NCBI RefSeq assembly: GCF_003046475.1
Contig: NZ_PZZZ01000003.1
Location: forward strand, 310,001 to 374,000
Direction: 5' to 3'
DNA from: Mycoplana dimorpha
GTDB lineage: Bacteria > Pseudomonadota > Alphaproteobacteria > Rhizobiales > Rhizobiaceae
DNA length: 64,000 bases
In this document: positions 1 through 64,000 of the stretch, in pieces
How positions within the stretch are numbered: position 1 is the stretch's first letter
Layout: each line of letters begins with the position of its first letter
The notes under the pieces: model-generated
Seen by the model: only the letters and a program-made list of their open reading frames with translations
The model's database searches: none
What the model was told of the DNA's origin: nothing
Made by a program: the position numbers and the translations under genes

Positions 1-2
1 CG

Positions 3-1700
3 ATGATCATCGTCGCCTCGATCGCGCTGTCGATCATGGTGTCGAACCACATCGTCGTGCCGCTGGCGCTGCGGGCCGCCTCCACGGCAGACGAGGCCGG
101 CGAGCGCGACATCGCAAAGCTGCTGCTGCGCAGCCGCCGCATCTCGATTGCCGTGATGCTGCTGCTCGGCTTTCTCTATTTCTGGCTGACGCAAGGCTCC
201 GACGCGCTGGCGCCAATCGGGCTGATCTCGTTTGGCGGGGTCGCCCAGCTCCTGCCCGCCATGCTGGCGGCACTCTACTGGCGGACCGCGACGATGAAGG
301 GGGCGCTGGCGGGGATCTCGGCCGGCTTCGTCGTCTGGGCCTGGACGCTGTTCCTGCCGTCCTTCGCCACATTCAGCCCGGTGGTTGCCGAGGTGGTGGC
401 CAACGGACCCTGGGGCATCCGGGCCCTGCGCCCCGAGGCGCTGTTCGGCATGGAGGGCATGGATCCGCTGGTGCACTCGGTGTTCTGGAGCATGCTGACG
501 AATGTCACGATGCTGCTGTGTGGCTCGGCGCTGACCAGCCAGACTGCGCTGGAGCGGATCCAGGCGGCGCTGTTCGTCGACGTGTTCCGGCGCGCCCGGT
601 CGTTCAAGCCGCGCATCCTGCGCGGCTCCGCCAGCACCAGCGAGCTGTTCTTCGTGGCCGAGCGGGTTCTGGGCTGGAGCCGGGCGCGGGCGCTGTTTGA
701 TTCGGCCGGCGTGCCGCACCGGCAGACCACGCCCCAGCAGGGCGTTCCGGCCGACTTCATTGCCCGGCTGGAGCGCGAACTGGCCGGCTCGATCGGGTCG
801 GCGTCGGCGCATATCCTGCTGACCAAGGCGATTGCCGGCGATGCGATCTCGCTGGAGGAGATGATGCAGATCGCCGATGAAACCCAGCAGGCGATCGAAT
901 ATTCGCATGCGCTGGAGGTGAAGTCGCAGGAGCTGCATTCCACCGCCCAGCAGCTGAAGGAGGCGAATGCGCTGCTGAAGGAGCTGCATCAGCAGAAGGA
1001 CGAATTCCTGTCGCAGGTCAGCCACGAGGTGCGCACGCCGATGACCTCGATCCGCTCCTTTGCCGAAATCCTGATGGCGCCCGACGAACTCACGCCCGAA
1101 CAGCGGGCGCGCTTCATCACCACCATCCACAATGAGAGCGTGCGGCTGACGAAGCTGCTCGACGAAATCCTCGATCTCAGCGCGCTCGAGCAAGGCAAGC
1201 GCGACTGGGAGAACGTGCCGGTCGATGCGGAGGAGGTGCTCGAGCAGGCCATCGCCGTCTGCGAGGCGCTGGCGCGCAAGCGCAGCGTCTCGATCGAAAG
1301 CGGTGCGCGGGCCGGGAGCTGCATCGTGCCGGCCGATGCAGGCAGGCTGAGCCAGGTGTTCATCAACGTCATTGCCAACGCGATCTCGCACAACGATGCG
1401 ACCGATCCCGTGGTTCACATATCATCACGGCGCTGCGAGGCGGGCTATGTGGTCGATATTTCCGACAACGGCCCGGGCATTCCGGCCATGTACCACAAGA
1501 CGATCTTCGACAAGTTCGTCCGGGCCGAGCCGGACGGCATGCCCGATTCGCAAGGGCTGGGGCTTGGTCTGAACATCAGCCACAAGATCGTCGGCAAGCT
1601 GAACGGGCGACTGGAACTGACCAAGGGCGTGCTGCCGGGCGCCTGCTTCCGGATAACCCTGCCGACCTTGCGGGCGGCGGAGATTGTCGCGGTGCCCTAG
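3..1700 (+). CDS. CrbS-like SLC5/STAC sensor histidine kinase (5' partial)
   Basis: The frame is open to the window edge, so the gene starts upstream; 565 codons are visible. The N-terminal part (about residues 1-180) is the end of a sodium/solute symporter (SLC5) membrane domain with several hydrophobic helices. A STAC-like linker follows (about 185-300), then a coiled-coil run (about 300-335) and a histidine kinase core. The H-box SHEVRTPM puts the phospho-acceptor at visible His341; the N-box lies near residue 452; the G-boxes DNGPGIP and GLGLGLNI follow. No receiver domain is attached. This architecture is that of CrbS, the acetate-switch kinase that with CrbR controls acs. The presence of acsA 7 kb downstream fits, but no CrbR-like regulator is in view and may lie upstream. 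It ends 6 bp from the convergent ScfR-type gene. Confidence 0.85.
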   Translation: MIIVASIALSIMVSNHIVVPLALRAASTADEAGERDIAKLLLRSRRISIAVMLLLGFLYFWLTQGSDALAPIGLISFGGVAQLLPAMLAALYWRTATMKGALAGISAGFVVWAWTLFLPSFATFSPVVAEVVANGPWGIRALRPEALFGMEGMDPLVHSVFWSMLTNVTMLLCGSALTSQTALERIQAALFVDVFRRARSFKPRILRGSASTSELFFVAERVLGWSRARALFDSAGVPHRQTTPQQGVPADFIARLERELAGSIGSASAHILLTKAIAGDAISLEEMMQIADETQQAIEYSHALEVKSQELHSTAQQLKEANALLKELHQQKDEFLSQVSHEVRTPMTSIRSFAEILMAPDELTPEQRARFITTIHNESVRLTKLLDEILDLSALEQGKRDWENVPVDAEEVLEQAIAVCEALARKRSVSIESGARAGSCIVPADAGRLSQVFINVIANAISHNDATDPVVHISSRRCEAGYVVDISDNGPGIPAMYHKTIFDKFVRAEPDGMPDSQGLGLGLNISHKIVGKLNGRLELTKGVLPGACFRITLPTLRAAEIVAVP

Positions 1701-1706
1701 GCCGGC

Positions 1707-3224
1707 TCAGGCCGGGATCTCCTGCCGGTGGGCGCAGCTCAGGCGCGGGCAGGGGACGCAGGACGGCCCGACCTCGACCGGGGCGCCACCGAGATCCAGC
1801 CCGTCGCCATAGACGGTGCGATCGGCGTGGACGACGTCGCAGGCCAGCATGATCGAGAATGTCAGCGGCTTCTGGCCGAACCGGGCGGCGTGCTTGGACA
1901 CGGTCCTCGCCACCAGCAGGAATCGCCCGCCGCCCGGAAAGACGGAGACCTGCCGCACCACGCCACTGGTCGCGAACGCATCATAGATCGGCCACAACGG
2001 GCAGCCGTGGCCGAAGCCCGGTATCGTCAGGCCGGGCAGCGGAAAGCGCTTGGTGAGGCGCCCGGAGCGATCGGCGCGCAGAAAGCCGAAGGGCAGGCCT
2101 TCGCGGCCCTTGCCGCGCAGCGTCACCAGCCGGTGCGCGGCCTGCTCGAAGCTGACGCCGGCGAGCACGCTCAGCAGCTCGACGTCATAGCGGTTCTCCT
2201 CCGCCATGCCCAGGAACGCGTCATAGGGCATCATGATGGCGCCGGCGACATAGGAGGAAAGCGCGCGCAGGGCGAGCCCCCTGGCCTCCTCGGTGGACAG
2301 TTCGAGGCGGTGCATGGTTTGCCCGAGGCTTTCGGCGGAGGCGTGCGAGGCGTAGGCGCGCAGCATGCGGAATATCCGGGCCGGGCGGGGCGTGGTGTCC
2401 GGGAACACGAGCTCGGGCGTGCCCGGATCGGCGCTGCCGCCGATGCGGCACGCAATCCCGAACCGCCGCTCCAGTGCCGCCGCAAGCGGTTGTTCCGCGA
2501 TCGGGCCGGTACCGGCAATTTCCCCGCGCAGGGCTTCGGCGATCGTCTCCAGCTCGGGAAAATGGTTGTTGTGGGCGATGATCGCCTCGTCCACTTCCCT
2601 GATCGGCGAGACCGGGCGCTGGCGGGCGGAGGTCTGGTCGAAATAGGCGAGCAGGCTCTGCGTGGTCGGAACCAGCTCGCGCGCCTCGGTATTGATGGTG
2701 GTGATGAAGCGCCGGCGTTCCTCCTCGGTGATGTCCGGGATGTCGGCAAGGATTTCGGCGCCGGACTTGATGCCGGCGATGCGGTTCAGGATCTCGTGCA
2801 GCATTTCCGACAGCAGCGGATCCGACTTCAGCCGGTGCCGGAGCGTTTCGATCTCCATCGTGGCGTCGGCATAGGCGCGGTGAAGGCGGGCGAGTGCCGT
2901 CCCCGCGTCCGGAAAGCGGGCGACGAGGTCGCGAACCGCCTGGGGCTCGATCTCGATTCCGCGCATCAGCGGCTCCGCCATCAGGTCGCCGATCGCGGCG
3001 ATGGTGCGGGCCTCGCTCTCGCCGGACAGATGCTCCAGATCGATGCCCAGCCGCTCGCCGATGCGCAGCAGCAGCTTGCCGCCGATGCTGCGCTTGTTGT
3101 TCTCGATGAGGTTGAGATAGCTGGCCGAGATCCCCAGCATGCGAGCCAGGGCCACCTGCGACAGACCGGCGGCGATGCGCTTGCGCCGGATGCGGGCCCC
3201 GATCGGCGTCCTGAATTTGACCAT
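1707..3224 (-). CDS. XRE-family short-chain acyl (ScfR/RamB-type) regulator with a DHp-like insert
   Basis: This 505-residue regulator has an XRE helix-turn-helix at about 8-65 (GLSQVALARMLGIS, then SYLNLIENNKRSI). A degenerate M78/IrrE-like region without HExxH (about 205-320) and a C-terminal ScfR domain follow, ending in a cysteine-rich tail (GPSCVPCPRLSC). Family members (RamB, PccR, ScfR) sense acyl-CoA or short-chain acids and control acetate, glyoxylate or propionate genes. It is somewhat longer than my recollection of the family (about 470). The extra part, residues 138-188, aligns without gaps to the DHp helices of the convergent kinase gene, with His143 matching the phospho-acceptor. 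The start codon directly abuts a 15-bp palindrome, and there is no clear Shine-Dalgarno sequence, which suggests autoregulation. The family call is firm; the ligand is unknown. Confidence 0.85.
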   Translation of the reverse strand: MVKFRTPIGARIRRKRIAAGLSQVALARMLGISASYLNLIENNKRSIGGKLLLRIGERLGIDLEHLSGESEARTIAAIGDLMAEPLMRGIEIEPQAVRDLVARFPDAGTALARLHRAYADATMEIETLRHRLKSDPLLSEMLHEILNRIAGIKSGAEILADIPDITEEERRRFITTINTEARELVPTTQSLLAYFDQTSARQRPVSPIREVDEAIIAHNNHFPELETIAEALRGEIAGTGPIAEQPLAAALERRFGIACRIGGSADPGTPELVFPDTTPRPARIFRMLRAYASHASAESLGQTMHRLELSTEEARGLALRALSSYVAGAIMMPYDAFLGMAEENRYDVELLSVLAGVSFEQAAHRLVTLRGKGREGLPFGFLRADRSGRLTKRFPLPGLTIPGFGHGCPLWPIYDAFATSGVVRQVSVFPGGGRFLLVARTVSKHAARFGQKPLTFSIMLACDVVHADRTVYGDGLDLGGAPVEVGPSCVPCPRLSCAHRQEIPA

Positions 3225-3239
3225 TGTAAATTCTTTACA
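3225..3239. promoter_or_regulatory. Palindrome abutting the ScfR-type start codon
   Basis: TGTAAA-TTC-TTTACA is a perfect 6-bp inverted repeat with a 3-bp spacer, immediately upstream of the reverse-strand ATG. It lies in an AT-rich gap between GC-rich genes. Family members autoregulate through palindromic AT-rich sites, so an autoregulatory operator that also covers the ribosome-binding region is inferred. Confidence 0.5.
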
Positions 3240-3277
3240 GGTTTGAATTTACCAATTCGCGCTTTGTGACAAAATCG

Positions 3278-3299
3278 ATAAGTAAAGTCAAATACTTAT
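3278..3299. promoter_or_regulatory. Second palindrome upstream of the ABC importer operon
   Basis: ATAAGTA and TACTTAT form a perfect 7-bp inverted repeat separated by 8 bp. It sits in the 143-bp divergent gap between the ScfR-type regulator and the substrate-binding protein gene, about 70 bp before the latter's start. The position suits an operator for the importer operon, but the sequence differs from the first palindrome, so a different protein could bind. Confidence 0.4.
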
Positions 3300-3367
3300 T
3301 GAGAATATAACATTCTGTGACAGTCTCTTGCCGCGACCCGAAGACTCGGCCGCGTGGAGGAGATGAA

Positions 3368-4711
3368 ATGACCAACTTTCGGACCAACAGGCGAGGCCTG
3401 CTCAAGGGGGCCGGCGCCGGCATCGTCGCGCTCAGCACGCCTCATATATTCACCAAGGGCGCCTGGGCGCAGAATTTCTGCAACGACCCGACCAGTGGCA
3501 AGATCGTTTTCGGCTTCAACGTGCCGCAGACCGGCTCCTATGCCGAAGAGGGGCTGGAGCAGCTCAAGGCCTACGAACTGGCGGTCAAGCACATCAACGG
3601 CGAAGGGGACGGCGGCCTGCTGAACACCCTGAAGCCCGCGGCGCTGAAGGGCAACGGCGTGCTCGGCCGCAAGGTCGAATACGTGACCGGCGACACCCAG
3701 ACCAACACCGACGCCGCCCGCGACGGGGCACGGCGCATGATCGAGCGCGACAAGGCCATCATGGTCACCGGTTCGGTCACCTCCGGCGAGGCGATCGCCC
3801 AGCAGAGCCTGTGCCAGGAAATGGGCGTCATCTACATGTCCGGCCTGACGCACTCCAACGACACCACCGGCAAGGACAAGCGCCGCTACGGCTTCCGGCA
3901 CTTCTTCAACGCCTACCAGTCGGGCGTCGCCATCGCGCCGTTCCTTGCCAAGGAATACGGCACCGACCGGCGGGCCTATCACCTGACCGCCGACTACACC
4001 TGGGGCTGGACGCAGGAGGAATCGATCAAGAACGCCACCGAGGCGCTCGGCTGGGAAACGGTGGCAACCGTGCGAACCCCGCTCGGCCTCGGCGACTACT
4101 CGCAGTATCTCACCCCGGTGCTGAACTCCGGCGCCGACGTGCTGATCCTCAACCACTACGGCCACGACATGGTCAACTCGCTGCCGCAGGCGGTGCAGTT
4201 CGGCCTGCGCGAGCGGCAGGCCAACGGCAAGAACTTCGAGATCGTTGTGCCGATGTTCTCCGAATTGATGGCGGTGGGCGCGGGCGAAGCGGTGAAGGGC
4301 ATCATCGGCACCTCGAACTGGCAGTGGTCGCTGGACGACGAGGGCACCAAGGCCTTCACCAAGTCCTATGGCGAGGCCTATGGCCAGCCGCCGTCGCAGT
4401 CGGCCCACACCGGCTATGTGCAGGCCATCCTCTACGCTGACGCTGTGGAGCGGGCCGGCACTTTCTATCCGCCGGAAGTCATCAAGGCGCTCGAGGGCTT
4501 CGAGTTCGATGGCATGGGCAACGGCCGCACCGTCTACCGCGACACCGACCACCAGTGCTTCAAGGAGGTCCTGGTGGTGCGCGGCAACGAGAACCCGTCC
4601 AGCCGCTTCGACGTGCTCAACGTGATCGGCCGGACGCCGCGCGAGGACGTCACCTATGACGCCTCGATCTTCGGCGGCGAGCTCGGGCCATACGAACCCA
4701 ACAAGTGCTGA
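3368..4711 (+). CDS. Branched-chain amino acid/urea-type ABC importer substrate-binding protein
   Basis: This is a 447-residue periplasmic binding protein of the LivJ/UrtA (type I fold) family. The ATG at 3368 is chosen because GGAGGAGAT lies just before it and it yields a proper export signal. That signal has the twin-arginine pattern TNRRGLLKGAG, a hydrophobic stretch and a cleavage site near GAWA-QN, so Tat export is likely. The first mature motif, KIVFGFNVPQTGSYAEEG, is the usual ligand-pocket entry strand. It heads a five-gene importer operon (binding protein, two permeases, two ATPases) that runs into acsA. Ligand specificity cannot be read from the sequence; the regulators and acsA suggest a short-chain acid or a compound that yields acetate. 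Confidence 0.85.
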   Translation: MTNFRTNRRGLLKGAGAGIVALSTPHIFTKGAWAQNFCNDPTSGKIVFGFNVPQTGSYAEEGLEQLKAYELAVKHINGEGDGGLLNTLKPAALKGNGVLGRKVEYVTGDTQTNTDAARDGARRMIERDKAIMVTGSVTSGEAIAQQSLCQEMGVIYMSGLTHSNDTTGKDKRRYGFRHFFNAYQSGVAIAPFLAKEYGTDRRAYHLTADYTWGWTQEESIKNATEALGWETVATVRTPLGLGDYSQYLTPVLNSGADVLILNHYGHDMVNSLPQAVQFGLRERQANGKNFEIVVPMFSELMAVGAGEAVKGIIGTSNWQWSLDDEGTKAFTKSYGEAYGQPPSQSAHTGYVQAILYADAVERAGTFYPPEVIKALEGFEFDGMGNGRTVYRDTDHQCFKEVLVVRGNENPSSRFDVLNVIGRTPREDVTYDASIFGGELGPYEPNKC

Positions 4712-4815
4712 CCAAGGCATCGGCCTCCGCCCCGCCTGCCGTACGCGGGCGGGGCGGAGGCGCTCTGCCCCTGGAATTCGCAATGCACACCGTCTCGCAT
4801 CGAAGGGTTACTTAG

Positions 4816-5844
4816 ATGAACGTGTTCCTGGCCCAGCTGCTCAACGGGCTGGACAAGGGCGGCGCCTACGCGCTGATCGCCCTTGGCCTCACACTGGTTT
4901 TCGGCACGCTCGGCGTCGTCAATTTCGCCCACGGCGCGCTGTTCATGCTCGGCTGCTTCTGCGCCGTCACCTTCCGCTACCTCATCACCCTCGAGACGGT
5001 CACCATCGACCCGGAGAAGCTGTCGCCCTGGGGCTCGCCGGTCGAGGTGCGCACGCCGCTGGTGCAGAACTGGTTCGGCGACTTCGGCGCGGTGCTGGTC
5101 GACTATTCGGTGCCGATCTCGATCCTGCTCGCCATTCCGGCGATGCTGATCATCGGCATCGCAATGGAGCGCGGCCTCATCAAGCATTTCTACAAGCGCA
5201 GCCATGCCGAGCAGATCCTCGTCACCTTCGGGCTTGCCATCGTGCTGCAGGAGATCGTCAGGAGCTTCTTCGGCGCCAACCCGGTGCCGCAGCCGATCCC
5301 GTCCGATCTGCGCGGCGCGGCCGACATCGGCGTCTGGTTCGGCATGGCGGCCCATACGCTGACCTATCCGTGGTGGCGGCTGATCTACCTGCTGTTTTCC
5401 GCCGTGGTCATCGGCGGCGTGTTCGCGTTCCTGCAATTCACCACGTTCGGCATGGTGGTGCGCGCCGGCATGGCCGATCGGGAGACCGTCGGGCTGATGG
5501 GCATCGACATCGACCGGCGCTTCACCATCGTCTTCGGGCTCGCGGCGGTGGTGGCGGGGGTTGCCGGCGTCATGTACACGCCGCTGCTGGCGCCCAACTA
5601 CCACCTCGGCATGGACTTCCTGGTCCTGAGCTTCGTCGTCGTCGTGGTCGGCGGCATGGGCTCGCTGCCCGGCGCGGTCGCGGCCGGCTTCCTGCTCGGC
5701 ATCCTGCAGTCCTTCGCCTCGATGACCGAGGTGAAATCCCTCATCCCCGGCATCGACCAGGTCATCATCTATCTCGTCGCAGTCGTCATCCTGCTCGTGC
5801 GTCCGCGCGGCCTGATGGGACGGCGCGGAATCATGGAGAACTGA
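4816..5844 (+). CDS. LivH-type inner-membrane permease
   Basis: This 342-residue hydrophobic protein belongs to the branched-chain amino acid/urea permease family (LivH/UrtB side). It starts with the family hallmark (NGLDKGGAYALIALGLTLVFG, then GVVNFAHGALFMLG) and has about eight membrane segments. The conserved cytoplasmic loop GADRETVGLMGID-like region (AGMADRETVGLMGIDI) contacts the ATPase. An insertion of about 40 residues between the first helices (around residues 57-95) is longer than in E. coli LivH. It lies 104 bp after the binding protein gene and 6 bp before the second permease, with which it forms the channel heterodimer. Confidence 0.85.
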   Translation: MNVFLAQLLNGLDKGGAYALIALGLTLVFGTLGVVNFAHGALFMLGCFCAVTFRYLITLETVTIDPEKLSPWGSPVEVRTPLVQNWFGDFGAVLVDYSVPISILLAIPAMLIIGIAMERGLIKHFYKRSHAEQILVTFGLAIVLQEIVRSFFGANPVPQPIPSDLRGAADIGVWFGMAAHTLTYPWWRLIYLLFSAVVIGGVFAFLQFTTFGMVVRAGMADRETVGLMGIDIDRRFTIVFGLAAVVAGVAGVMYTPLLAPNYHLGMDFLVLSFVVVVVGGMGSLPGAVAAGFLLGILQSFASMTEVKSLIPGIDQVIIYLVAVVILLVRPRGLMGRRGIMEN

Positions 5845-5850
5845 TCCACC

Positions 5851-6993
5851 ATGTTCTCGCTTTCTCGCAAGGACCTTGCCGCACTCGCAGTGTTCGCTGC
5901 CGTGGTGCTGACCATGCCGATCTGGCTGGCGCCCTTTGGCGCCGCCTATCCCGGCCTCATGCAGAAGTTCGCGATCTACGCGATCTTCGCGATCGGCTTC
6001 AACATCCTGTTCGGGCTCACCGGATACCTTTCGTTCGGCCATGCCGCCTTCCTCGGGGTGGGTTCCTACACGACCGTCTGGTCGTTCAAGCTGCTCAGCA
6101 TGGACATCGGGCCGGCGATGCTGTTCGCGATTATCGTCAGCGGGGTGTTCGCGCTGTTGATCGGCTATTTCAGCCTGCGCCGCACCGGCATCTATTTCTC
6201 GATCCTGACGCTGGCCTTCGCCCAGATGAGCTACAGCCTCGCCTATTCGGTGCTCACGCCGATCACCAACGGCGAGACGGGCCTGCTTCTGGCGCGGGAC
6301 GATCCGCGGCACCTCGATGCCTTGTTCGGCGCGCAGGCAACCGCGGCCGGGCTGCCGCAGCCGACACTGTTCGGCATGTCCGTGACCGGCTACACCGGTT
6401 TCTATCTCTGCGCCGTCATCCTGATCATCGCGTTCTATCTGTCGCAGAAGATCTTCGCCTCGCCGTTCGGCATGGCGCTGCGCGGCATCAAGTCCAACCA
6501 GACCCGGATGAACTACACCGGCTTCAACACCCGGCCCTACATGCTGGCGGCCTTCGTCATCTCCGGCATGTTCGCCGGCCTGGCGGGCGCGCTGCTGTCC
6601 ATCACCGATCCGCTCGCCGGTGCCGAACGGATGAAGTGGACCGAATCCGGCAACGTGGTCCTCATGACCATCCTCGGCGGCGTCGGAACCCTGTTCGGGC
6701 CGGTGATCGGCGCCTGGCTGATCAAGTATTTCGAGAACATCTTCTCCGCCATCAACACCAACATGCTGAACGGCCTCTTCTCGTTCCTGCCCGATGGCGT
6801 GCAAACCTTTGTCGTTACCGTGCTCTCCAAGTTCGTCGGCGAGGGCTGGCACCTCACGCTCGGCCTGATGTTCGTGTTGATCGTGGTCTTCCTGCCGGGC
6901 GGGCTGGTGGAGGGCTTCCACCGCCTCATGGTGCGTCTGAAACGACAGAAGGCGACGCCGGACGGCGTCACCTCGGTCCAGCCGGCGGAATAG
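5851..6993 (+). CDS. LivM-type inner-membrane permease
   Basis: This 380-residue permease is the second channel subunit. Family features are the [20 protein letters not shown] segment, [13 protein letters not shown], and the late loop [20 protein letters not shown], all typical of LivM/UrtC. It has about ten hydrophobic segments and a short basic C-terminal tail. Residues 140-175 ([21 protein letters not shown] region) form a periplasmic loop longer than usual. It starts 6 bp after the first permease and ends 9 bp before the first ATPase, so all subunits are likely co-translated. Confidence 0.85.
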
Positions 6994-7002
6994 GAGCGCG
7001 CC

Positions 7003-7776
7003 ATGATCGAAGCAACGCCCAACATCATCCTGCACGCGGCCGACGTTCACAAGAATTTCGGCGGCCTGCGGGCCCTCTCCGACATCGACCTGCAGATCGA
7101 GGAGGGCAAGACCCACGCCATCATCGGCCCGAACGGTGCCGGCAAGTCGACGCTGCTCAACGTCATCATCGGCCGCATTCCGCCCAGCAGCGGCGCGGTC
7201 GTCTTCGACGGCACCGTGCTGACCGGCAAGGCGCCGCACGAGATCAACCAGCTCGGCATTTCGCGGGTGTTCCAGACGCCGGAAATCTTCCCCGACCTGC
7301 CGGTGCTGCACAATGTCATGGCGCCCGCCTTTGCCCGGCGCGACGGCGCCTTCCGCGTCAACTTGCTGCGCAGCATCGATTCGGAGCGGCAGATCCGCCA
7401 GGAGGCGGAAGACATTCTCGACGATATCGGCCTGCACGGCCGCCGCGGCGATCATGCCGGTTCGCTGTCGCGCGGCGACAAGCGCCGGCTGGAACTGGCC
7501 ATGTGCCTGATCCAGCGGCCGCGGCTGCTGCTGCTCGACGAGCCGACGGCCGGCATGAGCCGGCACGACACCAACACCACCATCGAGCTTCTGCGCAAGA
7601 TCAAGTCCAGCGGCATGACCAAGGTCATCATCGAACACGACATGCACGTCGTCTTCTCGCTGGCCGACCGGATCTCCGTCCTGGCGCAGGGCCGCATCAT
7701 CGCGTCGGGCCTTCCCCAAGAGATCAAGGAAGACCCGCGCGTGCAGCAAGCCTATCTGGGCGGGAGCGTGCAATGA
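7003..7776 (+). CDS. LivG-type ABC importer ATPase
   Basis: This 257-residue ATP-binding subunit has Walker A GPNGAGKST near residue 43, the Q-loop at SRVFQTPEIF, a signature-like LSRGDKRRLELAM, and Walker B LLLLDEPTAGMS followed by the H-loop IIEHDMHVVF. The signature departs from canonical LSGGQ (LSRGD), as happens in urea/amide-type LivG relatives. Its stop overlaps the start of the second ATPase (ATGA), which indicates translational coupling. It works as half of the ATPase heterodimer. Confidence 0.88.
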   Translation: MIEATPNIILHAADVHKNFGGLRALSDIDLQIEEGKTHAIIGPNGAGKSTLLNVIIGRIPPSSGAVVFDGTVLTGKAPHEINQLGISRVFQTPEIFPDLPVLHNVMAPAFARRDGAFRVNLLRSIDSERQIRQEAEDILDDIGLHGRRGDHAGSLSRGDKRRLELAMCLIQRPRLLLLDEPTAGMSRHDTNTTIELLRKIKSSGMTKVIIEHDMHVVFSLADRISVLAQGRIIASGLPQEIKEDPRVQQAYLGGSVQ

Positions 7777-8537
7777 ACGACGTCGCGATGAAACGGGAAG
7801 CGATTTCGGCCGCCACCGAGTCTGATCCATCCAAGGCCTTTTTCGCGGTGCGCGATGTCCATGCCTATTACGGCGAGAGCTACATCGTCCAGGGCGTCAC
7901 CCTCGACGTGAGGAAGGGCGAGATCCTGGCGCTGCTCGGCCGCAACGGCGCCGGCAAGACCTCGACCTTGCGCACCATTGCGCGGATGGACAATCCGGCG
8001 CTGCGCTCCGGCCAAATCTGGCTGGAGGGGCAGCCGCTGCACGCCATGAAGTCCTGGCAGGCGGCGCAGGCCGGCGTCCAGCTGGTGCCGGAAGACCGCC
8101 GGATCATCCCCGGCATGACGGTGGAGGAGAATCTGGTGCTGGCGCAGGTGGCGCCCGGCCACGGCATGTCGCTCGACGAGCTCTACGAGCATTTCCCGCG
8201 GCTGGCCGAACGACGCAAGCAGGAGGCCGTCACGATGTCCGGCGGCGAGCAGCAGATGCTGGCGGTCGCCCGGGCGCTGGCGCGGGAGGTGAAACTGCTC
8301 TTGCTTGACGAGCCCTACGAGGGGCTGGCGCCGGTCATCGTCAAGGAGATCGAGCGCATCGTCGAACAGATCAAGGAGCGTGGCATCACCACCATCATCG
8401 TGGAGCAGAACGCCATCGCCGCGCTCAGGCTGGCCGATCGCGCCGTGATCCTCGACACGGGCGAACTCGTCTTTGCCGGCTCTGCCAAGGAGCTGCTCGA
8501 AAGCGAGGAGCTCCGCAACGAATATCTGGCGATCTGA
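7773..8537 (+). CDS. LivF-type ABC importer ATPase
   Basis: This 254-residue ATP-binding subunit starts at the ATG that overlaps the previous stop by four bases. It has Walker [11 protein letters not shown], the signature [15 protein letters not shown], Walker [14 protein letters not shown] and H-loop IIVEQN. An extended N-terminus of about 25 residues precedes the ABC core ([16 protein letters not shown]). It closes the importer operon, with acsA starting 14 bp later, so transport and acetyl-CoA formation are probably transcribed together. Confidence 0.88.
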
Positions 8538-8551
8538 GGCGAGGGAGAAGC

Positions 8552-10507
8552 ATGTCGAAGGAAACAGTTCACCGTGTTCAGGCGGCCTGGAAGAAGGACG
8601 CGCTGATCGACGACGAGACCTACCTGGCCTGGTACGCCGAGAGCGTGCGCGACCCGGACGGGTTCTGGGGGCGGCATGGACGGCGGCTGGACTGGTTCAA
8701 GCCCTATACGAAGGTGAGGAACGCCTCCTTCGAGGGCGAGGTGTCGATCAAGTGGTTCGAGGACGGCGAGCTCAACCTGTCGCACAACTGCGTCGACCGG
8801 CATCTCGAGGCGCGCGGCGACCAGGTGGCCATCATCTGGGAGGGCGACGATCCGAACGAGGGCCGGAAGATCACCTACCGCGAGCTGCACGAGCAGGTGT
8901 GCCGCTATGCGAACGTCCTGAAGTCGCATGGGGTGAACAAGGGCGACCGGGTGACGATCTACATGCCGATGATCCCGGAGGTCGCCTATGCGATGCTGGC
9001 CTGCACGCGCATCGGGGCGATCCATTCGGTGGTGTTCGGCGGCTTTTCGCCCGATTCGCTGGCCGGGCGCATCGTCGACTGCGAATCGCATGTCGTGATC
9101 ACCGCCGACGAGGGCTTGCGCGGCGGACGCAAGGTGCCGCTGAAGGCGAATGCCGACAAGGCGGCCGAAATCGCCGCGGCGGCCGGCAATCCGGTGCACA
9201 AGGTGCTGGTGGTGCGCCGGACCGGCGGGGCGATCAACTGGGTGGACGGGCGCGACGTATGGCTGGACGAGGCAGCCAGGGCGGCGTCGCCCGTCTGCCC
9301 GGCGGAGCCGATGAACGCCGAAGACCCGCTGTTCATCCTCTACACCTCCGGCTCGACCGGCAAGCCCAAGGGGGTGCTGCACACCACCGGCGGCTATCTG
9401 GTGCATGTGTCGATGACGCACCAGTACGTCTTCGACTATCGCGACGGCGATATCTACTGGTGCACGGCGGATGTCGGCTGGGTGACCGGCCACTCCTACA
9501 TCCTCTACGGGCCGCTGGCCAACGGCGCGACGACGCTGATGTTCGAGGGCGTGCCGAACTATCCCGACGCCTCGCGCTTCTGGCAGGTGGTCGACAAGCA
9601 CAAGGTCAACATCTTCTACACCGCACCTACCGCCATCCGGGCGCTGATGGGGGCGGGCGACGAATGGGTCAGGAAGGGGGCGCGACGCAGCCTGCGCCTG
9701 CTCGGCTCGGTGGGCGAGCCGATCAACCCGGAGGCCTGGGAATGGTACTTCCATGTGGTTGGCGAGGGCCGCTGCCCGGTGGTCGACACCTGGTGGCAGA
9801 CGGAGAACGGCGGCATCCTCATCGCCCCGCTGCCGGGGTCAACCGACCTCAAGCCGGGCTCGGCCACCCGGCCCTTCTTCGGCGTGGTGCCGGAGATCGT
9901 CGACAATGACGGCGCCGTCATCGAGGGGGTGGGCGCGGGCAACCTGTGCATCGCACAGCCCTGGCCGGGCATGATGCGCACCGTGTTCGGTGACCACGAC
10001 CGCTTCGTCGAGACCTACTTCTCCACCTACAAGGGCAAGTATTTTACCGGCGACGGCTGCCGGCGCGACGAGGACGGCTACTACTGGATCACCGGGCGGG
10101 TCGACGACGTCATCAACGTGTCGGGTCACCGCATGGGCACGGCGGAGGTGGAATCGGCGCTGGTGGCGCACGAAAAGGTGTCGGAGGCGGCGGTGGTCGG
10201 CTATCCGCACGACGTCAAGGGCCAGGGCATCTACTGCTATGTCACGCTGATGGAGGGCGAGGAGCCGAGCGACGCGTTGCGCAAGGATCTGATCGCCCAT
10301 GTTCGCCAGGAGATCGGGCCGATCGCGGCGCCCGACAAGATCCAGTTCGCGCCTGCACTGCCGAAGACGCGCTCGGCCAAGATCATGCGCCGCATCCTGC
10401 GCAAGATCGCCGAGGACGACTTCTCGGCGCTCGGCGACACCTCGACGCTCGCCGACCCCTCCGTCGTCGATGACCTCATCGCCAACCGGCAAAACAGGAA
10501 AGCCTGA
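8552..10507 (+). CDS. acsA: Acetyl-CoA synthetase
   Basis: This 651-residue AMP-forming acetate:CoA ligase makes acetyl-AMP and then acetyl-CoA. It has the full family length, with the N-terminal ACAS domain, the P-loop [11 protein letters not shown] near residue 264, the acetate-pocket and aromatic segment TWWQTENGG, the hinge region [18 protein letters not shown], and the C-terminal [10 protein letters not shown] containing the lysine (about residue 609) that acetyltransferases modify to switch the enzyme off. A strong GAGGGAGAAG ribosome site precedes the ATG. The gene follows an importer operon and shares the neighbourhood with a CrbS-like kinase and a ScfR-type regulator, both linked to acetate metabolism in other bacteria. 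Confidence 0.97.
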
Positions 10508-10581
10508 GCGCCGGCGGCAAGGATGCGGAACTCCTCGCGGCCCCCGCAATCTACGCAGCTTGAATGGGCCGGATAGCTAAG

Positions 10582-10605
10582 GCTGGTCGGCCGAAGCCGG
10601 CCGGC
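10582..10605 (+). terminator. Possible stem-loop terminator after acsA
   Basis: A 10-bp stem (GCTGGTCGGC with GCCGGCCGGC, two G-U wobbles as RNA) closes a CGAA tetraloop 74 bp after the acsA stop. No U-tract follows, so intrinsic termination is uncertain. The rest of the gap to the next gene shows nothing clear. Confidence 0.35.
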
Positions 10606-10743
10606 GCCTCGATGATGCGCATGGCGCCCGGTGGACGTCCGTCCTGTCGGCGGCCCCTATGGACATTCAAACCTGACGCATCGCCGGCTGTTCAGGATCG
10701 GTCACATGTCCGAGCACGAACCGCGAGACACGGCGATCCTGGC

Positions 10744-11145
10744 TCACCGCACGACGTGGACGATTTTGATGCCGATGAGGTTGTCGTTGGCATCGGAAAC
10801 GACCTGGCCGTAGCCGATGAGGCGACCGTTGACCAGCAGGTCGACCGGTTCGCCGAATTCCTTGTCCAGCCGCAGGCGATGGCCCGGATCCACGCGCATC
10901 AGCTCTTCGACGGAAATCTTGACGCGTCCGATAACAGCCTCGATCTCGACGGGAATGTCGTTGAACCGTTCACCGAGTTCGGGGCGCACCGGAACCTTGT
11001 CTTCGGGAGGGGCCTTTGAAAAGACCAGGCTTGCTCCGGGTTCGTGCAAGCGGCCGCTCGCCTCCGTGGCAACATCGACGCTGCCCGCCTCGGGATCGAA
11101 GGCGGCATCGGCAAGTGGCGGCAGGTTGTCGGAATCATCGCACAT
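10744..11145 (-). CDS. Stand-alone FliN-like SpoA-domain protein
   Basis: This protein of about 133 residues ends in a SpoA (FliN/FliM C-terminal) domain: DIPVEIEAVIGRVKISVEEL, then DPGHRLRLDKEFGEPVDLLV, NGRLIGYGQVV and IGIKIVHVV. These are the conserved beta strands of the C-ring subunit FliN. The N-terminal 60 residues are acidic, Ala/Pro-rich and probably disordered. The ATG at 11145 is preferred because of an AGGATGG ribosome site and because codons further upstream look non-coding; an alternative ATG at 11241 would add 32 residues. No flagellar or type III secretion genes lie nearby, so it may be a second FliN paralogue or a regulator of the motor switch. Confidence 0.7.
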   Translation of the reverse strand: MCDDSDNLPPLADAAFDPEAGSVDVATEASGRLHEPGASLVFSKAPPEDKVPVRPELGERFNDIPVEIEAVIGRVKISVEELMRVDPGHRLRLDKEFGEPVDLLVNGRLIGYGQVVSDANDNLIGIKIVHVVR

Positions 11146-11512
11146 ATAACACCATCCTAAAGGTCGCTCGGTTCGGCCAAAGGGCATCCTCCGTTTAGGA
11201 CAGCGGGGAACGACACGCTGTTGAATTTTCAGATCAGCCATCTGTAAACCTTAACAAAAGGTTTCCTTCCACAGGCCTGCACGCCACCGTTGCTCGTTTC
11301 GAAACAGGATGGGCGCTCAGACCATCACAGCGACTGCGGCTGCTGATGGATTGCGAACAGAGCGCGCGAAAAGCGATTCGGCCGAATCACTCGGGGGGAG
11401 ATGATTCCTCAGGCGTGCGTGTGGGCAGGCACGCACAAGCAGGTTGCAATGTCGCCGCAGGATAATTAGGGTGTTAACGATTAGTTAACCTTTAACTCTC
11501 CCGCAGCCAGCC
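11146..11512. other. Divergent intergenic region between FliN-like and PilZ-like genes
   Basis: This 367-bp gap contains promoters for both flanking genes. A 7-bp inverted repeat (AAACCTT/AAGGTTT, 5-base loop, 11246-11264) lies upstream of the FliN-like gene. A CtrA box sits just before the PilZ-like gene. No coding potential or repeat was recognised. Confidence 0.5.
11474..11489 (+). promoter_or_regulatory. CtrA-type binding box
   Basis: The sequence TTAA-CGATTAG-TTAAC matches the alphaproteobacterial CtrA consensus TTAA-N7-TTAAC exactly. It ends 23 bp before the ATG of the PilZ-like gene, where a bound regulator could act at the promoter. CtrA couples the cell cycle with motility and c-di-GMP in Rhizobiales, so the gene is likely cell-cycle controlled. 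Confidence 0.6.
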
Positions 11513-11959
11513 ATGCTGAATTCACAGGTCGCGCGCAACTACTTGTCCCGCCTCGCTTTCGTGGGCGACGACACAGAGCCAGCCTACCAGAGGGTCAACC
11601 TGGTCGTCCGGGCGCTCTGCCCTGTCAAAGGCGTGAAATCATTCGCCGTCCATCAGGTGCGGATCGTCAGCATCAGCGAAGCCGGGGCGGTCCTTCAGGG
11701 GCGAGCAATAGAGAGCCTGACGGATCACTTCTATCTCTGCCTCGGCAAGTTCGAGATCTTCCTGACCTGCGCCCGCGTCAAACAGCAGGAAGGCAGCCTG
11801 TTCGTGCGGTTTGCAAAGCGGGAGGAGAGCGAGTTCATTCGCGCCCTGACGCGGATCAGCTTTCCGATGACGACGCTGCAAACGCTTCGCGGACATTCGC
11901 CTCGCGCGGTCGAGATGCGCATCGAACCGAATAGAGCACGCGGGGCATCTCACGGATGA
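11513..11959 (+). CDS. PilZ-like domain protein with degenerate c-di-GMP motif
   Basis: This 148-residue protein has the beta-rich pattern of PilZ proteins: QVRIVSISEAGAVLQ, then a strand series ending in GSLFVRFAKREESEFIRALTRI. The usual c-di-GMP contacts are weak: the second motif reads SISEAG where D/N-x-S-x-x-G is expected, and no clear RxxxR precedes it. It may bind the ligand poorly or act only as a protein adaptor. The C-terminal 25 residues are basic. It is preceded by a perfect CtrA box and diverges from a FliN-like gene, which together point to motility control. The family call is moderate. Confidence 0.55.
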   Translation: MLNSQVARNYLSRLAFVGDDTEPAYQRVNLVVRALCPVKGVKSFAVHQVRIVSISEAGAVLQGRAIESLTDHFYLCLGKFEIFLTCARVKQQEGSLFVRFAKREESEFIRALTRISFPMTTLQTLRGHSPRAVEMRIEPNRARGASHG

Positions 11960-12065
11960 GACGACGAGGGCCTGGTTTCGCAGGCACTCGTTGTCCTCGA
12001 TAAAACCGCGTCCCGCGCCGTCGCTAGCTTCGCAGCGTGTGGCGGGGCGCTAGCCGTCGGCTCCT

Positions 12066-12965
12066 TCACATGACAGGCCCGGAATTCCCGGGCGCCGATG
12101 AGTGAAAGACATTTTCCGCGATGTCCATGAACTCGCGGATCGCGCCCTTCCCGGCATGTTTCGGCAGGGCGACGAGATATTCGCCGGCCGACATGTTCGC
12201 GCCGGTGACCGGAATGCCGCGCAGGCGACGATCAAATCCGAGTTCGTTGCTCAGCACGATGCCGGCACCGAGACCCGCCGCGGCGGCCTCCTTGACCGCT
12301 TCGCGGCTGCCCAGCACAAAGCGCGGGACAATCTCGACCGATGCGAGCGCCAGGCCGCGCTCGAACAGCTGCCGCGTCATCGACCGTTCCTCGCGCAACA
12401 CGAAGGTCTGCCCCTCGAGTTCACTGACGGATACGCTCTTGCGATCCCACCAGGGATGCGCCTCGTTGACGACGACGAGCACTTTCTGGTCGACGAGATG
12501 GCGGCACAGGAAGTCCGGCGCGGGCTCCGTCAGCGTCGCCAGCGCCAGGTCGATCCGGTAGTTGGCGACCAGATCGAGCAGCTGGCTCGAGTTCTCCATG
12601 CGCACATCGACGCGGACGCCCGGAAAGGTCGCCGCGAAGCGTTCGAGAACCGGCATGACGAGGCAGGGCGAGCAGACGCCCAGGGACAGGTAACCGGAGC
12701 GAAGCGACCGGCCGTCCTCGAGCTGCGCGGCGATGTCGTCGATCGTCAGCATCACCTCGCGAGCCTTGGGCAACAGATCGAGGGCGACCGGCGTCAGTTC
12801 GACGGTGCCGCCGCTTCGCACGAAAAGCCGGGCGCCGCAGCTATCCTCCAGGGATTTCACGTGCTGGGTGACGGCCGGCTGGCTGACCCCCAGCGCCTGG
12901 GCCGCCGCCGAGAACGTGCCCGTCACGGCAACGGCATGGAAGGCCCGCAGCTGCGCAAAATTCAT
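12066..12965 (-). CDS. LysR-family regulator of the phosphonate-type operon
   Basis: This 299-residue LysR regulator has an N-terminal winged HTH (MNFAQLRAFHAVAVTGTFS, then AAAQALGVSQPAVTQHV at about 20-36) and a C-terminal type II periplasmic-binding-fold effector domain. A GAGGGGATCATC ribosome site precedes the ATG. It diverges from a substrate-binding protein gene of the 2-aminoethylphosphonate type, the classical arrangement in which a LysR protein controls the adjacent operon and itself. LysR regulators are recurrent in aminoethylphosphonate clusters. A 7-bp inverted repeat lies between the two genes. The effector cannot be deduced. Confidence 0.9.
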   Translation of the reverse strand: MNFAQLRAFHAVAVTGTFSAAAQALGVSQPAVTQHVKSLEDSCGARLFVRSGGTVELTPVALDLLPKAREVMLTIDDIAAQLEDGRSLRSGYLSLGVCSPCLVMPVLERFAATFPGVRVDVRMENSSQLLDLVANYRIDLALATLTEPAPDFLCRHLVDQKVLVVVNEAHPWWDRKSVSVSELEGQTFVLREERSMTRQLFERGLALASVEIVPRFVLGSREAVKEAAAAGLGAGIVLSNELGFDRRLRGIPVTGANMSAGEYLVALPKHAGKGAIREFMDIAENVFHSSAPGNSGPVM

Positions 12966-12983
12966 GATGATCCCCTCGCTATA

Positions 12984-13013
12984 AGTTTCGCTTCATATGC
13001 CTGTCACGAAACT
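12984..13013. promoter_or_regulatory. Candidate LysR operator in the divergent gap
   Basis: AGTTTCG (12984-12990) and CGAAACT (13007-13013) form a perfect 7-bp inverted repeat with a 16-bp spacer. The half-sites are 23 bp apart centre to centre, about two helix turns, as expected for a LysR tetramer contact. The repeat lies in the 106-bp gap between the regulator and the binding-protein gene. Confidence 0.5.
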
Positions 13014-13071
13014 AAGTAAGATTTATAACACGCCGGTCAATCTGATGCACTGGGCGTTACGGAGATCCACA

Positions 13072-14040
13072 ATGGCAATCATCAAATCCAATCTGAAACA
13101 TCTGACGACGACGCTCGCGTGCCTTGCGCTCACCTCCACGGCCGCCATGGCGAAGGAACTGGTCATCTATAACGCATCGGACAGCGTCAACACGGCGCTC
13201 GTCGAGGCCTTCCGCGCCAAGCATCCCGACATCGAGGTCAAGTTCGTCTCCGGCTCGACCGGCCCGATCGCCGAGCGCGCCATCGCCGAAAAGGCCAATC
13301 CGCAGGCCGACGTCATCTACCTGGTCAACAACACCGCGCTCGAGCAGCTCACCGCCGCCGGCGTCTTCGAGCCCTACGAACCCAAGGACTCGCAGATCAG
13401 CGAGCAGTTCCGTCATCCGGACGGCTTCTACAACAAGCATTTCGCCACCACGATGTGCATGGTCGTCAACACCGAGCGCCTGGCCAGCAAGAACCTGCCG
13501 ATGCCGAACAGCTGGGAAGACCTGCTGAAGCCGGTCTACGACAATGAAATCTCGCTCCCCTCGCCGATGAAGTCGGGCACCGGCGGCGCCATCCTCACCA
13601 CCTTCGTCGACGCGTTCGGCTGGCCGTTCGTCGAGAACCTGAACGAGAACGTCTTCAAGTACTCGGACGGTGGCTCGGGCGGCGCTGAACTGGCGGCGGC
13701 CGGCGAAGTGGCGATCGGCCTCAGCTTCGACACGACCTGCTACCAGCTGAAGTCCTCCGGCCGCCCGGTGGAAGTCGTCTACAGCGGCATCACCCCCAAC
13801 GTCACCGAAGGCGGTGGACTGGTCGCCGGCGCGCCGAACCCGGAAGAAGCCAAGCTGTTCCTCGACTTCATGGCCAGCAAGGATGCCGCCGAAGTGCTCG
13901 GCAAGGTGGTCGGCGCGACTGCCGTGCCCGGTTACGGCCTGGTCGACCTGTCGAAGGTCACGCTCTGGAACATGCGTCGCCCGGTCGCGATCGATGAGTT
14001 CCGGACCGAGTTCAACACCCGCATCCTCAGCAAGTCATGA
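13072..14040 (+). CDS. 2-aminoethylphosphonate-type ABC substrate-binding protein
   Basis: This 322-residue periplasmic protein has a Sec signal peptide (MAIIKSNLKHL then a hydrophobic run to AAMA-KE). The ATG at 13072 is chosen because GGAG lies 8 bp before it and the signal peptide then has normal length. It belongs to the Fe(III)/2-aminoethylphosphonate binding family (type II fold, ELVIYNASDSVNTALVEAF; SGSTGPIAERAIAEK). The loop SGSTG is placed like phosphonate or anion-binding residues, and the tyrosine cluster that binds ferric iron in FbpA is not obvious. The phosphonate assignment also rests on its neighbours. It overlaps the ATPase gene by four bases (ATGA). Confidence 0.65.
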   Translation: MAIIKSNLKHLTTTLACLALTSTAAMAKELVIYNASDSVNTALVEAFRAKHPDIEVKFVSGSTGPIAERAIAEKANPQADVIYLVNNTALEQLTAAGVFEPYEPKDSQISEQFRHPDGFYNKHFATTMCMVVNTERLASKNLPMPNSWEDLLKPVYDNEISLPSPMKSGTGGAILTTFVDAFGWPFVENLNENVFKYSDGGSGGAELAAAGEVAIGLSFDTTCYQLKSSGRPVEVVYSGITPNVTEGGGLVAGAPNPEEAKLFLDFMASKDAAEVLGKVVGATAVPGYGLVDLSKVTLWNMRRPVAIDEFRTEFNTRILSKS

Positions 14041-15143
14041 ACATTTCGGCACCGATAGCGGCCGAACGGCTGGTCCCCCACGGGGGCCAGCCGCATATCC
14101 GCGTCAGCAACATCCGCAAGGCCTTCGGCGGCTCGGCGGCGGTCGACGATGTCAGCCTCGACTTGGGCCAGGGCGAGTTCGTCAGCCTGCTCGGTGCCTC
14201 GGGCTGCGGCAAGACCACCTTGCTGCGCATCATCGCAGGCTTCGTGTCGGCCGATTCGGGGAGGGTCCTGCGGGCGGGGAACGACGTCACCGGACTGCCG
14301 CCATCGAAGCGGCAGATGGGCTTCGTCTTCCAGTCCTATGCGCTGTTTCCGACCAAGACGGTGGCCGACAACATCGGCTTCTCGGACGCCATCAAGTCGA
14401 CGCCGCGCGCGGAAATGCGGGCCCGCGTTCGCGAACTCGCGACGCTCGTGGAACTGGACCATCTGCTCGACCGCTACCCGCACGAACTCTCCGGCGGCCA
14501 GCAGCAGCGCGTCGCCCTGGCGCGGGCGCTCGCCTCGCGGCCCGAAGTGCTGCTGCTCGACGAGCCGATGTCGGCGCTCGACGCCCGCATCCGCGCCAAG
14601 CTGCGGACCGACCTGCGCGTCCTGGTGAACCGGCTCGGTCTCACCACCCTTTACGTGACCCACGACCAGGAGGAGGCGTTCGCCCTTTCGGACCGGATCG
14701 CCGTGATGGCCAACGGCCGCATCGAGCAGGTCGGCACTCCGTCTGAGATCTATCATCGGCCGAAGACCCGTTTCGTCGCCGAGTTCGTCGGCGTCTCCAA
14801 CGTCATCGAAGGGGTCGCAGTCCGATCTGGCATTGAGGCCGATGGCGAAGTCTGGCCGGCCAACCTGCCCTCGACGACCCCGCTCAACAGCCGTGCGACG
14901 GCCATCTACCGGCCCGAACATCTCGGCATCGCCGCACCCGACCAGCCCGGCTTCGCCGGCCGCATCGTCACGACGACCTTCTGCGGCGCCCATCTGCGGC
15001 TGCAGGTGAAGCTGGAATCCGGCCGCACCGTGGTGGCCGACCGGCCATCGGCGGAGAGCGACCTGGTCCTGCGGCCGGGCCTGCCCGTGCGCGTGCAGCC
15101 GAGCGCCGCCCATTGTTGCGTTCTTCCGGATGGAAACTGTTGA
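14037..15143 (+). CDS. PhnT-like ABC importer ATPase
   Basis: This 368-residue ATPase is of the FbpC/PotA class. It has Walker A GASGCGKTT, the Q-loop FVFQSYALFPTKTV, signature LSGGQQQRVALARAL, Walker B LLLDEPMSALDA and H-loop LYVTHDQEEA. A TOBE-like regulatory region of about 120 residues follows the nucleotide-binding domain. It begins within the stop of the binding-protein gene and its stop overlaps the permease ATG (TGATG), so the operon is translationally coupled. Substrate is inferred from context. Confidence 0.85.
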   Translation: MNISAPIAAERLVPHGGQPHIRVSNIRKAFGGSAAVDDVSLDLGQGEFVSLLGASGCGKTTLLRIIAGFVSADSGRVLRAGNDVTGLPPSKRQMGFVFQSYALFPTKTVADNIGFSDAIKSTPRAEMRARVRELATLVELDHLLDRYPHELSGGQQQRVALARALASRPEVLLLDEPMSALDARIRAKLRTDLRVLVNRLGLTTLYVTHDQEEAFALSDRIAVMANGRIEQVGTPSEIYHRPKTRFVAEFVGVSNVIEGVAVRSGIEADGEVWPANLPSTTPLNSRATAIYRPEHLGIAAPDQPGFAGRIVTTTFCGAHLRLQVKLESGRTVVADRPSAESDLVLRPGLPVRVQPSAAHCCVLPDGNC

Positions 15144-17284
15144 TGACTGTATCGGCGCGAAACGTCCCCGGCATCGTGCTCTCCGCCATCATCGCGGCGG
15201 TGCTGGTACTGTTCATCGCTTACCCGCTCGGCACAGTCCTGGTGGAAAGCTTCGTGATCCGCGGGCCGATGACGCTCGAACGCATCAGCGCCGTCACCAG
15301 TCACGCACTCGAGGCGATGCCGCCGGAAGAACGGAGCCAGGCGACCGAACGCTGGGTGGCGACGGCGACGGAGGCGGAAACCGTCGATGCGACCGCAGCG
15401 GCCTTCGAACTGACCGGCATCCCGGTGACCTGGGACCGCAAGGCGCCCTACAGCGATCAGAGCGTCAGGGCAACGGCTGCCGTGGCGGCATTGTCGCCGC
15501 AGGAGCGTGCGTCCTTCGACGAAGCCTATCCGCTCGCCCATATCGCGCTCCACAAGCGCATTGCTCTCGCCTTCAAGGTCAAGGACGCGCTCGGCCAGGA
15601 CGGCTTCGACGAGCTGCGCCTTGGCTCCGAATCGCGCTTCGGCCTCGACAACTACCTCGAAGTGATGCGGGACAGCCAGCTGCGCACCGCGGCGTTCAAC
15701 AGCCTCAGGCTCGCCTTCTGCGCCATGCTGTCGACGGTCTGCCTGGCCTTCGCGCTGGCCTATGGCGTCAATTTCGGTGGCGTGCGCTGGCCGGGCGTGA
15801 CGCGCGCCGTGCTGCTCACCCCGCTGGTGGCGCCGCCTGTCCTCATCGCCACCGCCACGGTCATGCTGTTCGGACGGCGCGGGCTCGCCACCTTCACATT
15901 CCTCGACCAGTGGCTCGGCTTGATCGATGCCGAGAAGTCCAACATCTATGGCTTCGCCGGCGTACTGATCGCCCAGACGCTCGCCTTCATGCCGGCCGCC
16001 TTCATCGTCTTCGACAACGTCATGCGCAAGCATAACGGCAACCTCGACGAGGCCTCGGCCAACCTCGGGGCGAGGCACGCCCAGACCTTTGCACGCGTCA
16101 CCCTGCCGATGACCTGGCCGGCGATCAAGCGGGCCGTGGTCCTGGTGTTCATCCTCAGCCTGACGGATTTCGGCAATCCGATGCTGCTCGGCAACGACAT
16201 GCCGGTGCTGGCCGAACTGATCTACGACCAGATCACCGCCTTCCAGAACACGCCGCTGGCCGCTGCCATCTGCGTGTGGCTGCTGATTCCCTCACTGATC
16301 ATCTACCTGATGCTCGAGAGCGTCGGGCGGCGGAAGCGCTATTCGAGTGCCGGCGCAGGCGGCCGCCGGTCCGAACTGGCGCTTCCGCTCGGTTGGCGTG
16401 CCGTCCTTTCGGGCCTGACCACCACCGTCGCACTGATCATCCTTGCCATCTACGTGACGATGGCGCTCGGAGCGGTGGTGCGCGTGTGGGGCGTCGACTG
16501 GAGCTTCACGCTCGGCTACTTCACCGACGCCGGTGTCGATGTCGGCCTGGCCGGAACCGGCTACGGCAGCTCGGACCGCGGGTTGGGACTGGTGTGGAGC
16601 AGCGTCTCGCTGGCCCTCGTTGCCGCGCCGATCGGGGGCCTGCTCGGGATCGTCGTCGGCTACGTCATCGAACGGCTGCGGCCGCCCGGTGCCAACATCA
16701 TCTTCTTCATCGCGATGGCGCCGGCGATCGTGCCCGGCATCATCTTCGGCATCGGCTATATCGTCGCCTTCAACCTGCCCTTCGGCGTCAAGGCGCTGGC
16801 CCTGACCGGCACTTCGGCGATCCTCGTGCTCAACATCCTGTTCTCCAACCTGTTCGTCGGGGTGCTGGCGGCGCGGGCCGCGCTGCAAGGGCTCGACCCC
16901 GCGATCGAAGAGGCCGCCGAAGGCCTCGGCGCCGGGCTGGTGACACGTTTCGTGCGGGTGATCCTGCCCATGCTGAGGCCGGCACTGCTGCTTGGATCGC
17001 TCTACGTCTTCATCGACGGCCTGACGACGCTCTCCTCGGTGATCTTCCTCGTCTCGGGCAACCACAAGCTCGCGTCGGTGGCGATCTTCAACCACGCCAC
17101 GTCCGGAGAGTTCGGTTACGCCGGTGCCAAGAGCCTGCTGCTGCTGCTGTTCGCGCTGACGGCCATGGCGCTGGTCTGGCTGCTGGACGCGCCTGGAAAC
17201 AACCGCGCCCGGGACCTCGGGCGCAGACTTAAAGCAGTGGCGGAGCGGCGGCGCGCCGTTCCCGCCCGACCGGAGAAAGCATGA
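15143..17284 (+). CDS. Fused double permease of the phosphonate/iron ABC family with a large insertion
   Basis: This 713-residue protein carries two binding-protein-dependent permease halves in one chain, as in AfuB/PhnU2-type transporters. EAA-loop motifs are at DEASANLGARHAQTFARVTLP (first half) and EEAAEGLGAGLVTRFVRVILP (second half), each meeting the ATPase. After the first helix (about 12-35) there is a hydrophilic, helical insertion of roughly 125-130 residues (about 45-170) before the next helix. Relatives are usually near 550 residues, so this region is unusual and is probably periplasmic. The ATG at 15143 overlaps the ATPase stop. Confidence 0.75.
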   Translation: MTVSARNVPGIVLSAIIAAVLVLFIAYPLGTVLVESFVIRGPMTLERISAVTSHALEAMPPEERSQATERWVATATEAETVDATAAAFELTGIPVTWDRKAPYSDQSVRATAAVAALSPQERASFDEAYPLAHIALHKRIALAFKVKDALGQDGFDELRLGSESRFGLDNYLEVMRDSQLRTAAFNSLRLAFCAMLSTVCLAFALAYGVNFGGVRWPGVTRAVLLTPLVAPPVLIATATVMLFGRRGLATFTFLDQWLGLIDAEKSNIYGFAGVLIAQTLAFMPAAFIVFDNVMRKHNGNLDEASANLGARHAQTFARVTLPMTWPAIKRAVVLVFILSLTDFGNPMLLGNDMPVLAELIYDQITAFQNTPLAAAICVWLLIPSLIIYLMLESVGRRKRYSSAGAGGRRSELALPLGWRAVLSGLTTTVALIILAIYVTMALGAVVRVWGVDWSFTLGYFTDAGVDVGLAGTGYGSSDRGLGLVWSSVSLALVAAPIGGLLGIVVGYVIERLRPPGANIIFFIAMAPAIVPGIIFGIGYIVAFNLPFGVKALALTGTSAILVLNILFSNLFVGVLAARAALQGLDPAIEEAAEGLGAGLVTRFVRVILPMLRPALLLGSLYVFIDGLTTLSSVIFLVSGNHKLASVAIFNHATSGEFGYAGAKSLLLLLFALTAMALVWLLDAPGNNRARDLGRRLKAVAERRRAVPARPEKA

Positions 17285-18525
17285 TGACCGACAATCTCAC
17301 CGAACGCGACGGGCTCGTGTTCTTCCACCAGCACGGCTCCTCGCCCTGCCAGTCGACGCTGCGTTCGGTGCGCGGGATCTGGCTGGAGGAAACCGACGGC
17401 CATCGGCTGATCGACCTGCACGGCAACACCGCCCATCACGTCGGCTACAGCCATCCCGCCCTCGTCGCCGCGCTGAAGGCGCAGATCGACGAGCTGCCCT
17501 TCTCGCCGCGCCGCTTCACCAACGCGTCCGCGGTCGGCCTTGCCGAGAAACTGCTTTCCCACTGGCCCGGCGCCCCGGCAAAGGTGCTGTTCGCCAACAG
17601 CGGCTCGGACGGGATCGAGATCGCGATGAAGCTCGCCCGGGTCGCAACCGGCCGGCACGAGACGATCTCGCTGCAGGGCTCATACCACGGCCACGGATTC
17701 GGCGCCTTCGGCCTGTCACGCACCGACACCGACCCGCGCCTCGGACCGTTCCTGCCGGGGCGACACCACGTCGCGCCCTATTGGGGACCGGGCGGCGCGG
17801 AGCGGATGCTCTCCGAGATCGAGGCCGCTTTCGCCGCTTCGGAAACCGGCATTGCGTGCCTCGTCGCCGAGCCCATCCGAACCAACTGCCACGTGCCGCC
17901 GGACGGGCTCTGGGCCGAAGTCCGGCGCCTGTGCGACCGACACGGCGCGCTGCTGATCTTCGACGAGATCCCCACCGGGCTCGGCAAGACCGGCAAGTTC
18001 TTCGCGTTCGAACACGTCGGCGTGGTGCCGGATGCCGTGGTGCTAGGCAAGGCGCTCGGCGGCGGCATGCTGCCGATCTCGGCGGTGATCGCCGACGCCC
18101 GGCTCAACATCGCCCCCGAGCTCGATCTCGGCCACTACACCCACGAGAAGAACCCGCTCACCACCCGCGCCGCGCTGTCCACGATCGAGATCATCGAGAG
18201 CGAAGAACTGGTGGAGGCCGCCGCCGCGGGAGAGAAGGTCTTCTTCGAAGCGGTCGCGGCCCTGTCGCAGAAGGTGCCGGCCATCACCGGCGCACGCGGC
18301 AAGGGCCTGTTGCTGGCCATCGAACTCGACCTGCCGGTGATGGGCTGCGAGCCGGGGCGCGACTTCGAGCGTCGCATGCTGACGGCGCTGCGTAAGGAAG
18401 GCGTGTCGACCGTCTTCAAGGGCCAGGCGAGCATCTCGTTCTCGCCGCCGCTGGTCATCTCCAAGGCAGAGATCATCGATACGCTCGAGCGGATCGGCAG
18501 GGCCGTCCAGGCCGTTTCCGCCTAA
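17281..18525 (+). CDS. Class-III PLP-dependent enzyme, candidate (R)-1-hydroxy-2-aminoethylphosphonate ammonia-lyase
   Basis: This 414-residue protein has the fold-type I, class-III aminotransferase pattern: NSGSDGIEIAMKLAR binds the cofactor phosphate, DEIPTGLGKTG includes the PLP-nitrogen Asp228, and VVLGKALGGGMLP gives the Schiff-base lysine Lys257. Class-III proteins in aminoethylphosphonate clusters include PbfA, which removes ammonia from the hydroxylated substrate; PhnW itself is class V. The neighbourhood (LysR, binding protein, ATPase, permease) makes PbfA the best guess, but an ordinary aminotransferase for an imported amine is possible. Its start overlaps the permease stop (ATGA). 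No phnX, phnA, phnY or phnZ is in view. Confidence 0.6.
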   Translation: MMTDNLTERDGLVFFHQHGSSPCQSTLRSVRGIWLEETDGHRLIDLHGNTAHHVGYSHPALVAALKAQIDELPFSPRRFTNASAVGLAEKLLSHWPGAPAKVLFANSGSDGIEIAMKLARVATGRHETISLQGSYHGHGFGAFGLSRTDTDPRLGPFLPGRHHVAPYWGPGGAERMLSEIEAAFAASETGIACLVAEPIRTNCHVPPDGLWAEVRRLCDRHGALLIFDEIPTGLGKTGKFFAFEHVGVVPDAVVLGKALGGGMLPISAVIADARLNIAPELDLGHYTHEKNPLTTRAALSTIEIIESEELVEAAAAGEKVFFEAVAALSQKVPAITGARGKGLLLAIELDLPVMGCEPGRDFERRMLTALRKEGVSTVFKGQASISFSPPLVISKAEIIDTLERIGRAVQAVSA

Positions 18526-18544
18526 TCTTAGTTCAGTCAAACCG

Positions 18545-18570
18545 CCTGATCCGCCAGCCGGCGGGTCAGG
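18545..18570 (+). terminator. Stem-loop after the phosphonate-type operon
   Basis: CCTGATCCGCC and GGCGGGTCAGG form an 11-bp stem (one G-U) around AGCC, 20 bp after the stop of the PLP enzyme gene. There is no U-tract, so it may be a weak or factor-assisted terminator. Confidence 0.5.
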
Positions 18571-19254
18571 CCCTGCACGCCGTCGTCGTTCGAGGCGTCG
18601 CGGGACCGGCCACCAGCTGATTAGCGCAAGCAGCGGCCGCGCCAGGCGAAAACGCCCGTGACCCTTTCCGGCATCACCACGACAGATACCCGGCGTAGCG
18701 GTCGCTGAAATGACGGCCTTCCAGGCTCGGATCGCTACCGGTTGCGGTCGACAGCGGCCTGTCATGCACAGTCCCGGGGTGCGCTTGCGGCAATCGCATC
18801 GGTTTCCTCCTGACCTTCGCATCGCGCGCAATTCCAACCAGTCAATCCAGACTTCCGCGAGCCTCCGGGTCGACGGTAGCATCGCGGCGGAACCGCTCGT
18901 CGATGGGCTGCGTTCAGCCCCGGTTCACCCTCGCCCGCCTAGGTGTGCTAGGATGTCCCTACTCTCGCCGATGGAGTTGATTGCTTGCCCTGCCGTCGTG
19001 TTGCAACCGATTGTCATTACGGCTAAAAAATGCCGCTTTCACGATGCGCATTGTATGTCGCCTGCACCATTTCGCGCGCCCTTGTCGAGACGCGTGTCCT
19101 GATCCCTGCACGCCGGTGTTGGTTGCGGCACGGAGAAGACGCATGATCGTCCTGACAGGCGGCGGCCAGGCGTGACGCTCGTCACGGAATGCGGTCCGCA
19201 GTCCCGGGGATTTGCGGACGACCCCCATTGCTCGAACCCAGAAACTTAAAGCAG
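18571..19254 (+). other. Long leader region of ndvB, no gene seen
   Basis: The 684 bp up to the ndvB start contain no convincing gene on either strand. A small hairpin (GGGCTG-CGTT-CAGCCC, 18905-18920) and a 5-bp inverted repeat (CCTAG-GTGTG-CTAGG, 18938-18952) were noted. Low-GC patches after 18960 may hold the promoter. Confidence 0.5.
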
Positions 19255-22200
19255 ATGTCCCTTCATACCAGACCACAGGCTTCGTCCCGCGAGGCGGAAT
19301 CCAGGCAGATCGATTACAACGATTCGATCCGGGATACCTATTTCACTCTGGAGGAGCTCAGCGCCTGCGGCGAGGACCTGGCGCGCAACGGCGCGGATAC
19401 GCTGCCGGGTTTCGTGCCGTTCGACTTCCGCGCCCGCCACCGGGAGAACGAGAAGGAGATCTACCGGGTCTACCAGACGATCGCCCGCGACGTCGAAGCC
19501 GGGGCGACGATCACGCCGGCCGCCGAATGGCTCATTGACAACTACTACGTCGTCGAGGAGGCGATCCAGGAGGTCCGCCGCGACTTCCCGCGCCGCTTCT
19601 ACCGCCAGCTACCGACCATGAAGGTCGGCGACCTCGAAATTCCGCGGACGATGGCGCTGGGCTGGCTCTATGTCGCCCACACTCACAGCAGCGTCTCGCG
19701 CGAAAGCCTGACGGCGATCGTCGAAGGTTACCAGAAGATCGAAGCCTTCAAGATCGGCGAACTCTGGGCGCTGCCGTCGATCATCCGCTTCATCCTCATC
19801 GAGAACCTGCGCCGGATCGCAAGCCGCGTCGACCGGTCGCGCGGCATGCGCCGCAAGGCCAACGAGATCGCCGACGAGCTGATCCGGCTGAACGATCCCC
19901 AGCGCAGCATCGTGATCCTGCGGGAGATCGAGCATCTCGTCGCCGACAACACCTTCGTCGCCCAGCTGCTCTACCGCCTGCGGGACGGCCTGCAGGCTTC
20001 CGGCGCGGCGATCCAGTGGCTCGAGCGGCAGATCGAGATGCGCGGCAGCGACCTGGAGGAGGTGCTCGTCGCCGAGCAGAACCGCCTGTCGTCCGGCAAC
20101 GCGACGATGAGCAACCTGATCCGCGGGCTGCGGGCGATCGACGACACGGAATGGCCGGTCTGGGTGGAGAGCGTCAGCCGGCTCGACGCGGCGCTGCGCG
20201 AGGGCTCGGACTACTCCGACCTGGACTTCGGCTCGCGCAATGCCTACCGCGACACGATCGAAAAGCTCGCCCGTCGCTCCGGCCAGACGGAACTGCAGGT
20301 GACGCAAACCGCCCTGGCGTTGACGGCCGAGGACATGGCCGCCGGCAACGTGGCCGGCGCCCACGAGGCCAATGTCGGCACCTATCTGGTCGGCAAGAAG
20401 CGCATTCTCCTGGAGAAGCGGATCGGCTACCGCCCGTCGGTTCTGGAGCACATCCTCCGCTTCACCCGCTCGCTCGACTGGGTGGCGATCGCCGGCCCGG
20501 TGGTGCTGCTGACGCTGTGCGCGATGATCGGGGTCTACTACTTCCTCGACCAGATGGACATTCCCGACGGCGCCTGGCTGATCATGCTGATCCTCTTCGC
20601 CCTTCCGGCATCGGAAGGGGCGGTCGGACTGTTCAACACCCTGGTGACGCTCAGCGTGAAGCCGACGCGGCTGGTCGGCTACGAGTTCCACGAGGGTATC
20701 CCGGAGGAGGCGCGCACGCTCGTGGCGGTGCCGTGCCTGATCTCCAAGCGCGACCACGTCGACGAACTCGTCCGCAACCTCGAGGTCCATTATCTCGCCA
20801 ACCCGCGCGGCGAAATCTATTTCGCGCTCGTCAGCGACTGGGTCGACAGCAAGGTCGAGGAGAGCCCGGAAGATCTGGAGGTGCTCGAATACGCCAAGCG
20901 CGAGATCGCGCTGCTGTCGGCGCGCTATGCCTATGACGGGCGGACCCGCTTCTACCTCCTGCACCGGCGTCGGCTGTTCAATCCGCAGGAAGGCGTGTGG
21001 ATGGGCTGGGAGCGCAAGCGCGGCAAGCTGCATGAGCTCAACCTGCTGCTGCGCGGCGACGGCGACACCAGCTTCCTGCCGGGCGCCAACACCGTGCCTG
21101 CGAACGTCCAGTACGTGCTGACGCTCGATTCCGACACCCGCCTGATGCGCGACGCCGCCACCAAGCTGGTCGGCAAGCTCTTCCATCCGATCAACCGGCC
21201 GCAGATCGACCCGGCGACCCAGCAGGTGGTGGCCGGCTACAGCATCCTGCAGCCGCGCGTCACGCCGTCGCTGACGACCGGTGAACAGGCCTCGACCTTC
21301 CAGCGCATCTTCTCCGCCAACCGCGGCGTCGACCCCTATGTCTTCACGGTTTCCGACGTCTACCAGGACCTCGTCGGCGAGGGGACCTTCACCGGAAAGG
21401 GGCTGTACCACGTCGATGCCTTCGAGGCGGCGCTGAAGGGTCGCATCGATGAGAACACCGTCCTCTCGCACGACCTGCTCGAGGGCTCCTACGCGCGTTG
21501 CGCGCTCGTCACCGACGTCGAGTTCGTCGAGGACTTTCCGATCCGCTACGAGGTCGAGACCTCGCGCCAGCATCGCTGGGCCCGCGGCGACTGGCAGTTG
21601 CTGCCCTACATCTTCGGTCCGTCGAGCGGCGTTCCGATGCTCGGCCGCTGGAAGATGTACGACAACCTCCGCCGTTGCCTGATCCCGGTCGGCTGGCTGG
21701 TCGCCTCGGTGATGGGCTGGTACTACATGGAGCCGCACCAGGCGCTGATCTGGCAGCTCGTGCTGATCTTCCTGCTGTTCGTCGCGCCGACCCTGTCGCT
21801 GATCACCGGCGTCATCCCGCGCCGCAGCGACATCGTGGCCCGCGCCCACCTGCAGACCATTCTCTCCGACGTGCGGGCGGCGAATGCGCAGGTGGCGCTC
21901 CGGATCGTCTTCATCGCGCATCAGGCCGCGCTGATGGCCGACGCGACGGTGCGCTCGCTCTTCCGCATCTTCGTCAGCCGCCGGCACATGCTCGAGTGGC
22001 GCACCGCCGCGCAGGTGCACAGCGCGTCGGGCGGCAGCGTGGCGTCCTACTATGTCGACATGTGGCAGGCCCCGGCGTTGGCCGCGATTTCGGTTGCGCT
22101 TGCGGTGTTCTCGAAGACCGGCCTGCCGTTCATCGCCATCCCGTTTGCGGCGATCTGGGCGCTGTCGCCGGCGATTGCCTGGTATGTGAGCCGCACGGCC

Positions 22201-25200
22201 GAAACCGAGGACGAACTGATCGTTCCGGACGGCGTGGTGACCGAGCTGCGCAAGATCGCCCGCCGCACCTGGCGCTACTTCGAGACGTTCGTGACCGCGG
22301 AGCAGCACTTCCTGCCGCCGGACAATTTCCAGGAAACCCCGCATCCGGTGCTGGCCGAGCGCACCTCGCCCACCAATATCGGCGTCTACCTGCTGTCGGT
22401 GGTCTCGGCCCGCGATTTCGGCTGGATCAGTTTCGAGGAAACCGTTCGCCGCCTGGAAGAGACCGTTTCCACGATCGACGGCATGCCGAAGTTCCGCGGC
22501 CACCTCTACAACTGGTACCGCACCAACACGCTCGAGACGCTCGGGCCGCGCTATGTCTCCTCCGTCGACAGCGGCAACCTGGCCGGCCACCTGATCGCCG
22601 TGTCGTCGCTCTGCCGTGAATGGGCGGAAGCCCCCTCGGCCCATCTGCACGCAAATCTCGACGGCATCGGTGACGTCGCCTCGATCCTGTCGGAGGCGTT
22701 GGCCGAACTGCCGGACGACCGCAAGACGGTCCGCCCGCTGCGGCGACTGATCGAGGAGCGCATCGCCGGCTTCCACAACGCGCTTGCCGCGGTGAAGCGC
22801 GAGCACGAGTTCGCCTCGATCCGGGTCATCAACCTGGCGGTGCTGGCGCGCGACGTAAACAAGCTGATCGCCAACCTCGATCACGAGATCAAGAGCACCC
22901 AGAGCGGCGAAGTGGTCAGCTGGGCGAACGCCCTTGTCGCCACCTGCGAGGCCCATATCGCCGACAGCGTGTTCGACCTCGGCAGCATCGAGGCGCTGCG
23001 CCAGCGCCTGATCGTGCTGCGTGACCGCACCCGCGACATCGCGTTCTCAATGGACTTCGGGTTCCTGTTCCGCCCCGAGCGCCGGTTGCTGTCGATCGGA
23101 TACCGGGTCGAGACCAACGAGCTGGACGAGGCCTGCTACGACCTGCTGGCCTCGGAGGCGCGGCTGACCAGCCTGTTTGCGATCGCCAAGGGCGACCTGC
23201 CGACCGAGCACTGGTACAAGCTCGGCCGCCCGATCGTGCCGATCGGCGCGCGCGGCGCGCTGGTCTCCTGGTCAGGCTCGATGTTCGAGTACCTGATGCC
23301 GCCGCTCGTCATGCAGGAACCGCAGGGCGGCATCCTGCACCAGACCAACAACCTGATCGTCAAGGAACAGCAGAACCACGGGCGGCGGCTCGGCACGCCA
23401 TGGGGGATCTCGGAGGCCGCCTTCAACGCGCGCGACCACGAGCTCACCTATCAGTACACCAACTTCGGCGTGCCGACGCTCGGCCTGAAACGCGGCCTCG
23501 GCCAGAACGCGGTGATCGCCCCCTATGCCTCGCTGCTGGCCGCCCAGTACGCCCCGAAGGCCGCTCTCGCCAACCTCGAGGAGCTGCGCCGGCTCGGGGC
23601 GCTCGGCATCTACGGCTTCCACGACGCGGTGGACTTCACCCCGACCCGCGTGCCGGAGGGCAAGCGCTGCGCGGTCGTTCAAAACTACATGGCCCATCAT
23701 CACGGCATGTCGATCGCCGCGGTCGCCAACGTCGTCTTCAACGGCGCGCTGAGGTCGCGCTTCCACGCCGATCCGGTGATCGAGGCAGCCGAGCTGCTCC
23801 TGCAGGAAAAGGCGCCGCGCGAGATCCCGGTCATCACCACCAAGCGGGAGCCGGAAACGGTCGGAAGCACGCAGGCCGACCTGCTGCGCCCGGAAGTGCG
23901 CGAGATCGAGGACCCGATGAGCCAGGACCGGGAAGCCGTGTTCCTCTCCAACGGCCACTATTCGGTGATGCTGACGGCGACCGGCTCCGGTTATTCGCAC
24001 TGGAACGGCCAGTCGGTCACCCGCTTCAAGCCGGACCCGGTGGAGGACCGCTGGGGCACCTTCATCTTCCTGCGTGACACGGCCACCAACGAATGGTGGT
24101 CGGCGACGACGGAGCCCAAGCGCACAGAGGGCGAGGAAGCCAAGGCGCAGTTCAGCGACGACAAGGCGGAGTTCTTCAAGACGGTCGGGACGCTGACGAG
24201 CGAGGTCGAGTGCATCGTCGCCTCCGAGCACGACGCAGAGGGGCGGCGCCTGACGCTGCTCAACACCGGCCCGGAGGATCGTTTCATCGAAGTGACCTCC
24301 TACATGGAGCCGGTCGTGACGATGGACGACACCGACAATGCGCACCCGCTGTTTGCGCGGATGTTCCTGAAGACCGAGATCGGCCGCCGCGGCGACGTCG
24401 TTCGCGTGCTGCGCAACAAGCGTGATCCGAACGAGCCGGACATGTGCGTCGGACACCTGATCGTCGACAATGCCGGCTCGCGCCGTACGGAGATCGAGAC
24501 CGACCGACGCAATTTCATCGGACGCGGCCGCAGCCTCGCCACCGCCGCAGCCTTCGATGCCGGTGCCCAGCTTTCGGGCGTCGACGGCTTCACGCTCGAC
24601 CCGATCGTGGCGCTGCGCCGCGTCGTCCGCGTGCCGGCCGGCAAGAAGGTCAAGGTGATCTTCTGGACGATTGCCGCGCCGAACCGCGAGGAACTGGACC
24701 GGGGAATCGACCGCTACCGCCATCCGGACGCGTTCAACCACGAGCTCATCCATGCCTGGACCCGCTCCCAGGTGCACCTGCGCCATATCGGCGTCACCTC
24801 GCAGGAGGCGGCGAGCTTCCAGGCGCTTGGCCGCTATCTCGTCTATCCCGACACCCACCTGCGGGCGGACGTGGCGACGGTCGAGGCGGGGCTCGCCTCG
24901 CAGTCGGCGCTGTGGCCGCTCTCGATCTCCGGCGACTTCCCGATCTTCGTCTTGCGGATCAACGACGATGCCGACCTCGAGATCGCCCGCGAAGCGCTGC
25001 GGGCCCAGGAATATCTGCGCCATCGCGGCGTCATCGCCGATCTCGTCATCCTGAACGAGAAGGCGTCGTCCTACGCCCAGGACATGCAGCACACGCTCGA
25101 CCAGATGTGCGAGAACCTGCGCATGCGCGGCCAGCCGGACGGCATGCGCCCGCACATCTTCGCCGTCCGGCGCGACCTGATGGAGGCTGCGACCTGGCAG

Positions 25201-27738
25201 GCGCTGCTGTCGACGGCGCGCGCCGTCTTCCACGCCCGCAACGGCACGCTCGCCGACCAGATCCAGCGGGCGGTCTCGCTGTTTGCGACGCCGGCTGCTG
25301 CCCAGCCGGCCGAGGCCCGGCACGCCGCGCCACTGAAAAGGCTGGCGCGGGTTCCCCGGCCGATCGAGATCAACGGCGCCGAACTGGACTTCTGGAACGG
25401 CTATGGCGGCTTCAATGCCGAGCGCCGGGAATACGTGGTCAAGCTGCGGGGCGGCGAGGGCACGCCGCAGCCGTGGATCAACGTCATCGCCAATCAGCAC
25501 TTCGGCTTCCACGTTGCCGCCGAGGGCGGCGCCTATACCTGGAGCCGCAACTCGCGGGACTACCAGCTGACGCACTGGACGAACGATCCGGTCATCAACC
25601 GCCCGAGCGAGGCCTTTTACGTCAAGGATCGCGAAAGCGGCGCGGTGCTCGTGCCGTTCGCCGGCCTGTCGCGCGACCCGTCGATCCTGTTCGAGACCTG
25701 GCACGGCCTCGGCTACTCGGCCTTCCGCAGTTCGTCGGACGGGCTGGAGCTTGATCTCGTGCAAACGGTCGATGGGGAGCGGCCGGTGAAGTTTTCGCGC
25801 CTGATCGTTCGCAATCACGGTCCTTCGGCGCGCAGGCTGTCGGCTTACGGTTATGTCGAATGGGTGCTGGGCAACAATCCGGCCAAGACCGCTCCGTTCG
25901 TGCTGTGCCGACAGGGCGATACCGGCAGCGCCATCTTCGCCACCAATCCCTACAGCCTCGACTTTGCCGGCCGGGTCGCCTTCTTCGCGACCGACGCCGA
26001 GCTTTCGGGCACGACGGCGAGCCGGCGCGAGTTCATCGGCCGCGAGGGGGACATCGTCATGCCGGCGGCGGTCACCGAAGGGCACCAGCTGTCTGGCAAC
26101 ATGGAGTGCCTGGGAGCACCGTGCGCGGCCCTGATGACCGATTTCGAACTGGGCCCCGGCGAGAGCCGGGAAATCCATTTCGTGCTCGGCGACTGCGACG
26201 ATGCGGAAGCGGCGGCGGCGCTTGCCAAAGAGGCGACGACGGCAAGGTTCGACCCGGTCCTCGAGAAGGTTCGGACCTTCTGGGGCGACTTCACCGGGAC
26301 CCTGCAGGTCGACACGCCCGACCCGGCGCTGAACCTGATGGTCAACACCTGGCTTCCCTACCAGGCGCTCGGCTGCCGCCTGCTGGCGCGCGCCGCCTTC
26401 TATCAGGCAAGCGGCGCCTACGGCTTCCGCGACCAGTTGCAGGATACGCTGGCCTTCCTGACGCATCGCCCCGAGCTGGCTCGCAAGCAGATCCTGAACG
26501 CCGCCTCCCGCCAGTTCCACGAGGGCGACGTGCAGCACTGGTGGCTGCCGGAAACGGGCGCCGGCGTGCGCACGAACATTTCGGACGACGTGGTGTGGCT
26601 CGCCTACGCGGTGATCCAGTATTGCCGCTCGACCGGCCGCCACGACATCCTCGACGAGAAGCTGACCTTCATCGAGGGGCCGCCGCTGGCCGAGGGGCAA
26701 CACGATGCCTTCTACAAGCCCAACCGCTCGGACGAGGCCGTCAGCCTGTTCGAGCATTGCGCCCGGGCGCTCGATCTGGCTATCCGGCGGACCGGCGAGA
26801 ACGGCTTGCCGCTGATGCTCGGCGGCGACTGGAACGACGGCATGAACCGGGTGGGCGCCGAAGGCCGGGGCACCAGCGTCTGGCTCGGCTGGTTCCTGGC
26901 CGGCGCGCTGCGCGACTTCGCACCGATCGCCAGCGAGCGCGGCGATGCGGCGCGCGCAAAAGCCTGGCTCGCCCATCTCGAAACCCTCAAGGCGGCGCTG
27001 GAATCGGCCGGATGGGACGGCGCCTACTATCGGCGCGGCTATTTCGACGATGGAACCCCGTTCGGCTCGCAGGAGAGCGACGAATGCCGGATCGATTCAA
27101 TTGCGCAGTCCTGGAGCGTGCTTTCCGGCGAGGGCGACGCGGAACGGGCCCGGCTGGCGATGGATGCGGTGCTGGACGAGCTGGCGGACGAGGAGACGGG
27201 CATCATCAAGCTCTTCACGCCGCCGTTCGTCGACGGCGCGCATGACCCCGGCTACATCAAGGCCTATCCGCCCGGCGTCCGCGAGAACGGCGGACAGTAC
27301 ACCCATGCCGCCACCTGGGTGGTGATGGCGCTCGCCATGCAGGACCGGGCCGACGAAGCTTGGACCTGCCTGAAAATGCTGAACCCGATCAATCACGCTT
27401 CCAGCCCCGAGGCGATCGAGACATACCGCGTCGAGCCCTATGTGGTCGCCGCCGATGTCTATGGCGAGGACTTTCGGAAGGGCAGGGGCGGCTGGACCTG
27501 GTACACCGGCTCGGCCGGCTGGCTGTACCGTTCCGCCGTCGAGGGCGTGCTCGGCATCCGCAAGGAGGAGGGTCGCCTAGTCGTGACGCCGGCGATCCCG
27601 TCCGACTGGCCGGGCTACTCGGCCGTGGTCAGGCTGGACGGGATCGAGCATCGCATCCAGGTCCAGAGAACGGCGGAGGGCAAGGTCGTGGCGACGATCG
27701 AGGCGGTCAAGGCGAAGGAGGTCGAGACCACGGCGTAG
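19255..27738 (+). CDS. ndvB: Cyclic beta-1,2-glucan synthase
   Basis: This 2827-residue membrane protein makes the periplasmic cyclic beta-1,2-glucans needed for osmoadaptation, motility and host infection (ndvB in Sinorhizobium, chvB in Agrobacterium, cgs in Brucella). The length equals the family. Membrane segments lie near 411-470, 810-860 and 935-985. Between the first two is the GT84 glycosyltransferase part, with LTLDSDTRLM (about 622) and the QHRWARGDW motif (about 772). The second half holds glycoside-phosphorylase-like domains ending in a GH94 catalytic module with GGDWNDGMN (about 2522) that controls chain length. The ATG at 19255 is chosen for homologous length; its ribosome site is weak. 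OpgC-like and ndvA genes follow. Confidence 0.97.
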   Translation: MSLHTRPQASSREAESRQIDYNDSIRDTYFTLEELSACGEDLARNGADTLPGFVPFDFRARHRENEKEIYRVYQTIARDVEAGATITPAAEWLIDNYYVVEEAIQEVRRDFPRRFYRQLPTMKVGDLEIPRTMALGWLYVAHTHSSVSRESLTAIVEGYQKIEAFKIGELWALPSIIRFILIENLRRIASRVDRSRGMRRKANEIADELIRLNDPQRSIVILREIEHLVADNTFVAQLLYRLRDGLQASGAAIQWLERQIEMRGSDLEEVLVAEQNRLSSGNATMSNLIRGLRAIDDTEWPVWVESVSRLDAALREGSDYSDLDFGSRNAYRDTIEKLARRSGQTELQVTQTALALTAEDMAAGNVAGAHEANVGTYLVGKKRILLEKRIGYRPSVLEHILRFTRSLDWVAIAGPVVLLTLCAMIGVYYFLDQMDIPDGAWLIMLILFALPASEGAVGLFNTLVTLSVKPTRLVGYEFHEGIPEEARTLVAVPCLISKRDHVDELVRNLEVHYLANPRGEIYFALVSDWVDSKVEESPEDLEVLEYAKREIALLSARYAYDGRTRFYLLHRRRLFNPQEGVWMGWERKRGKLHELNLLLRGDGDTSFLPGANTVPANVQYVLTLDSDTRLMRDAATKLVGKLFHPINRPQIDPATQQVVAGYSILQPRVTPSLTTGEQASTFQRIFSANRGVDPYVFTVSDVYQDLVGEGTFTGKGLYHVDAFEAALKGRIDENTVLSHDLLEGSYARCALVTDVEFVEDFPIRYEVETSRQHRWARGDWQLLPYIFGPSSGVPMLGRWKMYDNLRRCLIPVGWLVASVMGWYYMEPHQALIWQLVLIFLLFVAPTLSLITGVIPRRSDIVARAHLQTILSDVRAANAQVALRIVFIAHQAALMADATVRSLFRIFVSRRHMLEWRTAAQVHSASGGSVASYYVDMWQAPALAAISVALAVFSKTGLPFIAIPFAAIWALSPAIAWYVSRTAETEDELIVPDGVVTELRKIARRTWRYFETFVTAEQHFLPPDNFQETPHPVLAERTSPTNIGVYLLSVVSARDFGWISFEETVRRLEETVSTIDGMPKFRGHLYNWYRTNTLETLGPRYVSSVDSGNLAGHLIAVSSLCREWAEAPSAHLHANLDGIGDVASILSEALAELPDDRKTVRPLRRLIEERIAGFHNALAAVKREHEFASIRVINLAVLARDVNKLIANLDHEIKSTQSGEVVSWANALVATCEAHIADSVFDLGSIEALRQRLIVLRDRTRDIAFSMDFGFLFRPERRLLSIGYRVETNELDEACYDLLASEARLTSLFAIAKGDLPTEHWYKLGRPIVPIGARGALVSWSGSMFEYLMPPLVMQEPQGGILHQTNNLIVKEQQNHGRRLGTPWGISEAAFNARDHELTYQYTNFGVPTLGLKRGLGQNAVIAPYASLLAAQYAPKAALANLEELRRLGALGIYGFHDAVDFTPTRVPEGKRCAVVQNYMAHHHGMSIAAVANVVFNGALRSRFHADPVIEAAELLLQEKAPREIPVITTKREPETVGSTQADLLRPEVREIEDPMSQDREAVFLSNGHYSVMLTATGSGYSHWNGQSVTRFKPDPVEDRWGTFIFLRDTATNEWWSATTEPKRTEGEEAKAQFSDDKAEFFKTVGTLTSEVECIVASEHDAEGRRLTLLNTGPEDRFIEVTSYMEPVVTMDDTDNAHPLFARMFLKTEIGRRGDVVRVLRNKRDPNEPDMCVGHLIVDNAGSRRTEIETDRRNFIGRGRSLATAAAFDAGAQLSGVDGFTLDPIVALRRVVRVPAGKKVKVIFWTIAAPNREELDRGIDRYRHPDAFNHELIHAWTRSQVHLRHIGVTSQEAASFQALGRYLVYPDTHLRADVATVEAGLASQSALWPLSISGDFPIFVLRINDDADLEIAREALRAQEYLRHRGVIADLVILNEKASSYAQDMQHTLDQMCENLRMRGQPDGMRPHIFAVRRDLMEAATWQALLSTARAVFHARNGTLADQIQRAVSLFATPAAAQPAEARHAAPLKRLARVPRPIEINGAELDFWNGYGGFNAERREYVVKLRGGEGTPQPWINVIANQHFGFHVAAEGGAYTWSRNSRDYQLTHWTNDPVINRPSEAFYVKDRESGAVLVPFAGLSRDPSILFETWHGLGYSAFRSSSDGLELDLVQTVDGERPVKFSRLIVRNHGPSARRLSAYGYVEWVLGNNPAKTAPFVLCRQGDTGSAIFATNPYSLDFAGRVAFFATDAELSGTTASRREFIGREGDIVMPAAVTEGHQLSGNMECLGAPCAALMTDFELGPGESREIHFVLGDCDDAEAAAALAKEATTARFDPVLEKVRTFWGDFTGTLQVDTPDPALNLMVNTWLPYQALGCRLLARAAFYQASGAYGFRDQLQDTLAFLTHRPELARKQILNAASRQFHEGDVQHWWLPETGAGVRTNISDDVVWLAYAVIQYCRSTGRHDILDEKLTFIEGPPLAEGQHDAFYKPNRSDEAVSLFEHCARALDLAIRRTGENGLPLMLGGDWNDGMNRVGAEGRGTSVWLGWFLAGALRDFAPIASERGDAARAKAWLAHLETLKAALESAGWDGAYYRRGYFDDGTPFGSQESDECRIDSIAQSWSVLSGEGDAERARLAMDAVLDELADEETGIIKLFTPPFVDGAHDPGYIKAYPPGVRENGGQYTHAATWVVMALAMQDRADEAWTCLKMLNPINHASSPEAIETYRVEPYVVAADVYGEDFRKGRGGWTWYTGSAGWLYRSAVEGVLGIRKEEGRLVVTPAIPSDWPGYSAVVRLDGIEHRIQVQRTAEGKVVATIEAVKAKEVETTA

Positions 27739-27797
27739 ACGGAGACGGGCAAGCAAACGGCCGGACTGCCCGACGACGCCTTCCGGTTCTAACAACC

Positions 27798-27833
27798 AAA
27801 GCCGCCCGCCACGGGACCGTAGCGGGCGGCTTT
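27798..27833 (+). terminator. Stem-loop terminator after ndvB
   Basis: AAAGCCGCCCGC and GCGGGCGGCTTT form a perfect 12-bp stem around a 12-base loop, 60 bp after the ndvB stop. A short T-run closes the stem. It separates ndvB from the OpgC-like gene, with a further 196 bp of leader before that start. Confidence 0.8.
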
Positions 27834-28029
27834 GCGCGTTGAGGATCGCATCAAATGGCTTTCAATGTGGGCTGTTTCGGAACCAGCCGTGAAGCCTTTG
27901 AATCGTCACAAAAATCTCCGAAGAGGCCAATGGTACTTGATCGGGCTCGGATTCGGGCATGCCGGTTCCAGCGGAGGACGCTGGTGCCGTCGTGCCCGTT
28001 TTTGCGTCTGGCGTGAGAAAGGCATGATA

Positions 28030-29187
28030 ATGGCAGGTAATGGTGCGAGCGCCGACGCGACGACAGCGGCGGGGGCAAGCCGGAAAAGGGATACGCGGCT
28101 CGACGTGTTCCGCGCCCTGGCGTTGCTGACGATCTTCATCAACCACGTTCCGGGACAGTTCCTCGAGCCGCTGACGCACAAGAACTTCGGCTTCTCCGAT
28201 TCGGCGGAGGCATTCGTGCTGATCTCGGGACTGGCGGTCGGGCTTGCCTATGGAAGAAAGTTCGCCGGCTCGCGCCTGGCCGTCACCGTGCAGATCCTGC
28301 GGCGTGCCTTCAGCCTCTACGTTGCCCACATCATGACGAGCATCGTCACGTTCGCGATCTTCGCCGGCGGGGCGCTGTGGTTCGCGCGGCCCGAGCTGCT
28401 GTCGGAGATCAATCTTCGCGCGGTCGTCGATCACACCGAGCAGGGTCTGCTGGGCATGGTGCTGCTCGGCCATCAGTTCGGCTACAACAACATCCTGTCG
28501 CTCTATGCCGTGCTGCTGCTCATGCTGCCGGCGATGCTCTGGCTGCATGGGCGCAGCCCGCTGCTGCTCCTGGCGCTGTCGGGATTGCTCTGGCTCGGGG
28601 CAGGCCTCTGGCACGTTGCGCCGTCGAATTTTTTGGATGACGGCTACTGGTTCCTCAATCCACTGTCGTGGCAGTTCCTGTTCGCCATCGGCCTCGCCGT
28701 TTCGATCCGCCGCAGCCGCGGCGGGCATTTGCCGCGCAGCGTGCTCCTGGCGGCCCTGTCTCTTGGCTATGTCGTTCTCTCCTGCCTGTGGGTGGCGCTC
28801 TCCTGGTGGCATTACGATGTGTCCCTCGGTCTCCCCCCGGTGCTGACAGGCTTCGACAAGACGTTCCTTTCGGCTCCGCGGCTCCTGCACGTCCTGGCGC
28901 TTGCCTACCTGATCGCCACCATTCCCGCTCTCTCCCGCTGGAGCGCGCTGCCGCTCACCCATCCGCTGACGGCAATCGGCCGCCATTCCCTGGCGATCTT
29001 CATCTTCGGCACGATCCTGGCAATGGTCGGCCAGGTGCTGATGATCGTTACCGGCAAGAACCCGTGGTTCGGCACGCTTTATGTCGCCGGCGGGCTCGGG
29101 CTGCATTTCGTCTATGCACGGTATCGCGACTGGCTGGCCGGCCTCGGCAGCCCCGTCGCCACAAAGAGCGCCCGACAGGCCGCCTGA
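28030..29187 (+). CDS. OpgC-family periplasmic glucan modifying membrane protein
   Basis: This 385-residue polytopic protein (about ten hydrophobic segments) belongs to the OpgC/acyltransferase-3-like group, which adds succinyl groups to osmoregulated periplasmic glucans. The N-terminal family motif is TRLDVFRALALLTIFINHVPG, followed by the FGFSDSAEAFVLISGLAVGL segment. The ATG at 28030 is preferred over the one at 28024 because AGAAAGG then has a 7-bp spacing. Lying between ndvB and ndvA, it most likely substitutes cyclic beta-1,2-glucan with anionic groups. The acyl donor cannot be told. Confidence 0.8.
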   Translation: MAGNGASADATTAAGASRKRDTRLDVFRALALLTIFINHVPGQFLEPLTHKNFGFSDSAEAFVLISGLAVGLAYGRKFAGSRLAVTVQILRRAFSLYVAHIMTSIVTFAIFAGGALWFARPELLSEINLRAVVDHTEQGLLGMVLLGHQFGYNNILSLYAVLLLMLPAMLWLHGRSPLLLLALSGLLWLGAGLWHVAPSNFLDDGYWFLNPLSWQFLFAIGLAVSIRRSRGGHLPRSVLLAALSLGYVVLSCLWVALSWWHYDVSLGLPPVLTGFDKTFLSAPRLLHVLALAYLIATIPALSRWSALPLTHPLTAIGRHSLAIFIFGTILAMVGQVLMIVTGKNPWFGTLYVAGGLGLHFVYARYRDWLAGLGSPVATKSARQAA

Positions 29188-29231
29188 CCATGACCGGGCG
29201 GAGCCGCGCCCGGCTGCTCCGCAAACGAAAA

Positions 29232-29259
29232 CCGCCGCGCTTTGTCACGAGCGCGGCGG
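29232..29259 (-). terminator. Duplicated ndvA terminator (copy A)
   Basis: CCGCCGCGCT and AGCGCGGCGG make a 10-bp stem; on the reverse strand a TTTTCGTTT run follows. It sits after the ndvA fragment and also converges on the OpgC-like gene, so it may work for both. Confidence 0.7.
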
Positions 29260-29283
29260 CCGGGGTACGGGAGCGTTCGGCCC

Positions 29284-29619
29284 TCAGGCGGCGGTATGGC
29301 TGTGGCGGACGTCCTCGTCCGTCAGGATGCCGCTCGCCCGCAGCAGGGCGGCAAAGCTTTGGCTGAGGTCCTGGAAGCTGCCCATCCCGGCGATGCGGCG
29401 ATGACCGAGGAAGCGCACGATGTCCGCCTCGCGCCCGGTCGACAGCCGGTGGGCGATGATGAAGGTGGTGGGGTTCTTGCGCAGATTGTCGATGGCCGCC
29501 TTGACGCGCGCCTCGGTCTCCACGTCCAGCGCGCTCGCCTCCTCATCGAGCACCGGGATCGGGGCATACTTGAGGATGGCGCGGGCGATGGCGATGCGCT
29601 GGCGCTCGCCGCCGAAGAG
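29284..29619 (-). pseudogene. Truncated ndvA copy (3' ABC fragment)
   Basis: The reading frame matches the last part of ndv[17 protein letters not shown] (signature, with S to F), [13 protein letters not shown] (Walker B/D-loop region), [11 protein letters not shown] (H-loop) and the identical end [11 protein letters not shown]. It lacks the membrane domain, Walker A and Q-loop, so it cannot be a working transporter. Compared with ndvA it has lost the NGR triplet by a 9-bp in-frame deletion and has several replaced residues near Walker B (DEATSALD to DEEASALD). The frame remains open with no start or promoter of its own. It arose from the tandem duplication and would only be transcribed by read-through from ndvA. 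Confidence 0.88.
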
Positions 29620-29654
29620 CCAGAGCGCGCGCCTGGCTGCTCCGCAAACGAAAA

Positions 29655-29682
29655 CCGCCGCGCTTTGTCACAAGCGCGGCGG
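29655..29682 (-). terminator. ndvA terminator (copy B)
   Basis: CCGCCGCGCTT and AAGCGCGGCGG form an 11-bp stem with a six-base loop, starting 24 bp past the ndvA stop. On the reverse strand it is followed by TTTTCGTTT, a fair intrinsic terminator. Confidence 0.8.
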
Positions 29683-29706
29683 CCGGGGAACGGAAGCGTT
29701 TAGCGG

Positions 29707-31464
29707 TCAGGCGGCGGTATGGCTGCGGCGGACGTCCTCGTCCGTCAGGATGCCGCTCGCCCGCAGCAGGGCGGCAAAGCGGCCGTTGCTCTGGCTGAGG
29801 TCCTGGAAGCTGCCCATCTCGGCGATGCGGCCGTGATCCAGGAAGAGCACGATGTCCGCCTCGCGCACGGTCGACAGCCGGTGGGCGATGATGAAGGTGG
29901 TGCGGTTCTTGCGCAGATTGTCGATGGCCGCCTTCACGCGCGCCTCGGTCTCCACGTCCAGCGCGCTCGTCGCCTCGTCGAGCACCAGGATCGGCGCATC
30001 CTTGAGGATGGCACGGGCGATGGCGATGCGCTGGCGCTCGCCGCCGGAGAGCCGGTTGCCGCGCTCGCCGACATGGGTGTCGTAGCCGTTCTGGCGGGTG
30101 CGGATGAAGTCGCCGGCAGCCGCCGCCTCGGCGGCCTGCATGACCTCTTCGAGGGTGGCGCCCTCCCGGCCGAGCCGGATGTTGTCGGAGATGGAGCGGT
30201 TCAGCAGGCCGGCGTCCTGGAAGACGGTGGCGATCGAGCGGCGCAGCGACTTGCGCGTCACCGTCGAGACGTCGACGCCGTCGATCAGGATCTCGCCTTG
30301 CTTCGGGTCGTAGACGCGCTGCAGAAGGTTGACGAGCGTTGTCTTGCCCGCCCCGGTCGGGCCGACGATCGCGACGGTCTGGCCGGCTTCGGCGGTGAAC
30401 GAGATGTCACGCACGCCCTGGGTGGCGTTGGCGAAGTCGAAGCTGACATTGCGGAACTCGACCTTGCCGCGGACGTTGGTGAGCTCGCCGGCGCCGGCCG
30501 GCTCCTCGCGGTCCTTCACGGCGTCCTCGAGCGTGAAGAAATCCTCAAGCTTGGCGCGCGCCTCGAAGATCTGCGTGGCGAAGGCCTTCATCTGATCGAG
30601 ACGGCCGATCAGCAGACCGGCGAAGCCGATGAACGCGATCACGTCGCCGACGCGCAGCTCGCCGCGCTGGACGAGGATGGTGCCGATCACCAGGATCGTC
30701 ATCATCGAGATCGTCGAGGCGATGCGGTTGAGGGCGCTTGCCAGCGCCCACCAGTCGAGCACCGGGTACTGGGCGTTGATGAGCTGCTGGGTGAACTGCT
30801 TGAGCTGCTTCGTCTCGGCCTCGATGCGGTTGTAGCTGTGCACGACGGAGACGTTGCTGATGGCGTCGGAGACGTGCGAGAAGACGGTGTGGTAGTGGTT
30901 TTCCACCGAGGCCTGGCCTTCGCGGGTCTTGCTCATCACCACCTTGCCGATGACGACATAGGCGGCGCCGAGCACCAACAGAACCAGCGACAGTCGGTAG
31001 TCCATGGCAAACGCCGTCGGCACCAGCAGCACAAGCGCTATCGCCGTCGCCAGGTGCGTGCGCATGAATTCGAGCCAGAGGCCGAACAGCGTCTCGCAAG
31101 CGCGCAACAGCGTGTGCAGCGCATTCGAGGTGCCGCGCTGGCTGTGCCAGGACAGCGGCATGGAGACGATGCGGCCGAACGCCTCGGTGATCAGGCTTGC
31201 CCGGCGCCCGTGCGCCAGCCGGTCCGCCTCGCGCGCCACCAGAACGAAGGCGACGGTGTTGAACACGCCGAACGCGGCCCACATCAGCAGCATCGGCGTG
31301 ACGGCGGCCTGGTTGGAGATGGCATCGATGATCTTGCCGAACAGGATCGGCTCGGCGATGGTGATCCCCGCCAGCACGATGTTCGCAACGATGATCGACG
31401 ACACGCGGAATTTGTAGACGGACAGATAGCTGAGCGCCCGCGCGTAAACCTGGTACAACGACAC
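29707..31464 (-). CDS. ndvA: Cyclic beta-1,2-glucan ABC exporter
   Basis: This 585-residue half-transporter (membrane domain then nucleotide-binding domain) exports cyclic beta-1,2-glucan to the periplasm as a homodimer; it is ChvA in Agrobacterium. Six helices occupy about 1-300. The ATPase domain has Walker A GPTGAGKTT, signature [14 protein letters not shown], Walker B ILVLDEATSALD and H-loop IIAHRLST. The GTG at 31464 is preferred because AAAGGG lies 7 bp before it and the start SLYQVYARAL matches the family; an ATG at 31512 would add 16 atypical residues. The genes ndvB and the OpgC-like protein lie convergent to it. The 3' end is partly duplicated next door. Confidence 0.95.
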   Translation of the reverse strand: MSLYQVYARALSYLSVYKFRVSSIIVANIVLAGITIAEPILFGKIIDAISNQAAVTPMLLMWAAFGVFNTVAFVLVAREADRLAHGRRASLITEAFGRIVSMPLSWHSQRGTSNALHTLLRACETLFGLWLEFMRTHLATAIALVLLVPTAFAMDYRLSLVLLVLGAAYVVIGKVVMSKTREGQASVENHYHTVFSHVSDAISNVSVVHSYNRIEAETKQLKQFTQQLINAQYPVLDWWALASALNRIASTISMMTILVIGTILVQRGELRVGDVIAFIGFAGLLIGRLDQMKAFATQIFEARAKLEDFFTLEDAVKDREEPAGAGELTNVRGKVEFRNVSFDFANATQGVRDISFTAEAGQTVAIVGPTGAGKTTLVNLLQRVYDPKQGEILIDGVDVSTVTRKSLRRSIATVFQDAGLLNRSISDNIRLGREGATLEEVMQAAEAAAAGDFIRTRQNGYDTHVGERGNRLSGGERQRIAIARAILKDAPILVLDEATSALDVETEARVKAAIDNLRKNRTTFIIAHRLSTVREADIVLFLDHGRIAEMGSFQDLSQSNGRFAALLRASGILTDEDVRRSHTAA

Positions 31465-31716
31465 TTCGAAACCCTTTCGCGGTCCTGCATTGTGCGCCGC
31501 GTCGCCCTTCACGTCGGACGCGCGCTACGCGGTGTCCCGGCTGCCGATCGGCAGTGCTGCCGGGCATGTTTCCAGCGACTGTCGAATGCTATTTGGTTGT
31601 CCATGAACGGGCGCTGAACAGTCCGTTGCCAAATCGTTTGAACTTGCTAAACGGGTCTCTGGCGGCCGTTTTGTTTGCCGAAGCCGCCTGCATACGTAAA
31701 AATATTGTGACGTTAA

Positions 31717-32496
31717 ATGTATTTGGGGGCGGCTGCGCGTGCGGCCGGTATTAACGTGAGAATCAATCTCCTTGCGCAGTTCATAGGTCTGCTCGACGAG
31801 CTCACGCATCACGACGATGTCGTGTCGGAGTTCGAGAGACTGCTGGATGGATACGGCTTTGAATACTACGGGGTAATCCGGCAACCAAAACCGCACGAGG
31901 ATCCGATGTCGCTCGTGCTGGCCGGGCGGTGGCCGCCGAAATGGCCGGAAAACTATATTCGCAAGAAATACATCGTCACCGACCCCACCATCCTGTACCT
32001 CGGCCATGCGCACGTGGGGTACCGCTGGCGTGACTCGATCGCCGCCTTCAAGCCCAATCCGCATCGCAAGCGCATGGAGCGGATGCTGGTCGATGCCCGC
32101 AACCACGGCCTGGAGGACGGCTACATCTTCCCCGTGCACGGACGGCGCGGCCTGCTCGGCACCATCATGCTCGGCGGCAAGGCCGTGGATCTCCAACCGG
32201 CGGAGATGGGCCTGTTCGAGGGCGTGGCGACCAGACTGTTCTGGAAGTTGCTCAACATCGTCGATCCGACCCTGTGCACGGCGCTCTCCGGCGACCCCGC
32301 CATTCACCTGACGCGGCGGGAAATGGAAGCCTTGAACTACCTCGCCGACGGCATGACCTCGCACGAGATCGCCCGCGTGCTGTCGATCTCCAATCACACC
32401 GTCGACTGGTACATGAACGGCATACAGGAGAAGCTGAAGGCAAAGAACCGGCATCACGCGGTAGCATTGTCGTTCCGGCTGGGGCTCGTGTCCTGA
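31717..32496 (+). CDS. LuxR-type regulator with autoinducer-binding domain
   Basis: This 259-residue protein has an N-terminal autoinducer-binding domain and a C-terminal LuxR HTH (about 195-255, LTRREMEALNYLADGMTSHE). The spacing of pocket residues equals that of TraR: Trp76, Tyr80, Asp89, Pro90 and Trp104 correspond to W57, Y61, D70, P71 and W85; GLEDGYIFPVHG follows. In the HTH, Glu202, Leu206 and Gly212 match the conserved set. So acyl-homoserine lactone binding is plausible. No luxI lies in the window, making it a LuxR solo here. A GTG at 31756 is an alternative start. It diverges from ndvA and precedes pyc. Confidence 0.85.
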   Translation: MYLGAAARAAGINVRINLLAQFIGLLDELTHHDDVVSEFERLLDGYGFEYYGVIRQPKPHEDPMSLVLAGRWPPKWPENYIRKKYIVTDPTILYLGHAHVGYRWRDSIAAFKPNPHRKRMERMLVDARNHGLEDGYIFPVHGRRGLLGTIMLGGKAVDLQPAEMGLFEGVATRLFWKLLNIVDPTLCTALSGDPAIHLTRREMEALNYLADGMTSHEIARVLSISNHTVDWYMNGIQEKLKAKNRHHAVALSFRLGLVS

Positions 32497-32697
32497 GGCC
32501 ATTGTCGAGAAACCGAATGGTTTCCGGACAACGGGTGCACAACAACCGTCAGTAACCCGCGTGAAGGGGCATTATAAAAAGGCAGGCGCATCTTTTTCCG
32601 CCCATGTCGCGGATATTGTGGCTTGCATTGTTGCTGTTCTGGTAGTTCTCTTCGCAACTGCAGCATTTTCTGCGCGCCAAGTCATGAGGAGTTCGAC

Positions 32698-36153
<3,456 letters not shown>

Positions 36154-36328
36154 CGCAGGCCGCAGGTGCCGGGTGCCAATGCTCCAGAGCAGGTCGCGTG
36201 AAAACGGGTTCATGCGGTCTGCGCCGGACGGCCGGAGTGCTCCGATCGGCCGGTCGCCTTCAGATCGCCGACACGGGCTGCAAGCCGCTGCGTCCCGTCA
36301 GTTTTCAATAACATTTGTGGAACCGCCC

Positions 36329-36871
36329 ATGCATTTCCTGATCCGCAGCGCCGAGGCCGGCGATCTTGCCGCCATTGCCGAGATTTATCGCGAATCGGTG
36401 CTGAACGGCGTTGCCTCCTACGAGATCGAACCGCCGTCGCTCGACGAGATGCGCGGCCGGTTCACGGCGATCACGGCGGCGGGGTACCCCTACATCGTCG
36501 CGATCGACGCAGGCAGAAGCATCCTCGGCTACGCCTACGCTTCGGCGTTCCGCACGCGGCCCGCCTATCGCTGGCTGGTCGAGGATTCGATCTATCTTGC
36601 GCCCGAGGCGCGCGGGCGCGGCATCGGCAAGGCATTGCTGGCCGAACTGATCGAGCGATGCACGGCACTCGGCTTCCGGCAGATGGTGGCGGTGATCGGC
36701 GGCGCCCACCCTGCTTCCATAGCGGTGCATCGATCAACCGGCTTCGAGCATGGCGGCGTGATGAAGGCGACGGGCTTCAAGCACGGCCGATGGCTCGACA
36801 CCACCATCATGCAACTGCCGCTTGGCGAGGGGGCGAGCACCGATCCGGAGCACGACGTTCCCCGGCGATAG
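36329..36871 (+). CDS. GNAT N-acetyltransferase, phosphinothricin/methionine-sulfoximine type
   Basis: This 180-residue acetyltransferase has the family start IRSAEAGDLAAIAEIYRESV, the substrate segment TRPAYRWLVEDSIYLAP, and the acetyl-CoA loop EARGRGIGKALL (R/Q-x-x-G-x-A pattern). The end MKATGFKHGRWLDTTIMQ is typical of the PAT/MddA group that acetylates glutamate analogues such as methionine sulfoximine. Natural substrates are uncertain. The ATG at 36329 is chosen for the family start, although frame-compatible codons exist upstream. Confidence 0.85.
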   Translation: MHFLIRSAEAGDLAAIAEIYRESVLNGVASYEIEPPSLDEMRGRFTAITAAGYPYIVAIDAGRSILGYAYASAFRTRPAYRWLVEDSIYLAPEARGRGIGKALLAELIERCTALGFRQMVAVIGGAHPASIAVHRSTGFEHGGVMKATGFKHGRWLDTTIMQLPLGEGASTDPEHDVPRR

Positions 36872-36963
36872 GGAAGCGCTGAAAGCAGGCGCGCGCTGGC
36901 CAAGGCGGCGGGCGCATGTGAAGATCATGGCGAGCGCCGGAGATGGTCTTTGGAGCAGAGGCG

Positions 36964-38121
36964 ATGACGACCGACGTGGAACTCAGCTTCATCAGGGTGG
37001 CTGAAGGTTGCGGCGTCGTTCGTGACGCCCCGTTACCGGCGAAATACCGGGACAAGGCCTACGACTCCCGCTACGACTTCGAGACGATATTCTACGACGT
37101 CTACAGGAGCGGCAACCACACTGTCCTGCAGGGGCCGCCGCTGTTCAATTTCCGGAAGCATGTCGAAGCCACCGACTTCTACGCCGGCCTCGTCAGACGC
37201 GGCGGCTTCCTGATCGAGAGGCCGGCCGGTGCGGAATATTGGCTGAAGGGCGACATGGCCGAGGTGCGGATCGACAGCGCCCTTGCCGCAGCGACAGCAC
37301 GCGTGCAGCCGGATCTCAGCCATCTGTTGCAAAACAGGCGCGTCCTCTTCACCTTGTCCAGGAACAATGACGTTCAGTGGATCCTGGACTGGGTGCAGTT
37401 CCATGTCCGCATGCACGGCGCAGACGCGGTGCTGTTGTATGACAACGCCTCCACGTCGTATGGGTCGCGCGACCTGGAGGCAGAGCTTTCGCGCGCGTTT
37501 CCGGAACTGACCGTTTGCGTTGTCGACTGGCCGTTCAAGTTCGGGCCGCGCGTCTGGCGGCGGCGGGCCGCAGACGGTGGCGAGGAACGGATAAGCTCAA
37601 AATTCTGCCAGGCCGGCGCCCTGCAGCACGCCCGCTTCCGGTTTTTGCGCAAGGCCCGCAGCGTCCTGAATTGCGATGTCGACGAACTGGTGTTGGCCTC
37701 CGAAGCCGGCGGCTCGGTCTTCAGGGCGGCGGAGAGATCGCTGTTGGGCGTCGTGCACTTCAGGGGCAGGTGGATCCACGAGGTTGGGGTCGAAAGGGGC
37801 GGGCGGGCGTTGCGTCATGCGGATTCTGTTCATTATGACCCGAGCGACACAGTCGGCTGCCCGCAGAAGTGGGCGGCCGTCCCGTGGCGATGCCCAAGGG
37901 CGATGACGTGGTCCGCTCACCGGGTAAAGGGACTGGACAACCGGCTGACGCGCTCCCGTCGCTTCACCTACGGCCACTTCAGCGAAATCACGACGAACTG
38001 GAAATATGGCAGAACCGGACGGAAGACGGCCGCGAACTCTTCCGGCTATGAGGCGGACAAGGTGTTGATCGGCGCCATGCGGGCGGCCGGGCTTCGTGGA
38101 GCCTGCCTGCCGCCGGCGTGA
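36964..38121 (+). CDS. Putative glycosyltransferase (GT92/DUF23-like)
   Basis: This 385-residue protein has no signal peptide or membrane segment. The middle part looks like a GT-A enzyme: LSRNNDVQWILDWVQFH (131-147) and VLLYDNAST (156-164) resemble the nucleotide-binding start of GT92-like transferases, and LNCDVDELV (235-243) supplies a DxD metal motif. The N-terminal 120 residues and the Trp/Arg-rich C-terminus (HRVKGLDNR, TNWKYGRTGRKT) are of unknown role. It stands 92 bp after the acetyltransferase gene on the same strand. A polysaccharide or protein glycosylation role is inferred; the acceptor is unknown. Confidence 0.55.
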   Translation: MTTDVELSFIRVAEGCGVVRDAPLPAKYRDKAYDSRYDFETIFYDVYRSGNHTVLQGPPLFNFRKHVEATDFYAGLVRRGGFLIERPAGAEYWLKGDMAEVRIDSALAAATARVQPDLSHLLQNRRVLFTLSRNNDVQWILDWVQFHVRMHGADAVLLYDNASTSYGSRDLEAELSRAFPELTVCVVDWPFKFGPRVWRRRAADGGEERISSKFCQAGALQHARFRFLRKARSVLNCDVDELVLASEAGGSVFRAAERSLLGVVHFRGRWIHEVGVERGGRALRHADSVHYDPSDTVGCPQKWAAVPWRCPRAMTWSAHRVKGLDNRLTRSRRFTYGHFSEITTNWKYGRTGRKTAANSSGYEADKVLIGAMRAAGLRGACLPPA

Positions 38122-38135
38122 CTGCGTTGGAGGTG

Positions 38136-38522
38136 TCAGGTCTCGACCAGCTTGAGAGCCTTGTCGAAGACCTTCAGCACCTGCTGCAGCTCGTGTCCCC
38201 GTTTGAGGATCATGCCGTGGGCGTTGACGACGCTGTAGGCGCCTTGCCGGGCGGCGAGCTTCGGATCCTTCTCGACGCGGTAAAGCGGCACTTCGCCCGA
38301 ACGCTTGAATATCGAGAACACCGCCTTGTCGCGCGTGTGGTCGATGGCATAATCACGCCATTCGCCGTCGCCGACCATCCGTCCGTAGATCCTCAGGATG
38401 GCGTCAAGCTCGCGGCGGTGAAAGGTAACGGGGAGCGGATTTTTGCTGTTCCGATATTCCCGGAGGTCCACGACCACATCTGGCCCGGCACCTCGCGGCG
38501 GAAAATCCGGCTGATCAGTCAT
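38136..38522 (-). CDS. DUF2794 family protein
   Basis: This 128-residue soluble protein carries the DUF2794 pattern: VTFHRRELDAILRIYGRMVGDGEWRDYAID, then VFSIFKRSGEVPLYRVEKDPKL and a C-terminal helix. It is conserved through alphaproteobacteria but has no known function. It runs towards the glycosyltransferase gene (14 bp between stops). Its own upstream side is a 563-bp gap, so it is probably monocistronic. Confidence 0.8.
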   Translation of the reverse strand: MTDQPDFPPRGAGPDVVVDLREYRNSKNPLPVTFHRRELDAILRIYGRMVGDGEWRDYAIDHTRDKAVFSIFKRSGEVPLYRVEKDPKLAARQGAYSVVNAHGMILKRGHELQQVLKVFDKALKLVET

Positions 38523-39085
38523 CGAACCTCACTTCGACTGTGACAGTTACAAGACAGTTTGCCCCAGCTTCGCACAAATGCAAGCGCGGACCTGCCTGTT
38601 CCACCGCCGGGATTTGCCGAAGCCGCGATCGCAGAGCCAGGGAGGCGGCGTGCACGGCGATTTCGGCCCCAACGGCGGGCGCGATCGGCGTTTGCAACCC
38701 GTTGAATTTCGGTCCTTCTCCAATCGGCCCGGGCTGCAGGGGCAGAGCCCATGGCATGGCGTGGATCGCTGTTAACGCCTGCGGCAACCGAAAAATCGCC
38801 CTTGCCGCAATTCAGACAAAACCGCGCCCAAATTTTCGAGGAAAGTCTCCCTCGCTGTCCCGCAGCCGAACCGCTTTGCATGTGCGGGAAACCGGTCGGC
38901 CTCAGGGGGCATGCGTCGAAGCTGTTCCTGTATTCCGTTGCCGGAAGCTTCGTCACGGTCCGGTCCGGCGTCTCTTCGAACCCTCAAGCCCCAGCCCCTC
39001 GAAGAACCCGGTCCGGACCACTCCCCTGGTCCACTGAACAGCAAACCCACCTGACCTGGCGTGTTGTCGAGCTTGGCGGAGGCGT
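38523..39085. other. 563-bp gap between DUF2794 and DUF1223 genes
   Basis: No convincing gene is seen; frames on the reverse strand are open but have biased composition and no recognisable domain. The part at 38957-39019 folds into a long hairpin. The remainder presumably contains the promoter of the DUF2794 gene near 38530-38600. Confidence 0.45.
38957..39019. other. Long imperfect hairpin
   Basis: The outer arms GGTCCGGTCCGG (38957-38968) and CCGGTCCGGACC (39008-39019) pair at 11 of 12 positions with a central T-T mismatch. After a 4/2 internal loop, TCTTCGA (38973-38979) pairs perfectly with TCGAAGA (38999-39005) around a 19-base loop. It lies 67 bp downstream of the DUF1223 stop on the reverse strand. 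It may be a terminator, a stability element or a small RNA. Confidence 0.55.
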
Positions 39086-39853
39086 TCAGTTGCGTCTGGC
39101 CGTTTCCGGCAGCGGGCGTTTGGTCGTGATCATTCTTGCGCCCAGAATCGCGCCCGGCGTGTCGGCGGACTTCATCCGCTGCAGCAGGATGGCACAGCCT
39201 GCCCTGTCGTTCAGCATGCTCGCCGGCAGCACGAGGCTCATGGCTCGCCCTTCCCACATGCCGATCGTCTCAATGGCCTTCACGGCATGCCAGTAGGCCA
39301 CCCGGCGCCCGCGGTTTTCACCATCCTGAATGTCGACCGCCTGCTCGCCGTCGAAATAGGCGACCACCACGTTGGCCTTGCCCTCGCCGCTGCCGATGTC
39401 GATCCTGATCTCGTCGCCGGCGATTTGCGCATTGACCGGGACGGAAAGGCCGCGGCCCTGCGTGGCCATGCCCTGCACCTGGGTCCGGATGCGGTCGATA
39501 TCGCCGCCATTGACGTGCTCGCGGCCGTTGATGACGGCTTGCGGGGTGTAGACGGTGCCGCGGCCGAACATGCGCGCATAGGCGTATTGCCGGTCGGTGT
39601 TCTGCCTGGAGGACATCGTGTCGGTCCAGCCTAGATAGTTCCAGTAATCGACGTGGTAGGCGAGCGCCACGACATTGCCCTCGCGGATCAGCGTCTCCAG
39701 CGCCTTGTCGGCCTTCGGACAGGAGGAGCATCCCTGGCTGGTGAAGAGCTCAACCACGCCCTGCGCCGCGGAATCTCCGGCCAGAGCGGGCGTGTTGCCA
39801 GCGAGAACCGTCAAGAGGCTCGACAGGCAACCTATGATTAGCGCTCTGGGCAT
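39086..39853 (-). CDS. DUF1223 secreted thioredoxin-like protein
   Basis: This 255-residue protein has a signal peptide (about 1-25, cleaved near ALA-GD). The thioredoxin-like active site is FTSQGCSSCPKADK, with Cys42 and Cys45. It keeps the DUF1223 pattern: AYHVDYWNYLGWTD, YTPQAVINGREH, then a C-terminal beta-rich part. It probably acts on protein disulfides in the periplasm. It is reverse-strand, as is acnA, which ends upstream behind a terminator. Confidence 0.85.
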   Translation of the reverse strand: MPRALIIGCLSSLLTVLAGNTPALAGDSAAQGVVELFTSQGCSSCPKADKALETLIREGNVVALAYHVDYWNYLGWTDTMSSRQNTDRQYAYARMFGRGTVYTPQAVINGREHVNGGDIDRIRTQVQGMATQGRGLSVPVNAQIAGDEIRIDIGSGEGKANVVVAYFDGEQAVDIQDGENRGRRVAYWHAVKAIETIGMWEGRAMSLVLPASMLNDRAGCAILLQRMKSADTPGAILGARMITTKRPLPETARRN

Positions 39854-39976
39854 GATTCATCCGGGAAATACAATGCGATGCCGATCATCGGCCAAACTCA
39901 TACCCGCTTGCCCGGTCAATAGGAAGTCACGAAGGAGTGAGACGCTTGCGGCTGGGCGCGACGGCAGGAAAAGAAA

Positions 39977-40000
39977 ATGCCGGGGTGTTGGCCCCGGCAT
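39977..40000 (-). terminator. acnA intrinsic terminator
   Basis: ATGCCGGGG and CCCCGGCAT form a perfect 9-bp stem with a six-base loop. Read from the reverse strand it is followed by TTTTCTTTT, a classic U-tract, 25 bp after the acnA stop. Confidence 0.9.
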
Positions 40001-40024
40001 CTTTTGTCTGAAGCTTCAGAGTTT

Positions 40025-42718
<2,694 letters not shown>

Positions 42719-42988
42719 TGGATACCCCGTTCCGTCTGATCGCCAAATGTTGACGTACGAACGCCCGTGCACCGGAGAGGCGCGAATTGGGATGCGGGTG
42801 CGGCCATTTCCGCTGTCCGTACGCGGAAGTCATTTCCGGGTTCGGCGCTTGGATGATAAATCACGCCGACCGCTGGCGTGTTGCCGGCCTTATAGATAAT
42901 TTCTAAGGAACGATCCAGAGCGGCCGGTCCGGGATCGGAAGAATATTTGTGCAATGCGACGAAGGTCGTAACGGGAAAGTGAAACGCG

Positions 42989-43636
42989 ATGCGCCTCGTT
43001 GCCGAGGGCCTGAGTGCGAAACGGGGCGAGGACCTGATCTTCCGGGACATCTCCTTTCAGATCGGAGCGGGGACGGCACTTGTCGTCAAGGGGCCGAACG
43101 GCTCCGGCAAGTCGACGCTGCTGCGCGTCGTCGCCGGCCTGCTGCCGCGCGAATCGGGCAAGGTCCAATTGAACGGCTGCCCGGCCGATGAATTCGAGAC
43201 CGTTGCCGCCGCCTGCCACTATCTCGGCCACCGCAATGCGATGAAGCGCGAGCTGACGGTGGCGGAGAACCTGCACTTCTGGAAGCGCTTCTTCGGGGAA
43301 GCGCAGGGCAATGCCGGCTTTGGCGTCGAGGAGGCGGCCGAAGCGGTCGGCCTCGGCGGCATCGTGCACCTGCCCTTCGGCTATCTTTCGGCCGGCCAGC
43401 AGCGGCGCATGGCGATGGCCAAGCTGCTGGTCGCCTGGCGGCCGGTCTGGATCCTCGACGAGCCGACGGCAGCGCTCGACACCGCCGCCGAGATCATGTT
43501 CGCGGGTCTGGTCAAGGAGCATCTTCGGTGTGGCGGGATTGCGCTGGCGGCGACGCACCAGCCGCTCGGGCTCGGTAGCGCGGCGGAACTGCACATGGCC
43601 GGCTTTGCCGGTGTGTTTGCGGAGGTATGGGGGTGA
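42989..43636 (+). CDS. ccmA: Heme ABC exporter ATP-binding subunit CcmA
   Basis: This 215-residue ATPase energises release of holo-CcmE from CcmC in cytochrome c maturation. It has Walker A GPNGSGKSTLL, the family segment CHYLGHRNAMKRELTVAENL, signature LSAGQQRRMAMAKLL and Walker B WILDEPTAALD. The signature has A where G is usual, as in other CcmA. It starts the ccmABCDG set (cycVWZXY in rhizobia), though a RIME-like repeat separates it from ccmB. Confidence 0.93.
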   Translation: MRLVAEGLSAKRGEDLIFRDISFQIGAGTALVVKGPNGSGKSTLLRVVAGLLPRESGKVQLNGCPADEFETVAAACHYLGHRNAMKRELTVAENLHFWKRFFGEAQGNAGFGVEEAAEAVGLGGIVHLPFGYLSAGQQRRMAMAKLLVAWRPVWILDEPTAALDTAAEIMFAGLVKEHLRCGGIALAATHQPLGLGSAAELHMAGFAGVFAEVWG

Positions 43637-43714
43637 TGATGGAGCGTTTCTGGCCCACCCTTTCTAAGGGCAGGGCTATCACAACTGAATGGCCGGGGCA
43701 GCAGTACGCTCCTT

Positions 43715-43840
43715 CTTCTCCCCAGTGGGGAGAAGTGCCGAGCGCATGCGAGGCGATGAGGGGGCCTTGCGGCACGCCCTTGGCGCTTCGCGCCCCCCTC
43801 ATCCGGCCCTTCGGGCCACCTTCTCCCCGTTGGGGAGAAG
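43715..43840. repeat. RIME-like intergenic palindromic element between ccmA and ccmB
   Basis: The 334-bp gap 43637-43970 holds a mosaic of palindromes. Two hairpins CTTCTCCCC-agt/gtt-GGGGAGAAG flank it (43715-43735 and 43820-43840). Inside are GATGAGGGGG (43755-43764) and its complement CCCCCTCATC (43794-43803), and GGCCC-TTC-GGGCC (43805-43817). This arrangement is typical of the Rhizobium intergenic mosaic elements (RIME). Such repeats occur in many copies in Rhizobiaceae. The remaining bases up to 43970 show no gene. Confidence 0.8.
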
Positions 43841-43970
43841 AGGAAGCGTGCCCGCCTCGTTCCCGATCCGAAAGCGTTTCCCCTGTCCTCAAGGAGGGTG
43901 GCCTGCGGCAACCGCGTGCCACGGCTGCGCATGTTCGGCCAGTCTTCTCCATTCATCTGGACCCCGCCGC

Positions 43971-44630
43971 ATGACCGCGCTGCTGCTTCGCGACCTCAAG
44001 CTCTCCGTGCGCGCCGGCGGTGGCGCGATGATCGGGGTGCTGTTCTTCATGACGGTGGTCGCCGTCATCCCCTTCGGCGTCGGGCCGGATCTTAACCTGC
44101 TTGCCCGCATCGGCCCGGCGATTCTCTGGATCGGGGCGCTCCTCGCTTCACTGCTCGGGCTCGACCGGCTGTTCCAGGCCGAACGAGAGGACGGTTCGCT
44201 CGACCTCATGCTGATGCAGGACACCCCGCTGGTGCTGACGGTGCTGACGAAGTGCCTCGCGCACTGGATCGCCACCGGGCTGCCGCTGGTGATTGCTTCG
44301 CCGCTCCTGTCGCTGTTCATGAACATGGAGGTTCCGGCGATCGGCGCCACGGCGCTGACGCTGCTGGTCGGGACGCCGGCGATCACCTTCATCGGTGCGG
44401 CGGGAGCGGCGATCGCCGTGGCCCTGCCGCGCGGCGGCCTGCTCGTCTCCATCCTTGTGCTGCCGCTCGCGATCCCTGTCCTCATCTTCGGGGTCAGCGC
44501 CGTCTATGCAGCCGTCCAGGACCCGGCGCCGTTCCTGCCTCCGTTCATGATTCTCACGGCGCTGACCCTGACCTTCGCCGTGATCGGCCCGGTCGCCGCG
44601 GCCGCGGCACTTCGCGCCTCGACGGACTGA
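43971..44630 (+). CDS. ccmB: Heme ABC exporter permease CcmB
   Basis: This 219-residue membrane protein (six hydrophobic segments) is the permease partner of CcmA. Typical features are the start LLLRDLKLSVRAGGGAMIGVLFF, the segment LDRLFQAEREDGSLDLMLM and the central GAAGAAIAVALPRGG. The ATG at 43971 fits the family start; frames upstream belong to the RIME-like element. It precedes ccmC by 60 bp. Confidence 0.93.
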   Translation: MTALLLRDLKLSVRAGGGAMIGVLFFMTVVAVIPFGVGPDLNLLARIGPAILWIGALLASLLGLDRLFQAEREDGSLDLMLMQDTPLVLTVLTKCLAHWIATGLPLVIASPLLSLFMNMEVPAIGATALTLLVGTPAITFIGAAGAAIAVALPRGGLLVSILVLPLAIPVLIFGVSAVYAAVQDPAPFLPPFMILTALTLTFAVIGPVAAAAALRASTD

Positions 44631-44690
44631 CGCAAATGTGATTGATCCCCGTCAATTGAAGCAAAGCGGTGAAAGCGTTAAGACACCGAG

Positions 44691-45467
44691 ATGAGCGAAC
44701 CGAGCCTGGCAATCCGCAAGTTCACCGACCTCGCCAACCCGACGCGGTTCCTGGCGCTGAGCGGCAGCCTGTTGCCGTGGCTGGCCGCTGCGACGGCGGT
44801 CGCCTTCGCCGTCGGGCTCTATCTCTCGTTCACGACGGTCGGCGACTACCAGCAGGGCGAGACGGTGCGGATCATGTACATCCACGTGCCCGCCGCCTGG
44901 CTTGCGATGATGTGCTATTCGGTGATGGCGATCTCGGCGCTCGGCACGCTCGTCTGGCGCCATCCGCTCGCCGACGTCTCCGCCAGGACGGCAGCACCGA
45001 TCGGTGCCAGCTTCACCTTCATCGCGCTCGTCACCGGCTCGTTGTGGGGCAAGCCGATGTGGGGCACCTGGTGGGTGTGGGACGCGCGGCTGACCTCCGT
45101 CTTCGTGCTGTTTCTGATGTATCTCGGCCTGATCGCTCTGAACCGGGCGATGGACGATCCGACGCGCGCCGCCAAGGCGAGCGCCATCCTGATCCTCGTC
45201 GGCTTCGTCAACATCCCGATCATCAAGTTTTCCGTCGAGTGGTGGAACACGCTGCACCAGCCGGCAAGCGTCATCCGCCTCGACGGACCGACCATCGATC
45301 CGGAATTCCTGCGGCCGCTGCTGGTGATGGCCGTCGCCTTCACGCTGCTGTTCTTCACGCTGCACATCCTGGCAATGCGCAACGAAATCCTGCGCCGGCG
45401 CATCGCGACGCTCAGGCGGCTTGCCGCCCGCAACGCCGGTCGCGAGCCGATGGAGGGACGCCGGTGA
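44691..45467 (+). CDS. ccmC: Heme transporter/chaperone CcmC
   Basis: This 258-residue membrane protein presents heme to CcmE. Six hydrophobic segments are seen, with the tryptophan-rich WWD motif WGTWWVWDARLTS at about 124-136 and the periplasmic histidines in IHVPAAW and EWWNTLHQPAS. Its stop overlaps the GTG of ccmD (GTGA). Confidence 0.95.
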   Translation: MSEPSLAIRKFTDLANPTRFLALSGSLLPWLAAATAVAFAVGLYLSFTTVGDYQQGETVRIMYIHVPAAWLAMMCYSVMAISALGTLVWRHPLADVSARTAAPIGASFTFIALVTGSLWGKPMWGTWWVWDARLTSVFVLFLMYLGLIALNRAMDDPTRAAKASAILILVGFVNIPIIKFSVEWWNTLHQPASVIRLDGPTIDPEFLRPLLVMAVAFTLLFFTLHILAMRNEILRRRIATLRRLAARNAGREPMEGRR

Positions 45468-45625
45468 GCCATTTCGCCTATGTCGCCGCGTCCTATGCCG
45501 CTGCCTTCGGCACGATCGCCGGCCTGATCCTGTGGGTCTGGCTCGACGGCCGGGCCCGCCGCCGCGAGCTCGACGCCCTGGAGGCCGCCGGCATTCGCCG
45601 CCGATCGGCCGGAGAGCCGCAATGA
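45464..45625 (+). CDS. ccmD: Heme exporter protein CcmD
   Basis: This 53-residue single-span protein stabilises the CcmABC complex and helps release holo-CcmE. It has the CcmD layout: FAYVAASYAAAFGTIAGLILWVW as the helix, then the basic RARRRELDALEA segment. The GTG start overlaps the ccmC stop and its own stop overlaps the ccmG ATG (ATGA), so it is translationally coupled at both ends. Confidence 0.88.
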   Translation: MSHFAYVAASYAAAFGTIAGLILWVWLDGRARRRELDALEAAGIRRRSAGEPQ

Positions 45626-46236
45626 CGCCGTCGGCCGACGAGAAGCCGGCCGGATCGCGGACGCGCCTCCTTCTGGCGCTGTTGCCGCTGGCGATCTTCG
45701 CCGTGCTTGCGGCGATCTTCTTCCTGCAGCTCCGTTCGGGGCGCGACGTTTCCGAAATTCCCTCCGCCCTGATCGGCACGAAGGCGCCGTTCCGTGATCT
45801 CGCGCCACTCGAAGGCGCGATGCGCAACGGCGTGCCGGTGCCGGCGCTGACCGCCCAGACCGCAGCCACGGGCAAGCTCACGCTCGTCAATTTCTGGGCG
45901 TCGTGGTGCGTTCCCTGCCGGCAGGAGCATCCGGTCATCCTGGCGCTGTCGCAGGACCCGCGGCTGACGGTTGTCGGCGTGAACTACAAGGACGGCAACG
46001 AGAACGCGCTGCGCTTTCTCGGCGAACTCGGCAATCCCTACACGGCCATCGGCCTCGACCCGAACGGCAAGATGGCGATCGACTGGGGCGTCTACGGCAT
46101 TCCGGAATCCTATCTCGTCGGCCCGGACGGCACGATCCTCTACAAGAAGGTCGGCCCCTTCGACGAAAACACCGTCAGGACCGGGCTGATGCCGGCGATC
46201 GAGAAGGCGCTGGCGGCGCTGGCCAGGTCCGGCTGA
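45622..46236 (+). CDS. ccmG: Thiol:disulfide interchange protein CcmG (DsbE)
   Basis: This 204-residue membrane-anchored thioredoxin keeps apocytochrome c thiols reduced for heme attachment. It has one N-terminal helix (about 14-36) and the active site WCVPC (Cys96 and Cys99) inside VNFWASWCVPCRQEHP. The GVNYKDGNENALRFL segment and the cis-proline loop GIPESYLVGPDG match the family. In rhizobia it closes ccmABCDG (cycY); ccmE, ccmF and ccmH are not in this window. Confidence 0.93.
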   Translation: MTPSADEKPAGSRTRLLLALLPLAIFAVLAAIFFLQLRSGRDVSEIPSALIGTKAPFRDLAPLEGAMRNGVPVPALTAQTAATGKLTLVNFWASWCVPCRQEHPVILALSQDPRLTVVGVNYKDGNENALRFLGELGNPYTAIGLDPNGKMAIDWGVYGIPESYLVGPDGTILYKKVGPFDENTVRTGLMPAIEKALAALARSG

Positions 46237-46523
46237 TCGCGCCCGATTTTTCTCCCATCATGTCCTGCGGCAAGCACGAACTGCAATAAAAGGCACCGGC
46301 AAAAGGCTGGCCGACGCGATGCTTTAACCGGCGCGCCTATGCTTCCGGGCTGTGATGCGGGAGCTTTTGCCATGTGGCAGGAGCCGACGTTTGCGGCCGG
46401 GCGCCATGGAGCTTCACGCGATTGCGAAGTGACGGCTGTAGAACAGAAATGCGATGCGTGGCATTCTAGCCCGATGCCGGGACCCTGTTCCGGCGGTGCG
46501 CATATGGCCGAAAGGAGACTTTC

Positions 46524-48011
46524 GTGACCCAGGCGACAGACACCTACCGGGGCAACGACCGGCTGCTCTACGGCATCATCCTCGGCGTGCTGGCCTTCTG
46601 GCTATTCGCCCAGACGACCCTGAACATCGCCCCGACGATGGCCGCCGATCTCCAGGTCGACCAGTCGTTCATGAATATCGCCGTGTCGATCACCGCGCTG
46701 TTCTCCGGCATCTTCATCGTCGTCGTCGGCGGCCTCGCCGACAAGGTCGGCCGGGTGAAAATGCTCAATCTCGGCTTCATCTTCTCGATCGTCGGCTCGC
46801 TGCTGGTCGGGCTCGCTCCATCGGGGGCTCTCGGCGGCACCTTCCTGATGCTGGGGCGGATCTTTCAGGGGCTGTCCGGAGCCTTCGTCATGCCTTCCTC
46901 GCTGGCGCTGGTGAAGGCCTATTGGGACGGCGCCGAACGGCAGCGCGCCATCTCGCTGTGGTCGATGGGGTCCTGGGGCGGCTCGGGCTTTGCGGCGCTG
47001 TTCGGCGGCCTGATGGCCGAAAACGTCGGCTGGCGCTGGATCTTCATCATCGCCGCCGCCGTATCGCTGATCGGCCTGCTGATGGTGCGCGGCACCCCGG
47101 AGAGCAAGGCTCCCTCGAAAGAGGGCTACAAGTTCGACCTTGCAGGCGTGCTCACGTTCATGGTCGCGATGGTCGCCCTGCAGATCTATGCGACGCAAGG
47201 GGCGAAGTTCGGCTGGGGCAGCCCCGCCTCGCTCGGCCTGCTCGCCGCGGCGGTGATCTTCGGCGTCGCCTTCTACCGGATCGAATCCGGCAATCCGAAC
47301 GCCTTCGTGCAGTTTCGCCTGTTCCGCAACCTGACCTATACCGGTGCCACGATCTCGAACCTGCTGCTGAACGCGACGGCGGGGATCATCATGGTGGCGA
47401 TGCTGCTGTTGCAGGAGGGCGGTTCGATGACGGCGCAAAGGGCCGGCCTGCTGACGATCGGCTACGCCATCACCATCATGGCGTTCATCCGCGTCGGCGA
47501 AAAACTGCTGCAGCGGTTTGGCCCGCGCAAGCCGATGCTGTGGGGCTGCTACATCGTCGGCCTGTCTATCCTGCTGCTGATGCCGACCAACCTGATGCTG
47601 GGCCCCTACACGGTGCTGTCGGTGATCGCGTTCTCGCTGTTCGGGCTCGGCCTGGCGTTCTACGCCACGCCCTCGACCGACGCGGCGCTGTCGAACCTGC
47701 CGGAAGACCAGGCGGGCGCCGGCGCCGGCATCTACAAGATGGCCTCGTCGCTCGGCGCCTCCTTCGGGGTGGCCATCTCGTCGACGATCTATACGGCGAT
47801 CGCCGGCCAAAACGACGCCTTCCGCTGGATCGAAGGCGTGATCACCTTCGTCGGCCGGCAGGGAAACCTGGCTTCGCGCGAGGCGGCGTTCTTTGCGCTG
47901 TTCGCCAACCTCGTGATGCTGGTCGCAGCCATCGTCTCGATCGTCACCACCGTGCCCGCTGGCCGATCCGACGAGCGCAGCCCGGTACAACCCTCGGCGC
48001 AGGGGACGTGA
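46524..48011 (+). CDS. MFS drug/metabolite exporter of the DHA2 type
   Basis: This 495-residue membrane protein has 12-14 hydrophobic segments and the MFS signature GGLADKVGRVKML between helices 2 and 3; LGRIFQGLSGAFVMPSSLALV is motif C-like. It starts at a GTG with AAAGGAG 6 bp upstream. It is one base from the M20 amidohydrolase gene, so the pair is co-translated. The transporter may export the product or substrate of that hydrolase. No regulator lies beside it. Confidence 0.82.
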   Translation: MTQATDTYRGNDRLLYGIILGVLAFWLFAQTTLNIAPTMAADLQVDQSFMNIAVSITALFSGIFIVVVGGLADKVGRVKMLNLGFIFSIVGSLLVGLAPSGALGGTFLMLGRIFQGLSGAFVMPSSLALVKAYWDGAERQRAISLWSMGSWGGSGFAALFGGLMAENVGWRWIFIIAAAVSLIGLLMVRGTPESKAPSKEGYKFDLAGVLTFMVAMVALQIYATQGAKFGWGSPASLGLLAAAVIFGVAFYRIESGNPNAFVQFRLFRNLTYTGATISNLLLNATAGIIMVAMLLLQEGGSMTAQRAGLLTIGYAITIMAFIRVGEKLLQRFGPRKPMLWGCYIVGLSILLLMPTNLMLGPYTVLSVIAFSLFGLGLAFYATPSTDAALSNLPEDQAGAGAGIYKMASSLGASFGVAISSTIYTAIAGQNDAFRWIEGVITFVGRQGNLASREAAFFALFANLVMLVAAIVSIVTTVPAGRSDERSPVQPSAQGT

Positions 48012-48012
48012 C

Positions 48013-49173
48013 ATGAACGCGATCGTCAGGGAACTGGAAGAAGACAGCGCCGCCATGAGGGAATGGTTCGAGCACATGCATCGCCATCCCGAACGGTCGA
48101 TGCGGGAAGAGAGCACCGCCGCGTTCATCGCCGAAACGCTGCGCGGTTTCGGCGGCTACGAGGTCGAGACAGGCATCGGCAAGCACGGGATCGTGGCGAC
48201 GCTCAAGGTGGGCGACGGGGACAAGGCGATCGGCCTGCGCGCCGATTTCGACGCGCTGCCGATCCAGGAGGAAAACGACCTGCCCTACAAATCCACCGTC
48301 GACGGCGTGTCGCATCTGTGCGGTCACGACGGCCATACGGCCATGCTGCTGGGAGCCGCCAGATATCTGGCGAGGACCAGGAATTTCAACGGCACCATCC
48401 GGCTGATCTTCCAGCCCGCCGAAGAGACCATGGAAGGCGGCCCGGCCATGATCAGAGACGGGCTGTTCGAACGCTTCCCGGTCGATGCCGTGTTCGGCAT
48501 GCACAACATCCCCGGTCTCGAAGAGGGCAAATTCTACTTCCGTCCCGGCGAGATGATGGCGTCGGTCGACAACTGGGAGGTCGAGATCATCGGCAAGGGC
48601 GGGCACGGCGGTATCCCCGAGCTGACCATCGACCCGGTCGTGGCCGGCTCATCCGTCGTGATGGCGATCCAGAGCATCGTATCGCGCAACGTAGCGCCGG
48701 CGCATCGGGCGGTGGTGACCATCGGCGCTTTCCTGGCGGGCAACGCCGGCAACGTCGTCGCCAGCAGCGCCATCCTGCGTCTGTCGGTGCGCACCACGAC
48801 GCCCGAGGACCGCGAGATGGTGCTGGGCAATATCCGCCGCATCGTCGCCCACCAGGCGGAGTCCTTCGGCTGCACCTCGCAAATCCGCGAAGGCGTTCCC
48901 GGCGCCGTGCTGGTCAACGATGCGGAAGAGACCGACAGGGCTGCGCGGATTGCGCAGGCGGCCTTCGGCGAGGATCAGGTGATCTATCCCGGCCCGTCAT
49001 TCCTTGCCTCGGAAGACTTCGCCTTCATGCTGCAGGAGAAGAAGGGCACCTACTGCTTTCTCGGCGGCGGCCCGGGCAAGATGGTCCATCACCCCGAATA
49101 CCGTTTCAACGAGAACATTCTGCCCGTCGGCGCGGCCTACTGGGTGGCGCTCACCGAAAGCTACCTGCGCTGA
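48013..49173 (+). CDS. M20 family amidohydrolase (HipO-like)
   Basis: This 386-residue metal-dependent hydrolase belongs to the aminoacylase/hippurate hydrolase group. Metal and catalytic motifs are HRHPERSM (24-31), CGHDGHTAML (103-112) and QPAEETMEGGPAM. The dimerisation domain interrupts the catalytic domain at about 180-290. It splits N-acyl amino acids such as hippurate or acetyl-amino acids; the exact substrate is open. It follows an MFS gene directly and is the last gene of that operon. Confidence 0.88.
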   Translation: MNAIVRELEEDSAAMREWFEHMHRHPERSMREESTAAFIAETLRGFGGYEVETGIGKHGIVATLKVGDGDKAIGLRADFDALPIQEENDLPYKSTVDGVSHLCGHDGHTAMLLGAARYLARTRNFNGTIRLIFQPAEETMEGGPAMIRDGLFERFPVDAVFGMHNIPGLEEGKFYFRPGEMMASVDNWEVEIIGKGGHGGIPELTIDPVVAGSSVVMAIQSIVSRNVAPAHRAVVTIGAFLAGNAGNVVASSAILRLSVRTTTPEDREMVLGNIRRIVAHQAESFGCTSQIREGVPGAVLVNDAEETDRAARIAQAAFGEDQVIYPGPSFLASEDFAFMLQEKKGTYCFLGGGPGKMVHHPEYRFNENILPVGAAYWVALTESYLR

Positions 49174-49252
49174 TTGAAATGGCGTCCACAAGGTGCGGAA
49201 GCCCCGGGCGAATGCGCTTGACCGGCGCAAAACCGGCGCGCGGTCATGCGGG

Positions 49253-49909
49253 TCAGGAGCGCTTGCCGTCCTCGGGGGTCTCGACCGAATATTTCATGAT
49301 CAGCGGCATCTGGGAGAGGGTAAAGAGCACGGTGATCGGCATCGTGCCCCAGACCTTGAAGGCCACCCAGAAATCCGTCGAGAACTGCCGCCAGACGATT
49401 TCGTTCAAGACGGCGAGCACGAGGAAGAACAGGCCCCAGCGCAGCGTCAGCTTGCGCCAGCCTTCTTCCGTCAGCCTGAAGGCGGCGTTGAACACGTAGC
49501 CGAGCAGCGGCTTGCCGAAAGCGAGCCCGCCGAGCAGGATCACGCCGAACAGCGTGTTGACGATCGTCGGCTTCATCTTGATGAAGGTGTCGTTCTGCAG
49601 ATAGAGCGTCAGCGCGCCGAACACGAAGACGACGATGCCGGAGACCAGCGGCATCATCGGCAGCGTCCGCGTCAGCACCCAGGAAACGAGCAGTGCCGCC
49701 GCCGTCGCCGCCATGAACAGGCCGGTGGCGATGAAGATCGGGCCGCCGAGTTCGGCCAGCGCCGGGAAATGCCCGGCCAGCCACTCGCCGCGTGAATTGG
49801 CGAAGAAGAAGACGACGAGCGGACCGAGTTCCAGCACCAGCTTCAGGAGCGGGCTCACCTTCGGCTTGCCGGCATCCTCCAGCGTCTCGATGATCCTGTC
49901 TTCGCTCAT
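49253..49909 (-). CDS. yciB: Inner-membrane-spanning protein YciB (IspZ)
   Basis: This 218-residue membrane protein is of the intracellular septation A family, active in cell envelope integrity and division. It has about five hydrophobic segments, with [36 protein letters not shown] and [20 protein letters not shown] as family motifs. It starts inside the ftsY stop (ATGA), so it is the tail of the dapF-mtaB-ftsY-yciB operon. Confidence 0.92.
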
Positions 49910-51591
49910 GCCTCAACCCCTGCGATCGCCTGCGCGAAATCCCTGGCCTCGAAAGGCTCGAGATCGTCGATGCCTTCGCCCACGCCGATGAAATAGACCG
50001 GCAGCTTGTGCTTGGCGGCGATCGCCACCAGGATGCCGCCCCGAGCCGTACCGTCCAATTTTGTCATGATCAGGCCGCTGACGCCGGCAACGTTGCGGAA
50101 GATTTCCACCTGGTTCATGGCGTTCTGGCCGGTGGTGGCATCGAGCGTCTGCAGCACCGTGTGCGGCGCATCCGGATCCAGCTTGCCGAGCACCCGGACG
50201 ATTTTCTCCAGTTCCGCCATCAGCTCCGACTTGTTCTGCAGCCGGCCGGCGGTATCGATGATCAGCACGTCGCTCTTCTTCTCCTTGGCCTGCTCGTAGG
50301 CCTCGTAGGCGAGGCCGGCCGCATCGGCGCCGAGCCTGGAGGAGACGATGTCGGACCCGGTCCGCTCGGCCCAGATGTGGAGCTGCTCGATCGCCGCGGC
50401 GCGGAACGTGTCGCCGGCGGCCATCATCACCTTGAGGCCGGCGCCGGAAAGTTTTGCCGCGAGCTTGCCGATCGTCGTCGTCTTGCCGGTGCCGTTGACG
50501 CCGACGACGAGGATCACGTGCGGCTTGTGCGACAGGTCGAGCTCGAGCGGCTTGGCGACCGGCTCCAGCACCTTGGTGATCTCGCCGGCCATGATCCGGC
50601 CGACGTCCGTGCCGGTGACGTCCTTGCCGTAGCGCTCGGCGGCGAGCGTGTCGGTAATGCGCAATGCCGTCTCGACGCCGAGGTCGGCCTGGATCAGGAG
50701 GTCCTCCAGGTCCTGCAGCGTCGCGTCGTCGAGCTTGCGCTTGGTGAAGAGGCCGGTGATCTGGCCGGTCAGGTGCGAGGAGGTGCGGGCAAGGCCCAAG
50801 CGCAGCCGCTGCAGCCAACTGCGCTTCGGCGCCTGTTGCGGCGCTTCCTGTTCCTCCGGCTTGTGCCGGGCGGTGGAGAAGCCTTTCGGCAGGGCCGGTG
50901 CGACTTCCTCGGCCTCGAGTACCGTCTCATCCAGCTGCCGATCCGCCAACTGCGCTTCGGGCACGATCGCCTCAGCGGGATCGGGCTCTTCGCTCACAGC
51001 CGTGGCCGGTTGCGGCGGGGCCTCGGGCGCCGGAATTTCATGTGCCGCAGGCTCCGGATCGGCCGTGTCCGGTTCTGTTTCGGCAACCGATGCATCCTCG
51101 GCCGCCATTTGGGGCGATAGGTCTCCGGTGGGCTCCGGCGCGGGGGCCATCGCCGCTTCCCGTGCGGCGATCTCCTCGTGGGCATGTTCCACGCCGCCCA
51201 TGCCGATATTGACGAGTTCGGCGGCGCGGGTGGTTTCCGCCTCCGGAGACAGCGCGGCATGCGGCTCCGGCACGCCGGCATCGATATCGCCGGCTCCCGG
51301 TGCTGCGCTCGTCTGGTCGGAGGCGGCCGGCGCCGGGTGGTCGACCGGGGGAAGCGGATATATGCCGGCCTGCAGTTCGGTGCGGTGCAGGTCCACCTCC
51401 GGGTTGGCCGCTTCGGCCTCCTCCAGAAGCAGATCGCGATCCGAGGCCGGCTCTGGCGTCTCCGGCGGCGCCACTTCGGCCGGCAGCTCGTCTGGCCGGA
51501 TGGCCTGTTCCTCGTTCACCGCCTCCGCGGCATCGGAAGCCGGGTGGTCCTTGCCGAAGGAGAAGATCTTCTTGATGAAGCCGAGGGCCAT
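49906..51591 (-). CDS. ftsY: Signal recognition particle receptor FtsY
   Basis: This 561-residue GTPase docks ribosome-SRP complexes at the membrane. The first 250 residues are acidic and rich in Ala, Pro and Glu (membrane-targeting A domain), starting with [15 protein letters not shown]. The NG domain follows, with G1 [10 protein letters not shown] near residue 360, the [11 protein letters not shown] segment, DTAGR, and the [11 protein letters not shown]4 motif. The long A domain is typical of rhizobia. The ATG at 51591 is the family start. It lies 11 bp after mtaB. Confidence 0.96.
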
Positions 51592-51602
51592 GGTGAAATC
51601 CG

Positions 51603-52880
51603 CTAGTTGCGAAGAGATGCTGGATTGGTCCGCATCGTCAGATGCTTGCCATTGTGGCCGGTGACAATCACCGGCACAAGATCGCGCGGCGCAAGCCCGG
51701 CCGCGTCGACGAGCGTGAAGTTTTCGGTATGCGCCAGTCCGTTGCTTTCGACAAGGATCATTTGCCGGCTGCCGGCCATCGACGCCAGGTGAGCAAGGTG
51801 GAGCTGGCGGCCGCAGTCGCGCAGGCGGGCGGCGCGTGCCTTGACCAGAGCCCGGTCGAGTTGCGGCATGCGCGCCGCCGGCGTGCCCGGGCGTGGGCTG
51901 TAGGGAAAGACGTGCAGGTTGGCGATGCCGCATTCGGCGGCGAGGCTGGCGCTCCGCTCCGCCATCTCCTCGGTCTCGGTCGGAAAGCCGGCGATCATGT
52001 CGGCGCCGAAACTGATCTCCGGCCGCAGCCGGCGGACCTGGTGGCAGAAGGAGACGGCGTCGGCACGCGAATGGCGGCGCTTCATCCGCTTCAGGATCAG
52101 GTCGTCGCCATGCTGCAGCGACAGGTGCAGGTGCGGCATGAAGCGCGGCTCGTCGGCGATCAGGTCGAAGAGGTGGCGGTCCGCCTCGATCCCGTCGATC
52201 GACGACAGCCTGAGCCGCAGGATGTCCGGCACCTGCTTCAGCAGCGTCTTCGCCAGAAGCCCGAGGCTGGGCTGGCCGGGCAGGTCGGCCCCGTAGCTGG
52301 TTGCATCGACGCCGGTCAGCACGATCTCGCGATAGCCGCTCTCAACCAGTTGCCGCGCCTGGTCGACGATCGCGCCCATCGGCACCGAACGGGAATTGCC
52401 GCGGCCGAAGGGAATGATGCAGAATGTGCAGCGGTGGTCGCAGCCGTTCTGCACCTGGATGAAGGCGCGCACGTGCCCGTCGATCGCCTTGACCAACTGC
52501 GGCGCAGTCTCGGTCACGCTCATGATGTCGTTGACGCGAACCTTCTCCTCGGCGGAGACGCCGAAATCCGGGAGGCCCCGATAGGAGGCGCTCTTCAGCT
52601 TCTCCTCGTTGCCGAGCACCGCATCCACCTCCGGCATCGCCGCGAAGGTGTCCTTCTCCGTCTGTGCAGCACAGCCGGTGACGATGATGCGGGCATGCGG
52701 ATTGTCGCGTCGGGCGCGGCGGATCGCCTGGCGGGCCTGGCGCACCGCCTCGCCGGTCACAGCACAGGTGTTGACGAGGACGGCGTTGTTGAGCCCCGCC
52801 TTCTCGGCCTCGCCGCGCATCACTTCCGATTCATAGGTGTTGAGGCGGCAGCCGAAGGTTATGACCTCCACCCCGCTCAA
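51603..52880 (-). CDS. mtaB: tRNA t6A37 methylthiotransferase MtaB
   Basis: This 425-residue radical-SAM enzyme turns t6A into ms2t6A at position 37 of certain tRNAs. The N-terminal domain has the cluster cysteines Cys11, Cys39 and Cys70. The radical-SAM motif CDHRCTFC gives Cys147, Cys151 and Cys154. A C-terminal TRAM-like part is present. It overlaps dapF by four bases (ATGA). Confidence 0.95.
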
Positions 52881-53791
52881 GGCACCGCCGCTCCGCTGCC
52901 GGCAATGTCCGCGTCACGCTGCCAGGCGCCGCTCGCAGGGTCGAGGGTGCCCGACCATTCCCATTCGGCGGGGCCGGTCATGACGACATGGTCGTCGCTT
53001 TCGCGCCAGTCGATGGTGAGGACGCCGGGCGGGTTGGCCGAGGCGACGTGGACGTCGACCTTGCGGCCGGTGCGTCCTGTCCGGGCAGCACTAACGGCGG
53101 CGGCGCAGGCGGCAGAGCCACAGGCGAACGTCAGCCCGGCGCCGCGCTCCCAGGTGCGCGTCGTCATCGCGGTGCGCGAGGTGACCTGCGCCAGGGTGAT
53201 GTTGGCCCGCTCGGGGAAGATCGGGTGGTTCTCCAGCAACGGACCGAAGCGGGCGAGATCGTAGGACATTACGTCGCGGTCGACCCAGAAGACTGCATGC
53301 GGATTGCCCATCGACATGGCCGATGGCGAATGCAGCACGGGATCGTCGATCGGGCCGATCTGCAGTTCGATGCGGCGGGTGTCGTGGAATTCCTCGGCGA
53401 GCGGGATCCGGTTCCAGTCAAAGACGGGACTGCCCATGTCGACGGAGATCGTGCCGTCCTCGTGCTCGATGGCGTTGAGGATGCCGGCGACCGTCTGGAA
53501 GGTGAAAGCCTTGTTGCCCGTCTCGGCGGCAAGCGCCTGCACGACGCAACGCGTGCCGTTGCCGCAGGCCTGCGCCTTGGTGCCGTCGCAATTGAGGATG
53601 TCGATGAAGGCGTCGGTGCCGTGGACCTTCGGATCGTGGATCGCCATGATCTGGTCGAAGGCGGTTTGTGGATCTGCGGCGAGCGCGATCGCGGCCTCGG
53701 CGGTCACGCGGTCCGTGCGGCCGCGCATGTCGACAACGAGGATCTTGTTGCCAAGCCCGTTCATCTTGGCGAATTCGACCGTGCTGTTCAT
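52877..53791 (-). CDS. dapF: Diaminopimelate epimerase
   Basis: This 304-residue enzyme converts LL- to meso-diaminopimelate for lysine and peptidoglycan. The two catalytic cysteines are Cys76 (QACGNGTRC) and Cys224 ([10 protein letters not shown]). The N-terminus [19 protein letters not shown] fits the rhizobial form. It starts the reverse-strand operon dapF-mtaB-ftsY-yciB. Confidence 0.96.
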
Positions 53792-53945
53792 CGGGATGCT
53801 TTCTTAGTGTTTGGCCGTCTATATGGCGGAAACGCGGGGAAAATGCCAGTGGCGCGCGCGGCGCCGTGCAATGACGCGTCTCGCCCGCGAAGAGGCGCGC
53901 AGCCGCTTCCTGGCAGGGTCTGTGGATGAGAGCCGACTTGCAGTC

Positions 53946-54998
53946 TCATGCCTCCGGCACGTCGAAGATCTCACCGGCCCGCAGCGCGCGGAACCGTTCG
54001 GACTCAACGCCCTTGTCGGCGAGTGCGGCCTTCAGCATGTCGACAGGGGCGTCGATCGCCTCGTCGGTCAGTTGCACCGTTCCGAAGTGATGGCCGACGG
54101 CATGAGCCGCCTTGCAGGCGAGCATCCCGTCGACGGCCTCATCGGGGTTCTGGTGCTGGCTCTTCATGAACCAGCGGGGTTCGTAGGCGCCGATTGGCAG
54201 GCAGGCTAGGCGAAAGCCGCCGTGCCTGTCGGCGGCGGTCCGGTAGTTGATGCCGTCGTGAAAGCCGGTGTCGCCGATGTGGTAGATTTTCCCGGCCGGG
54301 GTCGTCAGCACGAAGGCGGCCCACAGCGCCATGCGGCGATCGCGCGTCCCTCGTGCCGACCAGTGGTGGCAGGGCTCGCAGTCGATCGTCAGGTCGTCCC
54401 AGCGGGAAATCCGATCGCCCCAGTCCATGCGGTAGATCTTCGCATCCGGAATGGCGCGACGGATGATGGTGTCGTTGCCGAGCGGTGTCACGATGTGGGG
54501 CGCATGCCGCGCCTGCAGCCGCTTCAGCGTGGCAAGATCGAGATGGTCGTAGTGGTTGTGGGTAACGAGCACGACGTCGATCGGCGGCAGGTCGTCGAAG
54601 CCGATGCCGGGTGGGACGACACGCCTTGGCCCGGTGAAGGTGAAGGGGCTGGTGCGAACCGACCAGACGGGGTCGGTGAGGATGTTCAGGCCTGCCACCT
54701 GAACAAGCAATGTCGCATGGCCGACCATGGTGACCCGCAGGTCCTTGCCGCCAATCCGTTCCTCCGGTCGGGCGGCGGGAAAGGGGCTCGGCGCCGACCT
54801 CGGCCAGCGCGCCCGGCCACCGCTGAACTGCCAGCGCAGGAGATCGCGAAGACCGCGAGGCGGATCGCCGCCGGGATTGAAAAAATGCGTGCCGTCGAAA
54901 TGATCGGAAATGGGGCCGGTGTAATAGGGGTTTCGAAGTTTTTCCGGCATGAGCGGTTCGTCCAATCTGTCCGGCCCGTGCAGTTTCCCGTTGGACAC
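53946..54998 (-). CDS. Metallo-beta-lactamase-fold hydrolase (NAPE-PLD/UlaG-like)
   Basis: This 350-residue protein has the metallo-beta-lactamase fold: the metal motif VTHNHYDHLD, a GHATLLVQ start strand, IGDTGFHDG, and GAYEPRWFM. Related proteins hydrolyse phospholipids or lactones; the substrate here is not evident. The start at a GTG (54998) is uncertain; an ATG at 54950 gives MPEKLRNPYYTG, a common start in the family. It diverges from ffh and is separated from dapF by 154 bp. Confidence 0.82.
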   Translation of the reverse strand: MSNGKLHGPDRLDEPLMPEKLRNPYYTGPISDHFDGTHFFNPGGDPPRGLRDLLRWQFSGGRARWPRSAPSPFPAARPEERIGGKDLRVTMVGHATLLVQVAGLNILTDPVWSVRTSPFTFTGPRRVVPPGIGFDDLPPIDVVLVTHNHYDHLDLATLKRLQARHAPHIVTPLGNDTIIRRAIPDAKIYRMDWGDRISRWDDLTIDCEPCHHWSARGTRDRRMALWAAFVLTTPAGKIYHIGDTGFHDGINYRTAADRHGGFRLACLPIGAYEPRWFMKSQHQNPDEAVDGMLACKAAHAVGHHFGTVQLTDEAIDAPVDMLKAALADKGVESERFRALRAGEIFDVPEA

Positions 54999-55254
54999 CT
55001 AATCTGGCGTGGCTGACTTCCGATTGCCAGCGTGAACCTTGACTTTCCGCCTGCCTTGCTGTTTAAGCGCGCAATCTGCGACAAGTAACGACACTTGAAG
55101 CCGCCGACCGGGACCCGCAAAGGTATAAAGAGATCCCGGAGGTCAGCACCCGACAGCGCGATGCGCCCTCGGGTGCTATTCGGCTTTGCGTCTTGTTTTT
55201 GCCGTCGATTGCACCGACGTTTCCGCCAGAAGCGGAAACTAGAAGGAAGACGTG

Positions 55255-56829
55255 ATGTTCGAAACACTCCAGGACCGCCTTGGCGCCATCTTGAATGGCC
55301 TGACAGGCCGCGGCTCGCTCTCCGAGGCAGATGTCTCGGCGGCGCTGCGCGAGGTCCGCCGCGCGCTGCTGGAAGCCGACGTCGCTCTGGAAGTGGTCCG
55401 CTCCTTTACCGACGCGGTGCGTGAGAAGGCGGTCGGTGCGGAAATCCTGAAATCGATCAAGCCCGGCCAGATGGTCGTCAAGATCGTCCATGACGAGCTT
55501 GTCGCCATGCTCGGCTCGGAGGGCGTGTCGATCGACCTCAACGCCGCCGCCCCCGTCGTCATCATGATGGTCGGCCTGCAGGGCTCCGGCAAGACCACCA
55601 CCTCGGGCAAGATCGCCAACCGGCTGAAGACGCGCGACAAGAAGAAGGTCCTGATGGCCTCGCTCGACACGCGCCGTCCGGCCGCGCAGGAGCAGTTGCG
55701 CCAGCTCGGCGTCCAGACCGGTGTCGACACGCTGCCGATCATCGCTGGCCAGTCACCGACCGACATTGCCGCCCGCGCCGTGCAGGCCGCCAAGCTCGGC
55801 GGCCATGACGTCGTCATCCTCGACACCGCCGGCCGCACCCATATCGACGAGCCGCTGATGATCGAGATGGCGGAGATCAAGCGGAAGTCCAATCCGCACG
55901 AGATCCTGCTCGTCGCCGACGCGCTGACCGGTCAGGACGCCGTCAACCTCGCCCGCAACTTCGACGACCGGGTCGGCATCACCGGCCTCGTCCTGACCCG
56001 CATGGACGGCGACGGCCGCGGCGGTGCGGCGCTGTCGATGCGTGCCGTCACCGGCAAGCCGATCAAGCTGATCGGCGTCGGCGAGAAGATGGGCGAGCTG
56101 GAGGAATTCCATCCCCGCCGCGTCGCCGACCGCATCCTCGGCATGGGCGACATCGTCAGCCTCGTCGAGAAGGCGGCGGAACACATCGACGCCGAGAAGG
56201 CGGCCGCCATGGCCGCCAAGATGGCCAAGGGCAAGTTTGACCTCAACGACCTCGCCGACCAGCTGCGCCAGATGCAGAAGATGGGCGGCATGGGCGGCAT
56301 CATGGGGCTGATGCCCGGCATGGCCGGCATGAAGGACAAGATGGCCGCCGCCGGCCTCGACGACAAGATGTTCGGCCGGCAGCTCGCCATCATCTCCTCG
56401 ATGACCAAGGCCGAGCGCGCCAATCCGGACATTCTCAAGCATTCACGCAAGAAGCGCATCGCTAGCGGCTCCGGCACCGATGCGGCCGACATCAACAAGC
56501 TTCTGAAGATGCACCGCCAGATGGCGGACATGATGAAGATGATGGGCGGCAAGAAGGGCGGCGGCCTGATGAAGCAGATGATGGGCGGCCTGGCCGGCAA
56601 GATGGGGCTGGGCGGCATGGGCGGCGGCATGGGCGGCATGCCGGACCTGTCGAAGCTCGATCCGAAGCAGCTGGAAGCCCTGCAGAAGCAGGCGGAAGCC
56701 GCCGGCATCAAGCCGGGCGCCGGCCTGCCGGGCCTCGGCGGCAACGGCGGCCTGCCCGGCCTCGGGGCGAAGCTGCCTGGCCTTGGCGGCGGTTTCCCGG
56801 GTCTGCCCGGCCTGCCGAAGAAGAAGTGA
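55255..56829 (+). CDS. ffh: Signal recognition particle protein Ffh
   Basis: This 524-residue protein binds 4.5S RNA and signal sequences. It has the N domain (1-90), the G domain with G1 GLQGSGKTTT near residue 107, DTAGRTHID and TRMDGDGRGG, and the M domain from about 300 rich in Met. The last 70 residues are an unusually Gly/Met/Pro-rich tail (GMGGGMGGMPD and LPGLGGNGGLPG). An AGAAGGA ribosome site precedes the ATG; a GTG three bases earlier is in frame. Its receptor gene ftsY lies 4 kb away. Confidence 0.97.
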   Translation: MFETLQDRLGAILNGLTGRGSLSEADVSAALREVRRALLEADVALEVVRSFTDAVREKAVGAEILKSIKPGQMVVKIVHDELVAMLGSEGVSIDLNAAAPVVIMMVGLQGSGKTTTSGKIANRLKTRDKKKVLMASLDTRRPAAQEQLRQLGVQTGVDTLPIIAGQSPTDIAARAVQAAKLGGHDVVILDTAGRTHIDEPLMIEMAEIKRKSNPHEILLVADALTGQDAVNLARNFDDRVGITGLVLTRMDGDGRGGAALSMRAVTGKPIKLIGVGEKMGELEEFHPRRVADRILGMGDIVSLVEKAAEHIDAEKAAAMAAKMAKGKFDLNDLADQLRQMQKMGGMGGIMGLMPGMAGMKDKMAAAGLDDKMFGRQLAIISSMTKAERANPDILKHSRKKRIASGSGTDAADINKLLKMHRQMADMMKMMGGKKGGGLMKQMMGGLAGKMGLGGMGGGMGGMPDLSKLDPKQLEALQKQAEAAGIKPGAGLPGLGGNGGLPGLGAKLPGLGGGFPGLPGLPKKK

Positions 56830-56840
56830 GGGAAGCGGCG

Positions 56841-57164
56841 ATGATCGACCCCGAAGTCAAGAAGCAGCTCGCCGGCTACCGGCAGTCGATCGACAACATC
56901 GACGCGGCCCTGGTCCACATGCTCGCCGAACGGTTCCGCTGCACCCAGGCGGTCGGCGTGCTGAAGGCCACCCACGATCTGCCGCCGGCCGACCCGGCGC
57001 GCGAGGAATACCAGATCGAACGCCTCCGCCGCCTGGCGAAGGACGCCAATCTGGATCCGGATTTCGCGGAGAAGTTCCTGAACTTCATCATCCGCGAGGT
57101 GATCCGGCATCATGAAGCCATCGCCGCCGACTACAGCGGCTCGAACAACCAGCATACCGCTTGA
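56841..57164 (+). CDS. Chorismate mutase (AroQ class)
   Basis: This 107-residue all-helical protein has the AroQ motifs: YRQSIDNIDAALVHMLAERF, the AVGVLKATH segment, and REEYQIERLRRLAKD. It converts chorismate to prephenate. Its place between ffh and rpsP is the usual one in Rhizobiaceae. It begins 11 bp after ffh. Confidence 0.9.
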   Translation: MIDPEVKKQLAGYRQSIDNIDAALVHMLAERFRCTQAVGVLKATHDLPPADPAREEYQIERLRRLAKDANLDPDFAEKFLNFIIREVIRHHEAIAADYSGSNNQHTA

Positions 57165-57200
57165 GAAGAGCGGCCAGTTACATCCCGAAGGAGAAATGCA

Positions 57201-57566
57201 ATGTCCCTGAAGATCCGTCTCGCCCGTGGTGGTTCCAAGAAGCGCCCGTACTACCAGATCGTCGTCGCCGACGCCCGCTCGCCGCGCGACGGCCGCTTCC
57301 TCGACCGGGTCGGCGCCTGGAACCCGATGCTCGGCAAGGAAGACGCCAAGCGCATCGAGCTCAATGAAGAGCGCATCAAGGAATGGCTCGCCAAGGGCGC
57401 CCAGCCGACCGACCGCGTGCTGCGTTTCCTCAACGAAGCCGGTATCGCCAAGCGCGACGCCCGCAACAACCCTGACAAGGGCAAGCCGGGCAAGAAGGCA
57501 CTCGAGCGCGCCGCCGAGAAGAAGCAGAAGGCCGAGGACGCCGCTGCTGCCGCTGCTGCGGAATAA
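57201..57566 (+). CDS. rpsP: 30S ribosomal protein S16
   Basis: This 121-residue protein starts with [23 protein letters not shown], the S16 signature. The C-terminal 35 residues are a Lys/Ala-rich extension typical of alphaproteobacteria. AAGGAG precedes the ATG. A terminator follows within 25 bp. Confidence 0.97.
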
Positions 57567-57587
57567 TCCGGCCCCAGCCTAGTTTCG

Positions 57588-57616
57588 AACGGGCGGCGTG
57601 TCTCATGCCGCCCGTT
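57588..57616 (+). terminator. Terminator between rpsP and rimM
   Basis: AACGGGCGGC and GCCGCCCGTT form a perfect 10-bp stem with a nine-base loop; TCGTTT follows. It ends rpsP transcripts partially; rimM starts 95 bp later. Confidence 0.8.
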
Positions 57617-57711
57617 TCGTTTGCAAGCATGCTTGCTCCGCACGCACTTCGAGGCGTATTGGAGCGGCAGGACAGATTTGCGCACGCTCGGTGCGCGCCG
57701 GATCAAAAACG

Positions 57712-58284
57712 ATGAGCAAACTCGAAAACCCCGTTCTGATGGGCACGATCGGTGCGGCGCAGGGCTTGCGCGGCGAGGTTCGCGTCAAGGCTTATACGCT
57801 CGATCCGACCGCGCTCGGCGATTACGGCAATCTTCATAGCGGCGACGGCCGGGTCTTCGAGGTGCTGGAGGTCCGCGAGGCCAAGAATGTCGTCGTCGTC
57901 CGGTTTCGCGGCATCAACGATCGCAACGCCGCCGAGGCGCTGAAGGGGCTCGAGCTCTATATCGAGCGCGACAAGCTGCCCGACGAGGAGCTCGACGACG
58001 ACGAGTTCTTCTATGCCGATCTCGAGGGAATGGAGGCCGTCGACGAGACGGGCCGCAGCCACGGCACGGTCACCGGCATCTTCGATTTCGGCGCCGGCGA
58101 CCTCCTGGAGCTGAAGGGCCCCGGCAAGCGGCCGGTGCTCATCCCCTTCTCCGAGGCCGCCGTCCTTGAGGTTGATTTCGAAAACGGCAAGCTTTTGATC
58201 GATCCGGTCGCCGCCGGCCTCGACGAGGAGAATGAGGATCGCCCCGGCAGCCGCCGGCGCCGCCCGCCGCGCGAGGGGGAATGA
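57712..58284 (+). CDS. rimM: Ribosome maturation factor RimM
   Basis: This 190-residue protein helps 30S assembly by binding S19. It has the RimM N-terminal beta barrel ([23 protein letters not shown]) and the PRC-barrel ([22 protein letters not shown], ending in [12 protein letters not shown]-like residues). The ATG at 57712 is chosen as the family start. A basic C-terminal tail follows. It is one base from trmD. Confidence 0.95.
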
Positions 58285-58285
58285 C

Positions 58286-58999
58286 GTGGGGTTCCGCGCC
58301 ACCGTCCTGACGCTCTATCCGGAGATGTTTCCGGGCTTTCTCGGCCAGTCGCTGTCGGGCAAGGCGCTTGTGCGGGGCGACTGGTCGCTCGAGGCCGTGC
58401 AGATCCGCGATTTCGCCACCGACCGTCACCGCACCGTGGACGACACGCCGGCTGGCGGCGGCGCCGGCATGGTGCTGAAGCCCGACGTCCTGGCGCGCGC
58501 GATCGACCATGCAGCCCCTGAAGGCGATGCCCGACCCCGGCTGTTGATGAGCCCGCGCGGCCGGCCTCTAACGCAGGCGCGCGTGCGCGAGCTTGCAGCA
58601 GGGGAAGGTGCGGTCATCGTCTGCGGCCGCTTCGAGGGGGTGGATCAGCGGGTGATCGATGCGCGTGGCCTCGAGGAGGTGTCGATCGGCGACTACATCC
58701 TCTCGGGCGGCGAGCCGGCGGCGATGATCCTGCTCGACGCTATCGTGCGGATCCTGCCCGGCGTGATGGGCAATGCGCTGTCCGGCGTACACGAGAGCTT
58801 CGAGGGCGGGCTGCTGGAGCATCCGCACTACACCCGCCCGCAGGTCTGGGAGGGACGGGAGATCCCGGCCGTGCTCGCCTCGGGCCATCACGCGGAAATC
58901 GAGAAGTGGCGGCTGGCCGAGGCCCGCCGACTGACCGAGGAGCGCCGTCCGGACCTGCTCGCCGAACAGCGCGGCCCCTCTCAGCCCGTCACGAAGTAG
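58286..58999 (+). CDS. trmD: tRNA (guanine37-N1)-methyltransferase TrmD
   Basis: This 237-residue SPOUT enzyme methylates G37 of tRNAs. Knot residues are seen in [14 protein letters not shown] and [15 protein letters not shown]. The C-terminus [17 protein letters not shown] is conserved. The GTG at 58286 with GAGGGGGA upstream is chosen because it gives the [15 protein letters not shown] start. Its last 19 bp overlap the convergent TSUP gene. Confidence 0.96.
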
Positions 59000-59727
59000 T
59001 AGATCGTCAGCAGGCCGCCCACGGCGACGACCAGCGCCCGGATGACGTTCTGCGGCACGCGGCGGGCGATCCAGACACCGGAATAGCCGCCGATCGCGCC
59101 GGCCGGGATCATGACCGCGGCCTGCGGCCATCCGACCACGTCGCCGCTGGCGAACACGATGATCGCCACCGCGGCGATCAGCATGGCCAGAAAGTTCTTC
59201 AGGGCATTGAGCTTGTGGTAATCGCCGCCCTTGGAGAGACCGAGAACGGCGAGCGTCATGATGCCCATGCCGGCGCCGAAGAACCCGCCGTAGATCGAGG
59301 TGGCGAACTGGCCGGCGAGCCCGAGCAGGCCGATCGGCTGCTCGGCGTGGAGGGTCTTCGGCCGCAGCAGCGGACCGGCCGCGAAGATCACCGTTGCGGC
59401 GAGCAGCAGCCAGGGCACGAGGGCGCGAAATCCGGGGTTCGACATCGAAAGCAGCAGCAGGGCTCCACCGACGCCACCGATCAGTGAAAGGATGCCGACC
59501 TTGAGGGCCTCCCTCCAGTCGGCGCGGATTTCGCGCCGGTAGGCCAGTGCCGAGGTAACGTAGCCGGGGAACTGCGTTATGGACGAGGTGGCGTTGGCGA
59601 CGATCGGCGGCAACCCGGTCAGCGTCATGGCGCCGAACGTCAGAAAGGTGCCGCCGCCCGCGATGGCGTTGACCACGCCGGACAGAAAGCCGGCAACGAA
59701 CAAGAATGCGGCATCGGCAAACGACAT
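58981..59727 (-). CDS. TSUP (TauE/SafE) family membrane transporter
   Basis: This 248-residue membrane protein has about eight hydrophobic segments and the TSUP repeats [20 protein letters not shown] (N-terminal) and [18 protein letters not shown] (C-terminal). It probably exports sulfur oxyanions or organosulfonates. GGGGGAGAG precedes the ATG. It overlaps the trmD end by 19 bp and diverges from rplS. Confidence 0.9.
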
Positions 59728-60005
59728 CTCTCCCCCAAGAGGCTGTATCTCCCCGCCCTCGGCTGATATCGTTCGCCCGCCTCGACGGCAATCCCCGATG
59801 CACCGGGCGATTTATCCCGCTGACGGGGATGACAACGGCGACCGATTGGTGTATTGGCCGGCACGGTTTTGGGATCGTCCCGGAAAACCGCAAGCAAAGA
59901 ATGGCGAATCCGCTCCTGTCCGGCAACGGGCAAGTCCTTGAGGTCAAACCGGAAGGACAAGGTCGAGCGCTCTGGCTGTTTCAGAAGAACGTAAAGGTTA
60001 GACCG

Positions 60006-60542
60006 ATGAACATCATTGAGCAGCTCGAGGCCGAACAGGCCGCCAAGATCGCCGCCAAGCGCACCCTCCCGGAATTCTCCCCGGGCGACACGCTGCGCGT
60101 CAACGTCCGCGTGACGGAAGGCAGCCGCACCCGCGTGCAGGCCTATGAGGGCGTCTGCATCGCCCGTTCCGGCGGCGGCATCAACGAGAGCTTCACCGTT
60201 CGCAAGATCTCCTACGGCGAAGGCGTCGAGCGCGTGTTCCCCGTTTACTCCCCGCTCGTCGAGAGCGTCGACGTCATCCGCCGCGGTAAGGTCCGCCGCG
60301 CCAAGCTCTACTACCTGCGCGACCGTCGCGGCAAGTCGGCTCGCATCGTCGAGAACACCGGCACGCGCGCCCGCAAGCTGAACGACGCCGAGCGCCAGGC
60401 CGTTGCCGAGGAAAAGGCACGTCTGGAAGCCGAAAAGGTAGCCGCCGCCCAGGCGCTCGCCGCCGAGAAGGCAGCAGCCGAGGCCGCCGAAGCGAAGGCT
60501 GCCGAAGAGGCCGCAAAGGCAGCGGAAGCCGCAGCCGAATAA
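60006..60542 (+). CDS. rplS: 50S ribosomal protein L19
   Basis: This 178-residue protein has the L19 core: [61 protein letters not shown]. The last 50 residues are an Ala/Glu/Lys-rich helix (about residues 128-178), longer than the E. coli protein by about 60. AAAGG precedes the ATG. A strong terminator lies downstream. Confidence 0.96.
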
Positions 60543-60563
60543 GGTTGGCGAACTGTTATTCTG

Positions 60564-60597
60564 AAAAGGCCGCCGGGAACGATTCCGGCGGCCTTTT
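60564..60597 (+). terminator. rplS intrinsic terminator
   Basis: AAAAGGCCGCCGG and CCGGCGGCCTTTT form a perfect 13-bp stem with an eight-base loop; TTTTTT ends it. This is a classic intrinsic terminator 21 bp after the rplS stop. Confidence 0.95.
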
Positions 60598-60760
60598 TTC
60601 GTGCCCTCGTGCGTTGTGGGCGATACGGCACGGGCAGAGGCGGCGCGACAACCTTTGCGGAAGGGAATTGCCGGCTGCACCCTCATTCCGGCATGATCTC
60701 GCTTGCCAGTGCCGAGCCAACTATGACAGGTTTCGCTCGCCACTCTTCGGGAGAATTTTC

Positions 60761-61558
60761 ATGCTGTTCCGTCGCACTGTCCTTGCCGGGCTATCCACAC
60801 TTGCCCTGATGCCGCTGAGCGCCGCGGCCGCCGATCTGCCCGATCTCGGCGGGCGCACGGTCGTCGTCGTCACCGAGAATGCCTATCCGCCGCTGCAGTT
60901 CGTCGATCCGAAGACCGGCGAGCAGGTGGGCTGGGAATACGACGCGATGAACGAGATCGCCAAGCGGCTGAACTTCAAGGTCGAGTACCAGAACACCAGC
61001 TGGGACGCGATGATCCAGGCGGTGCATGACGGCCAGTACCAGATCGGCATGACCGGCATCACCATCAAGGACGACCGCAAGGAGAAGGTCGATTTCTCCG
61101 ATCCCTACATGCGCTCGCAGCAGTTCATGCTGGTGCGCGGCGAGGAGGACCGCTTCACCGACGCAAAGAGCTTCGCAGCGCTTGAAGATGGGCTGGTCGG
61201 CGCGCAGCCGGGTACCTCGCCCTTCTACACCGCCGTCTACGAGATCCTCGACGGCAACGAGCAAAATCCGCGCATCAAGCTGTTCGAGACATTCGGCGCC
61301 ACCGTGCAGGCGTTGAAGGCCGGCGACGTCGACCTGGTGCTGACCGACAGCGTTGCCGCCAAGGGCTATGTCGATGCCTCGGAAGGCAAGCTGAAGGTGG
61401 TCGGCGAGCCGCTCGGCACCGAGGATTTCGGCTTCATCTATCCGAAGGGCTCCGACCTCGTTGCGCCGATCAATGCCGCCATTGCGGCGCTGAAGGCAGA
61501 CGGCACCCTCGACGCGCTGAACAAGAAGTGGTTCCTCGACTACAAGATGGGCCAGTAA
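60761..61558 (+). CDS. Polar amino acid ABC transporter substrate-binding protein
   Basis: This 265-residue periplasmic protein has a signal peptide (about 1-22, AAA-ADL) and the bacterial extracellular solute-binding family 3 fold: [21 protein letters not shown], then [12 protein letters not shown]-like [14 protein letters not shown]. The ligand-binding motif [21 protein letters not shown] is conserved. A CGGGAGA ribosome site precedes the ATG. Basic or acidic amino acids are likely ligands. The permease gene follows 10 bp later, but no ATPase gene is next to it. Confidence 0.9.
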
Positions 61559-61568
61559 GCGCCGCTTG

Positions 61569-62390
61569 ATGCCGCCACCCAGCCAATCTCCGGCCGCAGC
61601 GCGGGGCGACCATCCCTGGTGGCTGGTCGCCCTTGTCGCGATCGGCCTCGCCATCGCCGTCGTCATCGCCGCGAACGATGTCTACGCCCAGGTCTTCGGC
61701 GTCATCCTGAAGGGTCTGTGGGTGACGGTCTTCGTCACCCTCGTCGGCTTTTCGCTGGCCACGCTGCTGGGGCTCGGGGTGGCCCTGCTCGCCTTGTCCG
61801 ACACTGCGCTCTTGCGGCAGGTGGCGCGCTTCTACACGGAAGTGATCCGCGGCGTGCCGATCCTGGTGCTGCTGTTCTACGTCGCCTTCGTCGGCGCGCC
61901 GGCCTTCGTGGCGCTGGCGAATCTCATCCTGGAGCCGCTGGTCGATGCCGGCTACCTGAAGCCGCTGCTGGTGCGTGATGTGTCGCTGATGTGGCGGGCC
62001 ATCATCGCGCTGATGATCGGCTATTCGGCCTTCATCGCCGAGGTCTTCCGCGCCGGCATCCAGTCGGTCGACAAGGGGCAGGTCGAGGCGGCCAAGGCGC
62101 TCGGGCTGTCGCGCGTCCAGCGCTTCCGGCTCGTCGTCTTTCCGCAGGCGATCCGGGTCATCCTGCCGCCGCTCGGCAACGACTTCGTCGCCATGGTCAA
62201 GGATTCCTCGCTGGTCTCGGTGCTCGGCGTCGCCGACATCACCCAGATGGCCAAGATCTATGCCTCCGGCTCCTTCCGCTTCTTCGAGACCTATTCGATC
62301 GTCGCCTATGTCTACCTGATCCTGACGATCGGCCTGTCGCTGGCGCTGCGGGCGCTGGAACGGCGGCTGCGCCGGGGCGTCGAACGATAG
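61569..62390 (+). CDS. Polar amino acid ABC transporter permease (HisM/GlnP type)
   Basis: This 273-residue protein has about five hydrophobic segments, the start motif LKGLWVTVFVTLVGFSLATLLG and the EAA-like loop GQVEAAKALGLSRVQRFRLVVFPQAIR, which contacts an ATPase. It is the membrane partner of the preceding binding protein. The ATG at 61569 is preferred; a TTG three bases earlier is in frame. No ATPase follows before leuC. Confidence 0.9.
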   Translation: MPPPSQSPAAARGDHPWWLVALVAIGLAIAVVIAANDVYAQVFGVILKGLWVTVFVTLVGFSLATLLGLGVALLALSDTALLRQVARFYTEVIRGVPILVLLFYVAFVGAPAFVALANLILEPLVDAGYLKPLLVRDVSLMWRAIIALMIGYSAFIAEVFRAGIQSVDKGQVEAAKALGLSRVQRFRLVVFPQAIRVILPPLGNDFVAMVKDSSLVSVLGVADITQMAKIYASGSFRFFETYSIVAYVYLILTIGLSLALRALERRLRRGVER

Positions 62391-62653
62391 GGTCCGGCCC
62401 GTCTCTGTCCTGCCGCGTCATTCTCCCCGATTGCCCGGCCCGCAAAAAATTGATATGTGCAGGCCCATGGAAACCAAGTTCGCATGCACTGGTGCGCGCA
62501 TCTTCGTACTGCAGGACCATAAGCGCCTGCCGGTACGCTTTTTCGCGCGTGTATGCGGGGCGCTCACGAGCCGCCTGGCCTGATCCATTACGGATCCCCG
62601 CGGCTGCGGCCGCTTTCACTTCCATTTCCTTCGCATCAACGGATTGAATTGCC

Positions 62654-64000
62654 ATGAGCGCACCGCGTACCCTCTACGACAAGATCTGGGACGACCACGT
62701 CGTCAGCACGCAGGAAGACGGCACCTGTCTTCTCTACATTGACCGTCACCTGGTCCATGAGGTGACGAGTCCGCAGGCCTTCGAGGGCCTGCGCATGGCC
62801 GGCCGAAAGGTCCGTCATCCGGAGAAGACGCTCGCCGTCGTCGACCACAACGTGCCGACCTCGCCGGACCGCAAGAACGGCATCAAGAACGAGGAAAGCC
62901 GCATCCAGGTCGAGGCGCTCGCCAGGAACGCCGCCGACTTCGGCGTCGAATACTATTCGGAGAACGACATCCGCCAGGGCATCGTCCACATCGTCGGTCC
63001 CGAGCAGGGCTTCACCCTGCCGGGCATGACCATCGTCTGCGGCGACAGCCACACCTCCACGCACGGCGCTTTCGGCGCCCTGGCGCACGGCATCGGCACC
63101 TCCGAGGTCGAGCACGTGCTCGCCACCCAGACGCTGATCCAGAAGAAAGCGAAGAACATGCTGGTGCGCGTCGACGGCCAGCTGCCGCCGCATGTCACCG
63201 CCAAGGACATCATCCTTGCCGTCATCGGCGAGATCGGCACAGCCGGCGGCACCGGCTATGTCATCGAGTTTGCCGGCGAAGCGATCCGCTCGCTGTCGAT
63301 GGAAGGCCGCATGACGGTCTGCAACATGACGATCGAGGGTGGCGCCCGCGCCGGCCTGATCGCGCCCGACGAGACGACCTTCGCCTATGTGAAGGACAAG
63401 CCGCGCGCGCCCAAGGGCAAGGCCTGGGACATGGCGCTCGAATACTGGAAGACGCTGCACACCGACGAGGGCGCCCACTATGACCGCGTCGTCGTGCTCG
63501 ACGCCGCCAACCTGCCGCCGATCGTCTCCTGGGGCTCCTCGCCGGAGGACGTCGTCTCGGTGCAGGGCGTCGTGCCGAACCCGGACGACATCGCCGACGA
63601 GACGAAGCGGGCTTCCAAGTGGCGCGCGCTCGACTACATGGGCCTGAAGCCGGGGACCAAGATCACCGACATCGCCATCGACCGCGTCTTCATCGGTTCG
63701 TGCACCAACGGCCGCATCGAGGACCTGCGCGAAGTCGCCAAGGTCGTCGAGGGCAAGAAGGTGGCCTCGACCGTCAGCGCCATGATCGTGCCCGGCTCGG
63801 GCCTCGTGAAGGAACAGGCGGAGGCCGAGGGGCTCGACAAGATCTTCAAGGAAGCCGGCTTCGACTGGCGCGAGCCCGGCTGTTCGATGTGCCTTGCGAT
63901 GAACGATGACCGGCTGAAGCCGGGCGAGCGCTGCGCCTCGACCTCGAACCGCAACTTCGAGGGCCGGCAGGGCTTCAAGGGCCGCACCCACCTTGTCTCG
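62654..64000 (+). CDS. leuC: 3-isopropylmalate dehydratase large subunit (3' partial)
   Basis: The frame stays open to the window end; 449 codons are visible of about 470. The enzyme isomerises isopropylmalate in leucine biosynthesis with LeuD. Motifs are the start [26 protein letters not shown]-like [19 protein letters not shown], the first cluster-binding IGSCTNGR, and the CSMCLAMN pair. A 263-bp gap upstream holds its promoter; a 38-codon frame there (62467-62583) has no leucine run. Confidence 0.96.

Follow-up and report, generated by a model that had tools for sequence, protein, structure and literature searches.

Genes of the regulator locus

The window, a stretch of 64,000 nucleotides of Mycoplana dimorpha DNA, carries the gene of an ScfR-type regulator that converges with the gene of an SSF-type histidine kinase and diverges from the genes of an ABC transporter (Table 1). 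The HTH_3, Peptidase_M78/IrrE and ScfRs parts of the regulator score 47, 36.4 and 121.9 bits, against curated Pfam cut-offs of 23, 22 and 24, while the NCBIfam RamB equivalog NF038139 gives 286.1 bits, below its curated cut-off of 700. The full regulator model finds its closest fold in the solved PrpR of Mycobacterium tuberculosis (E 2e-20), and PrpR is the top sequence match as well. Cysteines C408, C489, C492 and C497 are invariant in 39/39 regulator sequences; ScfR proteins contain an Fe-S cluster, according to the accessible part of PMC10370305, and the Cys positions of a candidate Fe-S site appear to be retained. Apart from an insert between the linker helix and the IrrE-like domain, the regulator is of the ordinary ScfR type. 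No HATPase_c (ATPase/CA) domain was found in it by Pfam search.

The first-pass annotation had named a convergent kinase with its H-box at 1023; as a correction, the gene starts 1036 bases before the window, so that only its 3' part lies within it, with the H-box His codon at about 1022-1024. The SSF match of the full protein, 21.9 bits, is just under the Pfam cut-off of 22.8; 'CrbS-like' is the name that the first-pass annotation gave to the kinase. On the other side of the regulator, the Pfam frame of the substrate-binding protein was taken from an upstream start at 3317. The genes that follow are presumed, from sequence features, to encode two ABC permeases, two ABC ATPases and an acetyl-CoA synthetase-like protein. 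The small membrane-type protein encoded between REC and the kinase matches no Pfam family above cut-off; such a protein occupies this place in most cassettes and recalls CbrX, which lies upstream of CbrA and is named in PMC6591292.

Table 1. Features of the regulator locus (positions in the window, or in locus L031 where so prefixed)
Feature	Position	Strand	Evidence or remark
SSF-type histidine kinase, 3' part (full gene 911 aa)	3..1700	+	L031:8965-11697; HisKA and HATPase_c above cut-off
DHp-containing ScfR-type regulator, 505 aa	1707..3224	-	Pfam HTH_3, Peptidase_M78/IrrE and ScfRs above cut-off
ScfRs C-terminal part, residues 368-502	1719..2123	-	Pfam; four invariant Cys
IrrE-like (Peptidase_M78) part, residues 311-366	2127..2294	-	Pfam
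DHp insert, residues 135-200	2625..2822	-	alignment gap in plain ScfR, RamB model, AlphaFold2 helices
His143, phospho-acceptor position	2796..2798	-	His in 102/105 loci
HTH_3 DNA-binding domain, residues 12-65	3030..3191	-	Pfam
Palindrome TGTAAA-TTC-TTTACA, candidate operator	3225..3239		abuts the regulator start codon, directly upstream
Peripla_BP_6 substrate-binding protein of ABC transporter	3368..4711	+	Pfam; divergent from regulator
ABC permease (presumed), 342 aa	4816..5844	+	conserved neighbour
ABC permease (presumed), 380 aa	5851..6993	+	conserved neighbour
ABC ATPase (presumed)	7003..7776	+	conserved neighbour
Second ABC ATPase (presumed)	7773..8537	+	conserved neighbour
Acetyl-CoA synthetase-like gene (presumed)	8552..10507	+	near regulator in part of the loci
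Single-domain receiver (REC)	L031:8266-8679		upstream, ~1.3 kb before the window; Pfam Response_reg, 89.3 bits
Small membrane-type protein	L031:8600-8965		upstream of the window, between REC and SSF-kinase

Nature and origin of the insert

Residues 198-500 of the regulator pair with positions 131-444 of the RamB model, and since model position 131 falls on residue 198, the regulator has about 65 extra residues. In an alignment of 20 proteins, one of them the window's copy, 13 have the insert, and the seven plain ScfR proteins have a clean gap at its place. The gap and the RamB alignment together rule out a normal ScfR linker. The AlphaFold2 model of the whole protein (39 sequences) predicts two long helices, 136-161 and 167-199, and that of the insert segment (pLDDT 83.6) places them at segment positions 24-49 and 55-89, a predicted two-helix hairpin as in a DHp domain.

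Residues 138-188 (2661-2813 on the minus strand) had been proposed to resemble the DHp helices of the adjoining kinase, and these coordinates are correct. The gap-free alignment gives the claimed 21 identities in 47 positions over residues 138-184, and 21/51 over 138-188; BLASTP of the regulator against the kinase gives 3e-9. Pfam HisKA (PF00512) matches residues 137-193 with E 0.0056 and 17.1 bits in the whole protein, and the 67-residue segment alone with E 1.7e-4 and 22.0 bits (another segment 20.3 bits); the curated cut-off of 26.9 bits is reached neither by the whole regulator nor by its segments. HisKA leads the Pfam matches of the insert segments by a wide margin, being found for 32/39 members at E<=1 against 4/39 for the next family, and the profile of the insert family matches that of the cassette kinases with probability 98.9 and E 2.1e-17 over 56 columns.

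The genome holds 27 HisKA matches, the regulator being the weakest. Among the other 26, the SSF-kinase ranks first with an insert profile made without the window's copy (1.4e-15, the next 1e-5) and also with a second profile from 12 relatives of the first alignment (4.4e-15 and 2.8e-6). The next-best match of the insert profile in each genome is usually a kinase of about 900 residues, as read from the rows without a tally. A DHp tree of 174 tips, built on a short domain against a background of 16 other kinases from one genome and five degenerate ones, unites all 86 regulator inserts in one clade (support 0.994), which joins 67 SSF-kinases (54 + 13; support 0.903) apart from the other and the degenerate kinases. 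With the 69 inserts that were not found by the DNA pattern described below, the supports are 0.972 for the clade and 0.834 for its joining the SSF-kinases. By these comparisons the insert is a HisKA-type DHp helix pair, and the tree fits a single capture from an SSF-type kinase or its ancestor.

Chance resemblance, which the first-pass annotation had named as the alternative, is ruled out by the BLASTP, profile-profile and Pfam comparisons, the genome ranking and the tree. The 19-nt run shared by the two genes (kinase 1109-1127, regulator 2694-2712) was confirmed as their longest common run. The run deserves little attention: with the residues RFITTI aligned, codon identity has a probability of about 0.06 under the codon usage found in seven genes of the window, so the run is no evidence of recent gene conversion, which is superfluous as an explanation. 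Foldseek of the hairpin model alone returned no match below E 0.001, with kinase structures among the top matches. Protein A repeats, the top PDB sequence matches of the insert profile, were set aside as a chance likeness of loop and helix; entries of the kinase HK853 come next (E 0.03).

Distribution and gene neighbourhood

At E<=0.001 the insert profile finds matches, kinases included, in 119/385 genomes of the class Alphaproteobacteria, and by row count 45/385 have a regulator-type match (open frame 418-599 aa, E<=1e-14). In total 106 distinct loci carry the insert. The first-pass annotation had suggested a survey of ScfR homologues for the insert and for its co-occurrence with the kinase, and the linkage to a kinase of this kind does recur in other genera. 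The 46 insert-found loci belong mostly to Hyphomicrobiales and other Alphaproteobacteria, the exceptions being Variovorax (L074), Oceanobacillus sp. (L071) and Mesoflavibacter sp. (L073). The copies in L071 and L073 look alphaproteobacterial under non-proteobacterial names, that of L071 with neither REC nor kinase nearby, and may reflect transfer, contamination or wrong labels. The insert is thus not an oddity of the window; it occurs in many alphaproteobacterial genera.

A search with the window proteins gave 15 loci, the window's included, all of which encode the regulator, REC and SSF-kinase. The ABC transporter is present in 14 of them, the exception being L044, whose contig starts within the regulator gene. 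Of the 46 insert-found loci, six of which repeat loci of this set, 45 have the transporter binding protein, 42 REC and 40 the kinase. Among the misses, the contig ends at L064, L066 and L082; L070 and L078 have REC beside the regulator without the kinase; L071 lacks both; L085 has the kinase without REC; and at L091 the kinase is 5.6 kb off, and neither REC nor transporter was seen. After removal of duplicates, REC is present in 81 of 87 loci, lying within 500 bases of the regulator in 67, within 5 kb in 13 and further away in one. It is absent from the stretch in L066, L071, L085, L091, L144 and L148, the last two having kinase and REC on another contig. Nearly all RECs (80/81) end no more than 40 residues beyond the receiver domain, and Lys110 and Asp58, the acceptor, are invariant in 81/81; the REC open frames were used with untrimmed starts, a few of them extending back across the regulator gene.

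Twenty further loci of another family, one of them shared with the set of 87, have REC and kinase in 17 cases; L201, L202 and L205 show no REC in the stretch and a kinase-type match elsewhere in the genome. REC, kinase or transporter occurred in 0/11 plain-ScfR loci used as a control. The REC lies beside the regulator at L146 and 3 kb away at L154, with the kinase on another contig in both genomes; these genomes (L145/L146 and L154/L155) encode REC twice, at the kinase and again, on the other contig, near the regulator. Gene order makes REC the candidate cognate receiver of the regulator (81/87 and 17/20 loci). A REC of the same kind also accompanies SSF-kinases that lack a DHp-ScfR regulator (9/9 loci, L122-L130; in L130 it is the end of a 573-aa open frame), so REC is not dedicated to the regulator.

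At least five of these nine loci (L124, L125, L127, L128 and L129), and L149, encode a membrane-type protein of about 700 residues with a PAS domain, a degenerate kinase-like region in which the DHp His is lost, as judged by eye, and a DEDDh-type exonuclease domain; Pfam was run on those of L129 (L129:4664-6763) and L149 (L149:3708-5816) only. A pseudokinase-exonuclease adjoining a REC of the same kind is itself odd.

Candidate operator

The palindrome next to the regulator start codon is the only match in the window at up to two mismatches, with 0.10 expected. The motif TGTAAA-N3-TTTACA, taken from the window's own site, occurs with at most one mismatch upstream of the regulator in 36/85 loci, this site included, against 4/425 mononucleotide-shuffled sequences. 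In the loci of the other family it is exact in 1/20 and absent at up to two mismatches in 9/20. The palindrome suggests autoregulation and control of the divergent transporter. Upstream of the regulators of L198, L202 and L205 two TGTAAA-type boxes lie 32 bases apart, resembling the paired boxes, separated by 18 bp, that PMC10370305 reports for ScfR binding.

Residues of the insert

The phospho-acceptor position was tabulated for 105 loci (L044 contains only the end of the insert, at a contig edge) and is His in 102, Tyr in two and Phe in one; His143 ranks 34th of the 505 regulator positions by conservation. The most frequent residues at H+1 are Arg (31) and Gln (25), followed by Glu (24), with Asp in three; H+3 is Leu in 92 and Arg in five, H+4 is Thr in 53, Ser in 42, Asn in nine and Asp in one. 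The H-E pair that the first-pass annotation had listed is present in the window's copy (His143-Glu144, with Asn147), which is less degenerate than most inserts, but it is not a trait of the family; nor is the combination of an acid at H+1 with Pro at H+5 by which histidine kinases are recognised.

The DNA pattern with which the 46 insert-found loci were obtained prescribes H+7 to H+16, including AEIL and the Ser of H+11. Part of the conservation at these positions is therefore built in, and a recount was made on the 69 of 105 loci also brought in by another search; His and H+1 to H+5 lie outside the pattern. In these 69, the acceptor is His in 67 and H+4 is Thr, Ser or Asn in 68. H+7 is Thr (42), Ala (24) or Ser (3), H+8 Ala (43), Ser (21), Thr (4) or Gly (1), H+10 Arg in 59 and H+11 Ser in 66. 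The recount left the conservation of His, H+4 and H+11, and the tree, unchanged.

A text pattern with H-E/D and Pro at H+5 served to locate the H-boxes of the cassette kinases, and a looser one, also with Pro at H+5, was used for the other kinases, so the acid and Pro of the kinases are not independent counts; nine of the 25 other kinases of this genome matched no pattern and were left out of the tree and residue tables, and the L051 kinase piece matched none. H+11 is Ser in 44 and Ala in 10 of the 54 cassette kinases, and Ser in 1/16 other kinases of this genome. H+3 is Arg in 54/54 cassette kinases, and H+12, mostly Ala or Thr in the regulators (74/105), is Phe in 52/54. In specificity work H+7, H+8, H+11 and H+12 face the receiver. 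The DivL mutants described in the accessible part of PMC4211667 support H+3, H+7 and H+12, R553A (H+3) mattering for DivK binding. From these tallies, the insert has mostly lost what a kinase's own substrate needs and has kept the acceptor and part of a receiver-facing surface, while H+3 and H+12 have changed.

Co-variation of each regulator with its cognate kinase was sought and set aside as weak: identity in helix 1 is 0.474 with the own kinase and 0.462 with those of others (permutation p 0.04), a difference not corrected for shared ancestry. Of the three regulators that lack the His, two belong to the group with no REC inside 5 kb (Fisher p 0.015, L144 being left out since its row carries a different name), but such small numbers carry little weight.

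Proposed route of the signal

It is somewhat more probable than an even chance, on gene order and residues, that the kinase phosphorylates REC and that REC~P docks on the regulator's DHp or passes phosphate to it. A DHp hairpin of the same stock as that of the SSF-kinase would have been placed once into the ancestor of an ScfR subfamily, where it would serve as an input domain. The SSF-type kinase would autophosphorylate and then phosphorylate the adjoining REC, which lacks an output domain, and REC~P would dock on the DHp of the regulator. There it would most likely transfer the phosphoryl group to His143, in the manner of Spo0F and Spo0B, or alternatively be read by binding alone, as DivL reads DivK. 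Docking would alter the DHp dimer and, through it, the HTH dimer bound at the operator that separates regulator and transporter genes. With a short-chain acyl-CoA sensed by the ScfR part, one protein would combine an outside signal with an inside metabolite, and would thereby control how acetate or a related acid is taken up and activated. More tentatively, and with distinctly less confidence than docking or transfer taken together, the regulator may be the terminal phospho-His acceptor of a His-Asp-His relay (kinase to REC to DHp), which would fuse one- and two-component signalling in a single DNA-binding protein; the three regulators with Tyr or Phe for His imply that phosphotransfer is not universal.

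Docking is favoured by the conservation of H+4, H+7 and H+11 in the insert and by the presence of REC beside the regulator in most loci and in none of the plain-ScfR controls, and DivL and DivK offer a precedent for a receiver that docks on a DHp lacking kinase activity (PMC4211667, in its accessible part). Against it, H+3, the DivL-DivK position, has Leu for Arg in most regulators, H+12 differs from the cassette kinases, and the link to REC is broken at L085, L071, L144, L148, L201, L202 and L205. The occurrence of REC with SSF-kinases that lack this regulator, the nearly equal helix 1 identities and the Foldseek result for the hairpin count on the same side.

The flow might instead run in reverse, the regulator being an acyl-CoA-controlled phosphatase of REC that damps the kinase signal when acyl-CoA is plentiful. 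In HisKA proteins, as the accessible part of PMC3510030 reports, the acid at H+1 is needed for kinase activity only and the H+4 residue for phosphatase activity only; T/S/N at H+4 in 104/105 inserts, with the kinase-only acid mostly lost, would suit this reading, but H+4 is Ser rather than Thr or Asn in 42/105 and no other output of REC is recognised at these loci, which makes it improbable.

The same work bears on direct phosphorylation of His143 by the ATPase domain of the SSF-kinase, with or without mixed DHp dimers and with no receiver involved. The kinase lies beside the regulator in most loci and at L085 does so without REC, and the H-E pair is present in the window's copy and in 17/20 of the other family's, so that direct transfer keeps a small place. 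However, the H+1 acid needed for HisKA autophosphorylation (PMC3510030) is present in just 27/105, Pro at H+5 in 0/105, the conserved REC would be left without a role, and L070 and L078 keep REC and not the kinase beside the regulator. We regard this reading as unlikely; the pair of DHp helices with its histidine and without an ATPase domain, homologous to the adjoining kinase, stands as the first-pass annotation described it, while the direct phosphotransfer, mixed dimers or decoy proposed there are less likely than a route through the conserved REC, which lies outside the window.

DHp domains dimerise, and their His is exposed in known structures. The hairpin could be just a dimerisation spacer with a relic His; I158, F173 and L184 are among the insert positions that are invariant in the residue table, and three copies lack the His; but an exposed His of such high rank would hardly stay conserved for packing alone, and the tie to REC would be left unexplained, so that we give this reading little weight as well. 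That the insert is merely a decoy competing with the kinase DHp for REC or the ATPase domain is very improbable: H+7, H+8 and H+11 are closer to the cassette kinases than to other kinases (in a set that includes pattern-found loci), but a DNA-binding, ligand-sensing carrier would be a costly decoy and the gene order is retained over many genera.

Relation to known systems and significance

The regulator shares with the ScfR family (RamB, MccR/PrpR, PccR), whose members respond to metabolites of fatty acids, the HTH, helical linker, IrrE-like and ScfRs parts and the conserved Cys, and differs by the DHp hairpin and by the adjoining receiver and kinase. The Spo0F-Spo0B-Spo0A phosphorelay likewise employs a single-domain receiver and a DHp protein without a working kinase domain; there, however, Spo0B hands the phosphate to another receiver, whereas here the DHp is on the DNA-binding protein itself. 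Transcription factors with PRDs are controlled by phospho-His via the PTS, with another domain and another phosphate donor. CrbS/CrbR and RpuS/RpuR (SLC5/STAC kinases), studied for acetate and pyruvate use according to the accessible part of PMC9100948, also have an SSF-domain histidine kinase near acetate genes, but their partner is a LuxR-type DNA-binding regulator, whereas here it would be a single-domain REC with the DHp-ScfR protein as DNA binder. In DivL/DivK of Caulobacter (PMC4211667) the DHp that reads the receiver has lost kinase activity; the pseudokinase DivL has Tyr in place of the His, while the inserts mostly keep the His and their carrier is a transcription factor.

No description of a DHp in an XRE/ScfR regulator appears among the literature matches listed, which comprised titles and abstract starts and few subscription journals. 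An ScfR gene adjacent to a two-component system is mentioned in PMC10370305; this was the only paper found for the locus tag Pden_1785, and in its accessible part no mention of a DHp or a receiver was seen. For one species, the link in gene order may thus already have come into view.

The regulator, the kinase and the output-less REC together suggest an unusual wiring of signal to gene. Single-domain receivers without an output domain are common, and it is often unclear by what route they act on promoters; in this case the order of the genes and their sequences suggest a testable one, in which a DNA-binding protein carries the docking half of a kinase. The arrangement recurs at loci that resemble those for uptake and activation of short-chain acids. 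If the proposal is true, a one-component regulator would have been brought under two-component control by the capture of a domain of about 65 residues.
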